Assembly (NCBI RefSeq): GCF_000798815.1
Contig: NZ_JTLD01000004.1
Coordinates: 124,001 to 188,000, forward strand
DNA length: 64,000 nucleotides
Direction: 5' to 3'
From: Alistipes sp. ZOR0009
GTDB taxonomy: Bacteria > Bacteroidota > Bacteroidia > Bacteroidales > ZOR0009
Positions 1 to 64,000 of this stretch are shown one piece after another (the first letter of the stretch is position 1; the number at the start of each line of letters is the position of its first letter). Made by a program: the position numbers and the translations under genes. The notes under the pieces are model-generated. The model ran no database searches. It was not told the origin of the DNA and saw only the letters and a program-made list of their open reading frames with translations.

Positions 1-1
1 C

Positions 2-79
2 AACTTCAGCTTTAACGCCAAAGAAATATTTCCAAAAAGATTGCCCATATCCTTTAAGCCAACTTTTATTTTGGCTTAA
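2..79 (+). CDS. possible 3' end of a gene entering from the left edge
   Basis: Frame 2 is open from the window edge to TAA at 77-79, giving about 25 residues with the tail FKPTFILA. A perfect 14-bp-arm hairpin followed by T residues on the plus strand begins 9 nt after this stop, which is where a terminator of a plus-strand gene would sit. The fragment is too short to assign to a family. It could equally be non-coding sequence with a chance open frame. Confidence 0.3.
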   Translation, partial: NFSFNAKEIFPKRLPISFKPTFILA

Positions 80-88
80 ATGTAAGCA

Positions 89-126
89 AGTTTTAGGATT
101 GATAAAAATCAATCCTAAAACTTTTT
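89..126. terminator. strong hairpin, convergent terminator
   Basis: The arms 89-102 and 109-122 are perfect 14-bp complements around a 6-nt A/T loop. On the plus strand the hairpin runs into TTTTTC, so it fits best as terminator of a plus-strand gene lying mostly outside the window. It may also stop the minus-strand two-component operon, although the T tract on that strand is poor. Confidence 0.65.
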
Positions 127-133
127 CTTGAGG

Positions 134-823
134 CTAGCCAATCAGCTTAAAGCCTTTACCACGGATATTCAAAATTTGAATAGAAGGATCTTCCTTTAAG
201 TACTTTCTTAACTTTGTGATATACACATCCATACTACGTGCATTGAAGTAGCTATCGTCAGACCAAATAGTCTTGAGAGCAAAGTTACGATCAAGCACCG
301 CATTACGGTTAATACATAAAAACTTAAGAAGTTCAGATTCTTTTGCAGTAAGCTTCTGGTCAATACCACCATGCCCTAAGATTTGCTTAGTTGCATCAAA
401 GGTGTATGCACCTAGGACAAACTGATCTTGACTCGCAACACCACCAGCACCCTTTGTTCTGCGAAGAATAGCCTCAATTCTATACTGAAGTTCTTCTATG
501 CTAAATGGCTTTGTCATGTAGTCATCTGCACCTACCGAAAATCCTTCAAGCACGTCTTCTTTCATCGACTTTGCTGTAAGGAAGAGAATAGGTACCTTGT
601 CGTCAATCATACGAATATCTTTTGCGACAGAAAAACCATCCTTAATAGGCATCATAACATCCAATATTACGATGTCGTACTTGTTGTTTTTAAAGCCGTC
701 AAAAGCTTTTTCTCCATCAACAAATAGATCTGTTTGATAACCTTTGGCGTTCAGATACTCCTTTAGTAACATACCAAGGTTTTCATCATCTTCTGCTAAA
801 AGAACCTTTGCCTTGTTTTCCAT
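134..823 (-). CDS. rprY: OmpR-family response regulator, RprY-like
   Basis: This is a 229-residue two-domain response regulator. The receiver spans about 5-120, with acidic residues E11-D13, the phospho-acceptor D55 in the string VILDVMMP, T83 and K105. A winged-helix DNA-binding domain occupies about 132-229 and ends with the typical NIRGKGFKLIG strand. It lies 12 nt downstream of the histidine kinase gene and is surely its cognate partner. Closest in architecture to RprY of Bacteroides, but the regulon cannot be read from the sequence. Every key receiver residue is present, so phosphorylation control is expected. The gene symbol is by family resemblance only. Confidence 0.85.
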   Translation of the reverse strand: MENKAKVLLAEDDENLGMLLKEYLNAKGYQTDLFVDGEKAFDGFKNNKYDIVILDVMMPIKDGFSVAKDIRMIDDKVPILFLTAKSMKEDVLEGFSVGADDYMTKPFSIEELQYRIEAILRRTKGAGGVASQDQFVLGAYTFDATKQILGHGGIDQKLTAKESELLKFLCINRNAVLDRNFALKTIWSDDSYFNARSMDVYITKLRKYLKEDPSIQILNIRGKGFKLIG

Positions 824-835
824 TTCTATACAGGT

Positions 836-2431
836 TTAATTGTTACTTAGTTCACTTTTAAATGGTATGTAGATGCTGAAGGTACTCCCCATGCCCATTT
901 CACTATCGGCCCAGATACGTCCTCCATGCGCTTCAACAATCTTTTTTACGTAACTCAGTCCTAAGCCAAATCCCTTAACGTTATGAACATTTCCGGTTGG
1001 GACTCGGTAAAACTGCTCAAATATGCGTTTCAAGTTCTCCTTGCTAATCCCGATTCCGTTATCTTGCACTTCTATAACGAGACCAGCATCCTTATTGTAT
1101 GTACTCAACCTTATTTTAGGTTTTTCCTTACTGTACTTTAACGCATTGTCCAACAAGTTAGCTATAATATTTGTAATATGCACCTCATCTGCCAAAATTA
1201 TATGTTTTTCTGCCAAAAGAGACCGTTCTAGTACTGCCCCTTTACTATTCAGCTGCAGCTGCATGTTATCACAAACCTTACTTGCTATTTGATGTACATT
1301 TATTTCTTTTTCTTTCAATTTCAGCTTGCCCTTATCAAAGATTGCCATCTGTAGCACCTTTTCGACAAGAAATCCTAACCTTTTACTTTCATCACCAACT
1401 ATCTTCGAAAGATAGTCATAATTTTTTGCCGAACTTGGTAAATTTTTGTCCTGCAGCATCTGAGCAGCAAGCGAAATTGTAGATATTGGCGTTTTTAGTT
1501 CGTGCGTCATATTGCTAACGAAATCGTTTTTAATTTCGGATAGCTTCTTTTGTTTAAATATAACAAGTAAAGTTAGAGAAAAGGCAAAAATTATGATTAA
1601 AGTTAATCCAACCGACACTAAAGCTAAAATAGCCATTGACCTAAAGGCTACTTTTTGCGTATTTGGAAAGTTAACATGCAGGAAAGATGTCTTTCGGTAG
1701 CCTTCAGGAGAAAGCTGCTGATGTATCGGCAGAGCGTCCTTCGGGTTTCGGGTAAAATTATCCGTCATAAAAATAACATTCGCACCCTCATCTGTAACTG
1801 CAAATTCAAATGGGATCTTAATTCCCCTATCTTTTAGCTCTTTTTTTATCAAAGAGTCGAGCTGTTGCTTTGAAACTCGCTGCGTAATAGGCTCTTCAAT
1901 GCGAATCAGCTTATCAATAGTTTCTGTGATAAAAACTGTTTTCCTTCTATACTTTTCATTTAGAGGAAAGCTCATTCTATCTCCATCTAACCTATCCGAT
2001 ATTTTACTATCAAAATTATATACGCTACTAATTAGGCTACTTGCCGCATTGCTGTCACCAATTGTACCCTTGATTTGCTTTATAAACCGAGCGGAATCTT
2101 TCGGATCAACACTATATATTTTTTCGTTTTTGCTTATTGTTCTTATAGAAGATCGCGTTTTTTTTATGATGTCGTACTGATCTTCAGAAAAAGGGTTAAC
2201 CCCTTCTTTGCTTGAATATGGAGAAATAGAGCGCTGTGTTTGGCTAAGTATCTCACTTTGCTGAACATTTTGAACGACTTGCCGAATTACGTTATCGAGC
2301 TGATCCTCCAACTCGTCTTCCTTTATTTTAAGAGAATTCTGAATCCAGATTGTTTGAACGAGTATCAATCCTACAGAACTTAAAAATATAATGGAAATTA
2401 AAAGCCAAATTTGTTTTTTGTTCATAATCAA
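836..2431 (-). CDS. rprX: membrane sensor histidine kinase, RprX-like
   Basis: A 531-residue inner-membrane histidine kinase. Membrane segments lie at about 8-29 and 264-292 and enclose a periplasmic sensor region of roughly 230 residues with no recognisable fold. The cytoplasmic part has the H-box with phospho-accepting H310 (MTHELKTP), N-box NLLDNALKYS at 425-434, G1 DNGIGIS at 457-463, F-box FEQFYR at 471-476 and G2 GFGLGLSY at 487-494. No HAMP or PAS domain is evident between TM2 and the H-box. The second methionine-like start, M3, would begin at 2425 and is equally possible. It is co-transcribed with the response regulator downstream. The signal sensed is unknown. Confidence 0.85.
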   Translation of the reverse strand: MIMNKKQIWLLISIIFLSSVGLILVQTIWIQNSLKIKEDELEDQLDNVIRQVVQNVQQSEILSQTQRSISPYSSKEGVNPFSEDQYDIIKKTRSSIRTISKNEKIYSVDPKDSARFIKQIKGTIGDSNAASSLISSVYNFDSKISDRLDGDRMSFPLNEKYRRKTVFITETIDKLIRIEEPITQRVSKQQLDSLIKKELKDRGIKIPFEFAVTDEGANVIFMTDNFTRNPKDALPIHQQLSPEGYRKTSFLHVNFPNTQKVAFRSMAILALVSVGLTLIIIFAFSLTLLVIFKQKKLSEIKNDFVSNMTHELKTPISTISLAAQMLQDKNLPSSAKNYDYLSKIVGDESKRLGFLVEKVLQMAIFDKGKLKLKEKEINVHQIASKVCDNMQLQLNSKGAVLERSLLAEKHIILADEVHITNIIANLLDNALKYSKEKPKIRLSTYNKDAGLVIEVQDNGIGISKENLKRIFEQFYRVPTGNVHNVKGFGLGLSYVKKIVEAHGGRIWADSEMGMGSTFSIYIPFKSELSNN

Positions 2432-2559
2432 GAGCCAGCTAAATGCTATTAATTTAACTTTTAAATCTACAAAACCATTTGATTTTTTGCTACCATGTAA
2501 AGGTAGTAAGGTAAAAATAGTTACAACTTTAGCTTAAGCTATAAAAAAAGTTCAAACTG

Positions 2560-2994
2560 CTAAAATAAACTAAGCAAATTTTGTACCGCTTTCGACTGAT
2601 CTTCTACTAGAATTGCCGTAATCACGCCAGGGACCTTTCTTATCTTAGCAACAAGGGCCTTTACTTGCTCCTCGTCAACACTCTTAAGACCTAATATAAA
2701 ATCGAATTTCTTATGTTTGGGTAGCAAGAGCCCTCCATTTTCCAGCTTATTTGAAAGCAATATTGCCCAATTAGGATCAGGACTTAGATAAATATCAACT
2801 TCACTTAAAGATGAACTATCGGTTGAATTCGAAACATAACGGCTAAAGTTGGTGGATAGTTCGGCATTAAGTAACCAACTTAGCCGAAACTCATTTTCTG
2901 ACGAGCATATTGCTACCAGCGTTACAGGATCAGAAGGAGAGTCTGTTAGCTTAATTTTTCGGATAATTTTCGTTTCTGCATTCTTACCAGCCAT
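2560..2994 (-). CDS. IPExxVDY-family protein
   Basis: A 144-residue soluble protein. It resembles the Bacteroidota-specific IPExxVDY family, whose members usually sit next to rnc: the segment NEFRLSWLLNAEL at about 34-46 matches the family's early (D/E)xRLxW block, and LLLPKHKKFDFILGLKS at about 88-104 corresponds to the region that carries the name-giving motif. That motif is degenerate here (LPKHKKFDF). The gene starts 6 nt after the stop of rnc and is certainly in the same transcript. The function of the family is not established. Length agrees with other members. Identification rests on position plus partial motif match. Confidence 0.7.
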   Translation of the reverse strand: MAGKNAETKIIRKIKLTDSPSDPVTLVAICSSENEFRLSWLLNAELSTNFSRYVSNSTDSSSLSEVDIYLSPDPNWAILLSNKLENGGLLLPKHKKFDFILGLKSVDEEQVKALVAKIRKVPGVITAILVEDQSKAVQNLLSLF

Positions 2995-3000
2995 TATCTA

Positions 3001-3741
3001 CTAGTTGAGATTCAAAGAGAGATGGTCTGCAATCGAATTAAGAGCCTCCCTCGCAGCATTCTGTTCTGCTTCTTTTTTTGATTGCCCTATTCCGCGACCT
3101 AAAACGTATGAACCTAACAGAATGCTAACCGTAAAGGTAATCGTCTTTACCTCTTCTGCAAACGATTCGTTATATTCAAACGCCAATTCCTTCTTATTTT
3201 TTTGTCCCCACTCAATTAGTCGGCTTTTGAAATCGGTTTCGGTGTTTTCTAAACTCGCAAAATCGATATGCTTGCTTATAAACTTAATGATAAGTCCCTT
3301 GGTGTAGGTAAATCCTTTGTCCAAATATATGGCACCAATTAAGGCCTCTAGCGCATCTCCATATATGTGTTTTACCTGATGGTTAGGATTGGTATGTAAA
3401 ACCAGTAAGGATGGGATCCCTATGTCTATAGATAGCTGGTTTAAGGTAGAGCGGCTTACTACTTTTGCCCTCATTTTAGTAAGAAAACCTTCGCTTCTTC
3501 CAGCATAGTTTTCGTACAAATAGTCGGCTACTATTAAATCCAAGACGGCATCACCCAAAAATTCCAATCTTTCGTTATGTATAACTGGATGGTGGCTATT
3601 CAATACCGACTTATGGGTTATAGCAACTTTATAAAGAGAAATGTTTGAAGGGTAAAGATCAAACATATTCTTCAACGCCAAGTACAACTTTTTGTCCTTA
3701 GAAAATGTGACCTTTACCGGATGTAGAAACCTTTTAAACAA
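3001..3741 (-). CDS. rnc: ribonuclease III
   Basis: Endonuclease for double-stranded RNA, acting in rRNA processing and RNA turnover. The 246-residue protein has the catalytic RNase III domain at about 20-155 with the signature NERLEFLGD at 56-64, and metal-binding acidic residues E60, D64, D129 and E132. A double-stranded RNA-binding domain follows at about 168-236, including the late SKKEAEQNAAREAL helix. The N-terminal extension of about 18 residues before the domain is common in this phylum. It lies 3 nt after fabF and 6 nt before the IPExxVDY gene, so translation of the three is probably coupled. Confidence 0.95.
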   Translation of the reverse strand: MFKRFLHPVKVTFSKDKKLYLALKNMFDLYPSNISLYKVAITHKSVLNSHHPVIHNERLEFLGDAVLDLIVADYLYENYAGRSEGFLTKMRAKVVSRSTLNQLSIDIGIPSLLVLHTNPNHQVKHIYGDALEALIGAIYLDKGFTYTKGLIIKFISKHIDFASLENTETDFKSRLIEWGQKNKKELAFEYNESFAEEVKTITFTVSILLGSYVLGRGIGQSKKEAEQNAAREALNSIADHLSLNLN

Positions 3742-3744
3742 ATG

Positions 3745-4998
3745 CTACTTTGTATGTTTCTTTAGAATTACAGTCGAGTTATGTCCTCCGAAGCCGAAAG
3801 TGTTGCTTAAAGCATAATTTACCACACGCTTCTGGGCTACATTCAACGTATAGTTCAATTCTGGATCTAACTCAGGATCAAAACTTACATTATTAATTGT
3901 TGGAGGAACTGTATCTGTCGTAATAGCAAAGATACAAGCAAGCGCTTCAACAGCACCAGCAGCACCTAAAAGGTGTCCGGTCATAGATTTTGTTGCGCTG
4001 ATATTCACAGATTTTGCATGATCGCCGAACACATCTTTCACTGCTTTAATTTCAGCAATATCACCTAAAGGTGTCGAAGTACCGTGCACATTGATATAGT
4101 CAATATCTGTAGGCAAAATATCAGCATCTTGAAGTGCCATACGCATAGAATTGCTAGCCCCTAATCCCTCTGGATGAGGAGCCGTCAAGTGGTAAGCGTC
4201 AGCAGTCATACCACCACCTAGAACTTCAGCATAAATCTTTGCACCACGGGCCACTGCATGCTCGTACTCTTCGAGTACTAGCGCACCAGCGCCTTCTCCC
4301 ATCACAAAACCATCGCGGGTCGAATCAAACGGGCGAGATGCTGTTTTATACTCATCATTTCTGGTAGATAGCGCTTGAAGTGCGTTAAATCCGCCAACAC
4401 CAGCCTCATTAACGGTTGCTTCAGAACCACCTGTTATCATTATGTCTGCTCTTCCCATACGAATTGCGGTGAAGGCGTCAATGATAGCGTGGTTAGATGA
4501 TGCGCAAGCAGAAATCGTGCTGTAGTTTGGTCCACGGAAGTTATACTTCATCGAAATGTGGCCAGCAGCAATATCTGCAATCATCTTTGGTATAAAGAAA
4601 GGGTTGAATCGAGGGTTTTCTCCTCCCTCGACAAAGCCCTTTACTTCTTGGTAAAAGGTGATAATACCACCAATACCAGAACCCCAAATAACACCTGCTC
4701 TGTCAGGATTGATTGTTTCAACGCTAAGGCCAGAGTCTCCAAACGCTTCCTCAGAAGCCACAAGAGCATACTGAGCGTAGAGGTCTAACTTCTTAACTTC
4801 CTTCCGGTCGAAGTGGTTATTTGGATCGTAATTCTTAACAACGCCAGCAAATTTTGTTTTAAACTTGGATGTATCGAAAGAGGTGATCAGTTCGACTCCA
4901 CTAACGCCTTTTTCAAGATTAGCGAAATATTCCTCAACTGAATTACCTAACGGGTTGATGGTTCCAATACCAGTAACTACAACTCTTCTTAATTCCAT
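3745..4998 (-). CDS. fabF: beta-ketoacyl-ACP synthase II
   Basis: Condensing enzyme of type II fatty-acid synthesis; it elongates acyl-ACP with malonyl-ACP. The 417-residue thiolase-fold protein carries the catalytic triad: nucleophile C165 in SACASSNH, H305 in NVHGTSTPLGD and H342 in SMTGHLLGAAG, with the conserved K337. Length and motifs match FabF closely. The gene begins 44 nt downstream of acpP, the order acpP-fabF being standard, and its carrier-protein partner is therefore made from the same transcript. Nothing is unusual about it. Confidence 0.96.
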   Translation of the reverse strand: MELRRVVVTGIGTINPLGNSVEEYFANLEKGVSGVELITSFDTSKFKTKFAGVVKNYDPNNHFDRKEVKKLDLYAQYALVASEEAFGDSGLSVETINPDRAGVIWGSGIGGIITFYQEVKGFVEGGENPRFNPFFIPKMIADIAAGHISMKYNFRGPNYSTISACASSNHAIIDAFTAIRMGRADIMITGGSEATVNEAGVGGFNALQALSTRNDEYKTASRPFDSTRDGFVMGEGAGALVLEEYEHAVARGAKIYAEVLGGGMTADAYHLTAPHPEGLGASNSMRMALQDADILPTDIDYINVHGTSTPLGDIAEIKAVKDVFGDHAKSVNISATKSMTGHLLGAAGAVEALACIFAITTDTVPPTINNVSFDPELDPELNYTLNVAQKRVVNYALSNTFGFGGHNSTVILKKHTK

Positions 4999-5042
4999 AC
5001 GTCCAAGTTTTATAACAAAATTTTCTGCTTAATTCTTCCTTC

Positions 5043-5279
5043 TTACTTTACGTGTTGCTCGATGTAAGAAATTGCATCGCCAACAGTTCCGATTTTTTCA
5101 GCATCCTCATCTGGAATAGAAATGCTAAATTCCTTTTCGAATTCCATGATTAGCTCAACAGTGTCAAGCGAGTCTGCGCCTAGATCATTGGTAAAGCTAG
5201 CGGCTGGAACAACTTCATTCTCGTCTACGCCAAGCTTCTCAACGATGATAGCCTTAACTTTTGATGCGATATCAGACAT
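5043..5279 (-). CDS. acpP: acyl carrier protein
   Basis: A 78-residue acidic four-helix carrier protein. S37 in the [10 protein letters not shown] motif is the 4'-phosphopantetheine attachment site. It holds growing acyl chains for FabF (next gene) and for the lipid A acyltransferases LpxA and LpxD encoded about 45 kb away. It is the first gene of the block acpP-fabF-rnc. A longer in-frame start upstream is not needed, since ATG at 5277-5279 gives the exact family length. Confidence 0.96.
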
Positions 5280-5392
5280 AACGGTAAATTTTGATTAGTA
5301 CTGAATTTGACCTTAAAAATAACTTCGCAAAGAAAAACATTTTTTCTAAAATCGAAATCGCTCTCTTTTCGAAATTCGGGGACAAATGTATA

Positions 5393-5422
5393 ACTTTTTG
5401 TTCTTATTTTTGTCAAACCAAT
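5393..5422 (-). promoter_or_regulatory. predicted promoter of the acpP operon
   Basis: Read on the minus strand: a -33-like ATTG (5419-5422), an 18-nt spacer and a -7 element TACATTTG (5393-5400), matching the Bacteroidota consensus TTTG/TAnnTTTG. The predicted start lies about 105 nt upstream of acpP. Confidence 0.5.
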
Positions 5423-5471
5423 TTGTATTTTTTACTTCACTGGCACTTTTAGTGCTGAAAATCAATCCAGA

Positions 5472-6041
5472 ATGAAGAGAATTGCCGTTTTTGCATCGGG
5501 TTCGGGAAGCAACACAGAGAATATTGTTAAATTTTTCAGGAATAATGATTTAGCTCGTGTTACCATTATTCTTTCCAATAAAAAGGATGCGTACGTGCTA
5601 GAAAGAGCTCAACAGCTAGGCGTTCCTTCGATCTCCTTTAACCGCGAAGATTTCTACAACAGCAATAAAATTGTTCGCACTTTAGAAGAACAAGGAATTG
5701 ATATGGTTGTGCTTGCCGGCTTTTTATGGCTGGTTCCTCAATCTTTAATTGATAAATACGACGGCCGAATTGTAAATATACACCCTGCGCTACTACCCAA
5801 ATATGGTGGTAAAGGCATGTTTGGAATGAACGTTCACAATGCAGTTGTTGCAGAAAAGGAGACAGAAACGGGCATAACAATTCATTACGTAAATGGCAGA
5901 TACGACGAAGGGAACGTTATCTTTCAAGCCAAAGTTTCCGTTAACCCTAGCGACACTCCAGAAATGGTTGCCGACAAAGTGCATCACCTTGAGTACGAAC
6001 ATTTCCCCAAGATAGTAGAAAAGCTCATCGCTACGTTGTAG
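5472..6041 (+). CDS. purN: phosphoribosylglycinamide formyltransferase
   Basis: Transfers a formyl group from 10-formyltetrahydrofolate to GAR in purine synthesis. The 189-residue protein has the phosphate-binding start GSGSN at 10-14 and the catalytic trio N102, H104 (VNIHPALLPK) and D145 (NGRYDEGNV), aligned with N106, H108 and D144 of the E. coli enzyme. It is a single plus-strand gene, transcribed divergently from acpP and convergently with the M23 peptidase gene 16 nt beyond its stop. No other purine gene is nearby. Confidence 0.94.
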   Translation: MKRIAVFASGSGSNTENIVKFFRNNDLARVTIILSNKKDAYVLERAQQLGVPSISFNREDFYNSNKIVRTLEEQGIDMVVLAGFLWLVPQSLIDKYDGRIVNIHPALLPKYGGKGMFGMNVHNAVVAEKETETGITIHYVNGRYDEGNVIFQAKVSVNPSDTPEMVADKVHHLEYEHFPKIVEKLIATL

Positions 6042-6050
6042 GATGAGCTT
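6021..6050. terminator. hairpin across the purN stop codon
   Basis: Perfect 9-bp arms (6021-6029 and 6042-6050) span the stop codon of purN. The downstream T content is modest. It sits between two convergent genes and may serve both. Confidence 0.4.
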
Positions 6051-6057
6051 ACTATAT

Positions 6058-7302
6058 CTATTTTAACAATCTCAAAAGGCTATCTCGATGCGCAGAAAAC
6101 GCTGCCATATTAACCGATTTTATAGGTTTTTCTGGCGGAGCTTGTACCTTTAACGGATTAATTGGGATTCCTCCCTTCCACATTCTAAAATCAAGATGAG
6201 GGCCTGTTGCATAACCTGTTGATCCAACATAGCCAACAACCTGTCCCTGACGAATTCGGCTACCAGAACGAATTCCACTGGCAAATCTACTTAAGTGCAT
6301 GTAACTCGATGTGTATACCGAGTTATGCTTAATCTTTAGCATATTCCCAGCACTACCGCTGTAAGCCTTAGCAACAACAACTCCGCTTCCTATCGAAACA
6401 ACAGGCGTTCCCGTAGGTGCCGCATAATCGATTCCATGGTGAGGACGAACTATTTTTAGAACTGGATGCATACGGCGGTTACTGTAACCTGATGTTATTC
6501 GAGAAAATTTCAGAGGTGCCTTCAAGAAGGCCTTCTTTAGGCTTTCACCTTTCTCGTTCCAGTAGGAATTTAAGCTATCTTGCATGAATAAGAATGCATA
6601 AAAATCCTTACCAAGATGGTTGAAAACTGCAGCATAAATTTTTCCGACACCAATTGAAGTCGAATCTACGTACATCTCATCGTATACAACCTTAAAGTGA
6701 TCGTCCTTCTGAAGTCCAAAAAAGTCAACCTCCCAAGCATATATTTCAGAAAGTTCCAACGCGAGCCCTGTATTTAGCTTAGATTCCGCGATTGCGTTCC
6801 ATAAGGAAGACTTTATAGTAGCCTCACCAACCCTTCTTACAATACGAACAGGCTTTTGTGCAACGTCAACCTTTAACTTGCCTTTAAATGAAAACACTAC
6901 ATACTGAATGGGCGTTATTTCGTAAACCCAGTACGCCAAACTCTGCGTAGAATCTGGCGATACAAACGCTTTATAGGTATTTCCGACACGTATAGAACGC
7001 AAATCGAACTTGCCTTCAGAAAGTTTCCCTATGCTATCAACTTGGCTGGGGGTAACACCTAAATCGCCAAGAATCTGAGATAGATTTTGGCCCGGTGCAA
7101 CTTCGCCGGTAACCACCGTAAACGAATCGACTGGAATACCATACTCCAGCACAACAGGAGGAATTACCTTCTCCCTAAACCAATGCTCCTCTATTTCCTG
7201 AATAACAGGCCACAATACGATAGATGCAGCCAATAAAATAACAAAAGAAAGAGCCGTAATTGTTACGGCTCTTTTATTCTTGAACTTTTGTAGAATGCTC
7301 AT
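6058..7302 (-). CDS. M23-family peptidase with HxD variant of the HxH motif
   Basis: A 414-residue envelope peptidase, probably a peptidoglycan endopeptidase. A single N-terminal membrane anchor lies at about 13-33. Residues 60-115 look like a LysM/OapA-type region (GQNLSQILGDLGV), followed by an all-beta linker and the LytM-like M23 core at about 265-385. The core shows HHGID with H289 and D292, a further H336 (YMHLSRF) and the terminal motif PHLDFR. In classical LytM enzymes the last motif is HxH; here position 371 is Asp. The protein may still bind zinc with an Asp ligand. It is last in the block leuS-yitT-M23, 29 nt after yitT. Confidence 0.85.
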   Translation of the reverse strand: MSILQKFKNKRAVTITALSFVILLAASIVLWPVIQEIEEHWFREKVIPPVVLEYGIPVDSFTVVTGEVAPGQNLSQILGDLGVTPSQVDSIGKLSEGKFDLRSIRVGNTYKAFVSPDSTQSLAYWVYEITPIQYVVFSFKGKLKVDVAQKPVRIVRRVGEATIKSSLWNAIAESKLNTGLALELSEIYAWEVDFFGLQKDDHFKVVYDEMYVDSTSIGVGKIYAAVFNHLGKDFYAFLFMQDSLNSYWNEKGESLKKAFLKAPLKFSRITSGYSNRRMHPVLKIVRPHHGIDYAAPTGTPVVSIGSGVVVAKAYSGSAGNMLKIKHNSVYTSSYMHLSRFASGIRSGSRIRQGQVVGYVGSTGYATGPHLDFRMWKGGIPINPLKVQAPPEKPIKSVNMAAFSAHRDSLLRLLK

Positions 7303-7331
7303 AAAATCCGATTAACGGGCCAAAGATAAAA

Positions 7332-8234
7332 TTACTTGGCTTTAATCGTATCAAATCCTTTGCCAAAAACACCCATTGCATTCACCACGGATATAAATGC
7401 ATTCGGATCTTCCTGCTTACAAATCTTATACACCTGATTTGCTTCAAACTTTCTGACAAGCACCATCACTATTTTTTGATCCTCCTTCGAGTACCAACCC
7501 TGACCATTTAGAACAGTGACCCCACGTTGTACTTCGTTCGAAAGCCTGTCGGCAATAACTTGGTAATTCTTCGAAACAACAAACATCTGTACCGATTGGC
7601 GGGTTCCTTGTAGCACCATATCAAGCGTTACAGACACAATACCAACGCTGATGTAGCCATATACTACCGACGTAAAATCCTTAAGCACGAAGTAGGATGT
7701 ACCTATTATTATTACGTCGCAAAGCAGGATAACCCTACCTATTGACACATTACGATACTTGTTAATTATCATCGCAATGATATCCGTACCGCCAGAAGAG
7801 CCTCCCTGAGTGAAAACGGTTCCCAAACCTATACCACAAAGTCCACCTCCAATTATTGTTGCAAGCAGCCTATCGGTTTCCACATTTAGTGGCGATTCGG
7901 TTACAAGCTGCTGCCCGATCCAAAGAAAAAAGGAGGTCATTAGGATTCCGATCAGCGATTTAAAGCCAAACTTCCCTCCCAAGACTTTAATCCCAAGATA
8001 TAGCAGTACAACGTTAATGATTAGGTAGCTGTAGGCGATCTTAAAGCCACCGTCGGCTTCTCCTCCGGTTGCATAGAAGATAAGGGCACCAACGCCGCTT
8101 ATACCACCACCAACAAGCTTGGCAGGAATTAGGAAGGCTGTCCAGCCCAGCGAATACAACGCCAAGCCGAACGCCATTACAAGATAACTTTTAAACTCCG
8201 ACCAAATGGTTTGTGCGTTTAAATAGCTCTTCAT
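7332..8234 (-). CDS. YitT-family membrane protein
   Basis: A 300-residue protein with five or six membrane helices over about 15-205 (for example 66-83, 94-112, 125-142, 166-184 and 190-210), with glycine-rich loops such as GGSSGGTD at 144-151. The C-terminal 75 residues form the soluble DUF2179 domain (about 215-290). This architecture defines the YitT family, inner-membrane proteins of unproven function that are often proposed to be transporters. It starts 9 nt after leuS and is co-transcribed with it, probably without a functional tie. Confidence 0.85.
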   Translation of the reverse strand: MKSYLNAQTIWSEFKSYLVMAFGLALYSLGWTAFLIPAKLVGGGISGVGALIFYATGGEADGGFKIAYSYLIINVVLLYLGIKVLGGKFGFKSLIGILMTSFFLWIGQQLVTESPLNVETDRLLATIIGGGLCGIGLGTVFTQGGSSGGTDIIAMIINKYRNVSIGRVILLCDVIIIGTSYFVLKDFTSVVYGYISVGIVSVTLDMVLQGTRQSVQMFVVSKNYQVIADRLSNEVQRGVTVLNGQGWYSKEDQKIVMVLVRKFEANQVYKICKQEDPNAFISVVNAMGVFGKGFDTIKAK

Positions 8235-8243
8235 AGTATTATT

Positions 8244-11006
8244 TTATATAACGATGTTGACAATCTTTCCGGGGACAACAATCACCTTCTTCGGAGCCTT
8301 ACCTTCCAAGAATTTGGCAGCTTGCTCATCGGCAAGAACGGCCTCTTCAATCTGCTTAGGGTTAAGGTTAAGCGGTAAATTCTTCTTAAACCTAAGCTTT
8401 CCGTTAAAAGAAACTGGATACTCAAAGCTGGTTTCCACCAAATACTCCTCGTTATGAACAGGATATTTGGCGTCGTTTATTGTGGTGGCATTACCCAATA
8501 GCGACCAAAGCTCCTCCGTAATATGAGGTGCGAAAGGAGAAAGCAGCACGGTTAGTGGCTCCAATATTTCGCGCTTGTTGCACTTGCTTTCGGTTAGCTC
8601 GTTTACGCAAACCATAAAGGCCGATACGGAGGTGTTGAACGAGAAGTTCTCGATATCCTCACGAACCTTCTTGATGGTCTTATGCAAAGCTTTTAGCTCG
8701 TCGGCAGTTGCCTTTTCGGCGGTCACCTCGAAGTTCCCCTCGTTGGTGAAGAACAAGCGCCAGAACTTACGCAGGAAACGGTAAACGCCGTCTATTCCCT
8801 TGGTATCCCAAGGCTTCGACTGCTCCAATGGGCCAAGGAACATTTCGTACATACGAAGCGTATCAGCGCCATATCTCTCTACAATATCATCGGGATTTAC
8901 CACGTTGAACATCGACTTTGACATCTTCTCAACGGCCCATCCGCAAACATACTTGCCATCCTCCAGCTCGAACTCGGCGTTGGCAAACTCTGGACGCCAA
9001 TTCTTGAATGCCTCAACATCCAAGATATCGTTGCTTACGATGTTTACGTCAACGTGAATTTCCTGCGTTTGGTAGCTATCTTTTAGTCCTAACGAAACAA
9101 ACTTATTGGTTCCCTGAACACGGTACACAAAGTTCGAGCGACCTTGAATCATCCCCTGGTTAATCAGCTTTTTGAAGGGCTCCTTCTCCACCACGTAGCC
9201 GTGATCGTAAAGGAACTTGTTCCAAAAGCGCGAGTAGATAAGGTGACCGGTTGCGTGCTCGGTTCCGCCAATGTACAGGTCGACATTGCGCCAGTACTCG
9301 TTGGCCTCTTTAGACACCAACGCTTTATCGTTGGTTGGATCCATGTAGCGAAGGTAGTAGGCCGACGACCCAGCAAAGCCCGGCATGGTACTAAGCTCGA
9401 ATGGGTAGCCATCTTCAGTTTGCCAGCTTTTAGCGCGACCAAGCGGTGGCTCGCCAGTTTCGGTTGGTAGGAAGGCATCAACTTCGGGCAACTCCAAAGG
9501 TAGCTTGTCGAGGCTAACAGGATAGGGCATTCCGTCTTTAAAGTAAATTGGGAATGGCTCGCCCCAGTAGCGCTGACGGCTAAAGATGGCATCGCGCAGG
9601 CGATAGTTAATCTGACGTTTTCCGATACCGCGCGACTCTACCTCGTCGATGGCGCGGGTTACGGCCTCCTTCACATCGAGCCCGTTTAGGAAGTCGGAGT
9701 TAACCAGCTTACCTTCCTTGGCGTCGTAGCTTTCGTTGGTGATGTCGCCACCCGAAACCACCTCGATGATGTCGATACCAAAGTGCTTAGCAAAGGCGTA
9801 GTCGCGGCTGTCGTGTGCCGGAACGGCCATAATAGCCCCAGTACCGTAGCCAATAAGCACGTAGTCGCTTAAGTATATTGGAATTTGTTTTCCGTTGAAA
9901 GGATTGATGGCGTAGGCACCCGTAAACTGACCGCTTACGCGCTTTGCCTCCATCATGCGCTCGCGTTCGCTGCGCTTCTTAGTCTCCTCGATATAATTCT
10001 TTACCGCCTCGGCGTACTCTGGAGTAGTTAGCTCGCCTACCATCTCGTGTTCTGGAGCCATTACCATAAAGGTAACGCCAAAAATGGTGTCGGGGCGGGT
10101 GGTAAATATTTCCAGCTTCTTATCAGTTCCTTCCAAGTCGAAGAACATTTGAGCACCCTGCGAACGTCCAATCCAGTTACGTTGGATTTCCTTTAGCGAG
10201 TCGGTCCAATCGATGGTTTCCATCTCGTCGAGCAGGCGCTGCGCATACGCCGAAACGCGTAGCGACCACTGGCGCATCTTACGCTGAACAACGGGGAATC
10301 CCCCACGAACTGAAAGACCATCCTTCACCTCGTCGTTGGCCAGCACGGTTCCGAGCTCGGCGCACCAGTTTACCATGGTATCGGCCAGATAGGCGATACG
10401 GTACTGCATAAGAATTTCCTGCTGCGCCACCTCGGGCATAGAGGCCCACTCGGCAGCCGAGAATTTGGTCACCTCGCCGCAAGCAGCATCAACCGTAAGG
10501 TTGCCGTTAGCCTTAAACGCCTCTACCAAGTTGGCAATAGGCTCGGCCTTTTGCGACTGGTTGTTGTAGTAGCTCTCAAACATCAGAATGAAAGCCCACT
10601 GTGTCCACTTGTAGTACGACGGATCGCAGGTGCGGTACTCGCGGCTCCAGTCGTACGAGAAGCCGATTTTATCGAGCTGCTCGCGGTATCTTTTAATGTT
10701 GATATCGGTGGTGATGGCCGGATGCTGTCCGGTTTGTATGGCGTACTGCTCGGCAGGAAGCCCAAAGGCGTCGTAGCCCATAGGATGAAGTACGTTGTAG
10801 CCTTCTAAACGTTTGAAACGCGAGTAAATATCCGATGCAATATATCCCAGCGGGTGACCAACGTGCAGCCCTGCCCCGGAAGGGTAAGGAAACATGTCCA
10901 GCACGTAGTACTTAGGCTTCGAAGCATCCACATCAACCTTGTAGGTCTTATTTTCGCGCCAGCGTTGCTGCCACTTCTTCTCTATATCGACAAAATTGTA
11001 CTCCAT
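8244..11006 (-). CDS. leuS: leucyl-tRNA synthetase
   Basis: Class I aminoacyl-tRNA synthetase charging tRNA-Leu. The 920-residue protein has the HIGH-type motif HVGH at 48-51, the CP1 editing domain over about 230-430 (including TTRPDTIFG), and KMSKS at 694-698. An anticodon-binding helical domain and a short C-terminal domain follow. The length is above the E. coli enzyme, in part through insertions at about 150-200 and before KMSKS, which are usual in Bacteroidota. It opens the transcript leuS-yitT-M23. Base composition is higher in G+C than flanking intergenic DNA, as expected for a highly expressed gene. Confidence 0.97.
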
Positions 11007-11123
11007 AAACTATGTAATTACTCTTTTACAAGGCGAAAGTAGTAAAAAGATGGCAGAATAAAGATCGAACGCCCGTAAAAGCGACAGGTAGAGAGCCCCT
11101 TTTTGGCCGATAATTATTGCCAT

Positions 11124-11156
11124 AAAAAACCCGCACATGCCAGAAGCATGCACGGG
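11124..11156 (-). terminator. intrinsic terminator of the duplicated helical protein gene
   Basis: Arms at 11130-11140 and 11146-11156 pair over 11 bp on the minus-strand RNA, two of the pairs being G-U. A run of six T on the minus strand (A at 11124-11129) follows. It lies 25 nt after the stop of the gene at 11182-11814 and separates it from leuS. Confidence 0.75.
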
Positions 11157-11181
11157 ACCAAATCTAAATTTTACTATATGA

Positions 11182-11814
11182 TCAGAAACCTACAATCTCA
11201 CATTCGTGCTTATCGAGGGCCAGCTTTGCCAGCTGACGGAACTCGGAGTACCAGCGCTGCAGCTCGCCGAAGGCATCGTCGCGCTCGCTGGTAGCAATGT
11301 GCGCCTCTCCGCTCTCCCTTATCTGCTCCTGGTTGGCCTCTACAGCCTGCTCCACCATCTTTTGGGCGGCCTCCAAGTCGGCAGCCTTGATGTTGAACTT
11401 TTCGAAACGTTCTAGGATTACCGGACTCTTTAGCGCGTTGGCGTAAAAGTCTATCCTACGCTGCGCCCAGTTATGGAACGAAGTTTTATCAAGATTCTCG
11501 ACGCCCAGCTGCGCAAGCAGCCCCTTCTCCTTAATGGCCAGCTTAGAAATTTTATAGATTACCTTAAAACGTACATCGGCCACCTCGAAGAGCTGGTTGC
11601 TGCGTGCAGTAGCGTTGCGCTGCTCGCCTACCTCGCGCAGCTGCCGCTGCGTTTTTGCCGAAGCATCCGTCACCAAACGTTTACCCTCGGCCAACGATTG
11701 TTCGTCAAAACCAAAAGTTGTCAACTTTTGAGCAATTACAGGGTTAGCCTCAACGTTGGTAATCGATGTCCCCGCTTGCTGTAGGATTTCGTCCTTTGTC
11801 TTATAACCTGACAT
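11182..11814 (-). CDS. helical protein with internal duplication, unknown function
   Basis: I do not recognise a named family. The 210-residue protein has no signal peptide or membrane segment and looks almost entirely alpha-helical. Residues 24-94 and 130-200 align without a gap (offset 106) with about 19 identities in 71, including NPVI/SPVI, the QxxxRE-GE block and the final KLAI/KLAL. Each half resembles the two halves of the protein encoded at 45163-45858, so the two genes look like distant paralogues. It is a single gene with its own terminator, upstream of leuS. The ATG at 11812-11814 follows a 21-bp tandem repeat tract on the other side. Confidence 0.7.
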   Translation of the reverse strand: MSGYKTKDEILQQAGTSITNVEANPVIAQKLTTFGFDEQSLAEGKRLVTDASAKTQRQLREVGEQRNATARSNQLFEVADVRFKVIYKISKLAIKEKGLLAQLGVENLDKTSFHNWAQRRIDFYANALKSPVILERFEKFNIKAADLEAAQKMVEQAVEANQEQIRESGEAHIATSERDDAFGELQRWYSEFRQLAKLALDKHECEIVGF

Positions 11815-11934
11815 AGCTGCTATCTTTAAAAGTTATTTGGGTGGTCTACCTTCCGGTAAACTTTTACTATATGCTAACCTTAAGCTGACACTCAACCGAG
11901 CACCAGCGCCTCGTTGCGGAGCCGACATTTGGCC

Positions 11935-12186
11935 AGCGCCCAACGTAAAACGACTTCGACCATTCAGAAGGTGGAATCTGCCAGCCAGAAAATGGTGTCT
12001 GCCAACCAACCAATCTTTTCTGCCCGCCAGAAGGAGGCGTCTGCCTGCCAACCTGCTACCTCAGCCCTTCGGGAAATGGTTTCAACCTGCCAACCTGCCA
12101 CCTCTGCCAGCCGGAAAAAGGGTTCCACCTCCCGGCAAGCAACCTCTGCCAGCCTACCTGCTGCCTCTGCCAAGCACCTAAGCTCT
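11935..12186. repeat. tandem array of about twelve 21-bp units
   Basis: Between the helical-protein gene and mscL lie about twelve imperfect 21-bp units starting at 11935 (clear units at 11956, 11977, 11998, 12019, 12040, 12061, 12082, 12103, 12124, 12145 and 12166). Most begin TCTGCC or a close variant. Two unit types roughly alternate: one like TCTGCCAGCCAGAAAATGGTG without its last base, the other containing CCAACCTGC. This gives a 42-bp higher-order period. As 21 is a multiple of three, open frames appear on both strands; on plus the units read as heptads such as SASQKMV, SACQPAT. The rest of the gap (11815-11934 and 12187-12451) shows no gene and is AT-rich before mscL. Confidence 0.8.
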
Positions 12187-12451
12187 TCTTCCTACAGCAC
12201 GGTTGCATCAACCATTTTAACCGCTATTTCAAAAACCACTAAAGCTAATTTATGGCGACATCCTCACAAAGTCAAGATTTTATTACACTTTTTCATCCCA
12301 AAGGCAACATTTTCGTCAAAAAAACTTTCGAATAGCGCAAGCATGCACTCTTATTGGCCTCAAAAAAACATTTTCGCTAAATTGTGGTTAACTTAAAAGC
12401 GGCATAAACCTGCTGAGATAAACCAACGTTGTACCATTAAATTCCATAGAT

Positions 12452-12871
12452 ATGAGCTTTATTAATGAATTTAAAAACTTTATCGCCAAAGGCAACGTGA
12501 TAGATCTTGCCGTAGCGGTAGTAATTGGGGGCGCCTTTGGGCAAATTGTGACATCGGCCGTAAACGACCTGCTGATGCCCATCATCGGCGCAGTTATTGG
12601 CGGAATCGACTTTACATCGTTCAAGATTACGCTTAAGGAGGCCATGGTGGCGGCAGACGGCAGCATTGCCAAACCGGCTGTTACCATGAACATCGGCAAC
12701 TTTATTCAGGTTACGGTAAACTTCCTGCTCATCGCCCTATTCATATTTTTAATGCTTAAGGGGCTTATGAAGCTGAAAAAGCAGAAGGAGGAGGCACCAG
12801 CGGCTCCACCTGCACCTAGCGCAGAAGTTACGCTGCTCACCGAAATTAGAGACTTGCTAAAAGAGAAATAG
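12452..12871 (+). CDS. mscL: large-conductance mechanosensitive channel
   Basis: Forms a homopentameric inner-membrane pore that opens under hypo-osmotic stress. The 139-residue protein has the N-terminal amphipathic segment FINEFKNFIAKGNVIDLAV, TM1 at about 16-42 with the gate-lining stretch IDLAVAVVIGGAFG, a periplasmic loop, and TM2 at about 80-103. A short coiled C-terminal helix is preceded by a Lys/Glu-rich linker and an Ala/Pro-rich spacer (about 112-125). The gene stands alone and ends at a strong bidirectional terminator. Confidence 0.95.
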   Translation: MSFINEFKNFIAKGNVIDLAVAVVIGGAFGQIVTSAVNDLLMPIIGAVIGGIDFTSFKITLKEAMVAADGSIAKPAVTMNIGNFIQVTVNFLLIALFIFLMLKGLMKLKKQKEEAPAAPPAPSAEVTLLTEIRDLLKEK

Positions 12872-12888
12872 CGATTGGTATGATACGC

Positions 12889-12924
12889 AAAAAGGGGGAT
12901 TCGGCATGCCGAATCCCCCTTTTT
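12889..12924. terminator. bidirectional intrinsic terminator
   Basis: Perfect 17-bp arms (12889-12905 and 12908-12924), each with five A or T at its outer end, close around a 2-nt AT centre. It lies 18 nt after the mscL stop and 12 nt before the 3' end of the TonB receptor gene on the opposite strand, so it serves both. Confidence 0.92.
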
Positions 12925-12936
12925 ATTATGTGTAAG

Positions 12937-15324
12937 CTAGAACGGAACAGCTACCCGAAAGGTAACGTTTCGGCCCATGTTGTACACCCCCGATCGGCCG
13001 GTAGCCAAATTTTCGGGTGCATACTTTAGCCGGCTGAGATGGCTTTGGTAGGCCCTATCGGTAAGGTTGTTTACCCCTACCTGCAAGGATGCTCGGGTGA
13101 TTCCCTTTCGAATCAGATCGACACCCAGCACCGCATTAAGCAGCACGTACGATGGCGTGCGGGTTTCGGTGTTAAACGCCGTATAAACGTTATTTTGGGC
13201 AAAGGTACTCTCCACGTCGAACATAAAGAAGCCATTACCCAAACCGCGGGCAACCTTGCGTGCCTCGAACCTGATGGAGGATAGCAGCCTTGGCGCAGGT
13301 GTAAACGGAAGGTACTTCGAGGTGTCTGGCTGATCCTTTAACCGAGCTAGAACGTACGAAAAGCTGTTTTCGAGATGTATCCAATCGAACGGATGCGGGT
13401 GAATATCAAAACGGACCTCGCCCCCTAAAAGGCGCGCATCGCCCGAGGTAAACTTAAATACCGAGGCACCGTCGATTGTAGAGTCCTGCCCCAACCGATT
13501 TTGCAGCTTATGCAGGTAGATAAAGTTGAATACCCTGTTGCTAAAGAGATTTAGCTCGGCCGAGATATGCTCGGTGCTAAGGCCAACGCCCAAATCGGCC
13601 TGCAGGCTATGCTCGGCCTTAAGCGCAGCGTTGCCAGCTTCGTAGCGCAAGGTTCCCTCGTGCACGCCGTTGGAGCCGAGCTCGGCAATGTTAGGAGCCC
13701 GGTATCCTCGCGAGAGGTTTGCCTTGATATAGGCCACCTTTGAGAGCTGATAGGTGGCTCCGACGCTCCCCGAAATGCCGTTGAAGGTGCTCGTAAAGGC
13801 AGAGAAACGCTCGGTGGCCCCAGCAAACGGATGCTCTGAGGTCTCTTCGTTCGCCCCTACAAATAAAGCCTTGGAGTCAATACGGCGGTTATCAAAACGA
13901 ATGCCACCTGTAACATCCAACCTTCCAAAGTTTCGCTTTACAATGGTAAAGATACCGTAATCGAAGAGGTGATACTCGGGAACAAGCACCTCTTCGGCCA
14001 AGTTCTGCGATCGTTGGAACATGCCATTAACGCCAGCGGCAATGTCGAAGCCACCAACTTGGGGTAGCTGGTACTGAAAGTCGTAGTTTACCGTACTGAG
14101 CTTAAAGTAGAGCTCTGGGGTAGACGGTTCCAGAACATTAGCAAACTCCTTTCTCCTATTCTGCTGAAAACCGATAATGCTCTTCAGGTGGCCATCGCCC
14201 AAACGGACAAAGGAGCTTAGCACCGCCTTGTAGTGCCCCACCTTCTGAAAGGGAACGCTCGGATTGTAGCTCTTCGAATCGGAGGAGGATACAATGCGGC
14301 TCTCCTCTGCGCCATTAACATCCACTTTTTTTATGAACTTACCCGTCAAATCGTCCCTATCGCCCTCTACAATTCCTGGTTTTAGGTTGTAGTAGCTAAG
14401 AATTAGGTTGGAATACCCCCAATCTCTCTTTATGCCGAGCGTTGTACTAAAGCTATGTTCCCTAAAACCGGAGTTAAAGACATAGCCATCATACCGATTC
14501 TTGTAGTCGTGGGCCAATCGGCCGCTGGCACGAAAATCCCACACAAAGAATCCCGCGTTACCCGTCACGTTGGCCGATGTTCCAATCAATCCGTTGTTGG
14601 TTTGGTACTCGGAGGTCACACTTCCGCCCATCTTCTTATCGGCAGGCAACGGAGCAGATATCAGGTTAATGACACCAGCCATTGCATCGGAGCCGTAGGC
14701 CAAACTGGCCGGTCCCTTTAGTATTTCTACCCTATCAACACCAAACTGGTCAACCTCAACGCCGTGCTCGTCTCCCCACTGCTGGCCTTCCTGCCGAATG
14801 CCATCATTCACAACCAGCACACGGTTGTAGCCCAAGCCCCGAATAACAGGCTTAGAGATGCCGGCACCCGTTGTTATCTGCGAAATGCCGGGCTGAACCG
14901 ACAGGGCATCTATAATATTGGTAGAGGAGATCTGAGTGAGCATCTTTTGAGATACAACAGCCACTGGAGAGGCCACCCTTTTCTGCTCCGAAGCCTTAGA
15001 CATTCCTGTAACCACCACCTCGTTTATCTCGGTAGCGGCAGGCTCCATTTTAATCAGCACCTCGGAGTTCCGAAATACCTCCACAACGCTTGTCCTATAC
15101 CCTACAAACGAAGATTGAAGCAGCACCTTCGATGCGGGAGTATTCGCGAGATGAAATCTACCCGTAGAATCGGTAGTAGTTCCCATTTTAAAATCAGGTA
15201 GGTAGATGGAAACCCCAACCAGCGGAGCTTGGCTTCTCGTATCTACCACCGCACCCTTAATACCACCCTGCGCCACCGCTCCAACAGCAAGCAGCATGAA
15301 TAGCATAAAAATATATTTTCTCAT
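12937..15324 (-). CDS. TonB-dependent outer-membrane receptor
   Basis: Energy-dependent outer-membrane importer. I start it at ATG 15322-15324, giving about 795 residues with the signal peptide MRKYIFMLFMLLAVGAVAQ; an upstream in-frame ATG at 15354 would put ten residues before it. A carboxypeptidase-like beta-sandwich comes next (about 20-100), then the linker EINEVVVTG and the plug (about 110-225), with VEILKGPASLAYGSDAMAGV. The remainder is a 22-strand barrel ending in a terminal phenylalanine. The plug string GQQWGDEHGVEVD resembles those of metal receptors such as ZnuD, but no substrate can be assigned. The small His-rich protein gene 125 nt upstream may be functionally linked. Confidence 0.92.
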   Translation of the reverse strand: MRKYIFMLFMLLAVGAVAQGGIKGAVVDTRSQAPLVGVSIYLPDFKMGTTTDSTGRFHLANTPASKVLLQSSFVGYRTSVVEVFRNSEVLIKMEPAATEINEVVVTGMSKASEQKRVASPVAVVSQKMLTQISSTNIIDALSVQPGISQITTGAGISKPVIRGLGYNRVLVVNDGIRQEGQQWGDEHGVEVDQFGVDRVEILKGPASLAYGSDAMAGVINLISAPLPADKKMGGSVTSEYQTNNGLIGTSANVTGNAGFFVWDFRASGRLAHDYKNRYDGYVFNSGFREHSFSTTLGIKRDWGYSNLILSYYNLKPGIVEGDRDDLTGKFIKKVDVNGAEESRIVSSSDSKSYNPSVPFQKVGHYKAVLSSFVRLGDGHLKSIIGFQQNRRKEFANVLEPSTPELYFKLSTVNYDFQYQLPQVGGFDIAAGVNGMFQRSQNLAEEVLVPEYHLFDYGIFTIVKRNFGRLDVTGGIRFDNRRIDSKALFVGANEETSEHPFAGATERFSAFTSTFNGISGSVGATYQLSKVAYIKANLSRGYRAPNIAELGSNGVHEGTLRYEAGNAALKAEHSLQADLGVGLSTEHISAELNLFSNRVFNFIYLHKLQNRLGQDSTIDGASVFKFTSGDARLLGGEVRFDIHPHPFDWIHLENSFSYVLARLKDQPDTSKYLPFTPAPRLLSSIRFEARKVARGLGNGFFMFDVESTFAQNNVYTAFNTETRTPSYVLLNAVLGVDLIRKGITRASLQVGVNNLTDRAYQSHLSRLKYAPENLATGRSGVYNMGRNVTFRVAVPF

Positions 15325-15449
15325 TTTAATCTCTTTGATGAATAACAATAGCACATCAGAACAGGGCTATTGAAGCCATATCCTAAATGCACAGGCAATA
15401 GAATGCCAGGAGTAGTGCTAAGCTAGCATACCCAAAGGCCCTTGGATTA

Positions 15450-15770
15450 TCAGCAAGAGTGAGGAGGAGCGCGTAGTGAGTAGTAGAACTGGGTAGCGAC
15501 AAAAGGAATAGAATCGTTTAGGGCAACCCATCGGAATAGGACAGAAAGCGATGGAAGCGCGACTCCGTTTCCATCAACAATAAAGGAAAGGTACTCAAAC
15601 TGGAAAATTTCGCAACTTTCTACCGGTTGGTGAATGTTGGTATTAACCCTGTCGATAGCAACATAGGCAATATCGTGGTGGTGAACCGCCTTTAAAAACA
15701 GCGGATACAGAAAGACAGACAACAATGCCGTCGAAATAGCTATCCGTAGTTTTTGCCTTAGCTGCAACAT
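15450..15770 (-). CDS. small His-rich membrane-anchored protein upstream of TonB receptor
   Basis: A 106-residue protein of unknown function. Residues 8-27 form a signal peptide or membrane anchor, followed at once by AVHHHD and later by a CEIFQF segment at about 53-58 and a terminal SLRAPPHSC. Small proteins with a HHH/HHHD motif and a Cys-containing segment are frequent just upstream of TonB receptors in Bacteroidota, and are suspected to handle metals or haem in the periplasm; that role is inferred here from position and the His cluster only. The family's usual CxxC-like pair is not complete. It is probably co-transcribed with the receptor. Confidence 0.6.
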   Translation of the reverse strand: MLQLRQKLRIAISTALLSVFLYPLFLKAVHHHDIAYVAIDRVNTNIHQPVESCEIFQFEYLSFIVDGNGVALPSLSVLFRWVALNDSIPFVATQFYYSLRAPPHSC

Positions 15771-16102
15771 AACTTCAAAATTACTCGATTAAAGTTTTTT
15801 CGAAGGACAAAGTTCAACAACCCGCCGACAAATAAGCTTTTTTAAACATTTCTCCTTAAAACCGTTTGACAATTTACTTTAATTGCTATTTTAGTCCAGC
15901 TATAATAAATAGCCACGCTTGGAGTACCAACGCAGCAATGAAACAGAAGCCACGTCCACAAGTTAGTAGGATGGTATTGTGAAATACCTGTTGCCTCCTA
16001 AAGGTTATGACCAAAAGCAAAACCAGTAGCCATAAAAGAGCGCATCGCCAACCGACAGAGGATTAAACAGCCAATATTATTCAGCCAAAACATTGAAATT
16101 CT
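15771..16102. other. divergent intergenic region
   Basis: This gap separates the His-rich gene (minus) from the hydrolase gene (plus). A weak plus-strand promoter match, TTTG at 15865-15868, 18 nt, then TATTTTAG at 15887-15894, would give a leader of about 200 nt for the hydrolase. No tRNA, riboswitch or convincing small gene is seen. On the minus strand TAATTTTG (15776-15783) lies only 6 nt from the start of the His-rich gene. Confidence 0.35.
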
Positions 16103-16642
16103 ATGGAATTCAATTCGACAATACTAACACTACCGGGCCATGCAGGATCTGGAGAAACACACTGGCAAACCCTTTGGGAAAAGGAGTTTGGCTTTAAGCG
16201 CATCGAACAAAAAGATTGGATAAACGCAGTTTGCGACGATTGGGTAGAAGCAATAGAAGCAGAAGTTAATAAGCACGATCCGGAGAATGTAATAATAGTC
16301 GCCCATAGTCTTGGCTGTATCGCCCTTGCCTACTGGTGCGAACGCTACTCCCCCTACATAAAAGGCGCCCTTTTGGTTGCTCCCTGCGATACAGAAGCCG
16401 TTACCGCCCCTCTCACCATCGAAGGCTTTGAACCGATTCCTGAAATTGAGATGCCATTTCCCACCATTTTGGTTACGAGCTTAGACGACAACTTCGTTAA
16501 CTACGAAAGGGCGGAAGCTTTTGCCGAGTGCTGGGGAAGCGAACTGGTAAACATCGGAAAAGCAGGGCACATTAACCCCGCTTCGGGATACGGCAAGTGG
16601 CACTGGGGGCTAGAACTCCTAAAAAGATTAGACGAAGAGTAA
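16103..16642 (+). CDS. RBBP9/YdeN-family serine hydrolase
   Basis: A 179-residue alpha/beta hydrolase. The start LTLPGHAGSGETHWQTLWE is typical of this family, as is the nucleophile elbow VAHSLGC with S72 or thereabouts. The acid is the Asp of TSLDDNFV and the histidine that of GKAGHINPASGYGKW, completing the triad. Small hydrolases of this type are cytosolic esterases of unknown natural substrate. The gene is monocistronic, bounded by a long leader and a hairpin 6 nt after its stop. Family identification is firm; substrate is unknown. Confidence 0.9.
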   Translation: MEFNSTILTLPGHAGSGETHWQTLWEKEFGFKRIEQKDWINAVCDDWVEAIEAEVNKHDPENVIIVAHSLGCIALAYWCERYSPYIKGALLVAPCDTEAVTAPLTIEGFEPIPEIEMPFPTILVTSLDDNFVNYERAEAFAECWGSELVNIGKAGHINPASGYGKWHWGLELLKRLDEE

Positions 16643-16648
16643 ACAAAA

Positions 16649-16672
16649 AGAGGGAGCCATACAACTCCCTCT
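16649..16672. terminator. convergent terminator
   Basis: An 8-bp perfect stem (16649-16656 with 16665-16672). The T-rich run is on the minus strand (TTTTTGTTT), so it mainly ends the gene at 16693-17019, and possibly also the hydrolase gene. Confidence 0.7.
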
Positions 16673-16692
16673 AGTATATTTATTACGATAGC

Positions 16693-17019
16693 TTACTGCT
16701 TAATATCCCTTGCTGTAACAAGGAAAAATACCACCTTCCGCGAAATGCGATAACCGAAAAAAGCCCACACCGGAATTAAGAATATCTGCACTATCAGTGG
16801 TAGAATTACGCCTACAAGGAGCAATGCACCATACCAAACGGCAAAACAAAGCCCCAAAATCAAAGCAGACAGCCAGATTGGAATTACCAAAAACTTTCCG
16901 CACTTACATTTTTGTGGAGAAATCCCTGTTATTGTACCAATTGTAGGTTTTACTTCATTCTTACATGATGGACAGACAAAGTTGGCATCCCCTGCAGCCT
17001 TACTATTCTTTTTGGCCAT
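16693..17019 (-). CDS. small zinc-ribbon membrane protein
   Basis: A 108-residue protein of unknown function. The N-terminal part carries two cysteine pairs, CPSC at about 16-19 and CKCG at about 38-41, which together form a zinc-ribbon knuckle. Two hydrophobic helices follow at about 46-65 and 68-92. The C-terminus is basic. The layout recalls many small membrane proteins with a cytosolic zinc ribbon. It is a single gene between GSCFA (upstream, separate) and the hydrolase. Confidence 0.7.
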   Translation of the reverse strand: MAKKNSKAAGDANFVCPSCKNEVKPTIGTITGISPQKCKCGKFLVIPIWLSALILGLCFAVWYGALLLVGVILPLIVQIFLIPVWAFFGYRISRKVVFFLVTARDIKQ

Positions 17020-17069
17020 TTAAACGTTTAAAATTTCTGATGCAAGTATATAAAAAGTAGCACTGAAAA

Positions 17070-18056
17070 CTATTGGCGAAAGTAGCTAATCTCCGAAGAA
17101 AGGTCTAAAAAGGAGTACCTTTTTTGCAAACGTTCAGAAACGTCTGCCATCTTTGCCTTAAACTTAAAATGCTCCACCGTATTTGCATTAAACGGCCGAT
17201 GTTCTACCGCGCGTATCACCTTTTCCACATCGGCCATTACCCGCTGCGACTCCTCATCAGCCGCCGCAAGCACAAATCGCTTAAAGATGATGTCGACAGC
17301 CTGGCCAGATGGATGCACCATATCTTCAGCATAAAAGCGATAATCTCTGAGCTCATCCATCATTATTTCGTACGAAGGGAAATAGTATACACCATCCACC
17401 CGTTCGGCAAGTTCGTGACAAGCAACCAACAAATTCGATTTACTTCGCTGATTCTCTACTAACCCATCCTTTACATGCCGGATGGGACTTACCGTGAGCA
17501 CTATTTTTAGCGAAGGATTCAGCCTTCTTGCCGCTTCGATGGCAGTGCCCAACAGTTCGACCACCTGAGCACAGCCAACAAATACTCTATCGAAGGCTGA
17601 AGAGGGAGTCTTATGGCAGTTTGCCACAGTATTTCCGGTATCTTTCAATCGGTAAGCCCAAGATGTACCCAGCGTAATAATCAAATGAGACGAGTCACGC
17701 AGCATGATTGCCCCCACATCTATAGTCTGATTAATTTTCGACAAGCAATCGTCCCTATCAGGTCCAGAAAAGGAGGAGTGATGGCTATAGCTGCACCAAA
17801 TTCCGTTCTGCTCAAAAAGATCTGAGGCTTCAAGATGACAGGGCGAAGCCAAAGCATGAATGCTCTGAGCAACAGATAAGGGGTTGTAAATAACACCAAA
17901 AGGGTTTACCATCACTGGCATCTTCAGCCTCACCAACTTCTGCCCGATGTTGGTTGCAAAGCAGGAGCCCATCATCATAAACGGACGGCGGTAACCTAGC
18001 TTACTTTCTAATTGGGGAATATCTACCTCTGTCTGAAATTTATCGAAACTAAACAT
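17070..18056 (-). CDS. GSCFA-domain protein
   Basis: A cytosolic protein of about 328 residues with the SGNH-like GSCFA domain, named from the string GSCFA seen here as MMGSCFATNIGQKL near residue 30. Other blocks typical of the family are the VMVNPFGVIYNPLS segment, a TLGTSWAYR block and DMVHPSG near the end, which would supply Asp and His of the triad. The family is a likely esterase/acetylhydrolase group of unknown substrate. I start at ATG 18054-18056, since the 23 residues before it are hydrophobic, poorly conserved and overlap a predicted promoter. It is transcribed alone. Confidence 0.88.
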   Translation of the reverse strand: MFSFDKFQTEVDIPQLESKLGYRRPFMMMGSCFATNIGQKLVRLKMPVMVNPFGVIYNPLSVAQSIHALASPCHLEASDLFEQNGIWCSYSHHSSFSGPDRDDCLSKINQTIDVGAIMLRDSSHLIITLGTSWAYRLKDTGNTVANCHKTPSSAFDRVFVGCAQVVELLGTAIEAARRLNPSLKIVLTVSPIRHVKDGLVENQRSKSNLLVACHELAERVDGVYYFPSYEIMMDELRDYRFYAEDMVHPSGQAVDIIFKRFVLAAADEESQRVMADVEKVIRAVEHRPFNANTVEHFKFKAKMADVSERLQKRYSFLDLSSEISYFRQ

Positions 18057-18074
18057 GATAACAATCTTGTTAAA

Positions 18075-18082
18075 CAAAGATA
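18075..18082 (-). promoter_or_regulatory. predicted -7 element of the GSCFA gene
   Basis: Minus-strand TATCTTTG lies 18 nt upstream of the chosen start. No good -33 partner is present. Its position argues against the longer in-frame start further upstream. Confidence 0.45.
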
Positions 18083-18149
18083 CAACAAAAGCAAGATGAA
18101 GCTCTAAAGCAAGAAAACCTGCCAAAGCAGGTCTTCTGAGGTATTTTTG

Positions 18150-19373
18150 CTAGAACTGGATAATAGCCTGCGCTTGTGCCATCTGAAAACTTCCACTTGG
18201 TAATGTAATACTTGACAGTTTCCCCCAGTTGTACTCCATTGTTAGTATAAAGTTTTTCAGTGGATAGAATGATACAGCCGCCGAAAAGCCTTTTACAACG
18301 CCTCCATTAAAAGAGCCATTCGCTTCTTTTCCGTTGGGAAGATCGGTGTAAATTCCGTTTACCAAATAGCCTTTGGAATCGTTCAAATCGGTATAAGAGT
18401 AGCGAATCCCAACATTAATACTTCCCAGTCCAGATTTTGCTTGAACAGCATCTAGGTCGTTATACGCAATTCCTTTACCTCGAACCTGGTAAATAGCCTG
18501 CGCATAGTATCCCTGGTAGTGCTGATTATCGTATCCCGACTTCGCCTTCACAAAAGCATTCATGTATTCCCCCTGAACAGCCAGCTTCTGCCAAATTCCA
18601 AGAAACTCTACACTTAGCTTATCCTGATATTTTGCAAACGGATTTTTTACAGATATGAGCTGATTTCTGTCGACATTGGTTTCGGCCCTCGAACCATAGT
18701 TCACCGTTCGTAATTCGATCTCTTTGCCACTAGCATCCTTCGAAAGATTATTAGCATCTGACCGACGGATGGTGTTTGAAAAACCAAACTGCAGAACATG
18801 GCTACCGCTATTAAGTGGACGATAAAGAACTCGGTTGGTAAAAGCATAACCCTTACTTCCTTTTATTTGGTCTAACAAATCTTGCCCAAAAACACCTGCC
18901 TCCGCAAAAAAATTAGAAACCACATAGCGAGCAGCAACGCCAAGATTACGGCTACAACCAAAGGCTTGTCCCGGAGTTGGCACAGATATAAAGAAATTCT
19001 CGGTAGAGCTCGCATAGGCAGCAGGAGAAAAAGACTCTCGAAAATTGCCAAGCGTCACCGTAAGATTTTTGTCAACAAAGTAACGAAAGGCAACATCTCG
19101 GGGAACAACGCTACCCAAAGCAAAATCAATCTCAGCCCTAAAATCTGTTCGAGAAGAAAGAATCGTAGAAAAGCGCACCCTCAGCTCGCTAAATGTTACC
19201 CCATCGCTCATTACAAAATCAGGCTGACGAGTAAAGTAAGCCCCATCCATATTAACACGACCGCTTACTTTTACTTTACCAACTGCAGTTGAATCAAAAA
19301 TTTGTGCATGAGTAGCCACCGAAGAAAACAGCATTGCTACTAGCATCGTAAGTCTTGCTAACTTAATGTTCAT
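18150..19373 (-). CDS. phosphate-selective porin O/P-like outer-membrane protein
   Basis: Start chosen at ATG 19371-19373, giving 407 residues with a signal peptide that ends ATHAQ. The longer frame adds 36 residues of unrelated hydrophobic sequence that cover a promoter. The mature part is a beta barrel with alternating strands; the region around FTLGNFRESFSPAAYAS-like sequence (here TLGNFRESFSPAAYAS) and the late VNGIYTDL and FNGGVVKGF blocks fit porin O/P. The role is passive uptake of anions such as phosphate across the outer membrane; selectivity is not provable. The final strand ends QAIIQF. A promoter precedes it between queG and this gene. Confidence 0.8.
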   Translation of the reverse strand: MNIKLARLTMLVAMLFSSVATHAQIFDSTAVGKVKVSGRVNMDGAYFTRQPDFVMSDGVTFSELRVRFSTILSSRTDFRAEIDFALGSVVPRDVAFRYFVDKNLTVTLGNFRESFSPAAYASSTENFFISVPTPGQAFGCSRNLGVAARYVVSNFFAEAGVFGQDLLDQIKGSKGYAFTNRVLYRPLNSGSHVLQFGFSNTIRRSDANNLSKDASGKEIELRTVNYGSRAETNVDRNQLISVKNPFAKYQDKLSVEFLGIWQKLAVQGEYMNAFVKAKSGYDNQHYQGYYAQAIYQVRGKGIAYNDLDAVQAKSGLGSINVGIRYSYTDLNDSKGYLVNGIYTDLPNGKEANGSFNGGVVKGFSAAVSFYPLKNFILTMEYNWGKLSSITLPSGSFQMAQAQAIIQF

Positions 19374-19396
19374 CTTTTTATGGTTAAGAGTACAAA

Positions 19397-19428
19397 CAAA
19401 GGTAGGATGATTTGCAATTATTAACAAT
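19397..19428 (-). promoter_or_regulatory. predicted promoter of the porin gene
   Basis: Minus strand: ATTG (19425-19428), 20-nt spacer, TACCTTTG (19397-19404), ending 23 nt upstream of the porin ATG. It sits just before and within the end region of the longer in-frame extension. Confidence 0.5.
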
Positions 19429-19434
19429 ATGAAA

Positions 19435-20397
19435 TTATTCACATTTATCAATTCGAGATGAAGCCTGATTTTCAACCACAATCTGCATATTCCTTGTAAA
19501 ACCGCTGTATTTCGTTCGCTTTACTGCCGATTTTCTAAAAATTTCCGCAAACCTATCTTCGTTCAATGCAGTCCAATCTTCTAGACTACTACTTAAAATA
19601 GCCTGCCGAGGTGCTAGCTCCTGATGATTATGAGGAGCGACACGCACATTCCACGGACACACATCCTGACAAGTATCACAACCAAATACTCGGTTGCCTA
19701 TCAGAGGCTTAATCGAATCTGGAATAATACCCCTATTTTCGATGGTATGATAAGATATACACTTACGGGCATCTACAACTTTAGGCCAAACAATCGCACG
19801 AGTTGGGCATGCATCAATGCAACGCGTACAACCACCACAAGAGGACTTTAAAGGTGTAGCATAATCAAGCTCTACATTTAGCATGAGCGTCCCTATAAAA
19901 AAGAATGAGCCCAAATCTTTGTTGAGCAAAAGAGAGTTTTTTCCAATCCACCCCAATCCAGCGCGTACCGCCCAAGCGCGTTCCATCACAGGTGCAGAAT
20001 CGACAAAAGGTCTACCTTCCACTTCTGGGTATTTCTTTTGTATCACCTTCAACAATTCCCATAGCCTGTCCTTAACCACAATATGATAATCTGTGCCATA
20101 GGCATATTTTGCAATTTGAGGAAGATTGGAAGATTGCACTTCTGCTGGCTTATAAGAGAAAAGAGCAACAACAACAGACTTAGTCCCCTCTACAAGTAGC
20201 ATTGGATCTACTCGCTTTTCGAAATGCCCTTCCATCCACGCCATATCGGCATGATAACCCGAGCTTAGCCAATCTTGCAAACGCAAAGCGTCTCCATCAA
20301 GTCTCACTGCACGAGCAAAACCTACGGCATCAACCCCTAACGCGGCAGCCATTTCGCGAATAGCACGACTTGTTTCTGTCACATTTTCCAAATTCAT
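19435..20397 (-). CDS. queG: epoxyqueuosine reductase
   Basis: Last step of queuosine formation: reduces epoxyqueuosine in tRNA to queuosine using cobalamin and two 4Fe-4S clusters. The 320-residue protein has the ferredoxin-type ligands C187, C190, C193 and C197 (CGGCTRCIDACP), with C213, then C240, C243 and C247 (CDTCQDVCPWN). D134 in RPFVDSAPVMER is the conserved catalytic acid. This variant is short, without the C-terminal HEAT repeats of the longer homologues. Transcribed alone from TAACTTTG just upstream. The other queuosine genes are not in the window. Confidence 0.94.
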   Translation of the reverse strand: MNLENVTETSRAIREMAAALGVDAVGFARAVRLDGDALRLQDWLSSGYHADMAWMEGHFEKRVDPMLLVEGTKSVVVALFSYKPAEVQSSNLPQIAKYAYGTDYHIVVKDRLWELLKVIQKKYPEVEGRPFVDSAPVMERAWAVRAGLGWIGKNSLLLNKDLGSFFFIGTLMLNVELDYATPLKSSCGGCTRCIDACPTRAIVWPKVVDARKCISYHTIENRGIIPDSIKPLIGNRVFGCDTCQDVCPWNVRVAPHNHQELAPRQAILSSSLEDWTALNEDRFAEIFRKSAVKRTKYSGFTRNMQIVVENQASSRIDKCE

Positions 20398-20401
20398 AGC
20401 C

Positions 20402-20409
20402 CAAAGTTA
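20402..20409 (-). promoter_or_regulatory. predicted -7 element of queG
   Basis: Minus-strand TAACTTTG only 4 nt upstream of the queG ATG, implying a leaderless or nearly leaderless mRNA if used. No clear -33 element. Confidence 0.35.
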
Positions 20410-20655
20410 TGATTTTGAAATCGTATCTACCCCCTATTATCAAATAAGATGCTATTCGTCTAAAAAACTATTTAACACAAACTCCAGTTTCAGATAGGAA
20501 GCATACAGACAAATGAAAAAAAATGACAACGATGACATAATTATGTTTGATGGATTGTGGTTTTCTTTGTTTTCATAAACATATGCTAATAACTATAGGA
20601 AAAACGATTAACAACATTTAGTTGTTACGACAAAGGCTGGTTCTGTTCATTTAAT

Positions 20656-20690
20656 GTAAAAGCTCTATCGGTGGATGGGGCTTTTACTTT
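20656..20690 (+). terminator. plus-strand hairpin, possible sRNA terminator
   Basis: Arms 20656-20666 and 20677-20687 pair over 11 bp (three G-U), loop of 10 nt, then TTT. No protein gene on the plus strand precedes it, so a non-coding transcript is the simplest use. Confidence 0.35.
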
Positions 20691-20720
20691 AAAAAATACT
20701 CAGGTTACAGCATAAAAAAA

Positions 20721-20741
20721 GCGCACCAAAAAATGGTGCGC
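20721..20741 (-). terminator. terminator of the dCache-HAMP-GAF sensor gene
   Basis: Perfect stem GCGCACCA/TGGTGCGC in 20721-20741 with an A/T loop, followed on the minus strand by seven T. It lies about 124 nt after the stop of the sensor gene. Confidence 0.85.
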
Positions 20742-20864
20742 CCTATTCCCAATACATAAAATGATTCAAAAATGAGGGGCAAGATCGGCGTACATTTATA
20801 GGGGGAAAACATGCCAATAGCCAATCTTACTCCCTCATGCTTTTTTCCCTATATTCCAACACCC

Positions 20865-22850
20865 CTACGCTTTCTGTGCAAGCTCATCTTTAAGTCTTGC
20901 AATCGTATCCTCATAGTCTCTCGACTTTCTATACATTTCTTCTTGGGCAGCCTGCATCTCTTCCATATTCTGGCGCAACTCTTCTTCTTGGGCTCCCATT
21001 TCTTCGGCATACTGCTTCGTTTGATCTAATAAACGCTGAGTACGCTCATTAATTTTTACGCTTGAAATTGCAGAAGCCAACCCTTCAGCTGCTTTTGTTA
21101 GATATTCTATTACATGGCTATCAAACTCCTTAAATGAGGCGATTTCAAACACACCTACAATCTCTTCATTATTCATCAAAGGAATGATGGCCAAGAAATT
21201 TGGATTCTTATCGCCTAAACCCGATGTTATAGAAAGATAGTCTTGAGGGATTTCTGATAGCAAAATAGGTGCCTTCTCGTAAATGCAACGCCCTATAAGT
21301 CCCTCTTCTATAGGAATACGCTTTTGCATCATTTTCTTACGGCTATAAGCAATACAGGCAACTAAATCGATATAACGTTCGTTGGTATCAGTATCGTCAA
21401 TAACAAATATACCACCCTGAATGGCGCCAGTGTACGAAATAATTTCCTTAACAATGGCTGTACAAAGCTGCTTAATGCTGGTATTTTCGCGACGAACAGC
21501 CTCATGAATTCGTGCATTTCCGGTTATCTTCCAGCTACGAAGCTCATCTTCATGCCTACGCTTCTCATCCGCTTCTCGCGCATCGATAAGGTTTTGCTTC
21601 ATCTCAACCATCGCCTTGCCAATGACATCCTGCTCATTTTTAGCTTCCATACTTACATCTAGATTCCCATGGCCTACCTCATCGGCAAAATGGGCCAAAT
21701 TCTTTAAACTAAAAGTAAGCTGGTTTAAACCTTCAACCATCTGTCCGATTTCATCATTCGAATGAATGTCTAATTCTTTGGCCATACCCAAACGCCCTTC
21801 CGATATCAAAGACAGCTGCTCGGAAGCCAACACAACAGGCCTAGTAAGCATTCTAGATAAAATATTGGTGACATATACCAACACCAACAGACCTACAATT
21901 ATAAGAAATATGGTAACCAGAGCCAGCATATGCGTTTCGTGAAGCATTTTGCTTGTGGGAACAACCGTACAAAACGACCAAGTATACTTTGTTCCGTCAA
22001 ATGAGATTGGCACAAAAACTTTATAGGCTTCACCCTTAAAGGTGCTTGAGTAAACGTAATCAGAGAAGAGTTCATTTTTTTTAACTCGTTCTATAATAGC
22101 ATCGGTATCATCACCTTCATCCGTTTTATGTCCAATTTGCCCCTTATCTGCATGGGCAACCACGATACCAGTACCAGTAATTATCTTACAAGCACCATCT
22201 TCTGCTTTTAGCGCTTCTGAGACTATCTTATTAAGGTAATCAACTTTAATTATATAGCCTGCGGCTCCAACTATTTTCCCGTCAACTTTAAGCGGTACTG
22301 CAATATCAAAAAGCCACGTTCCACTTACATTTATAGGATCGCTAATCCAGACCTCCCCTGTACTTTTAACTTGGCTATAACCAAAATCGGTTTCAACCTT
22401 ACTAAGCAGCATTTTAGAGTCAACAGCAGCCTCTTTACAATGCAAGAATTTTTGTACCTGCGAAGAATCGCTAACCTTAAAGTCTTCGATATACCAGATA
22501 GCGTAAACCTCCTGATCCTCCTCCAAAACATGCCTAATGGTGTTTTTGTACAGGTCAAACTTCATATCGAGCATTCCCGACTGGCTCTCGAAGCTTGATG
22601 CCATCATTTGTAGCGCGCTCTCCTTGGAGTTAACAAACTCAACCGCTTTAGACGAATTTTCTTTCCCCAGCGCTGTTGCTGCTTTTTCCGCATTATCCAG
22701 CACAATACTTCTAGATCGTAACGATACAATTGATAGCAACACCAAAAGAATAATTCCAGCAGCCCCTACAATTGAAATGTTAATCTTTACCCTAATACTA
22801 CTATTAAGGTAATATTCCTTCACCCTCTTTATCATCCCCATCTTTTTCAA
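20865..22850 (-). CDS. membrane sensor: dCache, HAMP, GAF, no output domain
   Basis: A 661-residue sensor anchored by TM1 at 23-44 and TM2 at 307-329. The extracytoplasmic part (45-306) is a dCache-like double PAS fold with the typical WISDPINVSGTWLFDIAVPL and AAGYIIKVDYLNKIV blocks. A HAMP domain (about 330-385) and a second HAMP-like stretch (386-430) lead to a GAF domain at 455-597, then a charged coiled coil (600-659, rich in EEL/EEM repeats) to the end. There is no histidine kinase, GGDEF or MCP signalling domain. It is either an unusual sensor that signals by protein contact or a scaffold. Transcribed alone from a short leader. Confidence 0.85.
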   Translation of the reverse strand: MKKMGMIKRVKEYYLNSSIRVKINISIVGAAGIILLVLLSIVSLRSRSIVLDNAEKAATALGKENSSKAVEFVNSKESALQMMASSFESQSGMLDMKFDLYKNTIRHVLEEDQEVYAIWYIEDFKVSDSSQVQKFLHCKEAAVDSKMLLSKVETDFGYSQVKSTGEVWISDPINVSGTWLFDIAVPLKVDGKIVGAAGYIIKVDYLNKIVSEALKAEDGACKIITGTGIVVAHADKGQIGHKTDEGDDTDAIIERVKKNELFSDYVYSSTFKGEAYKVFVPISFDGTKYTWSFCTVVPTSKMLHETHMLALVTIFLIIVGLLVLVYVTNILSRMLTRPVVLASEQLSLISEGRLGMAKELDIHSNDEIGQMVEGLNQLTFSLKNLAHFADEVGHGNLDVSMEAKNEQDVIGKAMVEMKQNLIDAREADEKRRHEDELRSWKITGNARIHEAVRRENTSIKQLCTAIVKEIISYTGAIQGGIFVIDDTDTNERYIDLVACIAYSRKKMMQKRIPIEEGLIGRCIYEKAPILLSEIPQDYLSITSGLGDKNPNFLAIIPLMNNEEIVGVFEIASFKEFDSHVIEYLTKAAEGLASAISSVKINERTQRLLDQTKQYAEEMGAQEEELRQNMEEMQAAQEEMYRKSRDYEDTIARLKDELAQKA

Positions 22851-22858
22851 TTTGTGTA

Positions 22859-22889
22859 CAAATGTAAAAATACGACACGCTCTCCTAAA
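22859..22889 (-). promoter_or_regulatory. predicted promoter of the sensor gene
   Basis: Minus strand: TTTA (22886-22889), 19-nt spacer, TACATTTG (22859-22866), ending 8 nt upstream of the ATG. The mRNA would be almost leaderless. The other 300 bp up to sufE are AT-rich and hold only the sufE promoter. Confidence 0.5.
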
Positions 22890-23169
22890 ATCGTTTTGTC
22901 ATTATTAACAAATAGGTTGTTATGTAAAATTCGAGAAGCTCAATTACACGTCTTTTAAGCCAACAAAACCTAATTTTAACACTCAATTATTAACTTGAAT
23001 TATCGTTTATTAAGGAGAGAGAACATCGATATACATTATCTGGAGTTCTTTTATGAATATTTCTGCGCAATAGTCAACTATATTGCCTCAATTTTACGTA
23101 TAAACAAAACCATTCCTTTTCAATAAAACGATTCTATGCTATAAAATTCCCAATCTAAGGTTAGATTCC

Positions 23170-23177
23170 TATCTTTG
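23170..23177 (+). promoter_or_regulatory. predicted -7 element of sufE
   Basis: Plus-strand TATCTTTG 22 nt upstream of the sufE ATG, with a weak TTCC 19 nt before it. Good match to TAnnTTTG. Confidence 0.45.
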
Positions 23178-23199
23178 CACCGTTTTAAACGATTCCGCA

Positions 23200-23622
23200 A
23201 TGACTATAAACGAAGTAGAAGATCAAATTGTAGAGGAATTCAGCATCTTCGACGATTGGATGGACCGCTACAACTACCTGATAGAACTCAGCAAAGAGCT
23301 TCCTCCTATCGAAGAAAAGCAAAAAACCGAACAAAACGTAATAAAAGGCTGCCAATCGCGCGTATGGGTTAACGCCGAATTCAATGATGGAAGAATACAC
23401 TTTACTGCAGATAGCGACGCTATCATTACGAAAGGTATCATAGCGCTGCTAATTCGAGTACTGTCGGAACGAACTCCTGCAGAAATTTTAAGCGCCGAGT
23501 TAACTTTTATAGATAAAATTGGTTTAAGAGAAAACCTTTCGCCCACCCGTGCAAATGGGCTGCTAGCCATGATTAAGCAAATGAAGCTATACGCATTGGC
23601 CTACCAAGCAAAAGGCGAATAA
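23200..23622 (+). CDS. sufE: SufE-family sulfur acceptor
   Basis: Accepts persulfide from the cysteine desulfurase SufS and enhances Fe-S cluster assembly. The 140-residue protein matches SufE over its length; the acceptor cysteine is C51 in the motif GCQSRVW, on the tip of a loop. The DUF59/SufT-like gene starts 5 nt downstream, so the two make a small Fe-S cluster operon. The rest of the suf machinery (sufBCDS) is not in this window. Confidence 0.93.
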   Translation: MTINEVEDQIVEEFSIFDDWMDRYNYLIELSKELPPIEEKQKTEQNVIKGCQSRVWVNAEFNDGRIHFTADSDAIITKGIIALLIRVLSERTPAEILSAELTFIDKIGLRENLSPTRANGLLAMIKQMKLYALAYQAKGE

Positions 23623-23627
23623 ATTTG

Positions 23628-23957
23628 ATGACTAAAATGGACGCAAACCGCATACTTGAGGTTGAACGAGAAATCGTAGAGTTGCTAAAAACAGTTTTCG
23701 ATCCCGAAATTCCTGTAAATGTTTACGATCTTGGCCTCATATACGAAATAGATGTGGAAGCCGATGGCTATACCACCGTGCGCATGACGCTCACCGCACC
23801 AAACTGTCCGATGGCAGAGGCAGTAATTCAAGATGTTAACGATAAGGTTCGAATGGCCTCAGGCGTTAGTGACGTTACCGTCATACTAACCTTTGATCCA
23901 CCTTGGGATAAGAGCATGATGTCGGAGGAAGCAATGCTTGAGTTAGGCTTGCTATAA
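23628..23957 (+). CDS. DUF59/MIP18-family Fe-S assembly protein (SufT-like)
   Basis: A 109-residue protein of the MIP18 (DUF59) family that assists Fe-S cluster maturation or transfer. Family marks are FDPEIPVNVYDLGLIY near the start, the conserved cysteine in TAPNCPMAEAV, and FDPPWDKSMMSEEA at the end. I use ATG 23628; the frame could also open at the preceding TTG 23625. It is coupled to sufE (5 nt) and ends at a strong terminator. The exact partner proteins are not known for this branch. Confidence 0.9.
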   Translation: MTKMDANRILEVEREIVELLKTVFDPEIPVNVYDLGLIYEIDVEADGYTTVRMTLTAPNCPMAEAVIQDVNDKVRMASGVSDVTVILTFDPPWDKSMMSEEAMLELGLL

Positions 23958-23960
23958 AAT

Positions 23961-23985
23961 AAAAAGGAGTGCAACACTCCTTTTT
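23961..23985. terminator. bidirectional intrinsic terminator
   Basis: Perfect 11-bp arms (23961-23971 and 23975-23985) with outer A/T runs and a 3-nt loop. Ends the sufE transcript and, on the other strand, the phosphodiesterase gene, whose stop begins at 23986. Confidence 0.92.
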
Positions 23986-25188
23986 CTATTTTTTCAGAAC
24001 CATCTCAAGGACAGCAGGATCTCCATCGTTTGGAGCCGGCAAAATATTTAAAATACGGCTTACAATATTGTAAACATTCAAATTTTCAAATGATTGAGTT
24101 TGTATTCCTTTTCTAAACATTGGCCCCTCTGCATAAAATATACCGTGCATGGCCTTATACTCAGGATCGTAACCATGAGTCCCCATATTATATCCCGACG
24201 CACCTACCCGCCTTTTCCAAGTTACGCTCCACAAGCTATCTGCAACAACCGTAAAGTCTAAGGTTCTGGGATTCTTCCCGTAGTTCAATCTTGCTGGAAT
24301 TTCCTTGTTTTTCCAGACTTTAATATGCTCCATTCTCGTAAGCGCAGAAAATACAGAGTCATAATATTGTGATTTGGCAGATAAATTCATCGCAGGATTA
24401 TCCGCTTGTACCTCATCAACCCATTCGCTCTTCACGCCTGAAGAAAGTTCTACCTCCATATCGTGGGATATGGGAGCCATCCCATGATCAGATACTATAA
24501 TCAAATTAATCTTCTCGCCTATTGGCAACGCCTTTAATTTCATTCGTAACACCCCCATAAGGCTATCAAGCTGCTCTACCTGCCGCTTAGTTTGGTTAGA
24601 AATGGGGCCAAACTTATGGCTTATAGCATCTGGCTCCTGAAAGTAGAGAAGAACCAAATGCGGTCTATTCTTTTCAGGTAGCCTTAGCCAGCTAACAACG
24701 CTGTCTATTCGTGCTGAAAAAGGGACATTGGCATCATACATCTTCCAAATTGAAGGACGGCGTCCATTTATTGAAATTTCGCTCCCAACCCAGAAAAAAG
24801 AGGCAGCCTTCACACCTTGGCGCTCTGCTGTATTCCAGATAGGTTCTCCGCCATAGAATTTTTGATCGTACTTCGCCTTTTCATTTCCCAATGAAAACGA
24901 CTCTTTAAACTCTGGAGCATAAAATGAGTTATTCACAATCCCATGGTGATCAGGGTATAACCCTGTAGCCATACTATAATGATTCGGAAACGTTTTTGAC
25001 GGAAAACAAGGAATCAACGAATTTGCCTTCACTCCCGATTGGGCTATTTTATCCAGATTTGGAGTGCTATATATTCTCGAATAATCCCAACGAAATGCAT
25101 CCATAGAAACCAGCACAACATACTGATCTTGAGACAAAGCCTCTCCTGCAAAAAATAACCCAATAAAAAAGAATAGAATTTTCCTCAT
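23986..25188 (-). CDS. secreted nucleotide pyrophosphatase/phosphodiesterase family protein
   Basis: A 400-residue alkaline-phosphatase-superfamily enzyme of the NPP group, exported by a signal peptide at 1-19. The metal and nucleophile residues are visible: D30 in VSMDAFRWD, nucleophile T66 in SKTFPNHYS with N69, the D and H of EPDAISHKFGP, D-H of SDHGMAP, and the late GTHGYDP histidine. It probably hydrolyses phosphodiester or pyrophosphate bonds in the periplasm; substrate cannot be predicted. Transcribed alone. Its 3' end meets the sufE operon at a shared terminator. Confidence 0.9.
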   Translation of the reverse strand: MRKILFFFIGLFFAGEALSQDQYVVLVSMDAFRWDYSRIYSTPNLDKIAQSGVKANSLIPCFPSKTFPNHYSMATGLYPDHHGIVNNSFYAPEFKESFSLGNEKAKYDQKFYGGEPIWNTAERQGVKAASFFWVGSEISINGRRPSIWKMYDANVPFSARIDSVVSWLRLPEKNRPHLVLLYFQEPDAISHKFGPISNQTKRQVEQLDSLMGVLRMKLKALPIGEKINLIIVSDHGMAPISHDMEVELSSGVKSEWVDEVQADNPAMNLSAKSQYYDSVFSALTRMEHIKVWKNKEIPARLNYGKNPRTLDFTVVADSLWSVTWKRRVGASGYNMGTHGYDPEYKAMHGIFYAEGPMFRKGIQTQSFENLNVYNIVSRILNILPAPNDGDPAVLEMVLKK

Positions 25189-25262
25189 GGAATTGGTCTT
25201 TAATTCGATCCAAGGTAAAATATTTCGTCAGTAAAAGAAAATTTAAATGCTATTCATAAAAA

Positions 25263-25281
25263 AAGGTGGTCAAGCCACCTT
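25263..25281 (-). terminator. terminator of the coiled-coil protein gene
   Basis: AAGGTGG/CCACCTT stem (25263-25269 with 25275-25281), followed on the minus strand by a T run. It lies directly after the stop of the coiled-coil gene. Confidence 0.85.
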
Positions 25282-25284
25282 CTC

Positions 25285-25830
25285 TTATTTTGATGCTTTT
25301 GAAAGCGCTTTTTCCAACTCCTTCAGAGCACGTTGTGCTTCCCTCAAAGAATCATCAGCAACCTTCTTCTTCTCTTTTCCCTTTTCTACATTCTTTATTC
25401 CTGTCTGAACTTTTTTATCTGCCTCCTTGAATTTTGCTTCCAGAGCCTTCATTTCGGCCTTATACCTCGTTTCCAACTCCTTTTTATCCTTCTTTGCAGA
25501 GGCAACATCATCCTTATCTTTACTGTTAAGCATTTTTTCAATTGGCTTAACTTCACTTTCAAACGACTTAATCAGCGACTTTTCCTCAGCCTGAAGTTCT
25601 TTGAGCTCCAGATTTCCCTCCTTCTGCATCTCCTTACCAACAGTAATTAAGCTGTCAGCCTGATCAACCTTCGCTTGCGCCTTGTCTACCTTTTCTTCGG
25701 CTAGCTTAACCTTATTTTCCATCATGGTTGCTTTATCAACTTTTTGAGCACTAGCGCTCAACGAAGTTGCAATCACAAATAGTGCTACCGCAGCAAAGGC
25801 CACCATCTTTGTCCAAAATAATCTCCTCAT
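25285..25830 (-). CDS. secreted coiled-coil protein, unknown function
   Basis: Start chosen at ATG 25828-25830, giving 181 residues with a signal peptide ending at about SLSASAQ; the longer frame adds 22 unlikely residues. The mature protein is almost wholly Lys/Glu/Ala-rich heptads (KVKLAEEKVDKAQAKVD and similar), predicted to be one or two long coiled coils in the periplasm. No catalytic motif is visible. Low complexity makes homology calls unreliable. Transcribed alone with its own terminator; its neighbours give no clear hint. Confidence 0.75.
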   Translation of the reverse strand: MRRLFWTKMVAFAAVALFVIATSLSASAQKVDKATMMENKVKLAEEKVDKAQAKVDQADSLITVGKEMQKEGNLELKELQAEEKSLIKSFESEVKPIEKMLNSKDKDDVASAKKDKKELETRYKAEMKALEAKFKEADKKVQTGIKNVEKGKEKKKVADDSLREAQRALKELEKALSKASK

Positions 25831-25928
25831 GATCAAGTGTGTGTTTGATTTATTCCCACCGCAAAATAGGAAAAATGAGAACTCATTGTTTCTCATTTTT
25901 CAAAAAATAGAAGTAAAGCGCAAGAATT

Positions 25929-26525
25929 TTACCCATGTTCGCTATCTCTAATATCATCAACACTAACCAACTTGTTGATAATAGCATATATTGTCAATCC
26001 CGAGATTGATTTAATCCCCAACTTTCTCGATATATTTTTCCTATGGGTAACAACCGTATGTGGAGAAATGAAGTTTTTGTCAGCGATTTCTTTACTCGAT
26101 AACCCCAAAGCAACGTCCCTAATAATATCCTTCTCTCGAATAGTAAGTTCCTCGGTAGCATCATCACCTATACTTGCCCGCTTATCAGAAATTAAGGCTT
26201 CAAAACGCTGCTGTAATTCAGGTAACTGCTGCTGCACGCAAAGATACTCCACTCCCTCAACTAAACTTTGCGGTTTCTCGTTGTACATGCAAACAATCAG
26301 AATATTGTAGCAAAAGCATGCCCGTAGGATCGATTCCATGCATGAATTACTAAACAAATCTTCCCCCACAACCAGAATGTTAGGACGAATTCGAGCGACA
26401 GCCATAGCAACATCTTCTTCCGTAATTTCGGGTTGAATAATACTTTTATCGATCCCCTCTATTAATGATCGTACCCCCAGCTGCAGCAAATCTGGACTTA
26501 ATAATGATATGACAGAGAAGCTCAT
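25929..26525 (-). CDS. LuxR-type regulator with a receiver-like domain lacking the phospho-Asp
   Basis: A 198-residue regulator. The C-terminal LuxR/FixJ helix-turn-helix (about 125-187) is well kept: LTIREKDIIRDVALGLSSKEIA and SPHTVVTHRKNISRKLGI in two pieces. The N-terminal 115 residues look like a receiver fold, yet the position of the phospho-acceptor reads NILVVGEDLF without Asp at the end of the strand. So it is a pseudo-receiver, probably controlled by a partner. Its ATG overlaps the stop of the hemerythrin gene by one base (TAATG). That protein is the obvious candidate partner. Confidence 0.85.
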   Translation of the reverse strand: MSFSVISLLSPDLLQLGVRSLIEGIDKSIIQPEITEEDVAMAVARIRPNILVVGEDLFSNSCMESILRACFCYNILIVCMYNEKPQSLVEGVEYLCVQQQLPELQQRFEALISDKRASIGDDATEELTIREKDIIRDVALGLSSKEIADKNFISPHTVVTHRKNISRKLGIKSISGLTIYAIINKLVSVDDIRDSEHG

Positions 26526-27247
26526 TATTTCCTCCTTTTTAATTCCTCTTCCATCGCAACAACCTTAGGTATCAGCACTTTTTCTTCTATACGAGAATGA
26601 TCATCAAGGTCGTTATTTAAATGGAATAGTTTTTCTAGAATATCAAATGCCAATATGCTATCGCTCTCTTGCGGAACGTACTTTACGATTAAATTTTTTA
26701 GATCATCAAGCTTTTCTTCAATGTTGGTGTGCTCCTGAAGAAAATCCGTAATAGTATACTCCTTAAATTTACGCGCCATTTCTACCGGAAATGCTTCCTC
26801 CTCAAAAGATTGCTCCACTGCCAAAGCGTACGGAAACATATACTCATCTTCCGCATAAAAATGCTTCTCCATTTCGCTTCTATACTCGTTAAAAAAGTTG
26901 CGAATCAAACCGTTATAGGAAGATGATTTTGTCTCGCTCGCATACAACTCAAACAGATTTGCCAACTCGGGGAGTTGCTCTAAAATATACGCCCTATGTG
27001 ACCTTCTCAAATAGTTCACAATCTCTCCAACAGAGAAGGTAGTAAGATGCTCTTCTGGAAAGTAGTGCGGATCATTATAGGTATTCAGTATTGCTACAAC
27101 AAAATCAGGATTAAGCCCGTTTTTTAAGGAAACCTCCCGCACAGTAGCATCTCCAAAACCTAAAGAAATCCCAATTTTATGAATAACCGATAAAAGATGG
27201 TGATTTAGATAAATCACCTCTGCCATTTTTGATGAACTTGAAATCAT
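26525..27247 (-). CDS. hemerythrin-domain protein, ScdA-like N-terminus
   Basis: A 240-residue cytosolic protein. Residues 10-60 resemble the DUF542/ScdA N-terminal domain, and 75-235 a hemerythrin-like four-helix bundle. Candidate di-iron ligands are H84, H129, E133, H173, E177, H217 and E221, in the usual HxxE-type blocks (RSHRAY, EKHFYAEDEY, EHTNIEEKL, DHSRIEEK). Such proteins sense or repair oxygen, NO or iron damage. It lies upstream of a LuxR-type regulator and is translationally coupled to it, so it may act as the sensing partner. A second in-frame start, M8, would begin at 27226. Confidence 0.85.
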   Translation of the reverse strand: MISSSSKMAEVIYLNHHLLSVIHKIGISLGFGDATVREVSLKNGLNPDFVVAILNTYNDPHYFPEEHLTTFSVGEIVNYLRRSHRAYILEQLPELANLFELYASETKSSSYNGLIRNFFNEYRSEMEKHFYAEDEYMFPYALAVEQSFEEEAFPVEMARKFKEYTITDFLQEHTNIEEKLDDLKNLIVKYVPQESDSILAFDILEKLFHLNNDLDDHSRIEEKVLIPKVVAMEEELKRRK

Positions 27248-27327
27248 TTCCTTTATAAATTAGCAACAAATCAAGAGTTAGTATCAACATCAAAGCCTTT
27301 CAGAAGTTTATGCCTTCGTAAATAAAA

Positions 27328-27353
27328 AGCCTCCGTATTAAAATACGAAGGCT
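27328..27353 (-). terminator. terminator of the era-der transcript
   Basis: A 10-bp stem with one mismatch (27328-27337 with 27344-27353), followed on the minus strand by five T. Lies 18 nt after the der stop. Confidence 0.75.
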
Positions 27354-27370
27354 CATTTCTTGTGACTATT

Positions 27371-28678
27371 TTATTTCTGTCTGATATACACCTGAATAGG
27401 CACTCCCTTAAAATCAAAGTTTTCTCGAAGCTTATTTTCCAAAAATCGCTTGTAAGGATCCTTTACGTACTGTGGTAGGTTTGCAAAAAAGGCAAACGAA
27501 GGAGTAACAGTTGGAAGTTGCGTTACAAACTTGATCTTAATATACTTACCTTTAACTGCAGGAGCTGGATAGTCCTCCAATATTGGCTGAAAAAATTCAT
27601 TTAAGCGGGCGGTTGGAATACGACGCTTGCGATTTTCATATACCTGCATCACAGATTGGATAACATCATACACGCGCTGCATTGTAATTACAGACGTAAA
27701 TATGATTGGTACATCGTTAAATGGAGCCATCCGCTCTTTGATCATTTCGGTGTACTTCTTCATGGTATTGTTATCCTTCTCAACCAAATCCCACTTGTTT
27801 ACAACAACAACAACCCCTTTTTTATTACGAACAATGAGGTTAAAGATGTTTAAGTCCTGATTTTCGATTCCTTGCGATGCATCCAACATAAGCACACATA
27901 CATCCGAAGATTCGATGGTGCGAATGGAGCGCATTACAGAGTAAAACTCTATATCCTCATTTACCTTTCCCTTCTTCCGAAGTCCTGCTGTATCAATTAG
28001 GAAAAAGTCTTGACCAAACTTATTGTATCGCGATAAAATAGAGTCGCGGGTGGTTCCTGAAATGGGAGTAACAATATTGCGATCTTGCCCCAAAAGCGCA
28101 TTAGCAATTGATGATTTCCCCACATTTGGACGGCCAACGATTGCAATTTTAGGAACATCCTCCTCGTCTTCTAGGTTTTCTTCTTTAGGCAGGTTATCAA
28201 CAACCGCATCTAAAAGATCGCCTGTTCCGAAGCCGCTCATGGAAGAAACGCTATAAGGGTCGCCCAATCCTAGCCCATAAAATTCAGCAGAATAGTATGC
28301 ACGATCGTTACTGTCCACCTTATTGGCAACTAAGAATACTTTTTTCCCAGACTTACGCAACAGCTGTGCAATCGCAGCGTCATAGTCTGTTATTCCGCCC
28401 ATTACATCTACTACAAAGAGAATTACATCAGCCTCCTCAATGGCTAACTCCACCTGCTTGCGAATTTCTTCCTCGAAGATATCGTCAGAGTTTACGGTAT
28501 ATCCGCCCGTATCTATTACTGAAAAATCACGTCCATTCCAGTCGCACTTACCATAGTGGCGATCGCGAGTAACACCAGCAGTCTCATCGACTATGGCCTT
28601 ACGCATTCCTACCAATCGGTTGAAAAGGGTCGACTTACCAACGTTGGGACGCCCTACTATTGCTACAATGTTTGCCAT
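27371..28678 (-). CDS. der: GTPase Der (EngA)
   Basis: Double GTPase for 50S ribosome assembly. The 435-residue protein has two complete G domains: the first with GRPNVGKST at 8-16, DTAGY- and NKVDSND-type motifs (DTGGY, NKVD), the second starting at about 180 with [18 protein letters not shown] and [11 protein letters not shown]-like C-terminal domain of about 80 residues closes the protein. It lies 33 nt downstream of era, so both ribosome-assembly GTPases share one transcript. Confidence 0.97.
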
Positions 28679-28711
28679 TTTACTTGCTTATATGCTGCTC
28701 ATAGCAGCTAT

Positions 28712-29596
28712 TTAGTCCTGTATATATCCAAAATTTTTCAAATCGCGCTCATTGTCGCGCCATTTGTCATTCACTTTTACAAAAAGCTCGAGAAAGACCT
28801 TTGTTCCTAAAAACGCCTCCATTTCCTTTCTAGCCTCCGTTCCAACTTTCTTCAGAGCGCTTCCCTGCTTACCTATTATTATCCCTTTCTGCGATTGGCG
28901 GGCAACATAGATAACTGCAGAAACACGCATTAACTTAGCATCCTCAACAAAGGATTCTATGACAACTTCGGTACAATAAGGTACTTCCTTATCGTAGTTT
29001 AGAAAAATTTTCTCCCGTATTATTTCTGATGCAAAGAAGCGTAATGGCTTATCTGTTAGCTGATCCTTTGGAAAAAAAGGAGGACCTTCTGGCAAGAGCT
29101 TCGTAATCGTACCCATTATGACATCGGTATTAAACTTTTCCTTCGCCGATGCAGGAATTATCATCGCTTCTGGCAGGCGCACCTTCCACTGCTCTACGAT
29201 CTCCTCCAACTTTTCCTGAGTAGTCAAATCAACCTTGTTAATAATAAGGATAATTGGAGTGGCCGTCTTCTTAAGCCGCTCTACGTACTCTATGTTTTTA
29301 TCCGCAGTTTCGACTACGTCAGTCACATATAAAAATACGTCTGCATCGGTGATAGCCGTATTTACGAACTTCATCATCGACTCCTGCAGCTTATAGTTCG
29401 GTTTCAGTATCCCAGGGGTGTCAGAAAACACAATTTGGTAGTCATCAGTATTCACCAAACCCATGATACGGTGACGGGTTGTTTGCGCCTTAGCCGTTAT
29501 TATGGACAACCGTTCGCCTACCAGCTCGTTCATGAGCGTGCTCTTTCCCACGTTGGGATTACCTAGGATATTTACAAAGCCTGATCTATGAGACAT
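28712..29596 (-). CDS. era: GTPase Era
   Basis: GTPase binding the 3' end of 16S rRNA and needed for 30S assembly. The 294-residue protein has G1 GNPNVGKST at 12-20, G3 DTPG, G4 NKVD and a C-terminal KH domain that includes the KGIIIGKQGSALKKVG loop (about 235-250). Length and motifs are typical. It is first in the era-der operon, preceded by a good promoter. Confidence 0.97.
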   Translation of the reverse strand: MSHRSGFVNILGNPNVGKSTLMNELVGERLSIITAKAQTTRHRIMGLVNTDDYQIVFSDTPGILKPNYKLQESMMKFVNTAITDADVFLYVTDVVETADKNIEYVERLKKTATPIILIINKVDLTTQEKLEEIVEQWKVRLPEAMIIPASAKEKFNTDVIMGTITKLLPEGPPFFPKDQLTDKPLRFFASEIIREKIFLNYDKEVPYCTEVVIESFVEDAKLMRVSAVIYVARQSQKGIIIGKQGSALKKVGTEARKEMEAFLGTKVFLELFVKVNDKWRDNERDLKNFGYIQD

Positions 29597-29614
29597 TACG
29601 CGTATTTTAGGCTA

Positions 29615-29645
29615 CAAAAGTACAACAAACAATCGGTTTAGTAAA
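29615..29645 (-). promoter_or_regulatory. predicted promoter of era-der
   Basis: Minus strand: TTTA (29642-29645), 19-nt spacer, TACTTTTG (29615-29622), ending 18 nt before the era ATG. Confidence 0.55.
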
Positions 29646-29824
29646 GCTATTGTTTGGCCAAGCAACTTTTAGTAAAAAAAAGAAATAGCGCCATTATAAG
29701 ATGTATAGGCGATAGCGAGGCCTGATTCTGTTCAATTTAACATTCACTTTTGTAGTTTGCAAAGGTTGATTTGATAACTATTTTTCGGTTTTAAAAAGAT
29801 TTTTGTGATAATTTACCCATATAA

Positions 29825-29855
29825 ATTGGATTGAAATAATAATTCATTACTTTTG
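29825..29855 (+). promoter_or_regulatory. predicted promoter of glnA
   Basis: ATTG (29825-29828), 19-nt spacer, TACTTTTG (29848-29855). The predicted start would be about 29860-29862, in the first arm of a hairpin that precedes the gene. Confidence 0.55.
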
Positions 29856-29856
29856 A

Positions 29857-29881
29857 CGCCATCATCGATGGTGATTTTTTT
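29857..29881 (+). promoter_or_regulatory. 5'-leader hairpin with T run before glnA
   Basis: A 7-bp stem with one G-U pair (29857-29863 with 29867-29873) around a 3-nt loop, followed by seven T within 29874-29881. It resembles an intrinsic terminator placed 13 nt ahead of the glnA start. Either it is an attenuator, a 5'-end stabiliser, or, if transcription starts at 29860, only part of it is transcribed. Confidence 0.4.
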
Positions 29882-29893
29882 AGCTGACGGACT

Positions 29894-31399
29894 ATGAATA
29901 CAAAATACACTGAGCTCGCACAGAACGAGCTTGTAAAATACTTACAGAAACCCTCGTCGGAGTTTACCTGCGAGGATATCATCAAGTTTATCGAGGCAAA
30001 TGGCATCGAGATGGTAAACTTTCGCTATGCTGCTGAAGACGGAAAGCTTAAAACGCTAAATTTCGTTATCAACAACAAGGAGTACTTAGAAACCATTCTT
30101 TGCCAAGGCGAAAGAGTTGATGGCTCAAGCCTTTTCTCCTTCATCGAAGCTGGCTCGAGCGATTTGTACGTGATCCCTAAATACCGAACTGCATTTGTTG
30201 ATCCATTTGCGGAAGTGCCTACCTTGAACCTTATCTGCTCGTTCTACAACAGCGAAGGTCAACCTCTGGAAAGTTCTCCCGAGTACATGCTACGCAAAGC
30301 AGTTGACACCTTTAAGCAGGAAACTGGATATACCTTCAAGGCTCTTGGAGAGTTAGAGTACTACGTCATTACGGATGATGAAAAATTCTATCCTGGCGTT
30401 GACCAAAAAGGTTACCACGCATCTACTCCATATGCTAAATGGGAAATGCTCCGAGTTGAAGCATTAAGCTTGATTGCAAAGGCAGGCGGATTGGTGAAAT
30501 ACGGACACTCAGAAGTAGGCTGCTTCGTAAAGGATGGCATCTACTATGAGCAACAGGAGATCGAATTCCTTCCAACTCCAATTGAAGACGCAGCAGAACA
30601 GCTTATTGTTGCCAAATGGATTATCCGTATGCTTGGATACAAGTACGGTGTAACCATTAGCTTTGCCCCAAAAATTACAGTAGGAAAGGCTGGTAGCGGA
30701 CTTCACGTCCACATGATGCTAGAAAAGGATGGCAAAAACCAGATGGTTAGCGAAAGTAAGCTTAGCGATACCGCTAAAAAAATGATCGCAGGTATTCTTG
30801 ATATCGCCGACGCGCTAACAGCCTTTGGAAATACCATTCCAACCTCATACTTAAGGCTAGTGCCTCATCAAGAAGCCCCAACCAACATTTGCTGGGGAGA
30901 TAGAAACCGCTCTGTACTCGTAAGAGTTCCTCTTGGAGGCATTGGTACCGAAAATATGGTTAAAGATGCAAATCCTAACGGTGCTCCTCTCAAACTAAAT
31001 CGTGACAGCAAGCAAACTGTAGAGTTTAGAGCCCCAGATGGTTCTGCTGACATCTACCTGCTTATGACTGGCCTGGTTGTTGGATCATTGCATGGGCTAC
31101 AAATGGAGAATGCGCTTGAAAAAGCAGAAAACCTTTACGTTGGCTGCAACATCTTTAGGGATGAGAACAAGCATATCCTAGAAAAGCTTGACCAACTTCC
31201 TGCATCATGCTGGGAATCTGCAGATAGGCTCAAAGCCAAACGTGAAGTTTTTGAAAAATACGGCATCTTCACAAAAGGATTGATTGACAATAAGATTAAG
31301 ATTCTAAAATCACATAATGACGCCAAGTTGAGCGAAGTGCTCTATGGTAAAGAAGAACAAATTGCTGCTTTAGTCGATAAGTATTTGCATGTGATGTAA
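29894..31399 (+). CDS. glnA: glutamine synthetase, GlnA-type
   Basis: ATP-dependent formation of glutamine from glutamate and ammonia. The 501-residue protein has a beta-grasp N-terminal domain and the catalytic barrel, with metal ligands in ELEYYV at about 155-160, YGHSEVG, and the GSGLHVHMML block at about 269. NRSVLVRVP and VEFRAPDGSADIYLL complete the active site. The C-terminal region has no NLYDLPP-like adenylylation motif, so control by GlnE is unlikely. It is monocistronic, with a hairpin in the leader and a bidirectional terminator behind. Confidence 0.92.
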   Translation: MNTKYTELAQNELVKYLQKPSSEFTCEDIIKFIEANGIEMVNFRYAAEDGKLKTLNFVINNKEYLETILCQGERVDGSSLFSFIEAGSSDLYVIPKYRTAFVDPFAEVPTLNLICSFYNSEGQPLESSPEYMLRKAVDTFKQETGYTFKALGELEYYVITDDEKFYPGVDQKGYHASTPYAKWEMLRVEALSLIAKAGGLVKYGHSEVGCFVKDGIYYEQQEIEFLPTPIEDAAEQLIVAKWIIRMLGYKYGVTISFAPKITVGKAGSGLHVHMMLEKDGKNQMVSESKLSDTAKKMIAGILDIADALTAFGNTIPTSYLRLVPHQEAPTNICWGDRNRSVLVRVPLGGIGTENMVKDANPNGAPLKLNRDSKQTVEFRAPDGSADIYLLMTGLVVGSLHGLQMENALEKAENLYVGCNIFRDENKHILEKLDQLPASCWESADRLKAKREVFEKYGIFTKGLIDNKIKILKSHNDAKLSEVLYGKEEQIAALVDKYLHVM

Positions 31400-31502
31400 T
31401 TAGTTGCTCTCTTCATTACACCGAGTACACTTAATGTTTAGGATTGACACTTTGTATTCTTAAATTTAATGCTCACAAGTTAAGGGAAAAGGTGTAAAAT
31501 AG

Positions 31503-31528
31503 AAAAGCGCCCCGGGAGGGTCGCTTTT
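31503..31528. terminator. convergent terminator glnA/pdxH
   Basis: An 11-bp stem with one mismatch (31503-31513 with 31518-31528), with A and T runs at the outer ends and further T after it. It lies about 100 nt after glnA and 7 nt from the pdxH stop. Confidence 0.8.
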
Positions 31529-31535
31529 TTCTTTT

Positions 31536-32177
31536 TTATGGAGCCAACCGTTCGATAGTCCATATCCCATTATCCAACCGATACTGCATCCTATCATGTA
31601 ACCTATTTTTTCTCCCCTGCCAAAATTCAATCAATGTCGGACTCAAAATATAACCACCCCAATTTTTAGGACGCTTTATTGGCTTATCGCGGAATTCCTC
31701 CTTAAAGTCAACCATTAAATCTTCAAGATAGCGCCTATTAGGAACCACCTGACTCTGAGGCGAAGCCCATGCCCCTATTTTACTCCCTTCGGGTCTGGTT
31801 TTAAAATAGGTGTCGGAATCCTTCTCCGATACTTTTTGAATTTTACCTTCAATGCGAACTTGACGCTCTAGCTCTGCCCAATAAAAGACCAATGCTCCGT
31901 AAGGATTCTGCAAGATATTCTTAGCCTTACGGCTTTCGTAGTTGGTAAAAAAGCCAAAACCATCCTCACTTACAGATTTAAGAAGAACAACTCTAGCCGA
32001 AGGTTTCCCTTCAAAAGTCGACGTTGCCAACGTCATCGCCGTTGGCTCCAAAACATCACGCTTAATGGCGTCCTGCAACCACACCTCGAATTGCTCAAAA
32101 GGATTTGAAATTATATTTGCTTCATCAAACTCCTGCTGCCCGTACTCCTTCCTTATATTAGCAATATTTCTTTTCAT
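31536..32177 (-). CDS. pdxH: pyridoxamine 5'-phosphate oxidase
   Basis: FMN enzyme that forms pyridoxal 5'-phosphate from pyridoxine or pyridoxamine phosphate. The 213-residue protein shows the FMN-binding SARVVLLKSV segment, GFFTNYESRKAKNI, the ALVFYWAELERQVRIEG core strand, and the C-terminal EFWQGRKNRLHDR with the conserved HDR tail. Length is typical. It is transcribed alone; a 225-bp AT-rich gap with a terminator of nadC on its far side lies upstream. Confidence 0.95.
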   Translation of the reverse strand: MKRNIANIRKEYGQQEFDEANIISNPFEQFEVWLQDAIKRDVLEPTAMTLATSTFEGKPSARVVLLKSVSEDGFGFFTNYESRKAKNILQNPYGALVFYWAELERQVRIEGKIQKVSEKDSDTYFKTRPEGSKIGAWASPQSQVVPNRRYLEDLMVDFKEEFRDKPIKRPKNWGGYILSPTLIEFWQGRKNRLHDRMQYRLDNGIWTIERLAP

Positions 32178-32353
32178 ACAATAAAAATTTAACCAGCTGT
32201 CTAAAAGAATATCGAAACGATATTACCCTCCAGACAAGCACCCGCTAACAAAATAATCCACATTAATAATCTTGCTAAAAGACGGTTTCTGTGAGGTTTC
32301 ACTAACACAAAAAAATGATGTTTGTTTAACAACCAAAGCTGTAAAACAAAAAA

Positions 32354-32374
32354 GGCAGCCTATAAAAGGCTGCC
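32354..32374 (-). terminator. terminator of the DUF4783-nadC transcript
   Basis: A perfect 7-bp stem GGCAGCC/GGCTGCC (32354-32360 with 32368-32374), followed on the minus strand by six T. Lies 28 nt after the nadC stop. Confidence 0.8.
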
Positions 32375-32402
32375 GAACCAAAAATTCTAATGTCAGTTTG
32401 AA

Positions 32403-33254
32403 TTATATGGCTTTTAGACTCATGTCTAAACTCTTTATTTGATGCGTAAGTGCTCCGACGGATATAAAATCGACACCACACTCCGCATAATCACGTAACG
32501 TTTCCAAAGTTATTCCACCGGAGGACTCTGTTTCAAATTTTCCATCAATTAATTCTACGGCCGCCCTCGTTTTTTCCAGATCAAAGTTATCGAGCATAAT
32601 TCGGTGTACGCCGCCAACCTCCATCACCTTGCGAATTTCGTCTATAGAACGAGTCTCCACCTCTATTTTAAGATCGCGCCCTTTTACTCTAAGATAATCC
32701 TGCGCCTTCTTTATTGCCGATTCAATTCCCCCTGCAAAATCAACATGGTTATCCTTCAGCATGATCATATCGTAGAGCCCTATGCGATGATTTTCACCAC
32801 CTCCTATTTTAACGGCCATTTTCTCCAATATCCTCATGCCAGGCGTTGTTTTGCGAGTATCAAGCACTTTAGTCTTTAATCCTTTCAACTTTTGGGCATA
32901 AACATTCGCCTGTGTTGCAACCCCGCTCATACGCTGCATTACGTTAAGAACTAGGCGCTCTGCCTGAAGTAGCGAATGTACACGACCTTCAACAAAAAAT
33001 GCCACATCGCCAACCTTCACGTGAGCGCCATCAGTAAGCAGCTGCTCCATCTTTAGTTCGCCATCTATCCGACCAAAAATCAGCTTGGCAATCTCTATTC
33101 CAGCAATAATTCCCTCCTGCTTTACAAGAAGCTTCATCTTGCCCTGCTCGGAGGCTGGAATGCACGATAGCGATGAATGATCGCCATCCCCAATATCTTC
33201 CAGAATTGCGAGCTCTATGAGCTTATCAACCAAATCTGAACTACTATTTTTCAT
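32403..33254 (-). CDS. nadC: nicotinate-nucleotide pyrophosphorylase
   Basis: De novo NAD synthesis: quinolinate plus PRPP gives nicotinate mononucleotide. The 283-residue protein has the LEDIGDGDHSS start, the active-site VLDTRKTTPGMRILEKMAV block (about 128-146), GGGENHRIGLYDMIMLKDNH and IEVETRSIDE. The start ATG overlaps the stop of the DUF4783 gene by 11 nt, so the two are translated together. nadA and nadB are not in the window. Confidence 0.95.
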   Translation of the reverse strand: MKNSSSDLVDKLIELAILEDIGDGDHSSLSCIPASEQGKMKLLVKQEGIIAGIEIAKLIFGRIDGELKMEQLLTDGAHVKVGDVAFFVEGRVHSLLQAERLVLNVMQRMSGVATQANVYAQKLKGLKTKVLDTRKTTPGMRILEKMAVKIGGGENHRIGLYDMIMLKDNHVDFAGGIESAIKKAQDYLRVKGRDLKIEVETRSIDEIRKVMEVGGVHRIMLDNFDLEKTRAAVELIDGKFETESSGGITLETLRDYAECGVDFISVGALTHQIKSLDMSLKAI

Positions 33255-33651
33255 GCTTTTCTATTCTAATCTGCTGCACGATTTCCTGATGCCCATCGTA
33301 ATGAGTGTAGTAAATCGACACATTAAAGTTTCCGTTATCAGTATAAAGCGTACCAACTATGTACATTTTGCTTCCACTTCCACCTTTCACCTTTTTCTTG
33401 AAACTTTTTATTCTATTTTTTAACAAAAAATCTTCAAGAATCACAGCGGCTTGCCGAGCGCTATAAATATGCCCCACTCCGTCTATCTTAAGTTGAAGAC
33501 GTTCACCAAAGTATGGTCTAAGCTTCAGAACTTGACCAGAAAACACAATACTCCGAAAAGTAGTATCGTCCTGCTGCCTTGTTCCTCCCACAAATGTAAC
33601 AAAAGTAAGCAAGCATGCTGATAAAAGTATAACTTTCAGGCTTGCATTCAT
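33244..33651 (-). CDS. DUF4783-family exported protein
   Basis: A 135-residue protein with a signal peptide at 1-22, of the DUF4783 family known from Bacteroidales, usually found beside nadC and rlmH, as here. The mature part has the PYFGERLQLKI and GVGHIYSARQAAVILEDFL segments and a final strand-rich area with YYTHYDGHQEIVQQ; an NTF2-like fold is plausible. The function is unknown. It precedes nadC with an 11-nt overlap. Confidence 0.8.
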   Translation of the reverse strand: MNASLKVILLSACLLTFVTFVGGTRQQDDTTFRSIVFSGQVLKLRPYFGERLQLKIDGVGHIYSARQAAVILEDFLLKNRIKSFKKKVKGGSGSKMYIVGTLYTDNGNFNVSIYYTHYDGHQEIVQQIRIEKHEK

Positions 33652-33829
33652 TTCATTATTATTTTATGTTTGCTGATAGTATCCATTCTTCTAGCGGAAA
33701 CCATGCCAGAATTGCCTTAAGCCGGATTTCTTTATGATTTTTAAACAACGTTAGAAGATAGGCGGTAAGCGTACAACCAACCTCTTGTGCGTTTAACGGC
33801 ATAAATTACCCTATAAAAGAGCACTTCAA

Positions 33830-34303
33830 ATGAAAATAGACCTCATTCTAATTGGCAAAAGCGATCAAAAATACCTACAGGAGGGAATTGACATCTACCT
33901 AAAAAGGCTGAAGCACTACTGCACCTTCGAACTCAAGGTTATTCCAGATATTAAGTCTACCAAAAATATGAGCGAAGAGCAGCAAAAAGAAAAGGAAGGC
34001 GAGCAGATTCTCAATATGGCCAAAGACGCCGACTTTCTTATGCTACTTGACGAGCGAGGTGATCGGTTTTCTTCTACAGAATTTGCTAACTTTATAGAGA
34101 AAAGACAAATTGCAGGAACCCGAAAACTGTGTTTTGTGGTTGGTGGACCTTACGGCTTCTCTAAGGAAGTGTACGCCAAAGCGACCTCCAAAATGTCGCT
34201 ATCTGCAATGACCTTTTCGCACCAAATGGTCCGACTAATATTTGTAGAACAGCTTTATCGAGCATTTACCATAATTAATGGAGAACCTTACCACCATAAG
34301 TAA
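33830..34303 (+). CDS. rlmH: 23S rRNA pseudouridine1915 N3-methyltransferase RlmH
   Basis: SPOUT-class methyltransferase that modifies pseudouridine 1915 in helix 69 of 23S rRNA. The 157-residue protein has the SAM-binding knot with VVGGPYGF (about 105) and the C-terminal HQMVRLIFVEQLYRAFTI and GEPYHHK. Length is exact for the family. Its last 26 nt overlap the start of a large kinase gene in another frame. Confidence 0.96.
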   Translation: MKIDLILIGKSDQKYLQEGIDIYLKRLKHYCTFELKVIPDIKSTKNMSEEQQKEKEGEQILNMAKDADFLMLLDERGDRFSSTEFANFIEKRQIAGTRKLCFVVGGPYGFSKEVYAKATSKMSLSAMTFSHQMVRLIFVEQLYRAFTIINGEPYHHK

Positions 34304-37300
34304 GCTAAAAAAAATAGTTAAACGTCCTCGGATATTCAACCATGGAATAACCATAGTTGGGATATCCCTGCTCCTTTTTCTGGCGACATTCTTTGCACCT
34401 CAGCTCTCGCAGTTTAGCACTTCTGATGCAGACCGCCTCGAGAATATCATAAATAAGCGCCTTGAAACGCTCTCCGAAATTGGAAATAAATGGCTAAACG
34501 ACACGTGCAAAACCGAAAAATCAGCATTTGATTTACTCCCCATAAAAACAATCAACAAGTTCGATAAAGAAAACCTCGCCGTCTATTTTTACGATAGCAC
34601 TCAGCTTGTTGCGTGGAGCAACATCCCTAATTTCCCTTCAGAAATAATACCATCCCTAGATTCAACATTAAAGATGATGAAGTTTAATGATGGATGGTAC
34701 CTTGTTTCTTGTATAGAAAAAAAACAGAAGCTAGCGGTTCTGTCAATCCAAGTTCAATCGGAATATCGAATCAACAATAAGTTCCTCGAAAATAAGTTTA
34801 ATCCAACCTTAGGCATTCCATCGTCCTTTACCTTAACCTCCGAGCCTTGTGGAAAAGAAAACCCGACCCATGAATTTGTAGTACGCCACAAAGGGAAACC
34901 AATATTTGCTTTAAACAAAGGAACCAATCCAGGATATAATCTAACTCTTAAGGATTTCTTCGCCTACCTATCTTTCATACTTCTTATTATCGGATGCTGG
35001 TCGGTGTTTTTTTCGCTTGGATTCGGAAGGAATGCCCGAGTTTTCTTTTTTTCGCTGATTTCCTTCAACCTACTTTTTGCCCTTTCCATCAGCTGGATTT
35101 CCAAATTCTTCACCGATCTATACCTATTTTCTCCAGAACTTTACTCCTCCAATATAGCCCCATCGCTAGGTACGCTTACCATATATGTTTTAGTATTTGT
35201 AGTATCCTGCTCTGTTGCATACTTTCATTATGTCGACTACAAAATACCGAAAAACAAGATGTACAAACCTTATGCGTGGCTATTATCTTTTTTCATAGCA
35301 ACGACTGTTATTTTTGTCAACTATATTATATACAGTCTTGTTAACGATTCAACCATAGCATTTGGAGTTATAAGAATTGCGGAGTTGAGCAGGTATACGC
35401 TTATTACCTATTCCATCATATCGCTGCTGGTTATATCTATTATACTGCTGGTTGGAATTTTCGCTAGGCTATTTGGCTCCTTATCTGCAAAAAATAAGAT
35501 CGTAATACTAGCAGTGCCAATATCCATTGTAAGCCTCATTGCTAAAATAGCCATACCAGAGTTAACCGTCTTCCTGTTTTTTGCCGCGTCAATAGTTACT
35601 TTTTCTATTCTTGTCTTTGTTCTCAAATCCTACCAACGAATTGGAATTGGAAGACTTTCGCTTATAATTGTCGCATGGGCTATTTCTACGGCGATTTGTG
35701 TGAGCCACTTTATTGTTTCGAGAGATACAAAGAATCGCATCGCATTTGCGGAAATGCTGTACAACGAAAATGACCCGATTGTGGAGGCATCGCTACCAGA
35801 TATTACTGAAATGCTAAAGAAGGATGCCACCATTACTAAGCTAATCCAAAATCCGAGCCTTAACGACGACTCCATCTACAACCATATAAAAAACAAGTAT
35901 TTTGGAGGCTACATGAGCCGCTACAGCCTTATTATTACAATATGTCCACTCAATGCAAACCTCTATCTATCTGCTGAAAAGAAAACGACCAACTGTAAGC
36001 AGTACTTCGAAAATTTGTTCTTGCAATCGGGCTCTAAAGTTCCTGACTCCCAGTTTTACTATATCAGGAATTATCCTGGACAAATATCCTACATGGGGTA
36101 TATCGATTATCCTACCCAAAAAGACAAAACAACTCTTTACGTTGAATTTGACGCAAAAACCATCAACAATAATCCTGGATACCCAGAGCTTCTCCTAAAA
36201 AAAGTATTTACCAGAAATAATAACAACGACAAATACGACTACGCGCACTACATGAATGGCGTACTAGCAGCCAAGTACGGCAGCTACTCGTTTCCATCCA
36301 TGATTACCCCCCCAACCTTAAAGCAAAAAACACTACTCGAAAAAGCAAACGGCTACACTCACCTCTACTACCGCTTTGATGAAAACAATACCATGGTAGT
36401 ATCGCGCCCAAACCTCAAGGTTTTCGATATAGCCTCCTGCTTCTCATACATCTTTTTATTTCTCTCATTTTTAGGTCTTATTATCCTAAAACGAAGCCGC
36501 TTCCCCCTTGACGACTCCTTGACGCTTAAAACGTTCAAAGGCAAAATAACCCTATCCTTCATTTTTGTTCTTACCGTAGCGCTGCTGCTAACGGCCGTAG
36601 CCTCGCTAGTTTTTGGTGTGATCAGATTCAACACAACCAAGCAAAAAAACATTCAGGACAAAATGAAAAGCGCAATACCCGCCGTACAAACCGCGCTTAA
36701 CAACCCAAATCCTAATGCGCTATCTACAGAAATGGTAAAAGTTTCAAACTACCTGTATGTCGATGTAAACCTATACAATACCAAAGGAGAACTGTTCGCA
36801 ACTTCGCGCCCCGAAATATTTTATGAAGGACTGCAGGGATTTAAGCTATCGCCCAAGGCGTATAAACAGCTGGTAATTGATCATGACGGCTTCTTTGTAG
36901 ATGAGGAACATGTTGGAAACATGAGCTTCACCTCGTCGTACGCACCTATTTTCGATAATAATGGAGCTCTTAAAGGTTACGTTAACCTGCCCTACTTTAT
37001 GCAGTATAACGATTTACGCAGAGAACTTTATACCATAGCTATAGCCACCATCAACATATTTATCCTGCTACTTCTCCCTGCTATCTTCATTGGAGTTTTG
37101 ATTTCCAACTCCATTACCCGTCCGCTGGCGCTTATTCGGAGCCGAATGAGGACTTTTGACCTCAAAACCAACCCCGACCCTATTCCATACATCAAAAATG
37201 ACGAAATCGGAGATCTTATTGTTGAGTTTAATAAAATGATAAGCCAGCTTGAAGTTAGCGCACAAAAGCTTGCAGCATCCGAGCGGGATATGGCTTGGCG

Positions 37301-37964
37301 CGAAATGGCACGACAAATAGCCCATGAAATCAAGAATCCGCTGACGCCAATGAAGCTTAGCCTCCAGTACCTAATGATGATGAAAAGTAAGAAAGACGAG
37401 CGCTGGCTCGATCAATTTGACAGATATGCCACATCACAAATAGAGCAAATTGACTCGCTCGCAAAAATTGCCTCCGAATTCTCTGATTTTGCCAAAATAA
37501 ACTTCGACGAAAAAACACCTGTATTCGACCTCCGAGAGCTCGTAAACGAAATTTTACCCATTTACGATGGATATCCTAATCTAGAAATCGTCTTTCACAC
37601 CTCCGAAAAAGAGGCATCAATAAAAATAGACAAAGAGCACATGAAGCGTGTTATTGTCAACCTCCTGAAAAATGCGACACAGGCCGTAGATAAGGATAAG
37701 TACTCCCACATATCCGTTAAGGTAGAACGAACCGATAATTTGGTTATCCTCTCGGTAAAGGATGATGGAAAAGGAATGGACGAAGAAGTCAAGCGCAAGA
37801 TTTTCACGCCGAACTTCACTACCAAAACCTCGGGATCGGGATTAGGGCTCGCTATCTCTCGAAACTTACTAGAAACTTATAATGGAAGAATATGGTTTGA
37901 ATCTGAGCTAGGTATTGGCACCACTTTTTTCGTTGAGTTGCCGCTGGCAATCAGCAACGAATAG
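34278..37964 (+). CDS. large NtrY-like membrane histidine kinase
   Basis: A 1228-residue kinase. TM1 is at about 23-42, then an extracytoplasmic segment, seven or eight further helices between 225 and 480, a second extracytoplasmic region, and helices near 715, 755 and 917. HAMP lies at 935-985, the H-box ARQIAHEIKNPLTPMKL with phospho-accepting H1016, and an ATPase domain from about 1110 with DDGKGM and SGSGLGLAIS. NtrY-type H-box sequence is clear. The ATG lies inside rlmH and the overlap is 26 nt; no in-frame ATG follows soon. No response regulator is adjacent, so the partner is unknown. Confidence 0.88.
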   Translation: MENLTTISKLKKIVKRPRIFNHGITIVGISLLLFLATFFAPQLSQFSTSDADRLENIINKRLETLSEIGNKWLNDTCKTEKSAFDLLPIKTINKFDKENLAVYFYDSTQLVAWSNIPNFPSEIIPSLDSTLKMMKFNDGWYLVSCIEKKQKLAVLSIQVQSEYRINNKFLENKFNPTLGIPSSFTLTSEPCGKENPTHEFVVRHKGKPIFALNKGTNPGYNLTLKDFFAYLSFILLIIGCWSVFFSLGFGRNARVFFFSLISFNLLFALSISWISKFFTDLYLFSPELYSSNIAPSLGTLTIYVLVFVVSCSVAYFHYVDYKIPKNKMYKPYAWLLSFFIATTVIFVNYIIYSLVNDSTIAFGVIRIAELSRYTLITYSIISLLVISIILLVGIFARLFGSLSAKNKIVILAVPISIVSLIAKIAIPELTVFLFFAASIVTFSILVFVLKSYQRIGIGRLSLIIVAWAISTAICVSHFIVSRDTKNRIAFAEMLYNENDPIVEASLPDITEMLKKDATITKLIQNPSLNDDSIYNHIKNKYFGGYMSRYSLIITICPLNANLYLSAEKKTTNCKQYFENLFLQSGSKVPDSQFYYIRNYPGQISYMGYIDYPTQKDKTTLYVEFDAKTINNNPGYPELLLKKVFTRNNNNDKYDYAHYMNGVLAAKYGSYSFPSMITPPTLKQKTLLEKANGYTHLYYRFDENNTMVVSRPNLKVFDIASCFSYIFLFLSFLGLIILKRSRFPLDDSLTLKTFKGKITLSFIFVLTVALLLTAVASLVFGVIRFNTTKQKNIQDKMKSAIPAVQTALNNPNPNALSTEMVKVSNYLYVDVNLYNTKGELFATSRPEIFYEGLQGFKLSPKAYKQLVIDHDGFFVDEEHVGNMSFTSSYAPIFDNNGALKGYVNLPYFMQYNDLRRELYTIAIATINIFILLLLPAIFIGVLISNSITRPLALIRSRMRTFDLKTNPDPIPYIKNDEIGDLIVEFNKMISQLEVSAQKLAASERDMAWREMARQIAHEIKNPLTPMKLSLQYLMMMKSKKDERWLDQFDRYATSQIEQIDSLAKIASEFSDFAKINFDEKTPVFDLRELVNEILPIYDGYPNLEIVFHTSEKEASIKIDKEHMKRVIVNLLKNATQAVDKDKYSHISVKVERTDNLVILSVKDDGKGMDEEVKRKIFTPNFTTKTSGSGLGLAISRNLLETYNGRIWFESELGIGTTFFVELPLAISNE

Positions 37965-38009
37965 CATACTGTTTTCTTTTCAGCAGATTCATTTTATGCA
38001 CTAAGAGTT

Positions 38010-38017
38010 TATATTTG
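38010..38017 (+). promoter_or_regulatory. predicted -7 element of cstA
   Basis: TATATTTG at 38010-38017, 44 nt before the cstA ATG, with a weak ATTC 19 nt before it. Lies just past the kinase stop, so cstA may have its own transcript. Confidence 0.4.
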
Positions 38018-38061
38018 TTAGGAGAATTTTAACCTAATCTAAACAAATATACTTCTGGCCT

Positions 38062-39927
38062 ATGAATGCGATGCCATTGGTAATTACCGCTCTTGCCATA
38101 TTTGCGCTAGCTTACCGATTCTATTTTGGCTTTATATCTGCCAAAGTTCTAACACTAAATGATGCCTCAGCAACCCCTTCTGGCAGATTATACGACGGAC
38201 AAAACTATTTTCCCATTTCTAAGTGGGTATTATTCGGTCATCACTTCGCAGCAATTGCGGGGGCAGGCCCACTTGTCGGACCTGTGCTTGCTTGCCAGTT
38301 TGGCTACTTCCCTGGTTTTTTATGGATGCTAATAGGTTCTGTAATGGCAGGTGCCGTTCATGATATTGTAATTTTAACGGCATCCGTCCGTACCGACGGA
38401 AAGTCGCTGGTAGAAATTGTCAAATCTCAAATAAAAAAAACAGGAAGCGTTGTTACCGCATCTATAGCAACCTTTATAATAATTATTATTGCCATGGCAG
38501 GATTAGGGCTAGTTGTAGTCAACGCCTTGGCTGAAAGCTCATGGGGAACATTCACAATTGCGAGCACAATTCCCATAGCCATACTAATGGGTGTTTGGAT
38601 GTATGTTTTTCGAAAAGGGAAAACAGCAGAGGCAACTATTATTGGAGTTTTGCTGCTAAGTGGTGCCGTTATATTCGGAAGATACATCCCTGGCTCTCCG
38701 TTCGAATCTTGGTTTACTTTTGATAAAAAGCAGCTAACCATTATCCTTGCGCTATATGGATTTTTAGCCTCAGTACTTCCTGTTTGGCTCCTTTTATCTC
38801 CTCGCGACTACCTTAGCTCCATCATGAAGCTAGCGGTAATTGGCATGCTAGCCGTTGGAATTATTGTTGTTGCTCCAGAATTAAAAATGCCAGCAGTAAC
38901 TGCATTTATTCATGGAGGCGGCCCAATAATCAAAGGAACTCTTTTCCCTTACCTATTTATAACGATTGCCTGTGGAGCCATCTCCGGATTTCATGCGCTT
39001 GTTAGCTCTGGAACAACGCCCAAAATGGTTATGAAAGAGTCGCATATTCGTCCTATTGCAGCAGGAGCAATGCTAGCCGAAGGAATGGTAAGCATCCTAG
39101 CCCTAATTGCTGCTGCCAGCCTATTCCCGCTCGATTACTTCCAAATTAACCTCTCGCCTGAGAAATTTCAGGAGCTGCTACCGCAACTACAAGCAATGGG
39201 CTTCACCGAAACTGATTTTACGAGGCTTTCTCAAGGAGTTGGCGAGAATATTGCCGGCAGAACAGGGGGCGCCGTATCTCTTGCTGTTGGAATGTCCGAA
39301 ATTTTCTCGAAAATACCTGGAATGAATAGCCTTATGTCCTATTGGTACCACTTTGCCATCATGTTCGAAGCGCTCTTCATTCTAACCACCATAGATGCTG
39401 GGACCCGCATTGCCCGATTCCTTCTTCAGGACATTATGGGTAAGGCGTACAAGCCATTCAGCAACTCCTCCAACCTTGCCGGAAATCTACTGGCAAGCGC
39501 AATTGTTGTCTTTTTTTGGGGATATTTTATTTATACAGGAAGCGTATCGACCATTTGGCCCATGTTTGGAACCGCCAACCAGCTTCTTGCAACCATCGCC
39601 TTGACTGTAGGCACCACCTACATCATCAACCAAGGAAAAGGTCGCTATGCATGGATAACAATTGTACCAATGACTTTTGTAGGCGTAACCACCATATATG
39701 CAGGATTCCTAAACATCATAAACCTATACCTCCCTCTGCTTTCGGATAGCAGCACGCTTACAGTTGGGCTAATAAACCTTACCCTAACTGGAATAATACT
39801 CGCAAGTGTTGTCGTTATTATTGCAGATGCAATTCCGATATGGCTTAAAGGCGCAAAAAAACAGCAGCCACCACAGTCGGTTTCAGATGCAGCAGGAAAT
39901 CCTCAGAAGGAAGATATATTACACTAA
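38062..39927 (+). CDS. cstA: carbon starvation protein CstA
   Basis: Inner-membrane carrier, implicated in pyruvate or peptide uptake during carbon limitation. The 621-residue protein has many hydrophobic helices and the family blocks GHHFAAIAGAGPLVGPVLA near the start, the SGTTPKMV loop and the late FGTANQLLATIALTVGTTY. A polar Gln/Pro tail of about 25 residues ends the protein. It follows the kinase gene by 97 nt, and the kinase may control it, but this is only suggested by proximity. A strong terminator follows. Confidence 0.93.
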   Translation: MNAMPLVITALAIFALAYRFYFGFISAKVLTLNDASATPSGRLYDGQNYFPISKWVLFGHHFAAIAGAGPLVGPVLACQFGYFPGFLWMLIGSVMAGAVHDIVILTASVRTDGKSLVEIVKSQIKKTGSVVTASIATFIIIIIAMAGLGLVVVNALAESSWGTFTIASTIPIAILMGVWMYVFRKGKTAEATIIGVLLLSGAVIFGRYIPGSPFESWFTFDKKQLTIILALYGFLASVLPVWLLLSPRDYLSSIMKLAVIGMLAVGIIVVAPELKMPAVTAFIHGGGPIIKGTLFPYLFITIACGAISGFHALVSSGTTPKMVMKESHIRPIAAGAMLAEGMVSILALIAAASLFPLDYFQINLSPEKFQELLPQLQAMGFTETDFTRLSQGVGENIAGRTGGAVSLAVGMSEIFSKIPGMNSLMSYWYHFAIMFEALFILTTIDAGTRIARFLLQDIMGKAYKPFSNSSNLAGNLLASAIVVFFWGYFIYTGSVSTIWPMFGTANQLLATIALTVGTTYIINQGKGRYAWITIVPMTFVGVTTIYAGFLNIINLYLPLLSDSSTLTVGLINLTLTGIILASVVVIIADAIPIWLKGAKKQQPPQSVSDAAGNPQKEDILH

Positions 39928-39933
39928 AAAAGG

Positions 39934-39965
39934 GATCCCCTAAGTTTTCTACAACCTAGGGGATC
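39934..39965 (+). terminator. terminator of cstA
   Basis: Perfect 9-bp arms (39934-39942 with 39957-39965), followed by a T-rich stretch. It lies 7 nt after the cstA stop. Confidence 0.85.
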
Positions 39966-40016
39966 GCCATCCTTTGTTTTTTATTGCCCACCTTAACCAA
40001 TAGCCCAATAAACAAT

Positions 40017-40024
40017 TATATTTG
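40017..40024 (+). promoter_or_regulatory. predicted -7 element of the glycosyltransferase gene
   Basis: TATATTTG 34 nt before the ATG; no convincing -33 element. Confidence 0.4.
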
Positions 40025-40058
40025 AAAGATATTATTAAAGCAAGAACAAGACGTTACG

Positions 40059-41183
40059 ATGAAAATAGCGGTAAACGCTAAAGCCCTCAACAAGGGAAAT
40101 AGCGATGGCGTTGGTAGATTTACCTACGAAACTTTCAGTAGGATTGTAAAGGCACATCCAGAACATCAGTTCTATTTCATTTTTGATAGAAACTACCAGC
40201 ATAACCACGTTTTTGGACGGAATGTAGAGCCTATCGTTGTTGGACCACCAGCAAAGCATCCGCTGGCTTGGTGGTATTGGCACGAAGTGCTGCTTGCCGA
40301 TCAGCTCAAAAAAATAAAACCGGATGTTTTTGTTGCTCCCGATGGCTTTCTGTCGCTATCAGTACCAACAGCGCAGGTGGCCGTTATTCACGATCTAAGC
40401 TTCGAGCACTATCCCGAACTCGAAAAGTGGGGAAGACGCAAGTATTTCCAGCACTTTTTCCCTCGCTTTGCGGAAAAAGCCAGCCGAATTCTTACCGTAT
40501 CGAACTTCTCCAAGTCCGACATTTGCGGCAGCTACAAAATATCGCCGCACAAAATAGATGTAGCCTACAACGCAGCCGATCCAATATTTGCACCGCTTAC
40601 CCAAAATCAAATAGACGATTTACGCTTCGATTTGACCGACGGATGCCCCTACTTCATATACGTAGGCTCCATTCATCCTCGAAAAAATGTGGGCAGAATG
40701 CTCCGCGCTTTTGATAGGTTTAAGGATGAAACGCCTTCGAACTATAAGTTCCTGATGGTTGGTAATCCAGATTTCAAAGCACCTAAAATCGAAAAGATTT
40801 ACCGAGAGATGCACCACAAAAAGGATGTAATTTTTGCTGGATGGCTATCAAACGAGCACCTCTCTAAAGCAGTTGGTGCTGCGGAAGCGTTGGTTTTCGT
40901 TCCTATATTCGAAGGTTTTGGGATTCCGCTAGTGGAGGCCATGAAAACCAACGTGCCAATTATAACCTCTTCGGTAACCTCGCTGCCCGAAGTGGCTGGC
41001 GATGCGGCCCTACTGGTTGATCCGTTCTCCATCATCGAAATAAAAAATGCCATGACCAAAATGGCTACCGACTATAACTTCCGCAACACGCAAGCATCGT
41101 TGGCCTTTGAAAGAGGGAAGCTTTTTAACTGGGACAACACGGCAAGCTTGCTTTGGAGCACCATTCAAAAGGCAATAGAGTAG
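40059..41183 (+). CDS. GT4-family glycosyltransferase
   Basis: A 374-residue GT-B enzyme that transfers a sugar from a nucleotide donor, most likely to a polysaccharide or envelope glycan. The N-terminal half lacks clear motifs, while the C-terminal half has YVGSIHPRKNVGRML at about 205, the donor-binding region GWLSNEHLSKAV and the EX7E-type EGFGIPLVEA with E285. The acceptor cannot be predicted. It starts a two-gene transcript with rnhB (3 nt apart), a linkage of convenience more than function. Confidence 0.9.
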   Translation: MKIAVNAKALNKGNSDGVGRFTYETFSRIVKAHPEHQFYFIFDRNYQHNHVFGRNVEPIVVGPPAKHPLAWWYWHEVLLADQLKKIKPDVFVAPDGFLSLSVPTAQVAVIHDLSFEHYPELEKWGRRKYFQHFFPRFAEKASRILTVSNFSKSDICGSYKISPHKIDVAYNAADPIFAPLTQNQIDDLRFDLTDGCPYFIYVGSIHPRKNVGRMLRAFDRFKDETPSNYKFLMVGNPDFKAPKIEKIYREMHHKKDVIFAGWLSNEHLSKAVGAAEALVFVPIFEGFGIPLVEAMKTNVPIITSSVTSLPEVAGDAALLVDPFSIIEIKNAMTKMATDYNFRNTQASLAFERGKLFNWDNTASLLWSTIQKAIE

Positions 41184-41186
41184 CCC

Positions 41187-41795
41187 ATGAGTAACCTCCA
41201 ACCCTACTTACATGCCGATTTGCTCGAAGCAGGTTGCGACGAAGCAGGAAGAGGCTGCCTAGCAGGACCTGTGGTTGCTGCGGCAGTAATTCTCCCAAAA
41301 GAATTTGACCTTCCGCTTCTCGACGACTCCAAAAAGCTGAGCCATAAAGTTCGTGAAACGCTAAAAGGGCAAATAAAGGAGCAGGCGCTGGCTTGGGCTG
41401 TAGCCGTTATCGACAACGAAACCATCGACCAAATTAATATTCTCAACGCATCAATTCTGGGGATGCAGCAGGCGGTAGATCAGCTCGCCATCGCCCCCAA
41501 GCTGCTTCTAATTGATGGAAATCGATTTAAAAAGCACCAAGAGTATAACCACCAGTGCGTAGTTGGCGGCGATGCCAAGTTTGCCAGCATTGCCGCAGCC
41601 TCTGTTTTGGCCAAAACCTACAGAGACGAGCTCATGGAAACGCTTCACAACGAGTTTAGCGTATACGATTGGAGTAAGAATAAAGGGTATCCCACCAAAA
41701 AACATAGGGCAGCCATCGTGCTTCATGGCATTAGCCCGTACCACCGCAAATCGTTTAAGCTAACCGACGAGCAACTGAGCATAAAATTCGAATAA
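41187..41795 (+). CDS. rnhB: ribonuclease HII
   Basis: Removes ribonucleotides from DNA and RNA from hybrids. The 202-residue protein has the signature CDEAGRGCLAGPVVAA with metal ligands D18 and E19, a third Asp in LLIDGNRF, and FASIAAASVLAKTYRD near residue 135. The end SPYHRKSFK is normal. It begins 3 nt after the glycosyltransferase stop. RNase HI is encoded 2.5 kb further on, so both types are present. Confidence 0.95.
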   Translation: MSNLQPYLHADLLEAGCDEAGRGCLAGPVVAAAVILPKEFDLPLLDDSKKLSHKVRETLKGQIKEQALAWAVAVIDNETIDQINILNASILGMQQAVDQLAIAPKLLLIDGNRFKKHQEYNHQCVVGGDAKFASIAAASVLAKTYRDELMETLHNEFSVYDWSKNKGYPTKKHRAAIVLHGISPYHRKSFKLTDEQLSIKFE

Positions 41796-41996
41796 GCTTC
41801 AATCATTAGGTTTTCGACCCTTGATCTGTTAAAAATTTAAGCTATTCGCACAAGTTTTTATTTCAAGTTGTGTCCAATACCCGTGTTTGCTGTACATTTA
41901 GGTGGGAGAAAAATCAACCTCCACAATGAAAAGTAACATATATGAACCTCGCAGCATGGCGAGCGACATAGAACCATTGAAAAACAATTTATAAGT

Positions 41997-44129
41997 ATGA
42001 AAAAAATCAGCATTCTGCTAGTTGGGTTGCTGCTTTTCGGCTCTACAACACTAAGAGCAGACGAGGGAATGTGGCTACTTCCCCTAATTGAAAAGCTCAA
42101 CATGAAGGATATGAAAAAGGCTGGGCTTAAGCTTTCGGCCGAAGATATCTACAGCATCAACAAGAGCAGCCTTAAGGACGCCATTGTGATCTTTGGCCGT
42201 GGCTGTACTGGCGAAATGATCTCCGATCAAGGGCTTGTTCTTACCAACCACCACTGTGGATACGGCTCTATCCAACAGCTTAGCTCTGTTGAACACGACT
42301 ACCTAAAGTATGGCTTCTGGGCAATGAGCAAGGGCGAAGAACTTCCTGCACCTGGCCTTACCGTTACCTTCCTCGAAAGAATTCAGGACGTAACCCCAGA
42401 GTTCAACAAGGTGCTTACCCCTTCGATGAGCGAAACTGAGCGTGCAAAAGCCATCGCTGAGCTTAGCAAGAAGCTCTCTGACCAAGCATCGTCGGGCAAG
42501 TTCATTAAAGCGCAGGTTACTCCAATGTATGCCGGCAACCAGTTCTACCTTTTTGTTTACAAGGTGTTCTCCGACGTTCGTCTGGTTGGAACTCCTCCAG
42601 AATCGATTGGTAAATTTGGTGCCGATACCGACAACTGGATGTGGCCTCGTCACACTGGCGACTTCTCGATGTTCCGCGTGTACGCCGATAAGGATGGAAA
42701 TCCTGCCGAATACTCAGCCAACAACGTTCCTTTCAAGCCTAAAAAGCACCTTACCATCTCGCTAAAGGGCGTAAATAAGGGCGACTACACCATGATTATG
42801 GGTAACCCTGGCCGTACCAACCGCTACATGACCTCTTGGGAAATTGAAGAGGTGTTGGGTATCAGCAACCCTAGCCGCATCAAAATTCGTGGCATCCGCC
42901 AAGATATTTGGATGAAGGACATGCAGGCTAACGACACCGTACGCATTCAGTACGCCTCTAAATATGCTGGTTCGTCTAACTACTGGAAGAACTCTATCGG
43001 TATGAGCCGCGGCTTGAAGCGCCTAAAGGTTCACGACAAGAAGGAAGCTCAGGAAGCAGCCTTTACCGCTTGGGTAAACCAGTCGCCAGAAAGAGTTGCC
43101 ACCTACGGTAGCGCCCTTGGCCTAATTAAGGAGGCTGTTCAAGGACGCAAAGACTACTACAACGCTATACAGTACATTGCAGAAAGCATCCGCGGTATAG
43201 AAGTTGTTGGAGCCGCTGCTCGCTACAGCAACATGGCCATTCAAGCCATCGAAAGTAAGAAGGATATGGATAAGGTTAAAGAAGCTGCAGCCGAATTCTA
43301 CAAAGACTACAACGAGGCGCTAGACCGCAAGGTGGCCGTAGCCATGTTCGAAGTTTACAAGAAGGATGTTGCCCCAACCTACTACCCTTCGGTATATACC
43401 GATATCCAAAACAAGTTTAACGGTAGCATCGAGGCATACGTAAACGACCTTTACAACAACTCCATCTTTGCAAACCAAAAGAAGTTTAACGCTTTCCTTG
43501 CCAACCCATCGGTTGACGCAATCAAAAACGACCCAGCTTACCTGGCATCGCAAAGCATCAACACCACCCTTAAGGGCCTTTCTGAAAAGGTTACCCCTTT
43601 TATGGAGAAGCTAACTAAGGGACAACGCGGATATATCGCTGGCCTACTAGACATGGAGAAGGATAAGCCTCACTACCCCGATGCCAACTTCACCATGCGC
43701 TTAACCTACGGCAACGTGCTAGACTACTACCCTGCCGATGCGGTATACTACAACTTCTACACCACCATGGACGGTATCATGGAGAAGGAAGATCCAAACA
43801 ACTGGGAATTCGTAGTGCCAGCCAAGCTTAAGGAGCTATACATGGCCAAAGATTTCGGTCAGTACGCCATGAAAAACGGAAAGATGCCTGTTGCCTTCCT
43901 ATCAAACAACGACATCACCGGTGGTAACTCGGGTAGCCCAATCATGAACGCCAAAGGCGAGCTTATTGGTGCCGCTTTCGACGGTAACTGGGAGGCTATG
44001 AGCGGCGATATCGCCTTCGAACCAGCCCTACAGCGTACCATCAGCGTAGACATCCGCTACGTGCTATTTATTGTAGACAAGTTTGCAGGTGCAAAACACC
44101 TGATCGACGAAATGACTATTGCAAAATAG
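41997..44129 (+). CDS. S46-family dipeptidyl-peptidase, DPP7-like
   Basis: Periplasmic peptidase that releases N-terminal dipeptides. The 710-residue protein has a signal peptide ending near residue 21. The chymotrypsin-like triad is visible: H85 or H86 in TNHHCGYG, probably D222 in RHTGDFS and nucleophile S645 in TGGNSGSP. Eighteen residues after the serine is Gly663; in the known family a Gly here goes with hydrophobic P1 preference (DPP7) and an Arg with acidic preference (DPP11). So DPP7-like specificity is inferred. The codon use is strongly biased, suggesting high expression. A strong terminator follows. Confidence 0.92.
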   Translation: MKKISILLVGLLLFGSTTLRADEGMWLLPLIEKLNMKDMKKAGLKLSAEDIYSINKSSLKDAIVIFGRGCTGEMISDQGLVLTNHHCGYGSIQQLSSVEHDYLKYGFWAMSKGEELPAPGLTVTFLERIQDVTPEFNKVLTPSMSETERAKAIAELSKKLSDQASSGKFIKAQVTPMYAGNQFYLFVYKVFSDVRLVGTPPESIGKFGADTDNWMWPRHTGDFSMFRVYADKDGNPAEYSANNVPFKPKKHLTISLKGVNKGDYTMIMGNPGRTNRYMTSWEIEEVLGISNPSRIKIRGIRQDIWMKDMQANDTVRIQYASKYAGSSNYWKNSIGMSRGLKRLKVHDKKEAQEAAFTAWVNQSPERVATYGSALGLIKEAVQGRKDYYNAIQYIAESIRGIEVVGAAARYSNMAIQAIESKKDMDKVKEAAAEFYKDYNEALDRKVAVAMFEVYKKDVAPTYYPSVYTDIQNKFNGSIEAYVNDLYNNSIFANQKKFNAFLANPSVDAIKNDPAYLASQSINTTLKGLSEKVTPFMEKLTKGQRGYIAGLLDMEKDKPHYPDANFTMRLTYGNVLDYYPADAVYYNFYTTMDGIMEKEDPNNWEFVVPAKLKELYMAKDFGQYAMKNGKMPVAFLSNNDITGGNSGSPIMNAKGELIGAAFDGNWEAMSGDIAFEPALQRTISVDIRYVLFIVDKFAGAKHLIDEMTIAK

Positions 44130-44152
44130 TTCCATACGCGCACATTTTTTTC

Positions 44153-44185
44153 GAGAGGAGGCTCACCAACAGGGAGCCTCCTCTC
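44153..44185 (+). terminator. terminator of the S46 peptidase gene
   Basis: Perfect 12-bp arms (44153-44164 with 44174-44185), followed by CCTTTTTC. Lies 23 nt after the stop. Confidence 0.9.
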
Positions 44186-44319
44186 CCTTTTTCATACCGT
44201 TAGCATCCCCAAGCCATCTCGTGCCATAAAAAGGGCAGCCAGCATTGGAAAGACAGGGCGTACTACAAAATTTAGAGGGCACGTCCACCTCGTCGCACGG
44301 CACAACCACCTCTTTTTTG

Positions 44320-44327
44320 TACCTTTG
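44320..44327 (+). promoter_or_regulatory. predicted -7 element of rnhA
   Basis: TACCTTTG with only 5 nt to the rnhA ATG, which would make the mRNA leaderless if used. No clear -33 element. Confidence 0.4.
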
Positions 44328-44332
44328 CCGGC

Positions 44333-44827
44333 ATGGAAAACAACGAAACCTACAATATCACCCTCTACACCGATGGAGCAGCCAGCGGTAACCCCGGTCC
44401 TGGCGGATACGGCACCCTGCTCATTTGGGGACCACACGTTAAGGAGCTCTCCGAAGGTTTTGAGCTAACCACCAACAACCGAATGGAGCTGCTGGCCGTT
44501 ATCCGAGGCCTACAGGCGCTCAAATTCCCTAAATGTAACGTTACCATCTACTCCGACTCCAAGTATGTGGTGGATGCGGTGGATAAAGGCTGGGTTTTTG
44601 GCTGGGAAAAGACCCGCTTTAAGAATAAAAAGAACCCCGACCTGTGGATGGAGTTCCTCCGCGAGTACCGCAAGCACAGCGTTAAGTTTATTTGGGTAAA
44701 AGGCCATGCCAACATCCCGGGCAACGAGCGCTGCGACCGCCTAGCTGTGGCCGCCGCCGCCGACAAAAAGAACCTAAAGGTAGACTACGGCTACGTAAAC
44801 AGCACCGACAGCGGGGCAATGGAGTAG
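44333..44827 (+). CDS. rnhA: ribonuclease HI
   Basis: Cleaves RNA in RNA-DNA hybrids. The 164-residue protein has the DEDD active site: D14 in YTDGAASGNPG, the Glu of TTNNRMELLAVI, the Asp of YSDSKYVVDAV and the Asp of GNERCDRLA. The basic-loop segment KTRFKNKKNPDLW is present. Single gene; terminated by a hairpin about 70 nt downstream. Confidence 0.95.
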   Translation: MENNETYNITLYTDGAASGNPGPGGYGTLLIWGPHVKELSEGFELTTNNRMELLAVIRGLQALKFPKCNVTIYSDSKYVVDAVDKGWVFGWEKTRFKNKKNPDLWMEFLREYRKHSVKFIWVKGHANIPGNERCDRLAVAAAADKKNLKVDYGYVNSTDSGAME

Positions 44828-45162
44828 CTTGCGGCATAAAGTACCTCCTGCTACCATTTACGGCTATCCCAAGAGCATAAATACAATCCTTCATAAATAG
44901 GCTGCCTTCTGCTAGCCTATTTTTTTATTCTGCCTATTCAAAATAGATTCCTGCTAGGCAGGATGGCTACTTATACAGCCATACCACCTACTACAGCTAG
45001 CAGGAAGCATTGCACAACTTACAGGACTTCTATTTATCCTACAGAATAAAGATTAAGCATATCAGGATATGCATTACGCTACACCAATGGGCAGCTGAAT
45101 GCTTAACCCATAAGGTAGGGATGGTAACCGGATACCTGAAAGAAGGTCTGCGCCAGCAGCAG
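44828..45162. other. gap between rnhA and the second duplicated helical gene
   Basis: Holds the rnhA terminator. The remainder (44930-45162) includes a short inverted repeat CCTGC/GCAGG around 44952-44964 and otherwise no recognised element; weak open frames on both strands are not supported. Confidence 0.4.
44895..44927 (+). terminator. terminator of rnhA
   Basis: Perfect 9-bp arms (44895-44903 with 44914-44922), followed by seven T in the tract at 44921-44927. Confidence 0.85.
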
Positions 45163-45858
45163 CTAGCGCTTACGCCAGTACGACGAGGCGTAGCCCTTAA
45201 GCCGATCGGGCTGCTGGGCAAAGGCAAACTTACCGCACCGCCTAACCTCATCGACGGCGAGCTTAAGGTAGGTGTAGGCCTTGTTGCGCTGGTCGCGAAG
45301 CAGGTACTGCTCGCGCTGCTCGGTGCGCACCTGTGCCAGCAGCCTCGAAAGGTGCTCGGCGTCGTCGCAGGCACCATCGAGGCGCGTAACATCGAAGCCA
45401 ACAGAGCGCAGCAGCTCGATGTGCTCGGTGGCCAGCGAGCCAATGTTGTAGTAGTAGTCGATAAGGGCCTCGTGCCGAAGGTAACCCGACATGGGCTTTA
45501 GCCTACCCAAGAAGTTAGGCTTACCACGAAAGGCAAAGCGCAGGGCGCGAGTCAGGTCGATGCTCAGCTGCGAGGCCGTACTTCGCTTCTGCTTCCACTC
45601 CTTTTCGGCATCGCTGGCCGTAGAGAGGTGGCTTTGCCACAGTGTTTCGATGTAGCGGCAGGCGGCGGCACGGCGGGGCAGCTCCTGCACCAGCGTCCAC
45701 TGCAAACCTACCTGCTCGAGCGCCGCCTGGTCGGGCTGCACCCAAATATGGAGCTCCTCGGCCTCCTGTAGGGCTACGGAAATGGGAATATTGGGCTTTA
45801 CCGCATTTGGAATGGCCTCGATAGCCTCGGCCTGCTGCTCGTATAGCTCTTTAGACAT
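45163..45858 (-). CDS. second helical protein with internal duplication
   Basis: A 231-residue, apparently soluble and helical protein of no family I can name. The last thirds of two halves match: LTRALRFAFRGKPNFLGRL at 102-120 and VRRCGKFAFAQQPDRLKGY at 205-223, with the preceding KQKRSTA/RDQRNKA (offset 99) also aligned. The pattern (helices ending in a basic-aromatic-hydrophobic KxAF/KxAL turn) recalls the repeats in the protein at 11182-11814. It is transcribed alone. G+C is high in this gene compared with the flanking intergenic DNA. No hint of function. Confidence 0.65.
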   Translation of the reverse strand: MSKELYEQQAEAIEAIPNAVKPNIPISVALQEAEELHIWVQPDQAALEQVGLQWTLVQELPRRAAACRYIETLWQSHLSTASDAEKEWKQKRSTASQLSIDLTRALRFAFRGKPNFLGRLKPMSGYLRHEALIDYYYNIGSLATEHIELLRSVGFDVTRLDGACDDAEHLSRLLAQVRTEQREQYLLRDQRNKAYTYLKLAVDEVRRCGKFAFAQQPDRLKGYASSYWRKR

Positions 45859-46022
45859 AGCGTATCGTGTTAATGGTTTTGGGGATGGCCTGCGGCCGCC
45901 ATCGGGAAGCGAGAGGGTAACCGTAGGATACCTCTAATATAGAAATTTAGCATCAAAAAAAGGAATTTCCGACATCGGATTGATAGGGGAGCACTCCAAA
46001 ACCGGGCCGAGGCACCCAAAAG

Positions 46023-46105
46023 CGTGCGTGAGGGATTGCAGCGAAAAGCCCAGAGCCCGCAGCAGAGCGTAGGGCGAGGACTTGCAGCGGAAAGCCCGAC
46101 CCGAC
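46023..46105. repeat. GC-rich direct duplication, about 42-bp period
   Basis: Two related copies: around 46033-46050 TTGCAGCGAAAAGCCC preceded by GCGTGAGGGA, and around 46075-46097 TTGCAGCGGAAAGCCC preceded by GGGCGAGGAC. The second is followed by CGACCCGAC and GGGGCACGCCCC, a small palindrome. Sequences of this look occur as intergenic repeats in some Bacteroidota genomes from memory, but I cannot verify it. Could be a structured RNA or a mobile intergenic repeat. Confidence 0.5.
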
Positions 46106-46372
46106 AGGGGCACGCCCCCATAATGGACGGCTATCCAACCGTAAAAAACGGCTGCTGCCGATCTTCGGATTTCTTAACTACTGCTAGATTATCAGCAATT
46201 TAAGCTTACCAGTATTAAGCTTCGTGAGGTTAGACTAAAAAGAGGTAAGATTGGAAACTATTGGTTCGCGTTTTGCGTTATAAAGAGTGTGCAAGTTGCA
46301 GCACAGGCCAATTAATAGTTATTTCTTTAAGTATTAATGTTAAAACGTTAATGGTTTTTTGAGTGGTTTGTG

Positions 46373-46403
46373 AAAAAAGGCCGACGTGATGTCGACCTTT
46401 TTT
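46373..46403 (-). terminator. terminator of pgk
   Basis: A 13-bp stem with one mismatch (46373-46385 with 46391-46403), A/T-rich at the outer ends; on the minus strand it ends in a T run. Confidence 0.8.
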
Positions 46404-46428
46404 TTATTTATTGAATTCGGATATACGA

Positions 46429-47691
46429 TTACTCGCCACGAATAGCTGCAATACCAGGAAGCACCTTGCCTTCCATGTACTCCAACATAGCGCCACCACC
46501 AGTCGAAACGTAGCTTACCTTGTCGGCCAGCTTGTTTTTGTTGATAGCCGCAACCGAGTCGCCACCACCGATTAGGGTGAACGCGCCGTTTGCAGTGGCT
46601 GCTGCTACCGCCTTAGCAACGGCAGTTGTACCTTCGGCAAACTTGTCGAACTCGAATACGCCCATTGGACCATTCCAAAGTACGGTCTTAGAGTTGGCGA
46701 TAACTTCGGTAAAAATCTTAGCGCTTTCTGGACCGATGTCAAGCGACATTCTCTCGGTAGGTACTTCGTCGATTTTGCAGATGATAGTGTCTGCATCTGG
46801 AGCAAACTTGTCAGCAGCCAAACCATCTACAGGAAGGTAAACGGTAACGCCCTTAGCCTTTGCCTTAGCAAGTAGGTCTAGCGCAAGCTCTAGCTTGTCG
46901 TCTTCGCAGATAGATGTTCCGATTTGTCCGCCTTGCGCCTTAATAAAGGTGTAGGCCATACCGCCACCAATAATTAGGTTTTGAACGCGTTCTAGTAGGT
47001 TCTCGATAATAAGCAGCTTATCAGAAACCTTTGCACCACCCATAATTGCGGTGAATGGTTTTTCAGACGACTTAAGAACGGTGTCCATAGCCTTAAGCTC
47101 GCTGTTGATAAGGTTACCAAACATCTTGTTTTCGGCAGAGAAAAGATCGGCAATAAGCGCAGTAGAACCGTGTGCACGGTGTGCAGTACCGAACGCATCG
47201 TTAACGTAAACATCAGCAAGAGAAGCCAGCTTCTTAACAAACTCCTTTTGGCTTTCCTTTACGACCTTCTTGGCTGCAGCCTTTTCCTCTTCGCTGGCAT
47301 CCTTAGGTAAACGAGGCTTACCCTCTTCCTCGGCATAGAAACGAAGGTTTTCGAGCAGTAGCACCTCGCCTGGTTGTAGGCTAGCGGCCATCTCTACAGC
47401 CGAAGCACCAACGCAGTCGTCGGCAAACTTAACGCTCTTGCCTAAGTTCTTTTCCAATGCAGGGATGATGTGCTTAAGAGAAGACTTCTCCTCTACTCCC
47501 TTTGGACGACCAAGGTGAGACATTAGGATTACAGAACCACCATCGGCAAGAATCTTGTTAATGGTTGAAAGAGCACCGCGAATACGAGTATCATCGGTTA
47601 CCTCGAATGTTTCCATATCCAATGGTACATTGAAGTCTACACGAATAATGGCCTTTTTGCCGCTGAAGTTGTAGCTGTCTAATGTTTGCAT
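46429..47691 (-). CDS. pgk: phosphoglycerate kinase
   Basis: Glycolytic ATP formation from 1,3-bisphosphoglycerate. The 420-residue protein has RVDFNVPLD near residue 17, SHLGRPKG near 60, GTAHRAHGS, the MGGAKVSDK hinge and the nucleotide-binding GGGDSVAA at about 373. It is longer than the E. coli enzyme by an insertion near 125-150 that includes [13 protein letters not shown], usual in this phylum. Single gene; strongly biased codon use implies high expression. A 359-bp gap lies upstream. Confidence 0.97.
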
Positions 47692-48050
47692 TATGAATTG
47701 ATGTTAGTATGACTGACACTTAACTAGTCGAAAATTTGCAGATGTAAAAGTAGCAAAAAAAGAATTGATAAGGAAAGAAAATGAGCACATATTAGCCGTT
47801 TATATTTAGGTTTAAGCGCTTTACAACGTTAGTTGAATAACTAATTTTAGCTGTTTCTGGGTTTTGAATAGACGATAACAGGCATAAAGCAGCAGCTGGC
47901 CATTTTCCCCTTTTCTAGAGAACGATACAGCTCTCCGCTTGTCCTATCCCCTTTCTGGTTGATCACTACTCCTTAAAATTATAGGCCAAAGTCCGATAGA
48001 GTTACCTATATTGCCTATATTGTGGCCGAAGAGTTTACATACAGATTCTT
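47692..48050. other. divergent gap pgk/HD hydrolase
   Basis: The pgk start side has a near -7 match on the minus strand, TACTTTTA at 47744-47751. On the other side, a perfect 9-bp tandem repeat, CCTATATTG at 48005-48013 and again 48014-48022, lies 28 nt before the HD gene. I see no gene, tRNA or riboswitch in the rest. Confidence 0.4.
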
Positions 48051-49295
48051 ATGAAAAAAAGCCTCAAAAAAATAATCAATGATCCGGTACACGGATTTAT
48101 AGACATACCTAACCACCTTGGTGGCGAGCTGATAGAGCATCGTTACTTTCAACGCCTTAGAGGTGTTAAGCAGCTTGGGCTTACGCATCTCGTATATCCA
48201 GGTGCCGTACATTCGCGTTTTCAGCATGCACTGGGTGCCATGCACCTCATGAAGCTGGCCATAGATGCGCTTCGGAGCAAAAACCACGAAATAACCGAAC
48301 AGGAGGAGGAGGCGACGATTTGCGCGATTCTACTTCACGACATTGGGCACGGCCCGTTCTCGCATGCGCTCGAATTTAGTATTGCCGAGGGCATAAGCCA
48401 CGAAGATTTATCGCTGATGATGATGAATCGAATGAACCTTGAGTTTGACGGAAAGCTTACGCTGGCCATTCAGATCTTTAAGAACGAATACCCCAAACAC
48501 TTCTTGCACCAGCTAATATCAAGTCAGCTGGATGTAGATAGGCTCGACTACCTGAGCCGCGACAGCTTTTTTACAGGCGTTGTAGAAGGAGCCGTAGGGC
48601 TCGATCGTATCATCAAAATGCTCGAAATTGTGGACGATGAGCTGGTGGTGGAAGGAAAGGGAATATACTCGATAGAGAAGTTTCTGATTGCACGCAGGCT
48701 GATGTACTGGCAGGTTTACCTCCATAAAACGGTGGTAGCCGCCGAGCAGCTGCTTATCCAAATATTCAAAAGGGCAAAAGAGTGCATCAAAAGTGGCATA
48801 CCCATCTACACAACTCCAACTCTACTTTACTTCCTCAATAAGACATTCGAAGAGGGTTACCACTCCAATAACGACGAGCTAATAGATCGCTTTGTGCAGC
48901 TAGACGACTCGGATATTATTGTTTGCCTCAAAGAGTGGGAGCGTTCGGGCGACTTCATTTTAAAGAATCTATGCGCAATGCTTAACAGCCGAAATATCCT
49001 AAAAATAGAGATCGGCAAATTACCCTTCGAAACCGAAAAAGTTACCACAAAAACAGGCGAAATCTGCCAACAATTCCATATTGATGCAAAAACAGCCTCC
49101 TACTTTGTACTTTCGAACGAGGTTAGCAACAAGGCATACAGCCCTAAAAGTCAATCAATAAAAATTCTTGATAAAAAAGGGAAATTAGAGGACATCGATA
49201 TCGCTTCCGATGTGCTAAATAGTGCTGCTTTTGGGGGTGTTACGACCAAATATTTCTTGTGCTACCCTAAAAGTAACTATGAGTTTAAATTTTAA
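48051..49295 (+). CDS. HD-domain phosphohydrolase
   Basis: A 414-residue protein of the SAMHD1/dGTPase-like HD superfamily; such enzymes hydrolyse dNTPs or other nucleotides. HD-type metal ligands are H59 (SRFQHALG), H96 and D97 (LLHDIGHGPFSHALE), and a later Asp in LDVDRLDYLSRDS. The region after 200 is helical, and the last 90 residues are a mixed domain. It is first in the plus-strand run to lpxA, 35 nt before lpxD, a link seen in other Bacteroidales. Its substrate is unknown and I give no gene name. Confidence 0.88.
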   Translation: MKKSLKKIINDPVHGFIDIPNHLGGELIEHRYFQRLRGVKQLGLTHLVYPGAVHSRFQHALGAMHLMKLAIDALRSKNHEITEQEEEATICAILLHDIGHGPFSHALEFSIAEGISHEDLSLMMMNRMNLEFDGKLTLAIQIFKNEYPKHFLHQLISSQLDVDRLDYLSRDSFFTGVVEGAVGLDRIIKMLEIVDDELVVEGKGIYSIEKFLIARRLMYWQVYLHKTVVAAEQLLIQIFKRAKECIKSGIPIYTTPTLLYFLNKTFEEGYHSNNDELIDRFVQLDDSDIIVCLKEWERSGDFILKNLCAMLNSRNILKIEIGKLPFETEKVTTKTGEICQQFHIDAKTASYFVLSNEVSNKAYSPKSQSIKILDKKGKLEDIDIASDVLNSAAFGGVTTKYFLCYPKSNYEFKF

Positions 49296-49299
49296 TTCT

Positions 49300-49307
49300 T
49301 AGTTTTG
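49300..49307 (+). promoter_or_regulatory. predicted -7 element of the lpx genes
   Basis: TAGTTTTG begins 4 nt after the stop of the HD gene and ends 23 nt before lpxD. No good -33 partner; may give lpxD a second promoter. Confidence 0.35.
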
Positions 49308-49330
49308 TGCAAATTTATAAATAGCGTAAA

Positions 49331-50371
49331 ATGGAGTTCAAAGCTCAAATTATTGCAGCATTTTTAAATGGCGAAATAGAAGGTGACGCAGATGTTGCGG
49401 TAACCAATGTAGCTAAGATAGAGGAGGCAACACCTGGGACTTTAGCCTTTTTGGCAAACCCTAAGTATACCCCCTACCTTTATACAACCAAAGCCTCCAT
49501 TGTTTTAATCAACAAGGATCTTCAGCTAGAGCAACCCGTTTCGTGTACCCTCATTCGTGTTGCAGATGCCTACAGCGCATTTGCCTCGCTACTGGAGCTA
49601 TACCAAAACGCTAAAGCGCAGAAATCTGGAATTAGCCCACAAGCTTTTATAGAGAGCAGCGCCAAAGTTGGTGAGGATGCCTACGTTGGTCCATTCGCCT
49701 ACATTGGAGAAAATGTAACCATCGGTAAAAACGCAAAAATCTACCCACACGCTTACATTGGCGACAATGTAACCATTGGCGACAATGCTACAATATATTC
49801 TGGAGTAAAAATCTACCACGAATGCGTTCTTGGAAACCATGTAACCATTCATGCAAGCACCGTTATCGGAGCAGATGGGTTTGGATTTGCGCCATCAGCC
49901 GATAACCAGTATAAAAAGATACCCCAAATAGGGAACGTTATACTCGAAGATTATGTGGAAGTTGGTGCCAATAGCTGCATCGACCGCGCTACAATGGGAT
50001 CAACAATCATTCGCAAGGGAGTTAAGCTGGATAACCTAATCCAAATTGCCCATAACGTAGAAGTTGGACAGAATACCGTAATTGCGGCACAATCGGGAGT
50101 TGCAGGTTCTGTGAAAATAGGAGCCAACTGCATGTTTGGTGGTCAAACAGGCGTTTCTGGGCACATTACAGTTGCCGATGGAGTAAAGCTCACCGCACAA
50201 ACAGGCGTAAGCAACTCTCTAAAAAAAGAGAATCATATCTATGGTGGAACACCTGCTATTGAAATGAGCAACTTCCACCGCAGCTCGATCCACTATAAAA
50301 ATTTACCTGCTTTAGCAACGTTGGTAAACCAGCTGAAAAAGGAAATTGAAGCCCTAAAGGCCAATAAATAG
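49331..50371 (+). CDS. lpxD: UDP-3-O-acylglucosamine N-acyltransferase
   Basis: Third step of lipid A synthesis: adds the second 3-hydroxyacyl chain. The 346-residue protein has the N-terminal uridine-binding domain (about 1-100), then a left-handed beta helix of hexapeptide repeats (about 105-310) such as [11 protein letters not shown] and [11 protein letters not shown]. Catalytic H241 lies in [12 protein letters not shown] short C-terminal helix closes it. Lies 35 nt after the HD hydrolase and 77 nt before the LpxC-FabZ fusion. Confidence 0.95.
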
Positions 50372-50448
50372 GATACCACACTCCCCTAGAGATCTAAATC
50401 GAGGGGATTTGTGCGTTTATTAAGAGGTACTTTTACAAGAAGAAGAAC

Positions 50449-51843
50449 ATGTCTGAATTGCAAAAAACGATAAAAGAAGCGGTAACCCTAACTGGCAGAG
50501 GTCTCCATACAGGACTTGAAGTTACGCTATCAATACTTCCTGCAGAACCAAACTGCGGCATCAAGTTTAAGCGTGTTGACCTAGAAAACCAGCCAATTAT
50601 TGAGGCTATTGCCGATCTAGTAGTGGACACCTCTCGTGGAACCACCCTCGAAAAGCATGGCGTAAGGGTTAGCACCATTGAGCACGTAATGGCTGCCATT
50701 ATTGGTGCCGATATCGACAATGCAATTGTAGAACTTAATGCGCCTGAAACTCCAATTATGGACGGAAGCGCAAAGCCATTCCTCGATGCAATACTTAAAG
50801 TAGGTACAGTGCAGCAAAGTGCAGAGCGACTTTACTTCGAGATTAAGGAAAAAACGGCTTGGCGCGACGATAAGCACAATATCGAAATTGTTGCCTATCC
50901 CGATGACCACTTCAGCATCAACGTAATGATTGACTACAACTCGAAGGTGCTAGGAAACCAGTATGCCAACATGGAAACCATTGAAATCTTTAATGACGAG
51001 ATTGCTCCATGCCGTACGTTTGTATTCTTCCACGAGCTCGAGTTTCTTCATAAAAACAACCTTATCAAAGGTGGCGACCTGCAAAATGCAATTGTGATTC
51101 TCGAAAAAGAAGTTCCTCAAATTGAGCTTGATCGTATTGCAACGCTTTTCAACAAGCCATCGGTAGAACGTCGTCCTGATGGTATTTTGAACAACCTTGA
51201 TCTTCGTTTCCCTAACGAGTGCGCCCGTCATAAGCTGCTTGATATGGTAGGAGATTTGGCTCTTGTTGGCCATAGAATTAAAGGGAAGTTCATTGCCAAG
51301 CGCCCAGGCCATCACGCAAATACCGAATTTGCCAAAGTGCTTCGCAAGATCATGAAGCGCGAATTCATGCGAGTACCAGTCCCCTTCTATAATCCTTGCG
51401 TGGATCCTGTAATGGATATCAACAAAATTAAGCTGCTGCTCCCCCACCGTCCACCATTCCTATTGGTCGATAAAATTATCCATCTAGATAAGGAAGTGGT
51501 TGTTGGCGTTAAAAATGTGACCATGAACGAGCCGTTCTTCGTTGGCCACTTCCCAGACGAACCCGTAATGCCTGGTGTTCTTCAAATTGAGGCAATGGCA
51601 CAAGTGGGCGGAATCTTAGTTCTAGGACAAGTTCCAGATCCTGAAAATTACTCGACTTACTTCCTTAAAATAGATAAGGTTAAGTTTAAAAAAAAGGTAG
51701 TCCCAGGCGACACCCTTATCTTCAAAATGGAGCTGATGGAGCCAATTCGTAGAGGAATTGCCATCATGTGGGGACAAGCATTTGTTGGAAATACCCTAGT
51801 TGCCGAAGGCGAGTTAACCGCACAAGTAGTAAAGAATAAATAA
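50449..51843 (+). CDS. lpxC: LpxC-FabZ fusion: deacetylase plus hydroxyacyl-ACP dehydratase
   Basis: Bifunctional 464-residue enzyme. The N-terminal LpxC domain (about 1-300) removes the acetyl group from UDP-3-O-acyl-GlcNAc, the committed step of lipid A. H79 in STIEHVMAAI, IMDGSAKPF and the HKLLDMVGDLALVG block give the zinc site. The FabZ domain (about 318-464) dehydrates 3-hydroxyacyl-ACP; LLPHRPPFLLVDKI opens it, with catalytic H367 (VGHFPDEPVMPGVL) and E381. This fusion is a hallmark of Bacteroidota. It couples lipid A synthesis to supply of its acyl chains. Confidence 0.96.
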   Translation: MSELQKTIKEAVTLTGRGLHTGLEVTLSILPAEPNCGIKFKRVDLENQPIIEAIADLVVDTSRGTTLEKHGVRVSTIEHVMAAIIGADIDNAIVELNAPETPIMDGSAKPFLDAILKVGTVQQSAERLYFEIKEKTAWRDDKHNIEIVAYPDDHFSINVMIDYNSKVLGNQYANMETIEIFNDEIAPCRTFVFFHELEFLHKNNLIKGGDLQNAIVILEKEVPQIELDRIATLFNKPSVERRPDGILNNLDLRFPNECARHKLLDMVGDLALVGHRIKGKFIAKRPGHHANTEFAKVLRKIMKREFMRVPVPFYNPCVDPVMDINKIKLLLPHRPPFLLVDKIIHLDKEVVVGVKNVTMNEPFFVGHFPDEPVMPGVLQIEAMAQVGGILVLGQVPDPENYSTYFLKIDKVKFKKKVVPGDTLIFKMELMEPIRRGIAIMWGQAFVGNTLVAEGELTAQVVKNK

Positions 51844-51855
51844 ATCGTAAATAAG

Positions 51856-52662
51856 ATGAGTCAACCAATGGCTTACATTCATCCCGAAGCAAAAATTGGG
51901 GCTAACGTAACCATCGACGCCTTTGCCTGGATTGGCAAAGATGTTGTGATTGGCGACGGCACCTGGATTGGAGCCAACGTTACCATCATGGATGGTGCCC
52001 GTATCGGGAAAAACTGCAAAATTTTTCCAGGAGCCGTAATTTCGGCTATCCCTCAAGACTTGAAATTTAAGGGAGAGATAACTACTGCTGAAGTTGGGGA
52101 TAATACCACCGTGAGGGAGTGCGTTACGATTAATAGAGGAACCGTTGCTAAAGGAAAAACTGTTGTTGGTAACAACTGCCTCCTTATGGCATACGTTCAC
52201 GTTGCACACGACGCTATTGTTGGGAACAACGTAATTCTAGGGAATGGAACACAGCTCGCTGGTGAAGTTGAGATTGATGATTTTGCAATCCTAAGCGCGC
52301 ACGTACTTGTTCACCAGTTTGTCCGTATTGGTGGCCACGTGATGGTTTCGGGAGGATCTCTCGTTCGCAAGGATGTGCCTCCATTTGTAAAAGCAGGCCA
52401 CGATCCTATATCATACGTAGGAATTAACTCTATTGGCCTACGTCGTCGCCAGTTTAACCCCGAAGAAATTCATCAAATACAGGATATTTTCCGTCTTCTT
52501 TACCAAAGTGGATATATCGTATCAAAAGCGGTTGAAGTAATCGAAGCAGAAGTGCCACAAAGCGAATTCCGCGACTATATTGTCAACTTTATTAAGAACT
52601 CCAAGCGAGGTATTATAAAAGGATACAAGGGGAGAGCAAAAGCCGAAGATTTGGACATCTAG
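51856..52662 (+). CDS. lpxA: UDP-GlcNAc acyltransferase
   Basis: First step of lipid A synthesis: transfers 3-hydroxyacyl from ACP to UDP-GlcNAc. The 268-residue left-handed beta helix has hexapeptide rungs from residue 7, catalytic H118 in AYVHVAHDAIVG, and the MVSGGSLVRKDVPPF block. A C-terminal helical part binds ACP. It lies 12 nt after the LpxC-FabZ gene. The order lpxD-lpxC/fabZ-lpxA is typical of the phylum; lpxB is not here. Confidence 0.96.
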   Translation: MSQPMAYIHPEAKIGANVTIDAFAWIGKDVVIGDGTWIGANVTIMDGARIGKNCKIFPGAVISAIPQDLKFKGEITTAEVGDNTTVRECVTINRGTVAKGKTVVGNNCLLMAYVHVAHDAIVGNNVILGNGTQLAGEVEIDDFAILSAHVLVHQFVRIGGHVMVSGGSLVRKDVPPFVKAGHDPISYVGINSIGLRRRQFNPEEIHQIQDIFRLLYQSGYIVSKAVEVIEAEVPQSEFRDYIVNFIKNSKRGIIKGYKGRAKAEDLDI

Positions 52663-52678
52663 CAATCTAAAAATACAG

Positions 52679-52704
52679 AAGGCTCCGATTTACATCGGAG
52701 CCTT
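52679..52704 (+). terminator. terminator of the lpx operon
   Basis: Perfect 11-bp arms (52679-52689 with 52694-52704), followed by a T run. Lies 16 nt after lpxA. Confidence 0.9.
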
Positions 52705-52759
52705 TTTTACAAACAATAGCGTCAGACACCAACCGGTAAATCCTCATGGCATCAAAATA

Positions 52760-52791
52760 AGAAAGCCCCAGATTGCAATCTGGGGCTTTCT
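52760..52791 (-). terminator. terminator of groES-groEL
   Basis: Perfect 15-bp arms (52760-52774 with 52777-52791) with a 2-nt loop. On the minus strand it lies 15 nt after the groEL stop. Confidence 0.88.
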
Positions 52792-52806
52792 CTTTATATT
52801 TTTGGA

Positions 52807-54447
<1,641 letters not shown>

Positions 54448-54476
54448 TCAATTTTACAGTTTACAATTAAAGTGAA

Positions 54477-54743
54477 TTAGATAATTCCTAAAATATCCGA
54501 TTGGCGCATAATGATGTAGTCAACTCCATCAATGGCCACTTCGGTACCTGCGTACTTTCCATAAAGAACGACATCACCAACCTTTACCTCCATGGTAACC
54601 TCTTTTGTACCTGTACCCACTGCAACAACTTTCCCTCTTTGTGGCTTTTCCTTTGCAGTATCTGGAATGTAAATACCGCTAGCGGTAACTTGCTCAGCAG
54701 CAGAAGGCTCTACTACTACTCTATCAGCTAATGGTTTAATCAT
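54477..54743 (-). CDS. groS: co-chaperonin GroES
   Basis: Seven-membered lid for GroEL. The 88-residue protein is slightly shorter than the usual 95-97 but has [11 protein letters not shown] at the start, a mobile loop around [17 protein letters not shown], and the end [13 protein letters not shown]. It opens the groES-groEL operon. A Bacteroidota promoter match lies 73 nt upstream. No CIRCE-type inverted repeat is apparent. Confidence 0.97.
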
Positions 54744-54816
54744 TGCGTTTTTATTTTTAGTTTGACATTTAATTCAACGTTTGATTCTAGAACTATCCAA
54801 TTTTGTGCCAAGCGTA

Positions 54817-54847
54817 CAAAAGTAGATATGTCTGCAATTTTTTCAGA
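54817..54847 (-). promoter_or_regulatory. predicted promoter of groES-groEL
   Basis: Minus strand: TCTG (54844-54847), 19-nt spacer, TACTTTTG (54817-54824). Lies 73 nt upstream of groES. No heat-shock operator motif is seen next to it. Confidence 0.5.
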
Positions 54848-55002
54848 TTGTAGGCCTAACTTCTGTCAGGTTGTATGCCGCTTTGTCAGGTGCAACAAAA
54901 ATAGGCAGCACACAATGTCCTATCAATACCCCAAACCCGCAACGTACGGCCTACATCAAAAAAATGAAACCTAAAGGTACGGATACGTATAGTAAAAAAC
55001 AA

Positions 55003-55030
55003 AAAGGGACTTCGAATACGAAGTCCCTTT
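55003..55030 (-). terminator. terminator of secG operon
   Basis: Perfect 12-bp arms (55003-55014 with 55019-55030), loop of 4 nt; the minus strand continues with a T run. It follows secG by 20 nt. Confidence 0.88.
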
Positions 55031-55050
55031 ACTGTTATAGTTGTCTAAAA

Positions 55051-55413
55051 TTATTTCTTAGCAGGTTGCTCTTGTGCTGGTTGAGCAGGCTGTTGCTGCT
55101 TGTTTGCTCCCGCATTAGGGAACTGAGGCATTCCAGCAGCTGGCTGGTTAGCAATCTTTTGCTCTAGTTCTGTTGCCTGACGACCTGCTTTTCTGTCGAT
55201 AACAACAGTAGCTGCAAGGCTAAGAACCACGATAGCAACAGCAAGAATCCAAGTAAACTTCTCGATAAAGTCGGCAGTTTGCCTTACACCAACAATTTGG
55301 TTAGCACCAGAGAAGTTTGCAGCCAATCCGCCACCCTTTGAGTTTTGCACTAAAACCGCAAGTATCAACAAAATAGCCGCAATAATGATTAATATAGAAA
55401 AAAGGGTGTACAT
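55051..55413 (-). CDS. secG: preprotein translocase subunit SecG
   Basis: Small membrane subunit of the SecYEG channel. The 120-residue protein has TM1 at about 3-21, the conserved VQNSKGGGLAANFSG loop and TM2 at about 52-72. The tail of 40 residues is Gln/Ala/Pro-rich and not conserved. It lies in the minus-strand run sigma-54 activator-lptE-acidic protein-secG, a gene order shared by Bacteroidales. Confidence 0.93.
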   Translation of the reverse strand: MYTLFSILIIIAAILLILAVLVQNSKGGGLAANFSGANQIVGVRQTADFIEKFTWILAVAIVVLSLAATVVIDRKAGRQATELEQKIANQPAAGMPQFPNAGANKQQQPAQPAQEQPAKK

Positions 55414-55434
55414 AGTTTATTGTCTGAATGTTAA

Positions 55435-56358
55435 TTACTTTGACTCCTTTAATTTTTCGAGTTCGGCTACAAAATAAGCTCTTTTTTCTGGATATTTCAA
55501 AATTAATTTCTCGTAAACATTGATTGCCTTCGCAATTAATCCTTGTCCAGCATAAATTTTAGCCAACATCTCCGTTACAATCTCCCCATCATCCACCAGC
55601 GATTTTACCGAAATATCCTCAATAACAGGAGGTAACTCCCCTTTTGGTGTTATACGTGGGTTCGTTGTTAAAAACTGATCGATTAGGCTATTTTGTACCT
55701 CTAGCGTATTCGCCGTTTCGTCGAGCGTGTAAAGTTTTTGATCTAATATTTCAAATATTGGGTCTTCATTAAGCCTACTCTCGTCAATATCGTCATCTAT
55801 TAGCTCTAATATCTCCTCTTCTTCTACAACGTCAGGCTCCGCTATGGCTACAGGCTCAGGAACTGGCGCTACATTGGCATCCTCGACCAAAACAGCCTCC
55901 TCTTCCTGAGGCATTCCTTCATTCTGTAATTGAACCTCTAGTTCTGTTTCCTCTGTAAGGCTTTCATGCTCCAACACCTGATCCGGCTCGGGGGAGGTTT
56001 CTACTTCGTTCTGCTCTTCGACAACCGCATCAGAAGTTAATTCGGGAGCCAACTCCTCGGTAAATCTGTTTTCGGAAATAACAGTCTCTACAGCAGTAGA
56101 AACAATCTCTTCACCAAAGTAGTCACTACTCGAATTTAGAAAAAGGTATAGCCACTCTCCGCTTTGAGCATGCGTTGCGGCATAGGGCAAGAAACTCGAG
56201 AATCTGGGATCATCCGCATCCTTTAGTCCTTTTAAGTAGGCCAATACGCCTGTACTAAAATAGGGATACTGCTTCACCACACGCGACAAATCCTCGAGCA
56301 ATTTCGGGGTTATGTTTTGTGGGTTATCTAGCAAGTCGACAAACTCTCGAGCATCCAT
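55435..56358 (-). CDS. acidic protein with N-terminal helical domain, unknown function
   Basis: Start chosen at ATG 56356-56358 (MDAREFVDLL), which gives 307 residues and leaves 10 nt after lptE; a longer frame would overlap that gene. The N-terminal 95 residues (KQYPYFSTGVLAYLKGL and similar) and the last 60 (EMLAKIYAGQGLIAKAINVY) are helical, the latter resembling a TPR pair. The middle (about 105-220) is very acidic and low in complexity, with PEPVAIAEPDVVEEEE-type runs. It occurs between lptE and secG as in related genomes. No known function. Confidence 0.75.
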   Translation of the reverse strand: MDAREFVDLLDNPQNITPKLLEDLSRVVKQYPYFSTGVLAYLKGLKDADDPRFSSFLPYAATHAQSGEWLYLFLNSSSDYFGEEIVSTAVETVISENRFTEELAPELTSDAVVEEQNEVETSPEPDQVLEHESLTEETELEVQLQNEGMPQEEEAVLVEDANVAPVPEPVAIAEPDVVEEEEILELIDDDIDESRLNEDPIFEILDQKLYTLDETANTLEVQNSLIDQFLTTNPRITPKGELPPVIEDISVKSLVDDGEIVTEMLAKIYAGQGLIAKAINVYEKLILKYPEKRAYFVAELEKLKESK

Positions 56359-56368
56359 AGTTTTGGTT

Positions 56369-56884
56369 TTACCAGTTAGCAACCGAAGCATTGAAAATGG
56401 CATCAACTAGCAAATCGGTAATCTCCTTGTTAAGGGCACTCTGTACCGAAGCTAGGTTAGTGGAACTTGGAAAATCTTTATACTGCTTAAATTCCTTATC
56501 GAAGTTAAACTCGGGATTTTGCTTATTGGTAAACTTAACCTTTACGGTAATCGTCAACCTATTTTGGCTAGCCTTATCGCCTCCCGTTATGGCTACTGGC
56601 TCTATGCTGTAACCTACAATTTGCCCTTCAAACGACAAATCAGCGTTATTATTCACGTAATTCAACTTGGTTTGGTTAATAAACCGATCCTTAAGCGCCT
56701 CGGTAAAGGTGTTGCTTAGGCTAGGAACAACCAGCGGTGCCAAATTTTGAAAATAGCTAACCGAAAATGTCTTAGACTCGGGAGAAATTGAGGCTCCCGA
56801 GAATGAATATTTTATGCTACACGAAGAAAATATCGAAAACACGGAAACCAGAGCCAGCGTTTTAAGTAGCGAATTTAATTTCAT
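56369..56884 (-). CDS. lptE: LptE-family LPS assembly lipoprotein
   Basis: Outer-membrane lipoprotein that plugs LptD and helps place LPS on the surface. The 171-residue protein has a lipobox SIFSSC with acylated C22. The mature part (SIKYSFSGASISPESKTF, then LVVPSLSNTFTEALKDRF) fits the LptE fold. It starts 5 nt after the sigma-54 activator and belongs with the lipid A genes of this window. LptD is not encoded here. Confidence 0.85.
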   Translation of the reverse strand: MKLNSLLKTLALVSVFSIFSSCSIKYSFSGASISPESKTFSVSYFQNLAPLVVPSLSNTFTEALKDRFINQTKLNYVNNNADLSFEGQIVGYSIEPVAITGGDKASQNRLTITVKVKFTNKQNPEFNFDKEFKQYKDFPSSTNLASVQSALNKEITDLLVDAIFNASVANW

Positions 56885-56889
56885 ACGTT

Positions 56890-58143
56890 CTAAATGTTCA
56901 AATTGTACTCTTTAATCTTACGGTAGAGCGTGCGCTCCGAAATACCAAGCTCTAACGCTGCATCTTTACGTTTTCCTCTGTACTTTGCAATGGCTTTTCG
57001 GATTAACTCCTTCTCTTTCTCTGCCAAAGATAGTGTCTCTGGTTGAGATTCCCCAGAAATATCTAGGTGAGTAACATCCTCAACCTCCTTTTCCTCCTCT
57101 AGGTCGTCCATCGGATGCTTGTGCAAGGTTGTATAATCGGCAAATTGCGAAACCGCACGAGGCGAAAAAGTTGATGTAGCCTCCACATTGTCGGGCTGAT
57201 ATATTGCTCCACGTGATAAATCCTCTACCCTTTTTTTCAGAATAGTAATATCATCACGCATATCAAAAAGGATCTTGTAAAGAATCTCGCGCTCGCTTGC
57301 AAACGACTTCTCCTCGGCCACAGCACCTCCACCAACGTATAGTGCCGGTAGCGCTCTATCTTCAATTTTAGGAATATACAGCGCCAGCTTAGAGGCATCA
57401 ACCATTCTCTCTTCCTCTATCACGGATATCTGCTCGGTGACATTTTTAAGCTGCCTGATATTTCCAGGCCAACGGTATGCCTCCAGCATCTCCTTGGCAT
57501 CATCGGTAAGCGTAACGGCAGGCATGCGGTACTTCTCGGCAAAATCAGCCGCAAATTTTCTAAAGAGAAGGCTGATGTCCGATTTTCTCTCGCGCAAGGG
57601 AGGAATATTTATGGGCACCGTATTTAAACGGTAGTATAAATCCTCACGGAATTTCCCATTCTGAATTGCCTTAGGCAGGTTTACGTTGGTAGCCGCTATT
57701 ACGCGTACGTTAGTTTTCTGCGCTTTAGAAGAACCTACCTTCATAAATTCGCCGGTCTCCAAAACACGAAGTAGCCGCACCTGGGTCGAGAGCGGCAGCT
57801 CGCCAACCTCATCCAAAAAGATTGTACCGCCATCGGCCACCTCGAAATACCCTTTACGGGTTTCGTGTGCACCTGTAAACGATCCCTTTTCATGACCAAA
57901 GAGTTCCGAGTCAATCGTACCTTCTGGTATAGCACCGCAGTTTACGGCCACGTACTGCGCATGTTTTCGCGAGCTTAGCTGGTGAATAACCTGCGGAAAT
58001 ATCTCCTTCCCGACCCCGCTTTCCCCAACTATAAGAACCGACAAATCGGTAAAAGCAACCTGCTGGGCTATGTCAATAGCCCTATCCAGTAGCGGTGAAT
58101 TACCGATTATCCCAAATCGCTGCTTAATCTTCTGTAAACTCAT
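56890..58143 (-). CDS. sigma-54-dependent activator with GSFTGA loop
   Basis: A 417-residue AAA+ regulator that remodels RNA polymerase carrying sigma-54. It lacks a receiver or any other input domain. Walker A GESGVGKE at 40-47, the sigma-contact loop GSFTGA at 87-92 (usual GAFTGA), Walker B FLDEVGEL around 109-116 with D111 and E112, and a C-terminal Fis-type helix-turn-helix (RKDAALELGISERTLYRKI). Residues 250-370 hold an extended linker. Being first in the transcript with lptE and secG is conserved in Bacteroidales. Target promoters are unknown. Confidence 0.9.
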   Translation of the reverse strand: MSLQKIKQRFGIIGNSPLLDRAIDIAQQVAFTDLSVLIVGESGVGKEIFPQVIHQLSSRKHAQYVAVNCGAIPEGTIDSELFGHEKGSFTGAHETRKGYFEVADGGTIFLDEVGELPLSTQVRLLRVLETGEFMKVGSSKAQKTNVRVIAATNVNLPKAIQNGKFREDLYYRLNTVPINIPPLRERKSDISLLFRKFAADFAEKYRMPAVTLTDDAKEMLEAYRWPGNIRQLKNVTEQISVIEEERMVDASKLALYIPKIEDRALPALYVGGGAVAEEKSFASEREILYKILFDMRDDITILKKRVEDLSRGAIYQPDNVEATSTFSPRAVSQFADYTTLHKHPMDDLEEEKEVEDVTHLDISGESQPETLSLAEKEKELIRKAIAKYRGKRKDAALELGISERTLYRKIKEYNLNI

Positions 58144-58165
58144 CGTAAACTAATTAGCATACTGA

Positions 58166-58195
58166 CAAAATTACGCATTCAAACTACATTTCAAA
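58166..58195 (-). promoter_or_regulatory. predicted promoter of the sigma-54 activator operon
   Basis: Minus strand: TTTG (58192-58195), 18-nt spacer, TAATTTTG (58166-58173), ending 22 nt before the ATG. Confidence 0.55.
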
Positions 58196-58360
58196 ATGCG
58201 GTAGACTTTATTTTAAAACCCTTATTGACATTTTGTCATACTTTGAGAGAGCAGACAACGTCCAATCAGAGATTCCTTCTAAATCAACTTCCATACCGAC
58301 ATCCGCCTATTTTTACCATTATTTGTAACACATCCGAACCAATGCTTCTTTACTCTTTCT

Positions 58361-58368
58361 TATCTTTG
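58361..58368 (+). promoter_or_regulatory. predicted -7 element of kdsB
   Basis: TATCTTTG, 18 nt before the kdsB ATG; no clear -33 element. Confidence 0.4.
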
Positions 58369-58386
58369 CCTAAATTTTAATGTTTA

Positions 58387-59136
58387 ATGAAGTTTATTGG
58401 AATCATTCCTGCTAGATATGCATCAACCCGCTTCCCTGGAAAACCTCTTGCTGATATTAAAGGCAAACCCATGGTGCAGCGCGTATACGAGCAGGCCTCT
58501 AAAGTCCTTCCGGTTGTTTACGTTGCTACCGACGACGAGCGCATCTACAATGCCGTAAAATCGTTCGGAGGAAACGCTGTTATGACATCAGCCGAGCATA
58601 GCAGCGGAACCGACCGCTGCTCGGAGGCGGTAAAAAAAGCAGAACAGGAAAGGGAGGAAGTTTACGATGTGGTTGTTAACATCCAAGGCGACGAGCCTTT
58701 TATTGCCCCCGAAATGCTGCTAAAGGTGATGAGCTGCTTTAACGATGCCAAAACGGACATCGCTACGCTTGTTAAGCCGTTTTCTGCCGACGAGGATATA
58801 TTCAACCCCAACTCGCCAAAGGTGGTGGTAGGTGCAACCAACTTTGCGCTCTACTTTAGCCGATCGGCAATCCCTTACCTTCGTGGAGTTGATCAACAAG
58901 AGTGGCAGCAAAAGCACACCTTCCTAAAGCACATTGGCCTGTATGGCTACCGCACGAAGGTGCTCCACCAGCTAACCCAACTTCCCCAGGGCAACATGGA
59001 AGTAGCTGAGTCGCTAGAGCAGCTACGCTGGCTCGAAAATGGCTACAGTATTAAGGTAGAGCGCACCGAACACCAAAGCATTGGGATTGACACCCCCGAA
59101 GATTTGGCAAAGGCGCTAGAGCAAAACTTGCTTTAA
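58387..59136 (+). CDS. kdsB: CMP-Kdo synthetase
   Basis: Activates Kdo with CTP for addition to lipid A. The 249-residue protein has PARYASTRFPGKPL at 8-21, the SGTDRCSEAV block, NIQGDEPFI (about 98) and HIGLYGYRTKVL, with the GIDTPEDL end. Length is as expected. It forms a loose transcript with the small protein downstream; other Kdo genes are absent. Confidence 0.96.
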   Translation: MKFIGIIPARYASTRFPGKPLADIKGKPMVQRVYEQASKVLPVVYVATDDERIYNAVKSFGGNAVMTSAEHSSGTDRCSEAVKKAEQEREEVYDVVVNIQGDEPFIAPEMLLKVMSCFNDAKTDIATLVKPFSADEDIFNPNSPKVVVGATNFALYFSRSAIPYLRGVDQQEWQQKHTFLKHIGLYGYRTKVLHQLTQLPQGNMEVAESLEQLRWLENGYSIKVERTEHQSIGIDTPEDLAKALEQNLL

Positions 59137-59160
59137 CCGCCATCATTAATCCTGCTCCCA

Positions 59161-59640
59161 TTGAAGCTGCTTACAGCCTGGATAAAACACCTTTTTAAAA
59201 AGAAAAAGGTACTAGATATTGAACCACTGCTTCATTCTAACGTCGAAACGTTATTTACAGAATGGAGTAGTGGTTTTGGCTTTTCATTACCCAATGGCTG
59301 CGAGTTAACACCAAGCGATGTTGCAGGGAACTACGCCATCAGGGGACGAAATGCGAGCAGCACAGGTTCCGACTATTTCGGAACGCTATCCCTACAGGCA
59401 AAAGGCAACCTGATAAAGGCCTACTGGGAAATTGGACACACCCGAACTCCTCAGCATGGCTTTGGCTTCATAAAGGGCGATCTAGTTGCCCTCGACTTTT
59501 ACTATACGGAAGAAAGCACCCGCTTTTACGGGCAGGTTATCTACAAAGCTATCGGAGAAACCCTCGTAGGCTTTTGGCGAGAAAACCATATCGGAGAGAT
59601 TGCCCCCGAAGAGGGAACGCTTAAAAATCGGTTCGTTTAG
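59161..59640 (+). CDS. hypothetical protein, TTG start
   Basis: A 159-residue protein of unknown function, 24 nt after kdsB. No ATG suits; the frame opens with TTG at 59161. A basic N-terminus (IKHLFKKKKVLD) precedes a beta-rich part with GNYAIRGRN, GTLSLQAKGNLIKAYWEIG and DLVALDFYYTEESTRFYGQV. This looks like a small beta-barrel or lipocalin-like fold with repeated aromatic strands, but I make no function call. Codon use resembles its neighbours, supporting that it is coding. Confidence 0.6.
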   Translation: MKLLTAWIKHLFKKKKVLDIEPLLHSNVETLFTEWSSGFGFSLPNGCELTPSDVAGNYAIRGRNASSTGSDYFGTLSLQAKGNLIKAYWEIGHTRTPQHGFGFIKGDLVALDFYYTEESTRFYGQVIYKAIGETLVGFWRENHIGEIAPEEGTLKNRFV

Positions 59641-59762
59641 GTCTGCCTTTGCCTACATCTGCCTATCCATATTCCTTCTTAAGCAATACGCCCTCAAGCC
59701 CGATTTCAACCATCACAGTTTACCGCATCTTAACATGTTGCCCTCATTATGTTAGCCTCCTG

Positions 59763-59793
59763 TTTGCGCTATCGGCACAATTGGTTAACTTTG
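59763..59793 (+). promoter_or_regulatory. predicted promoter of metG
   Basis: TTTG (59763-59766), 19-nt spacer, TAACTTTG (59786-59793): the best match to the Bacteroidota consensus in the window. Transcription would begin near 59800, about 48 nt before metG. Confidence 0.65.
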
Positions 59794-59847
59794 CGTTTCT
59801 ACTACGTTTAACGTTTCATCTTCGATAACAAAGACATCAGCATAGCA

Positions 59848-61881
59848 ATGAAGAAGTTTAAGAGACACCTTGTTACATCGGCTCTACCCTACGCCAACGG
59901 TCCGGTGCATATTGGGCACCTTGCTGGGGTTTACATCCCTTCGGATATCTACACCCGCTACCTGCGCCTTAAGGGCGAGGATGTGATTCACGTTTGTGGA
60001 ACCGACGAGCATGGGGTACCCATCACCATTAAGGCAAAGCAGGAAGGCGTAACGCCTCAAGATATTGTAGACAAGTACCACAAGATTATCGGCGACTCAT
60101 TTAAAGGATTGGGTATCTCGTTCGATATCTTCTCGCGTACAACCACGCCTACCCACTATCAAACAGCATCCGACTTCTTCAAAAAGCTGCACCAAGAGGG
60201 TAAGTTCGTTGAGCAAACCTCCGAACAGTACTACGACGAGGAAGCTAAACAGTTCCTTGCCGACCGCTACATCATGGGTACCTGCCCCCACTGTGGCAAC
60301 GACCGCGCCTACGGCGACCAGTGCGAAAAATGTGGAACATCGCTTAGCTCCACCGATCTAATCGAGCCTAAGTCGATGATCAGCGGCAGCAAGCCTGTAA
60401 TGCGCGAAACCAAGCACTGGTATCTCCCCCTGGACCAGTACCAAAAAGATCTTGAAAAGTGGATTCTAACCGACCACAAGGAATGGAAAAGCAACGTATA
60501 CGGACAGTGTAAAAGCTGGTTCGACCTAGGTCTTCAGCCTCGCGCCGTAAGCCGCGACCTAGACTGGGGTATTCCTGTACCCGTTGAAGGTGCCGAAGGA
60601 AAAGTGCTATACGTTTGGTTTGATGCTCCTATTGGCTACATATCCACAACCAAGGATCTTACCCCCGAGTGGGAAAAATATTGGAAAAGCGACGAGTGTA
60701 AGATGGTGCACTTCATCGGAAAGGATAACATCGTTTTCCACTGCATCGTTTTCCCTTCAATGCTGATGGCCGATGGCAGCTACATCCTACCCGAAAACGT
60801 TCCTGCTAACGAGTTCCTTAACCTCGAAGGCGACAAAATATCAACATCGCGCAACTGGGCCGTTTGGCTGCACGAATACCTCGAAGAGTTCCCCGGTAAG
60901 GAGGATGTGCTTCGCTACGTGCTTTGTGCAAACGCCCCTGAGACAAAAGATAACGACTTTACATGGAAAGACTTCCAAACTCGTAACAACAGCGAGCTGG
61001 TAGCCATATTTGGTAACTTTGTAAACCGCGCACTGGTACTTACCCAAAAGTATTTCGACAACAAGGTTCCCTCTGCAGGCGAACTTACCGACTTCGACAA
61101 GGAGACATTAGCCGAAATGCCTAAGATCAAAAAGGCAGTTGAAGACTACATCGAGGGATACCGCTTCCGCGATGCGCTAAAGGAGGCTATGAACCTAGCC
61201 CGCTTAGGAAACAAGTACCTTGCCGATACCGAACCTTGGAAGGTTGCAAAAACCGACATGGAGCGAGTAGGAACAATCCTGAATGTTGCGCTACAAATTA
61301 CGGCCAACTTGGCTATTGCCTTCGAACCGTTCCTTCCCTTCTCAACCGAGAAGCTCCTTAAGATGATTAATGCCGACGAGTTTGGCTGGGAAAAGTTGGG
61401 TGATACCGCGCTGCTACCTGTTGGTCACGAGCTGGGCAAGCCCGAATTGCTATTCGAAAAAATAGAGGATAGCGTTATTGATGCTCAGCTAAAGAAGCTC
61501 GAGGATACTAAGCTGGCCAACGCCCTTAAGGAGTACAAGGCCGAACCACAAAAGGACGAAGCCCAGTTCGACGACTTTATGAAGATGGACATCCGCGTAG
61601 GAACCATAAAGGCAGCCGAAAAGGTGGCCAAAACCAAAAAGCTGCTTAGGCTTACCGTCGACACAGGCATCGACACCCGTACCATTGTATCGGGTATTGC
61701 CGAGCATTTCGAGCCAGAGCAGCTCGTTGGCCAGCAAGCCTGCTTCTTGGTAAACCTAGCCCCTCGCGAAATTAAGGGCATCACCTCCAACGGTATGATC
61801 CTAATGGCGCAGGATGCCGACGGCAAGCTACGCCTAGTTCAGCCTAACGAGGCTGTTAAGGCTGGTTCGCAGGTAGGATAA
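59848..61881 (+). CDS. metG: methionyl-tRNA synthetase
   Basis: Charges initiator and elongator tRNA-Met. The 677-residue class I enzyme has the HIGH-type [14 protein letters not shown] at 14-27, a zinc knuckle with C146, C149, C159 and C162, and KMSKS variant KISTS at 330-334. An anticodon-binding helical domain follows and a C-terminal tRNA-binding OB-fold (about 574-677: [16 protein letters not shown]). Its own promoter precedes it and a stable hairpin follows. Length is normal for the long MetG form. Confidence 0.97.
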
Positions 61882-61905
61882 TTCGAATAGTACAATACAC
61901 ACATT

Positions 61906-61935
61906 GTAGGGGGCGAAAAAAATTTCGCCCCCTAC
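61906..61935 (+). terminator. hairpin after metG
   Basis: Perfect 13-bp arms (61906-61918 with 61923-61935) and a 4-nt A loop. No strong T run follows, so termination may need help, but the stem is very stable. Confidence 0.7.
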
Positions 61936-61955
61936 GTGTATAATAACCTCTCCCT

Positions 61956-61986
61956 CTTGTCCGTTTGCCCCCGATGGCTATCTTTG
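61956..61986 (+). promoter_or_regulatory. predicted promoter of the PH-domain genes
   Basis: CTTG (61956-61959), 19-nt spacer, TATCTTTG (61979-61986), ending 9 nt before the ATG of the first PH-domain gene. This supports the later start. Confidence 0.5.
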
Positions 61987-61995
61987 AAAGAAAAA

Positions 61996-62523
61996 ATGCT
62001 ATTCGAGAATCCCACCATCAGCATAGAGAACCTCCCCAACGCCTCGGAGGTAACCTACCAGCCCCTCGAAAAAGACTACATAATGGTGCAGCTATTTAGC
62101 GCCATACTCCTATACGCTTCGCTATTTATAGCGCTGCTGCTCGTACTCCTATTCGGATTCGAGCTATTTACCGATAGCATCATCCTCTCGATGCTTCTAT
62201 ACGCTGCCCTGTTTCTAGCATGCATCGGACTTCAGGTTTACGTTATTCTTGCAGGATTTAAGTGTAAAGGATTCTGTATCCGCCAGCACGACGTGCTCTA
62301 CCGCAGTGGACTCATCTTTAAACGCCAGGTTTCGGTACCGCTTAGTAGAATTCAGCACCTCGAAATCAAGCGCGGCATCTTTTCGAGAATATTCGAGCTG
62401 GCAAGCCTCCAAATCTTTACGGCTGGCAGCGGCGCCGTCGACCTAAAAATACCAGGACTGACCCTAGCCGATGCCGAAAAAATTAAGGAACACCTATCCA
62501 AAGCCATAGCTCATGAGCAGTAG
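61996..62523 (+). CDS. PH-domain membrane protein, YdbS-like
   Basis: Start chosen at ATG 61996 (MLFENP), which gives 175 residues; an in-frame GTG at 61936 directly follows a terminator hairpin and overlaps a promoter. Two adjacent membrane helices (about 33-83) are followed by one bacterial PH domain (bPH_2, about 85-165) with SVPLSRIQHLEIKRGIF and IFTAGSGAVDLKIPGL. It pairs with the next gene, the larger YdbT-like protein, by an 11-nt overlap. Such pairs occur widely; a role in membrane or lipid binding is inferred. Confidence 0.85.
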   Translation: MLFENPTISIENLPNASEVTYQPLEKDYIMVQLFSAILLYASLFIALLLVLLFGFELFTDSIILSMLLYAALFLACIGLQVYVILAGFKCKGFCIRQHDVLYRSGLIFKRQVSVPLSRIQHLEIKRGIFSRIFELASLQIFTAGSGAVDLKIPGLTLADAEKIKEHLSKAIAHEQ

Positions 62524-64000
62524 GTCAACCGACATATCGACCCCAACGCGTATGCACCTTGGCGGCATGCTCGTATTCTTTGGCATGTCAATACAGCGCA
62601 CCATTCGTGGCGCATGGCCCATCATCGTCATCTACCTTTTTGATAGGGATAGATCGCCTTGGCTACTTTGGGGAGTTGCAGCTGCAGTGGTAGCCATTGC
62701 CGTTGCCAACGCCATACTCACCTACCTCAACTTCACCTTTTGCATCGTCAACAGCGAGCTCACCGTTAGCAGCGGCTACATCCGTAAAAAGAAGGTTTCA
62801 ATCCCCTTGGCTAAGATCCAAAGCTTAAACCTTAAGCAGAACATCGTCCAGCAGCTCATCAAAATATACACCCTCGAAATTAATACGGCCGGCACCAAGG
62901 GGGCCGAGGTAAAGCTACCGGCGCTCGGACTGGCTGCCATCCGCGAAATAGAACGCCAGGTTAGCCTAATCGAAAAAAAGGCAGCAGACGAAAATACGCC
63001 CCTTACCGAACAGCCCACCGACGAGGTGCACCCCATTCTGCACCTCTCGCCGCTCGATCTGCTAAAGGTAGGCATCACCAACAACCACGTAAAGGTTATT
63101 CTTATCACCTTCTCGTTTCTCGTGGGCCTATACAACGACTTGCCGCAACGTTTCCAGGTGCTGGTCGAGCATCACCTCGACACCATCTCCAACCATGCCG
63201 CCCAGCAAGCCATCCTCTACGTGCTGCTGGCCATCGTCAGCGCCATCGTACTATCGGTAGCCGGAGCGGTGGTTGCCAGCTTTGCCTGGTTTTTCAACCT
63301 TAAGCTAACCCACAGCAGCAGCAGCCTAACCCTCGAGGCTGGCCTCATCAACCACAAGCGCATTATTGTCCCCTTCAAAAAGATACAAGCCATTCGATGG
63401 ACATCCAACCCGCTACGCCAGCTTCTGGGGCTATACTCGGTAAGCATCAGCCAAGCGTCGGGCATTGTGGAAACCGAAAAGATGAAAGTACAAATACCGG
63501 GCTGCAGCGCCCAGCAGGTGGCCAGCATAGAGCAATCGGTATGGGGAACCAATATGGTAAACCAGCCAGCAGCCGTGCATCGTAGCCACTGGCTATACAT
63601 GCGAAACCTCTGGCTCGTATTTGGGTTGATCCCTGCCGCCCTAGCAACCACCACGGGCTACTTGGCTAGCAACAACCTAGTATGGGGTTGGATTTGGGCC
63701 CTTGCCTACATTCCCTTTGCCCTCCTTGCATGGAAAAAGCGCTACTTCTACCTAAACGAAACAACGCTTGTGGCATCAAGCGGCAGCATCAGCCACGAAA
63801 AGGTAATGATTCCGCTGCGCAAGATTCAGGGGATATCGGTTCGGCAGTCTATCTGGCAAAAAAAAGGAGCAAGAGCCAGCGTAAGCCTATACACCGCTGG
63901 CGAAACCATCACGCTTCCCCAAGTGGAGGCCAGCATAGCCTTTGCCCTTCGCGACTACGCGCTATACCTAGCCGAAAGCGACCACGAGCCTTGGATGTAG
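62513..64000 (+). CDS. PH-domain membrane protein, YdbT-like, three PH repeats
   Basis: A 495-residue membrane protein. Three bPH_2 domains are seen at about 72-152, 260-345 and 415-490, each with a (K/R)xxVxIPLxKIQ signature: KKKVSIPLAKIQSL, KRIIVPFKKIQAI and KVMIPLRKIQGI. Helix pairs lie before each. The stop TAG fills the last three bases of the window, so the gene is complete. Translationally coupled to the gene before it (11-nt overlap). Function is not established. Confidence 0.9.
   Translation: MSSRSTDISTPTRMHLGGMLVFFGMSIQRTIRGAWPIIVIYLFDRDRSPWLLWGVAAAVVAIAVANAILTYLNFTFCIVNSELTVSSGYIRKKKVSIPLAKIQSLNLKQNIVQQLIKIYTLEINTAGTKGAEVKLPALGLAAIREIERQVSLIEKKAADENTPLTEQPTDEVHPILHLSPLDLLKVGITNNHVKVILITFSFLVGLYNDLPQRFQVLVEHHLDTISNHAAQQAILYVLLAIVSAIVLSVAGAVVASFAWFFNLKLTHSSSSLTLEAGLINHKRIIVPFKKIQAIRWTSNPLRQLLGLYSVSISQASGIVETEKMKVQIPGCSAQQVASIEQSVWGTNMVNQPAAVHRSHWLYMRNLWLVFGLIPAALATTTGYLASNNLVWGWIWALAYIPFALLAWKKRYFYLNETTLVASSGSISHEKVMIPLRKIQGISVRQSIWQKKGARASVSLYTAGETITLPQVEASIAFALRDYALYLAESDHEPWM

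Follow-up and report, generated by a model that had tools for sequence, protein, structure and literature searches.

The question raised by this locus is whether a hemerythrin-domain protein, rather than a kinase, may provide the input of a LuxR-type regulator whose receiver domain has lost its phosphorylation site. The window, which is the whole stretch of 64,000 nt analyzed here from Alistipes sp. ZOR0009, carries on its minus strand a gene for a hemerythrin-domain protein of 240 aa (27247–26525), immediately upstream of a gene for a LuxR/NarL-type regulator of 198 aa (26525–25929). The stop codon of the first gene and the start codon of the second share one base in the motif TAATG, read directly at 26523–26527, and the hemerythrin protein exhibits six di-iron ligands, namely H84 (26996–26998), H129 (26861–26863), E133 (26849–26851), H173 (26729–26731), H217 (26597–26599), and E221 (26585–26587). 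A preliminary description had proposed this one-base overlap between a hemerythrin protein with a full ligand set and a regulator, and the gene positions, the TAATG motif and all six ligands are confirmed. No kinases are found among the direct neighbors of the pair. On the same strand, a hairpin followed by a T-run can be read directly from the sequence at 27329–27352 and likely terminates the GTPase gene that lies upstream, der by sequence; the hemerythrin-LuxR pair therefore probably has its own promoter.

The regulator ends in a GerE DNA-binding domain (residues 126–181, 25983–26150; Pfam GerE, 56.6 bits with a cut-off of 23.5). Its N-terminal part (residues 1–119, 26169–26525) shows no match to the Pfam receiver families at E-values up to 1. 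In the AlphaFold model of the regulator (pLDDT 90.5), this part adopts a receiver fold with a best VIA-align Z of 13.7 (rmsd 2.2 over 115 residues), from which helix alpha-4 is absent. The beta-3 strand ends at residue 54, the phospho-Asp position, which is Gly in the window regulator (26364–26366), and the family profile (kpdlliiN) aligns this position with the last letter of the VraR sequence KPDLILMD. No conserved Asp is recovered at this place, as judged by the end of the beta-3 strand and by the profile alignment with VraR, and the acidic pair and the lysine are absent as well, in agreement with the earlier view of a receiver-like domain without phospho-Asp. Across 164 full-length regulators, the phospho-position is occupied by Asn in 120, by Ser in 13 and by Asp in 11. 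Only one of the 11 Asp-bearing proteins also has the acidic pair and the Lys, and it is a bystander located beside a fusion protein: this complete NarL-type regulator (L158, 5200–5901) directly precedes a receiver-less hemerythrin-GerE fusion. The two congeners of the window regulator (L037 and L038) have Asp54 and are devoid of the acidic pair and the Lys. Four NarL-type regulators of the same genome (L222, L223, L224, and L227) have kept both Asp and Lys. A further GerE protein of the source genome (L226, contig C60) has a receiver-like N-terminus without phospho-Asp (PDLIIYH), followed by an additional middle domain; loss of the Asp is therefore by itself nothing special.

A genomic-context search for the co-occurrence of both families, suggested in the preliminary description, reveals that the regulator is coupled to hemerythrin in 183 of 186 family loci (163 adjacent and 20 fused), which rules out chance adjacency. 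The 186 loci comprise the fetched sets, the first six loci and the second pair of the source genome; they are best-ranked matches, some of them hand-picked from lower ranks, and represent 183 distinct hemerythrin sequences, as three sequences each occur under two loci. By fetched set, the partner is present at 28/29, 38/40, 30/30, and 80/80 loci, the last being the named set, i.e., the best 80 of 496 relatives, which includes species of Bacteroides, Phocaeicola, Parabacteroides, and Alistipes and includes neither P. gingivalis nor B. thetaiotaomicron. A search of 148 genomes of the phylum places the regulator next to the six best hemerythrin loci and next to none of the following 24, and 196 of 295 genomes of the order contain a hemerythrin match at 1e-10. 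The ends of the unfused genes lie −14 to +32 bases apart in 71 of 72 measured pairs, the start of the 72nd having been mis-set. One locus (L125) has the swapped order, with the LuxR gene first and the hemerythrin gene second, and has kept the coupling. Three loci are without a partner. One of them (L056) lies at a contig end with about 450 bases of downstream contig remaining and is counted as partner-less; at the other two (L095 and L097) the partner is absent despite flanking sequence. The branches of the latter two hemerythrins are long (1.95 and 1.93), and both proteins look as if freed from constraint.

In the fusion proteins, hemerythrin runs straight into GerE with no receiver in between. 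This was read in seven proteins, and 13 further fusions were assigned by profile range and length. For two fusions the range of the regulator profile starts at residues 33 and 38 and covers hemerythrin sequence; one of them (L134) was read directly and the other (L203) was judged to be a fusion from its length of 344. These receiver-less fusions are the strongest sign that hemerythrin acts as the input module. A quick tree of 93 rows, 10 of them RIC-type, places the coupled family on one side of a branch opposite the RIC proteins with a support of 100, with a warning of long branches at the join between the two groups. On the same tree, the fusion label requires seven changes, at least five of which are forced by starred branches. 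The source genome contains two pairs, its best regulator matches scoring 196 and 175 bits and the next 70, and the second pair is located on contig C4 (64993–66245; L031). The window pair lies outside the clade formed in the quick tree by this second pair and members from Bacteroides, Parabacteroides, and Alistipes. Clustering of the flanks of the 80 named loci yields, besides the hemerythrin cluster (71 loci), no cluster exceeding 15 of 80 and no neighbor that names a target. Near the pair, a BlaI-like repressor recurs at 10 and a cluster of membrane proteins at 11 of the 80 named loci, both names resting on sequence reading.

A regulator built in this way around a hemerythrin domain has been published before, and the window pair is a further example of the CdhR kind. 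The P. gingivalis operon PG1236-PG1237 (cdhR) is reported to be up about 7-fold without iron and the B. thetaiotaomicron operon BT0519-BT0520 16- to 20-fold, PIN17_RS10465 of P. intermedia is described as the fused form, and the term used is hemerythrin-domain containing regulator (PMC10434189). The iron-regulation tables of the same paper give 598-fold for the DUF2023 gene BT0516, 326-fold for the flavodoxin gene BT0517 and 133-fold for the flavodoxin gene PG1858, and list flavodoxin, DUF2023, TonB, TetR, FeoB, and the hemerythrin-LuxR pair as iron-induced (PMC10434189). CdhR is stated to regulate hmuYR, its iron binding being described there as yet to be demonstrated (PMC10434189), and is cited elsewhere as an activator of hmu which is lowered under microaerophilic growth (PMC10101095). 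No paper announcing a test of the mechanism was found in the literature on hemerythrin together with CdhR, with LuxR and Bacteroidetes, or with Bacteroides transcriptional regulators and nitric oxide, or in that on BT0519/0520.

When 172 non-redundant upstream regions were scanned for dyads, ATAC-N10-GTAT was identified in 18 (0.8 expected), along with nested dyads, and the full candidate site is AATACCTA-N4-TAGGTATT. With a threshold of 12 bits, a matrix built from 22 seeds finds matches in 46 of 184 family upstreams (the 22 seeds and 24 non-seeds; null rate 0.0005) and in none of 24 RIC upstreams. NarL is described as preferring inverted heptamers separated by two base pairs, as in the engineered 7-2-7 site TACCCCTAAAGGGGTA (PMC4549865), and the candidate site equals this NarL site in its TACC...GGTA ends and in its spacing. 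At the second pair of the source genome, a site scoring 13.0 bits lies at −142. Upstream of the window pair the matrix finds no palindrome (best score 1.5 bits), its two congeners likewise have none, and no dyad is enriched among 40 upstreams from its subfamily. The best matrix match inside the window, at 33870 (13.2 bits), falls within an open frame (33830–34303) and was taken as chance.

Candidate targets next to the sites were clustered as 101 frames in both directions, many of which must sit on the wrong side of the site. The clusters contain hemerythrin (8), two groups of TonB-type receptors (7 and 3), flavodoxin (6), TetR (5), porin-like proteins (4), enolase (4), a small His-rich protein (3), and FeoAB (2), and 51 of the 101 frames are singletons, including a CobN-like protein and DUF2023 once each. 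A NarL-type palindrome is present ahead of many of these operons and ahead of gene types of iron starvation. Pfam supports the names of the tested target members, with no match for the tested porin-like and His-rich proteins, and the label “porin-like” is a guess. The five sites of the source genome lie 69 bases ahead of a flavodoxin gene, 53 ahead of a DUF2023 gene, 54 ahead of a gene for a porin-like protein, 61 ahead of that for the His-rich protein, and 70 ahead of a gene whose product has a sub-cut-off TonB_C match. A search of this genome for HmuY gave no match, and no control match either. The palindrome also lies 54–68 bases ahead of enolase in four genomes (L261, L271, L276, and L281), which is unexpected for an iron regulon. 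The small His-rich protein occurs at a palindrome in three genomes (L255, 2582–2926; L272, 2623–2979; L307, 2116–2466), the first of these proteins being without a Pfam match.

Sites with at most one mismatch are present in 19 of 20 chosen genomes, where a reversed-pattern control gives 0 or 1 per strand; these 20 were chosen mostly for an already seen site, whereas the set of 295 genomes of the order is unchosen. In the latter set, the mean number of sites is 2.17 in the 194 genomes with the pair and 0.69 in the 98 without it, the reversed-pattern control being 0.41 for each group (p about 2e-9 in a rank test that ignores kinship). Without the 20 chosen genomes, the mean is 2.00 and p about 2e-8. 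Matches were counted on both strands, which gives every perfect palindrome a count of two; the same applies to the control. Two genomes with RIC-type scores only (G219 and G264) were set to absent, three fragments (G222, G231, and G392) were left out, and other genomes with RIC scores only were kept as absent, as was one with a single partial match (G440, E 3.5e-5). Furthermore, a site is missing from 67 of the 194 genomes with the pair and present in 31 of the 98 pair-less ones. Within families, pair-less genomes of at least 90% completeness give 13 families for the link, 5 against and 12 ties (one-sided p 0.048), and all pair-less genomes give 14, 9, and 15 (p 0.20). The link between palindrome and pair is therefore strong across the order and weak within families, and kinship may account for much of the order-wide link.

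This pattern bears on the alternative that the palindrome is a Fur, TetR or DtxR-type site and that the hemerythrin-LuxR operon is just one target of it, sensing something else. The operon is iron-induced according to the published tables (PMC10434189), a TetR gene is itself a predicted target (5 sites), a repressor site before iron-starvation genes would appear alike, and the presence of sites does not clearly track that of the pair within families. Nevertheless, the site has the 7-2-7 geometry of NarL, and 69 of 74 pair-less genomes searched contain a Fur match, yet these 74 average 0.55 sites compared to 0.34 in the control, which argues against Fur as the binder and is no proof for the LuxR protein. 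In addition, the flavodoxin transcript is reported to fall to 0.60 in a mutant of Har, the P. gingivalis Fur orthologue, so it is not repressed by Har (PMC4222909). Taken together, we regard a foreign repressor site as rather unlikely, albeit worth serious consideration.

A second alternative concerns the hemerythrin protein, which could be a RIC-type protein of iron-sulfur repair or NO stress that merely shares an operon with the regulator. The protein matches Pfam Hemerythrin with 46.1 bits (cut-off 25.3). Its AlphaFold model (pLDDT 92.6, pTM 0.90) was compared with solved chains, of which those of ScdA (Z 14.3, rmsd 2.7 over 153) and of YtfE (Z 13.6) resemble it most, the ScdA/YtfE structures as a group ranging from Z 14.3 to 13.5; Foldseek alone gave no match for the model at E ≤ 0.001. 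The six ligands lie on a four-helix bundle and are all kept, the complete set being present in 181 of 186 family members. Hence, the comparison with ScdA made in the preliminary description holds for the fold and the six ligands, but it fails for the Cys-Cys pair, which is absent from the N-terminal ScdA-like part: this part aligns with the ScdA_N region, and LGFG occupies the place of the pair. ScdA_N (PF04405) has no match anywhere in the genome in a search whose controls did match. A Cys pair is present in 19 of 24 RIC-type homologues, compared to no Cys at this place in the eight commonest family patterns, which cover 162 of 186 members. The window hemerythrin scores 63.1 bits with the NCBIfam RIC model TIGR03652, under the curated cut-off of 204.7, and a true RIC enzyme was rejected on these two grounds, the missing Cys-Cys ScdA_N domain and the low score. 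Furthermore, none of the 24 RIC-type homologues is coupled to the regulator (flank of about 1.5 kb), and a plain RIC protein would hardly be expected to fuse with GerE repeatedly. A repair protein as operon bystander is thus improbable.

Within the family, the window hemerythrin deviates at two residues, R24 (K) and C40 (S), both of which are common to 68 of 75 aligned members. Five hemerythrins (L072, L084, L089, L091, and L092; families f138 and f142) retain a single one of the six ligands along with the LuxR partner. At the six ligand places these proteins have N, R, D, E/T/A, H, and R, and they form one clade (99) spanning the two families, a pseudo-hemerythrin regulator whose ligands have gone in concert. 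Iron is therefore dispensable for the coupling in that clade. Elsewhere in the source genome, two short single-domain hemerythrins are encoded in tandem (contig C46, 39291–40169).

With respect to the signal, the preliminary description had suggested oxygen, NO or redox. The published expression of like operons and the predicted regulon point to iron starvation first and oxygen second, and nothing was found that favors NO in particular. Binding of c-di-GMP via the VpsT-type motif, W[FLM][TS]R, was also considered and rejected, as the motif occurs in none of the 164 regulators. That the LuxR protein answers another signal (a small molecule, a second messenger or tyrosine phosphorylation), with hemerythrin as an iron-fed accessory, is very improbable even though CdhR has been proposed as a possible c-di-GMP effector (PMC10101095) and is named 20 times in work on a tyrosine kinase of P. 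gingivalis (PMC4082711), since that motif is missing and hemerythrin is the sole recognized input domain of the receiver-less fusions.

On balance, we consider it moderately probable that the two genes together encode a kinase-free, CdhR-type switch, with iron, possibly oxygen, as input and iron genes as output. Here, hemerythrin would be the input, its di-iron site changing state between loaded and empty with the iron supply, and possibly with oxygen. This state would be passed by contact to the non-phosphorylatable pseudo-receiver of the LuxR protein, whose GerE domain would then bind or leave the palindromic sites, and their occupancy would tune genes of iron acquisition and iron sparing. 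Hemerythrin as the input in place of a kinase, the core of the earlier proposal, is well supported by the order-wide coupling, the repeated fusions and the loss of the phosphorylation site; physical contact, the nature of the signal and the direction of control are parts of the model that we infer. Likewise, the hemerythrin-LuxR family presumably binds the palindrome, and the window pair may share these targets even though no site lies upstream of it. The window pair itself is most likely an iron-responsive, kinase-free sensor-regulator of the CdhR kind, its weakest link being the target, as it has no site of its own, none is found in its subfamily, and two shared hemerythrin residues are changed. 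The stretch TVVTHRKNIS, by which GerE would recognize DNA, is found in both pairs of the source genome, their recognition stretches being almost identical. With DNA-reading helices this similar, the window pair could be a paralogue that responds to a different signal and acts on the same operators.

Iron control in Bacteroidetes is poorly understood, and an order-wide sensor-regulator pair with a predicted site and a target list makes this question directly testable. CdhR-kind operons in P. gingivalis and B. thetaiotaomicron and the fused form in P. intermedia were already known. New here are the loss of the RIC cysteine pair, the several origins of the fusions, and the palindrome upstream of the operons and of iron genes. 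The family also provides an example of a receiver that, having lost its chemistry, has been co-opted or displaced by a partner that binds metal. As a tentative proposal, to which we give somewhat less than even weight, hemerythrin-LuxR could be the missing iron regulator of the Bacteroidales, a di-iron sensor standing in for the histidine kinase and acting on or replacing the receiver, which would control flavodoxin/DUF2023, TonB-receptor, Feo, and heme-uptake genes via the candidate palindrome, beside or instead of Fur.

Among known systems, the CdhR operons resemble the window pair in having a hemerythrin gene directly before a LuxR-type gene, as judged by published gene arrangement, and differ in that the window pair branches apart from the clade of its own genome's second pair and the Bacteroides, Parabacteroides, and Alistipes members. 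With NarL/FixJ response regulators such as VraR, LiaR, and NarL, the window regulator shares the receiver fold and the GerE domain, and the candidate operator has NarL geometry. Unlike these proteins, it has lost the phosphorylation site with its Asp, acidic pair and Lys, its model is without alpha-4, and a hemerythrin partner replaces the kinase. The RIC protein ScdA (9r7j and 9j47) and E. coli YtfE (5fnn) have the fold and the six di-iron ligands in common with the window hemerythrin, which in contrast has no Cys pair, scores below the curated cut-off and is coupled to a regulator. Streptococcal RitR (5u8m and 5vfa), a regulator with a role in iron uptake whose receiver has no phospho-Asp, is alike in controlling iron genes through such a domain; RitR senses through its own cysteine, whereas in the window pair sensing would fall to a second protein, the di-iron hemerythrin. 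Finally, vertebrate FBXL5 uses a hemerythrin domain as a sensor of iron and oxygen and acts via protein degradation rather than through a DNA-binding partner; its likeness to the window pair, by description, lies in hemerythrin serving as an iron and oxygen sensor.
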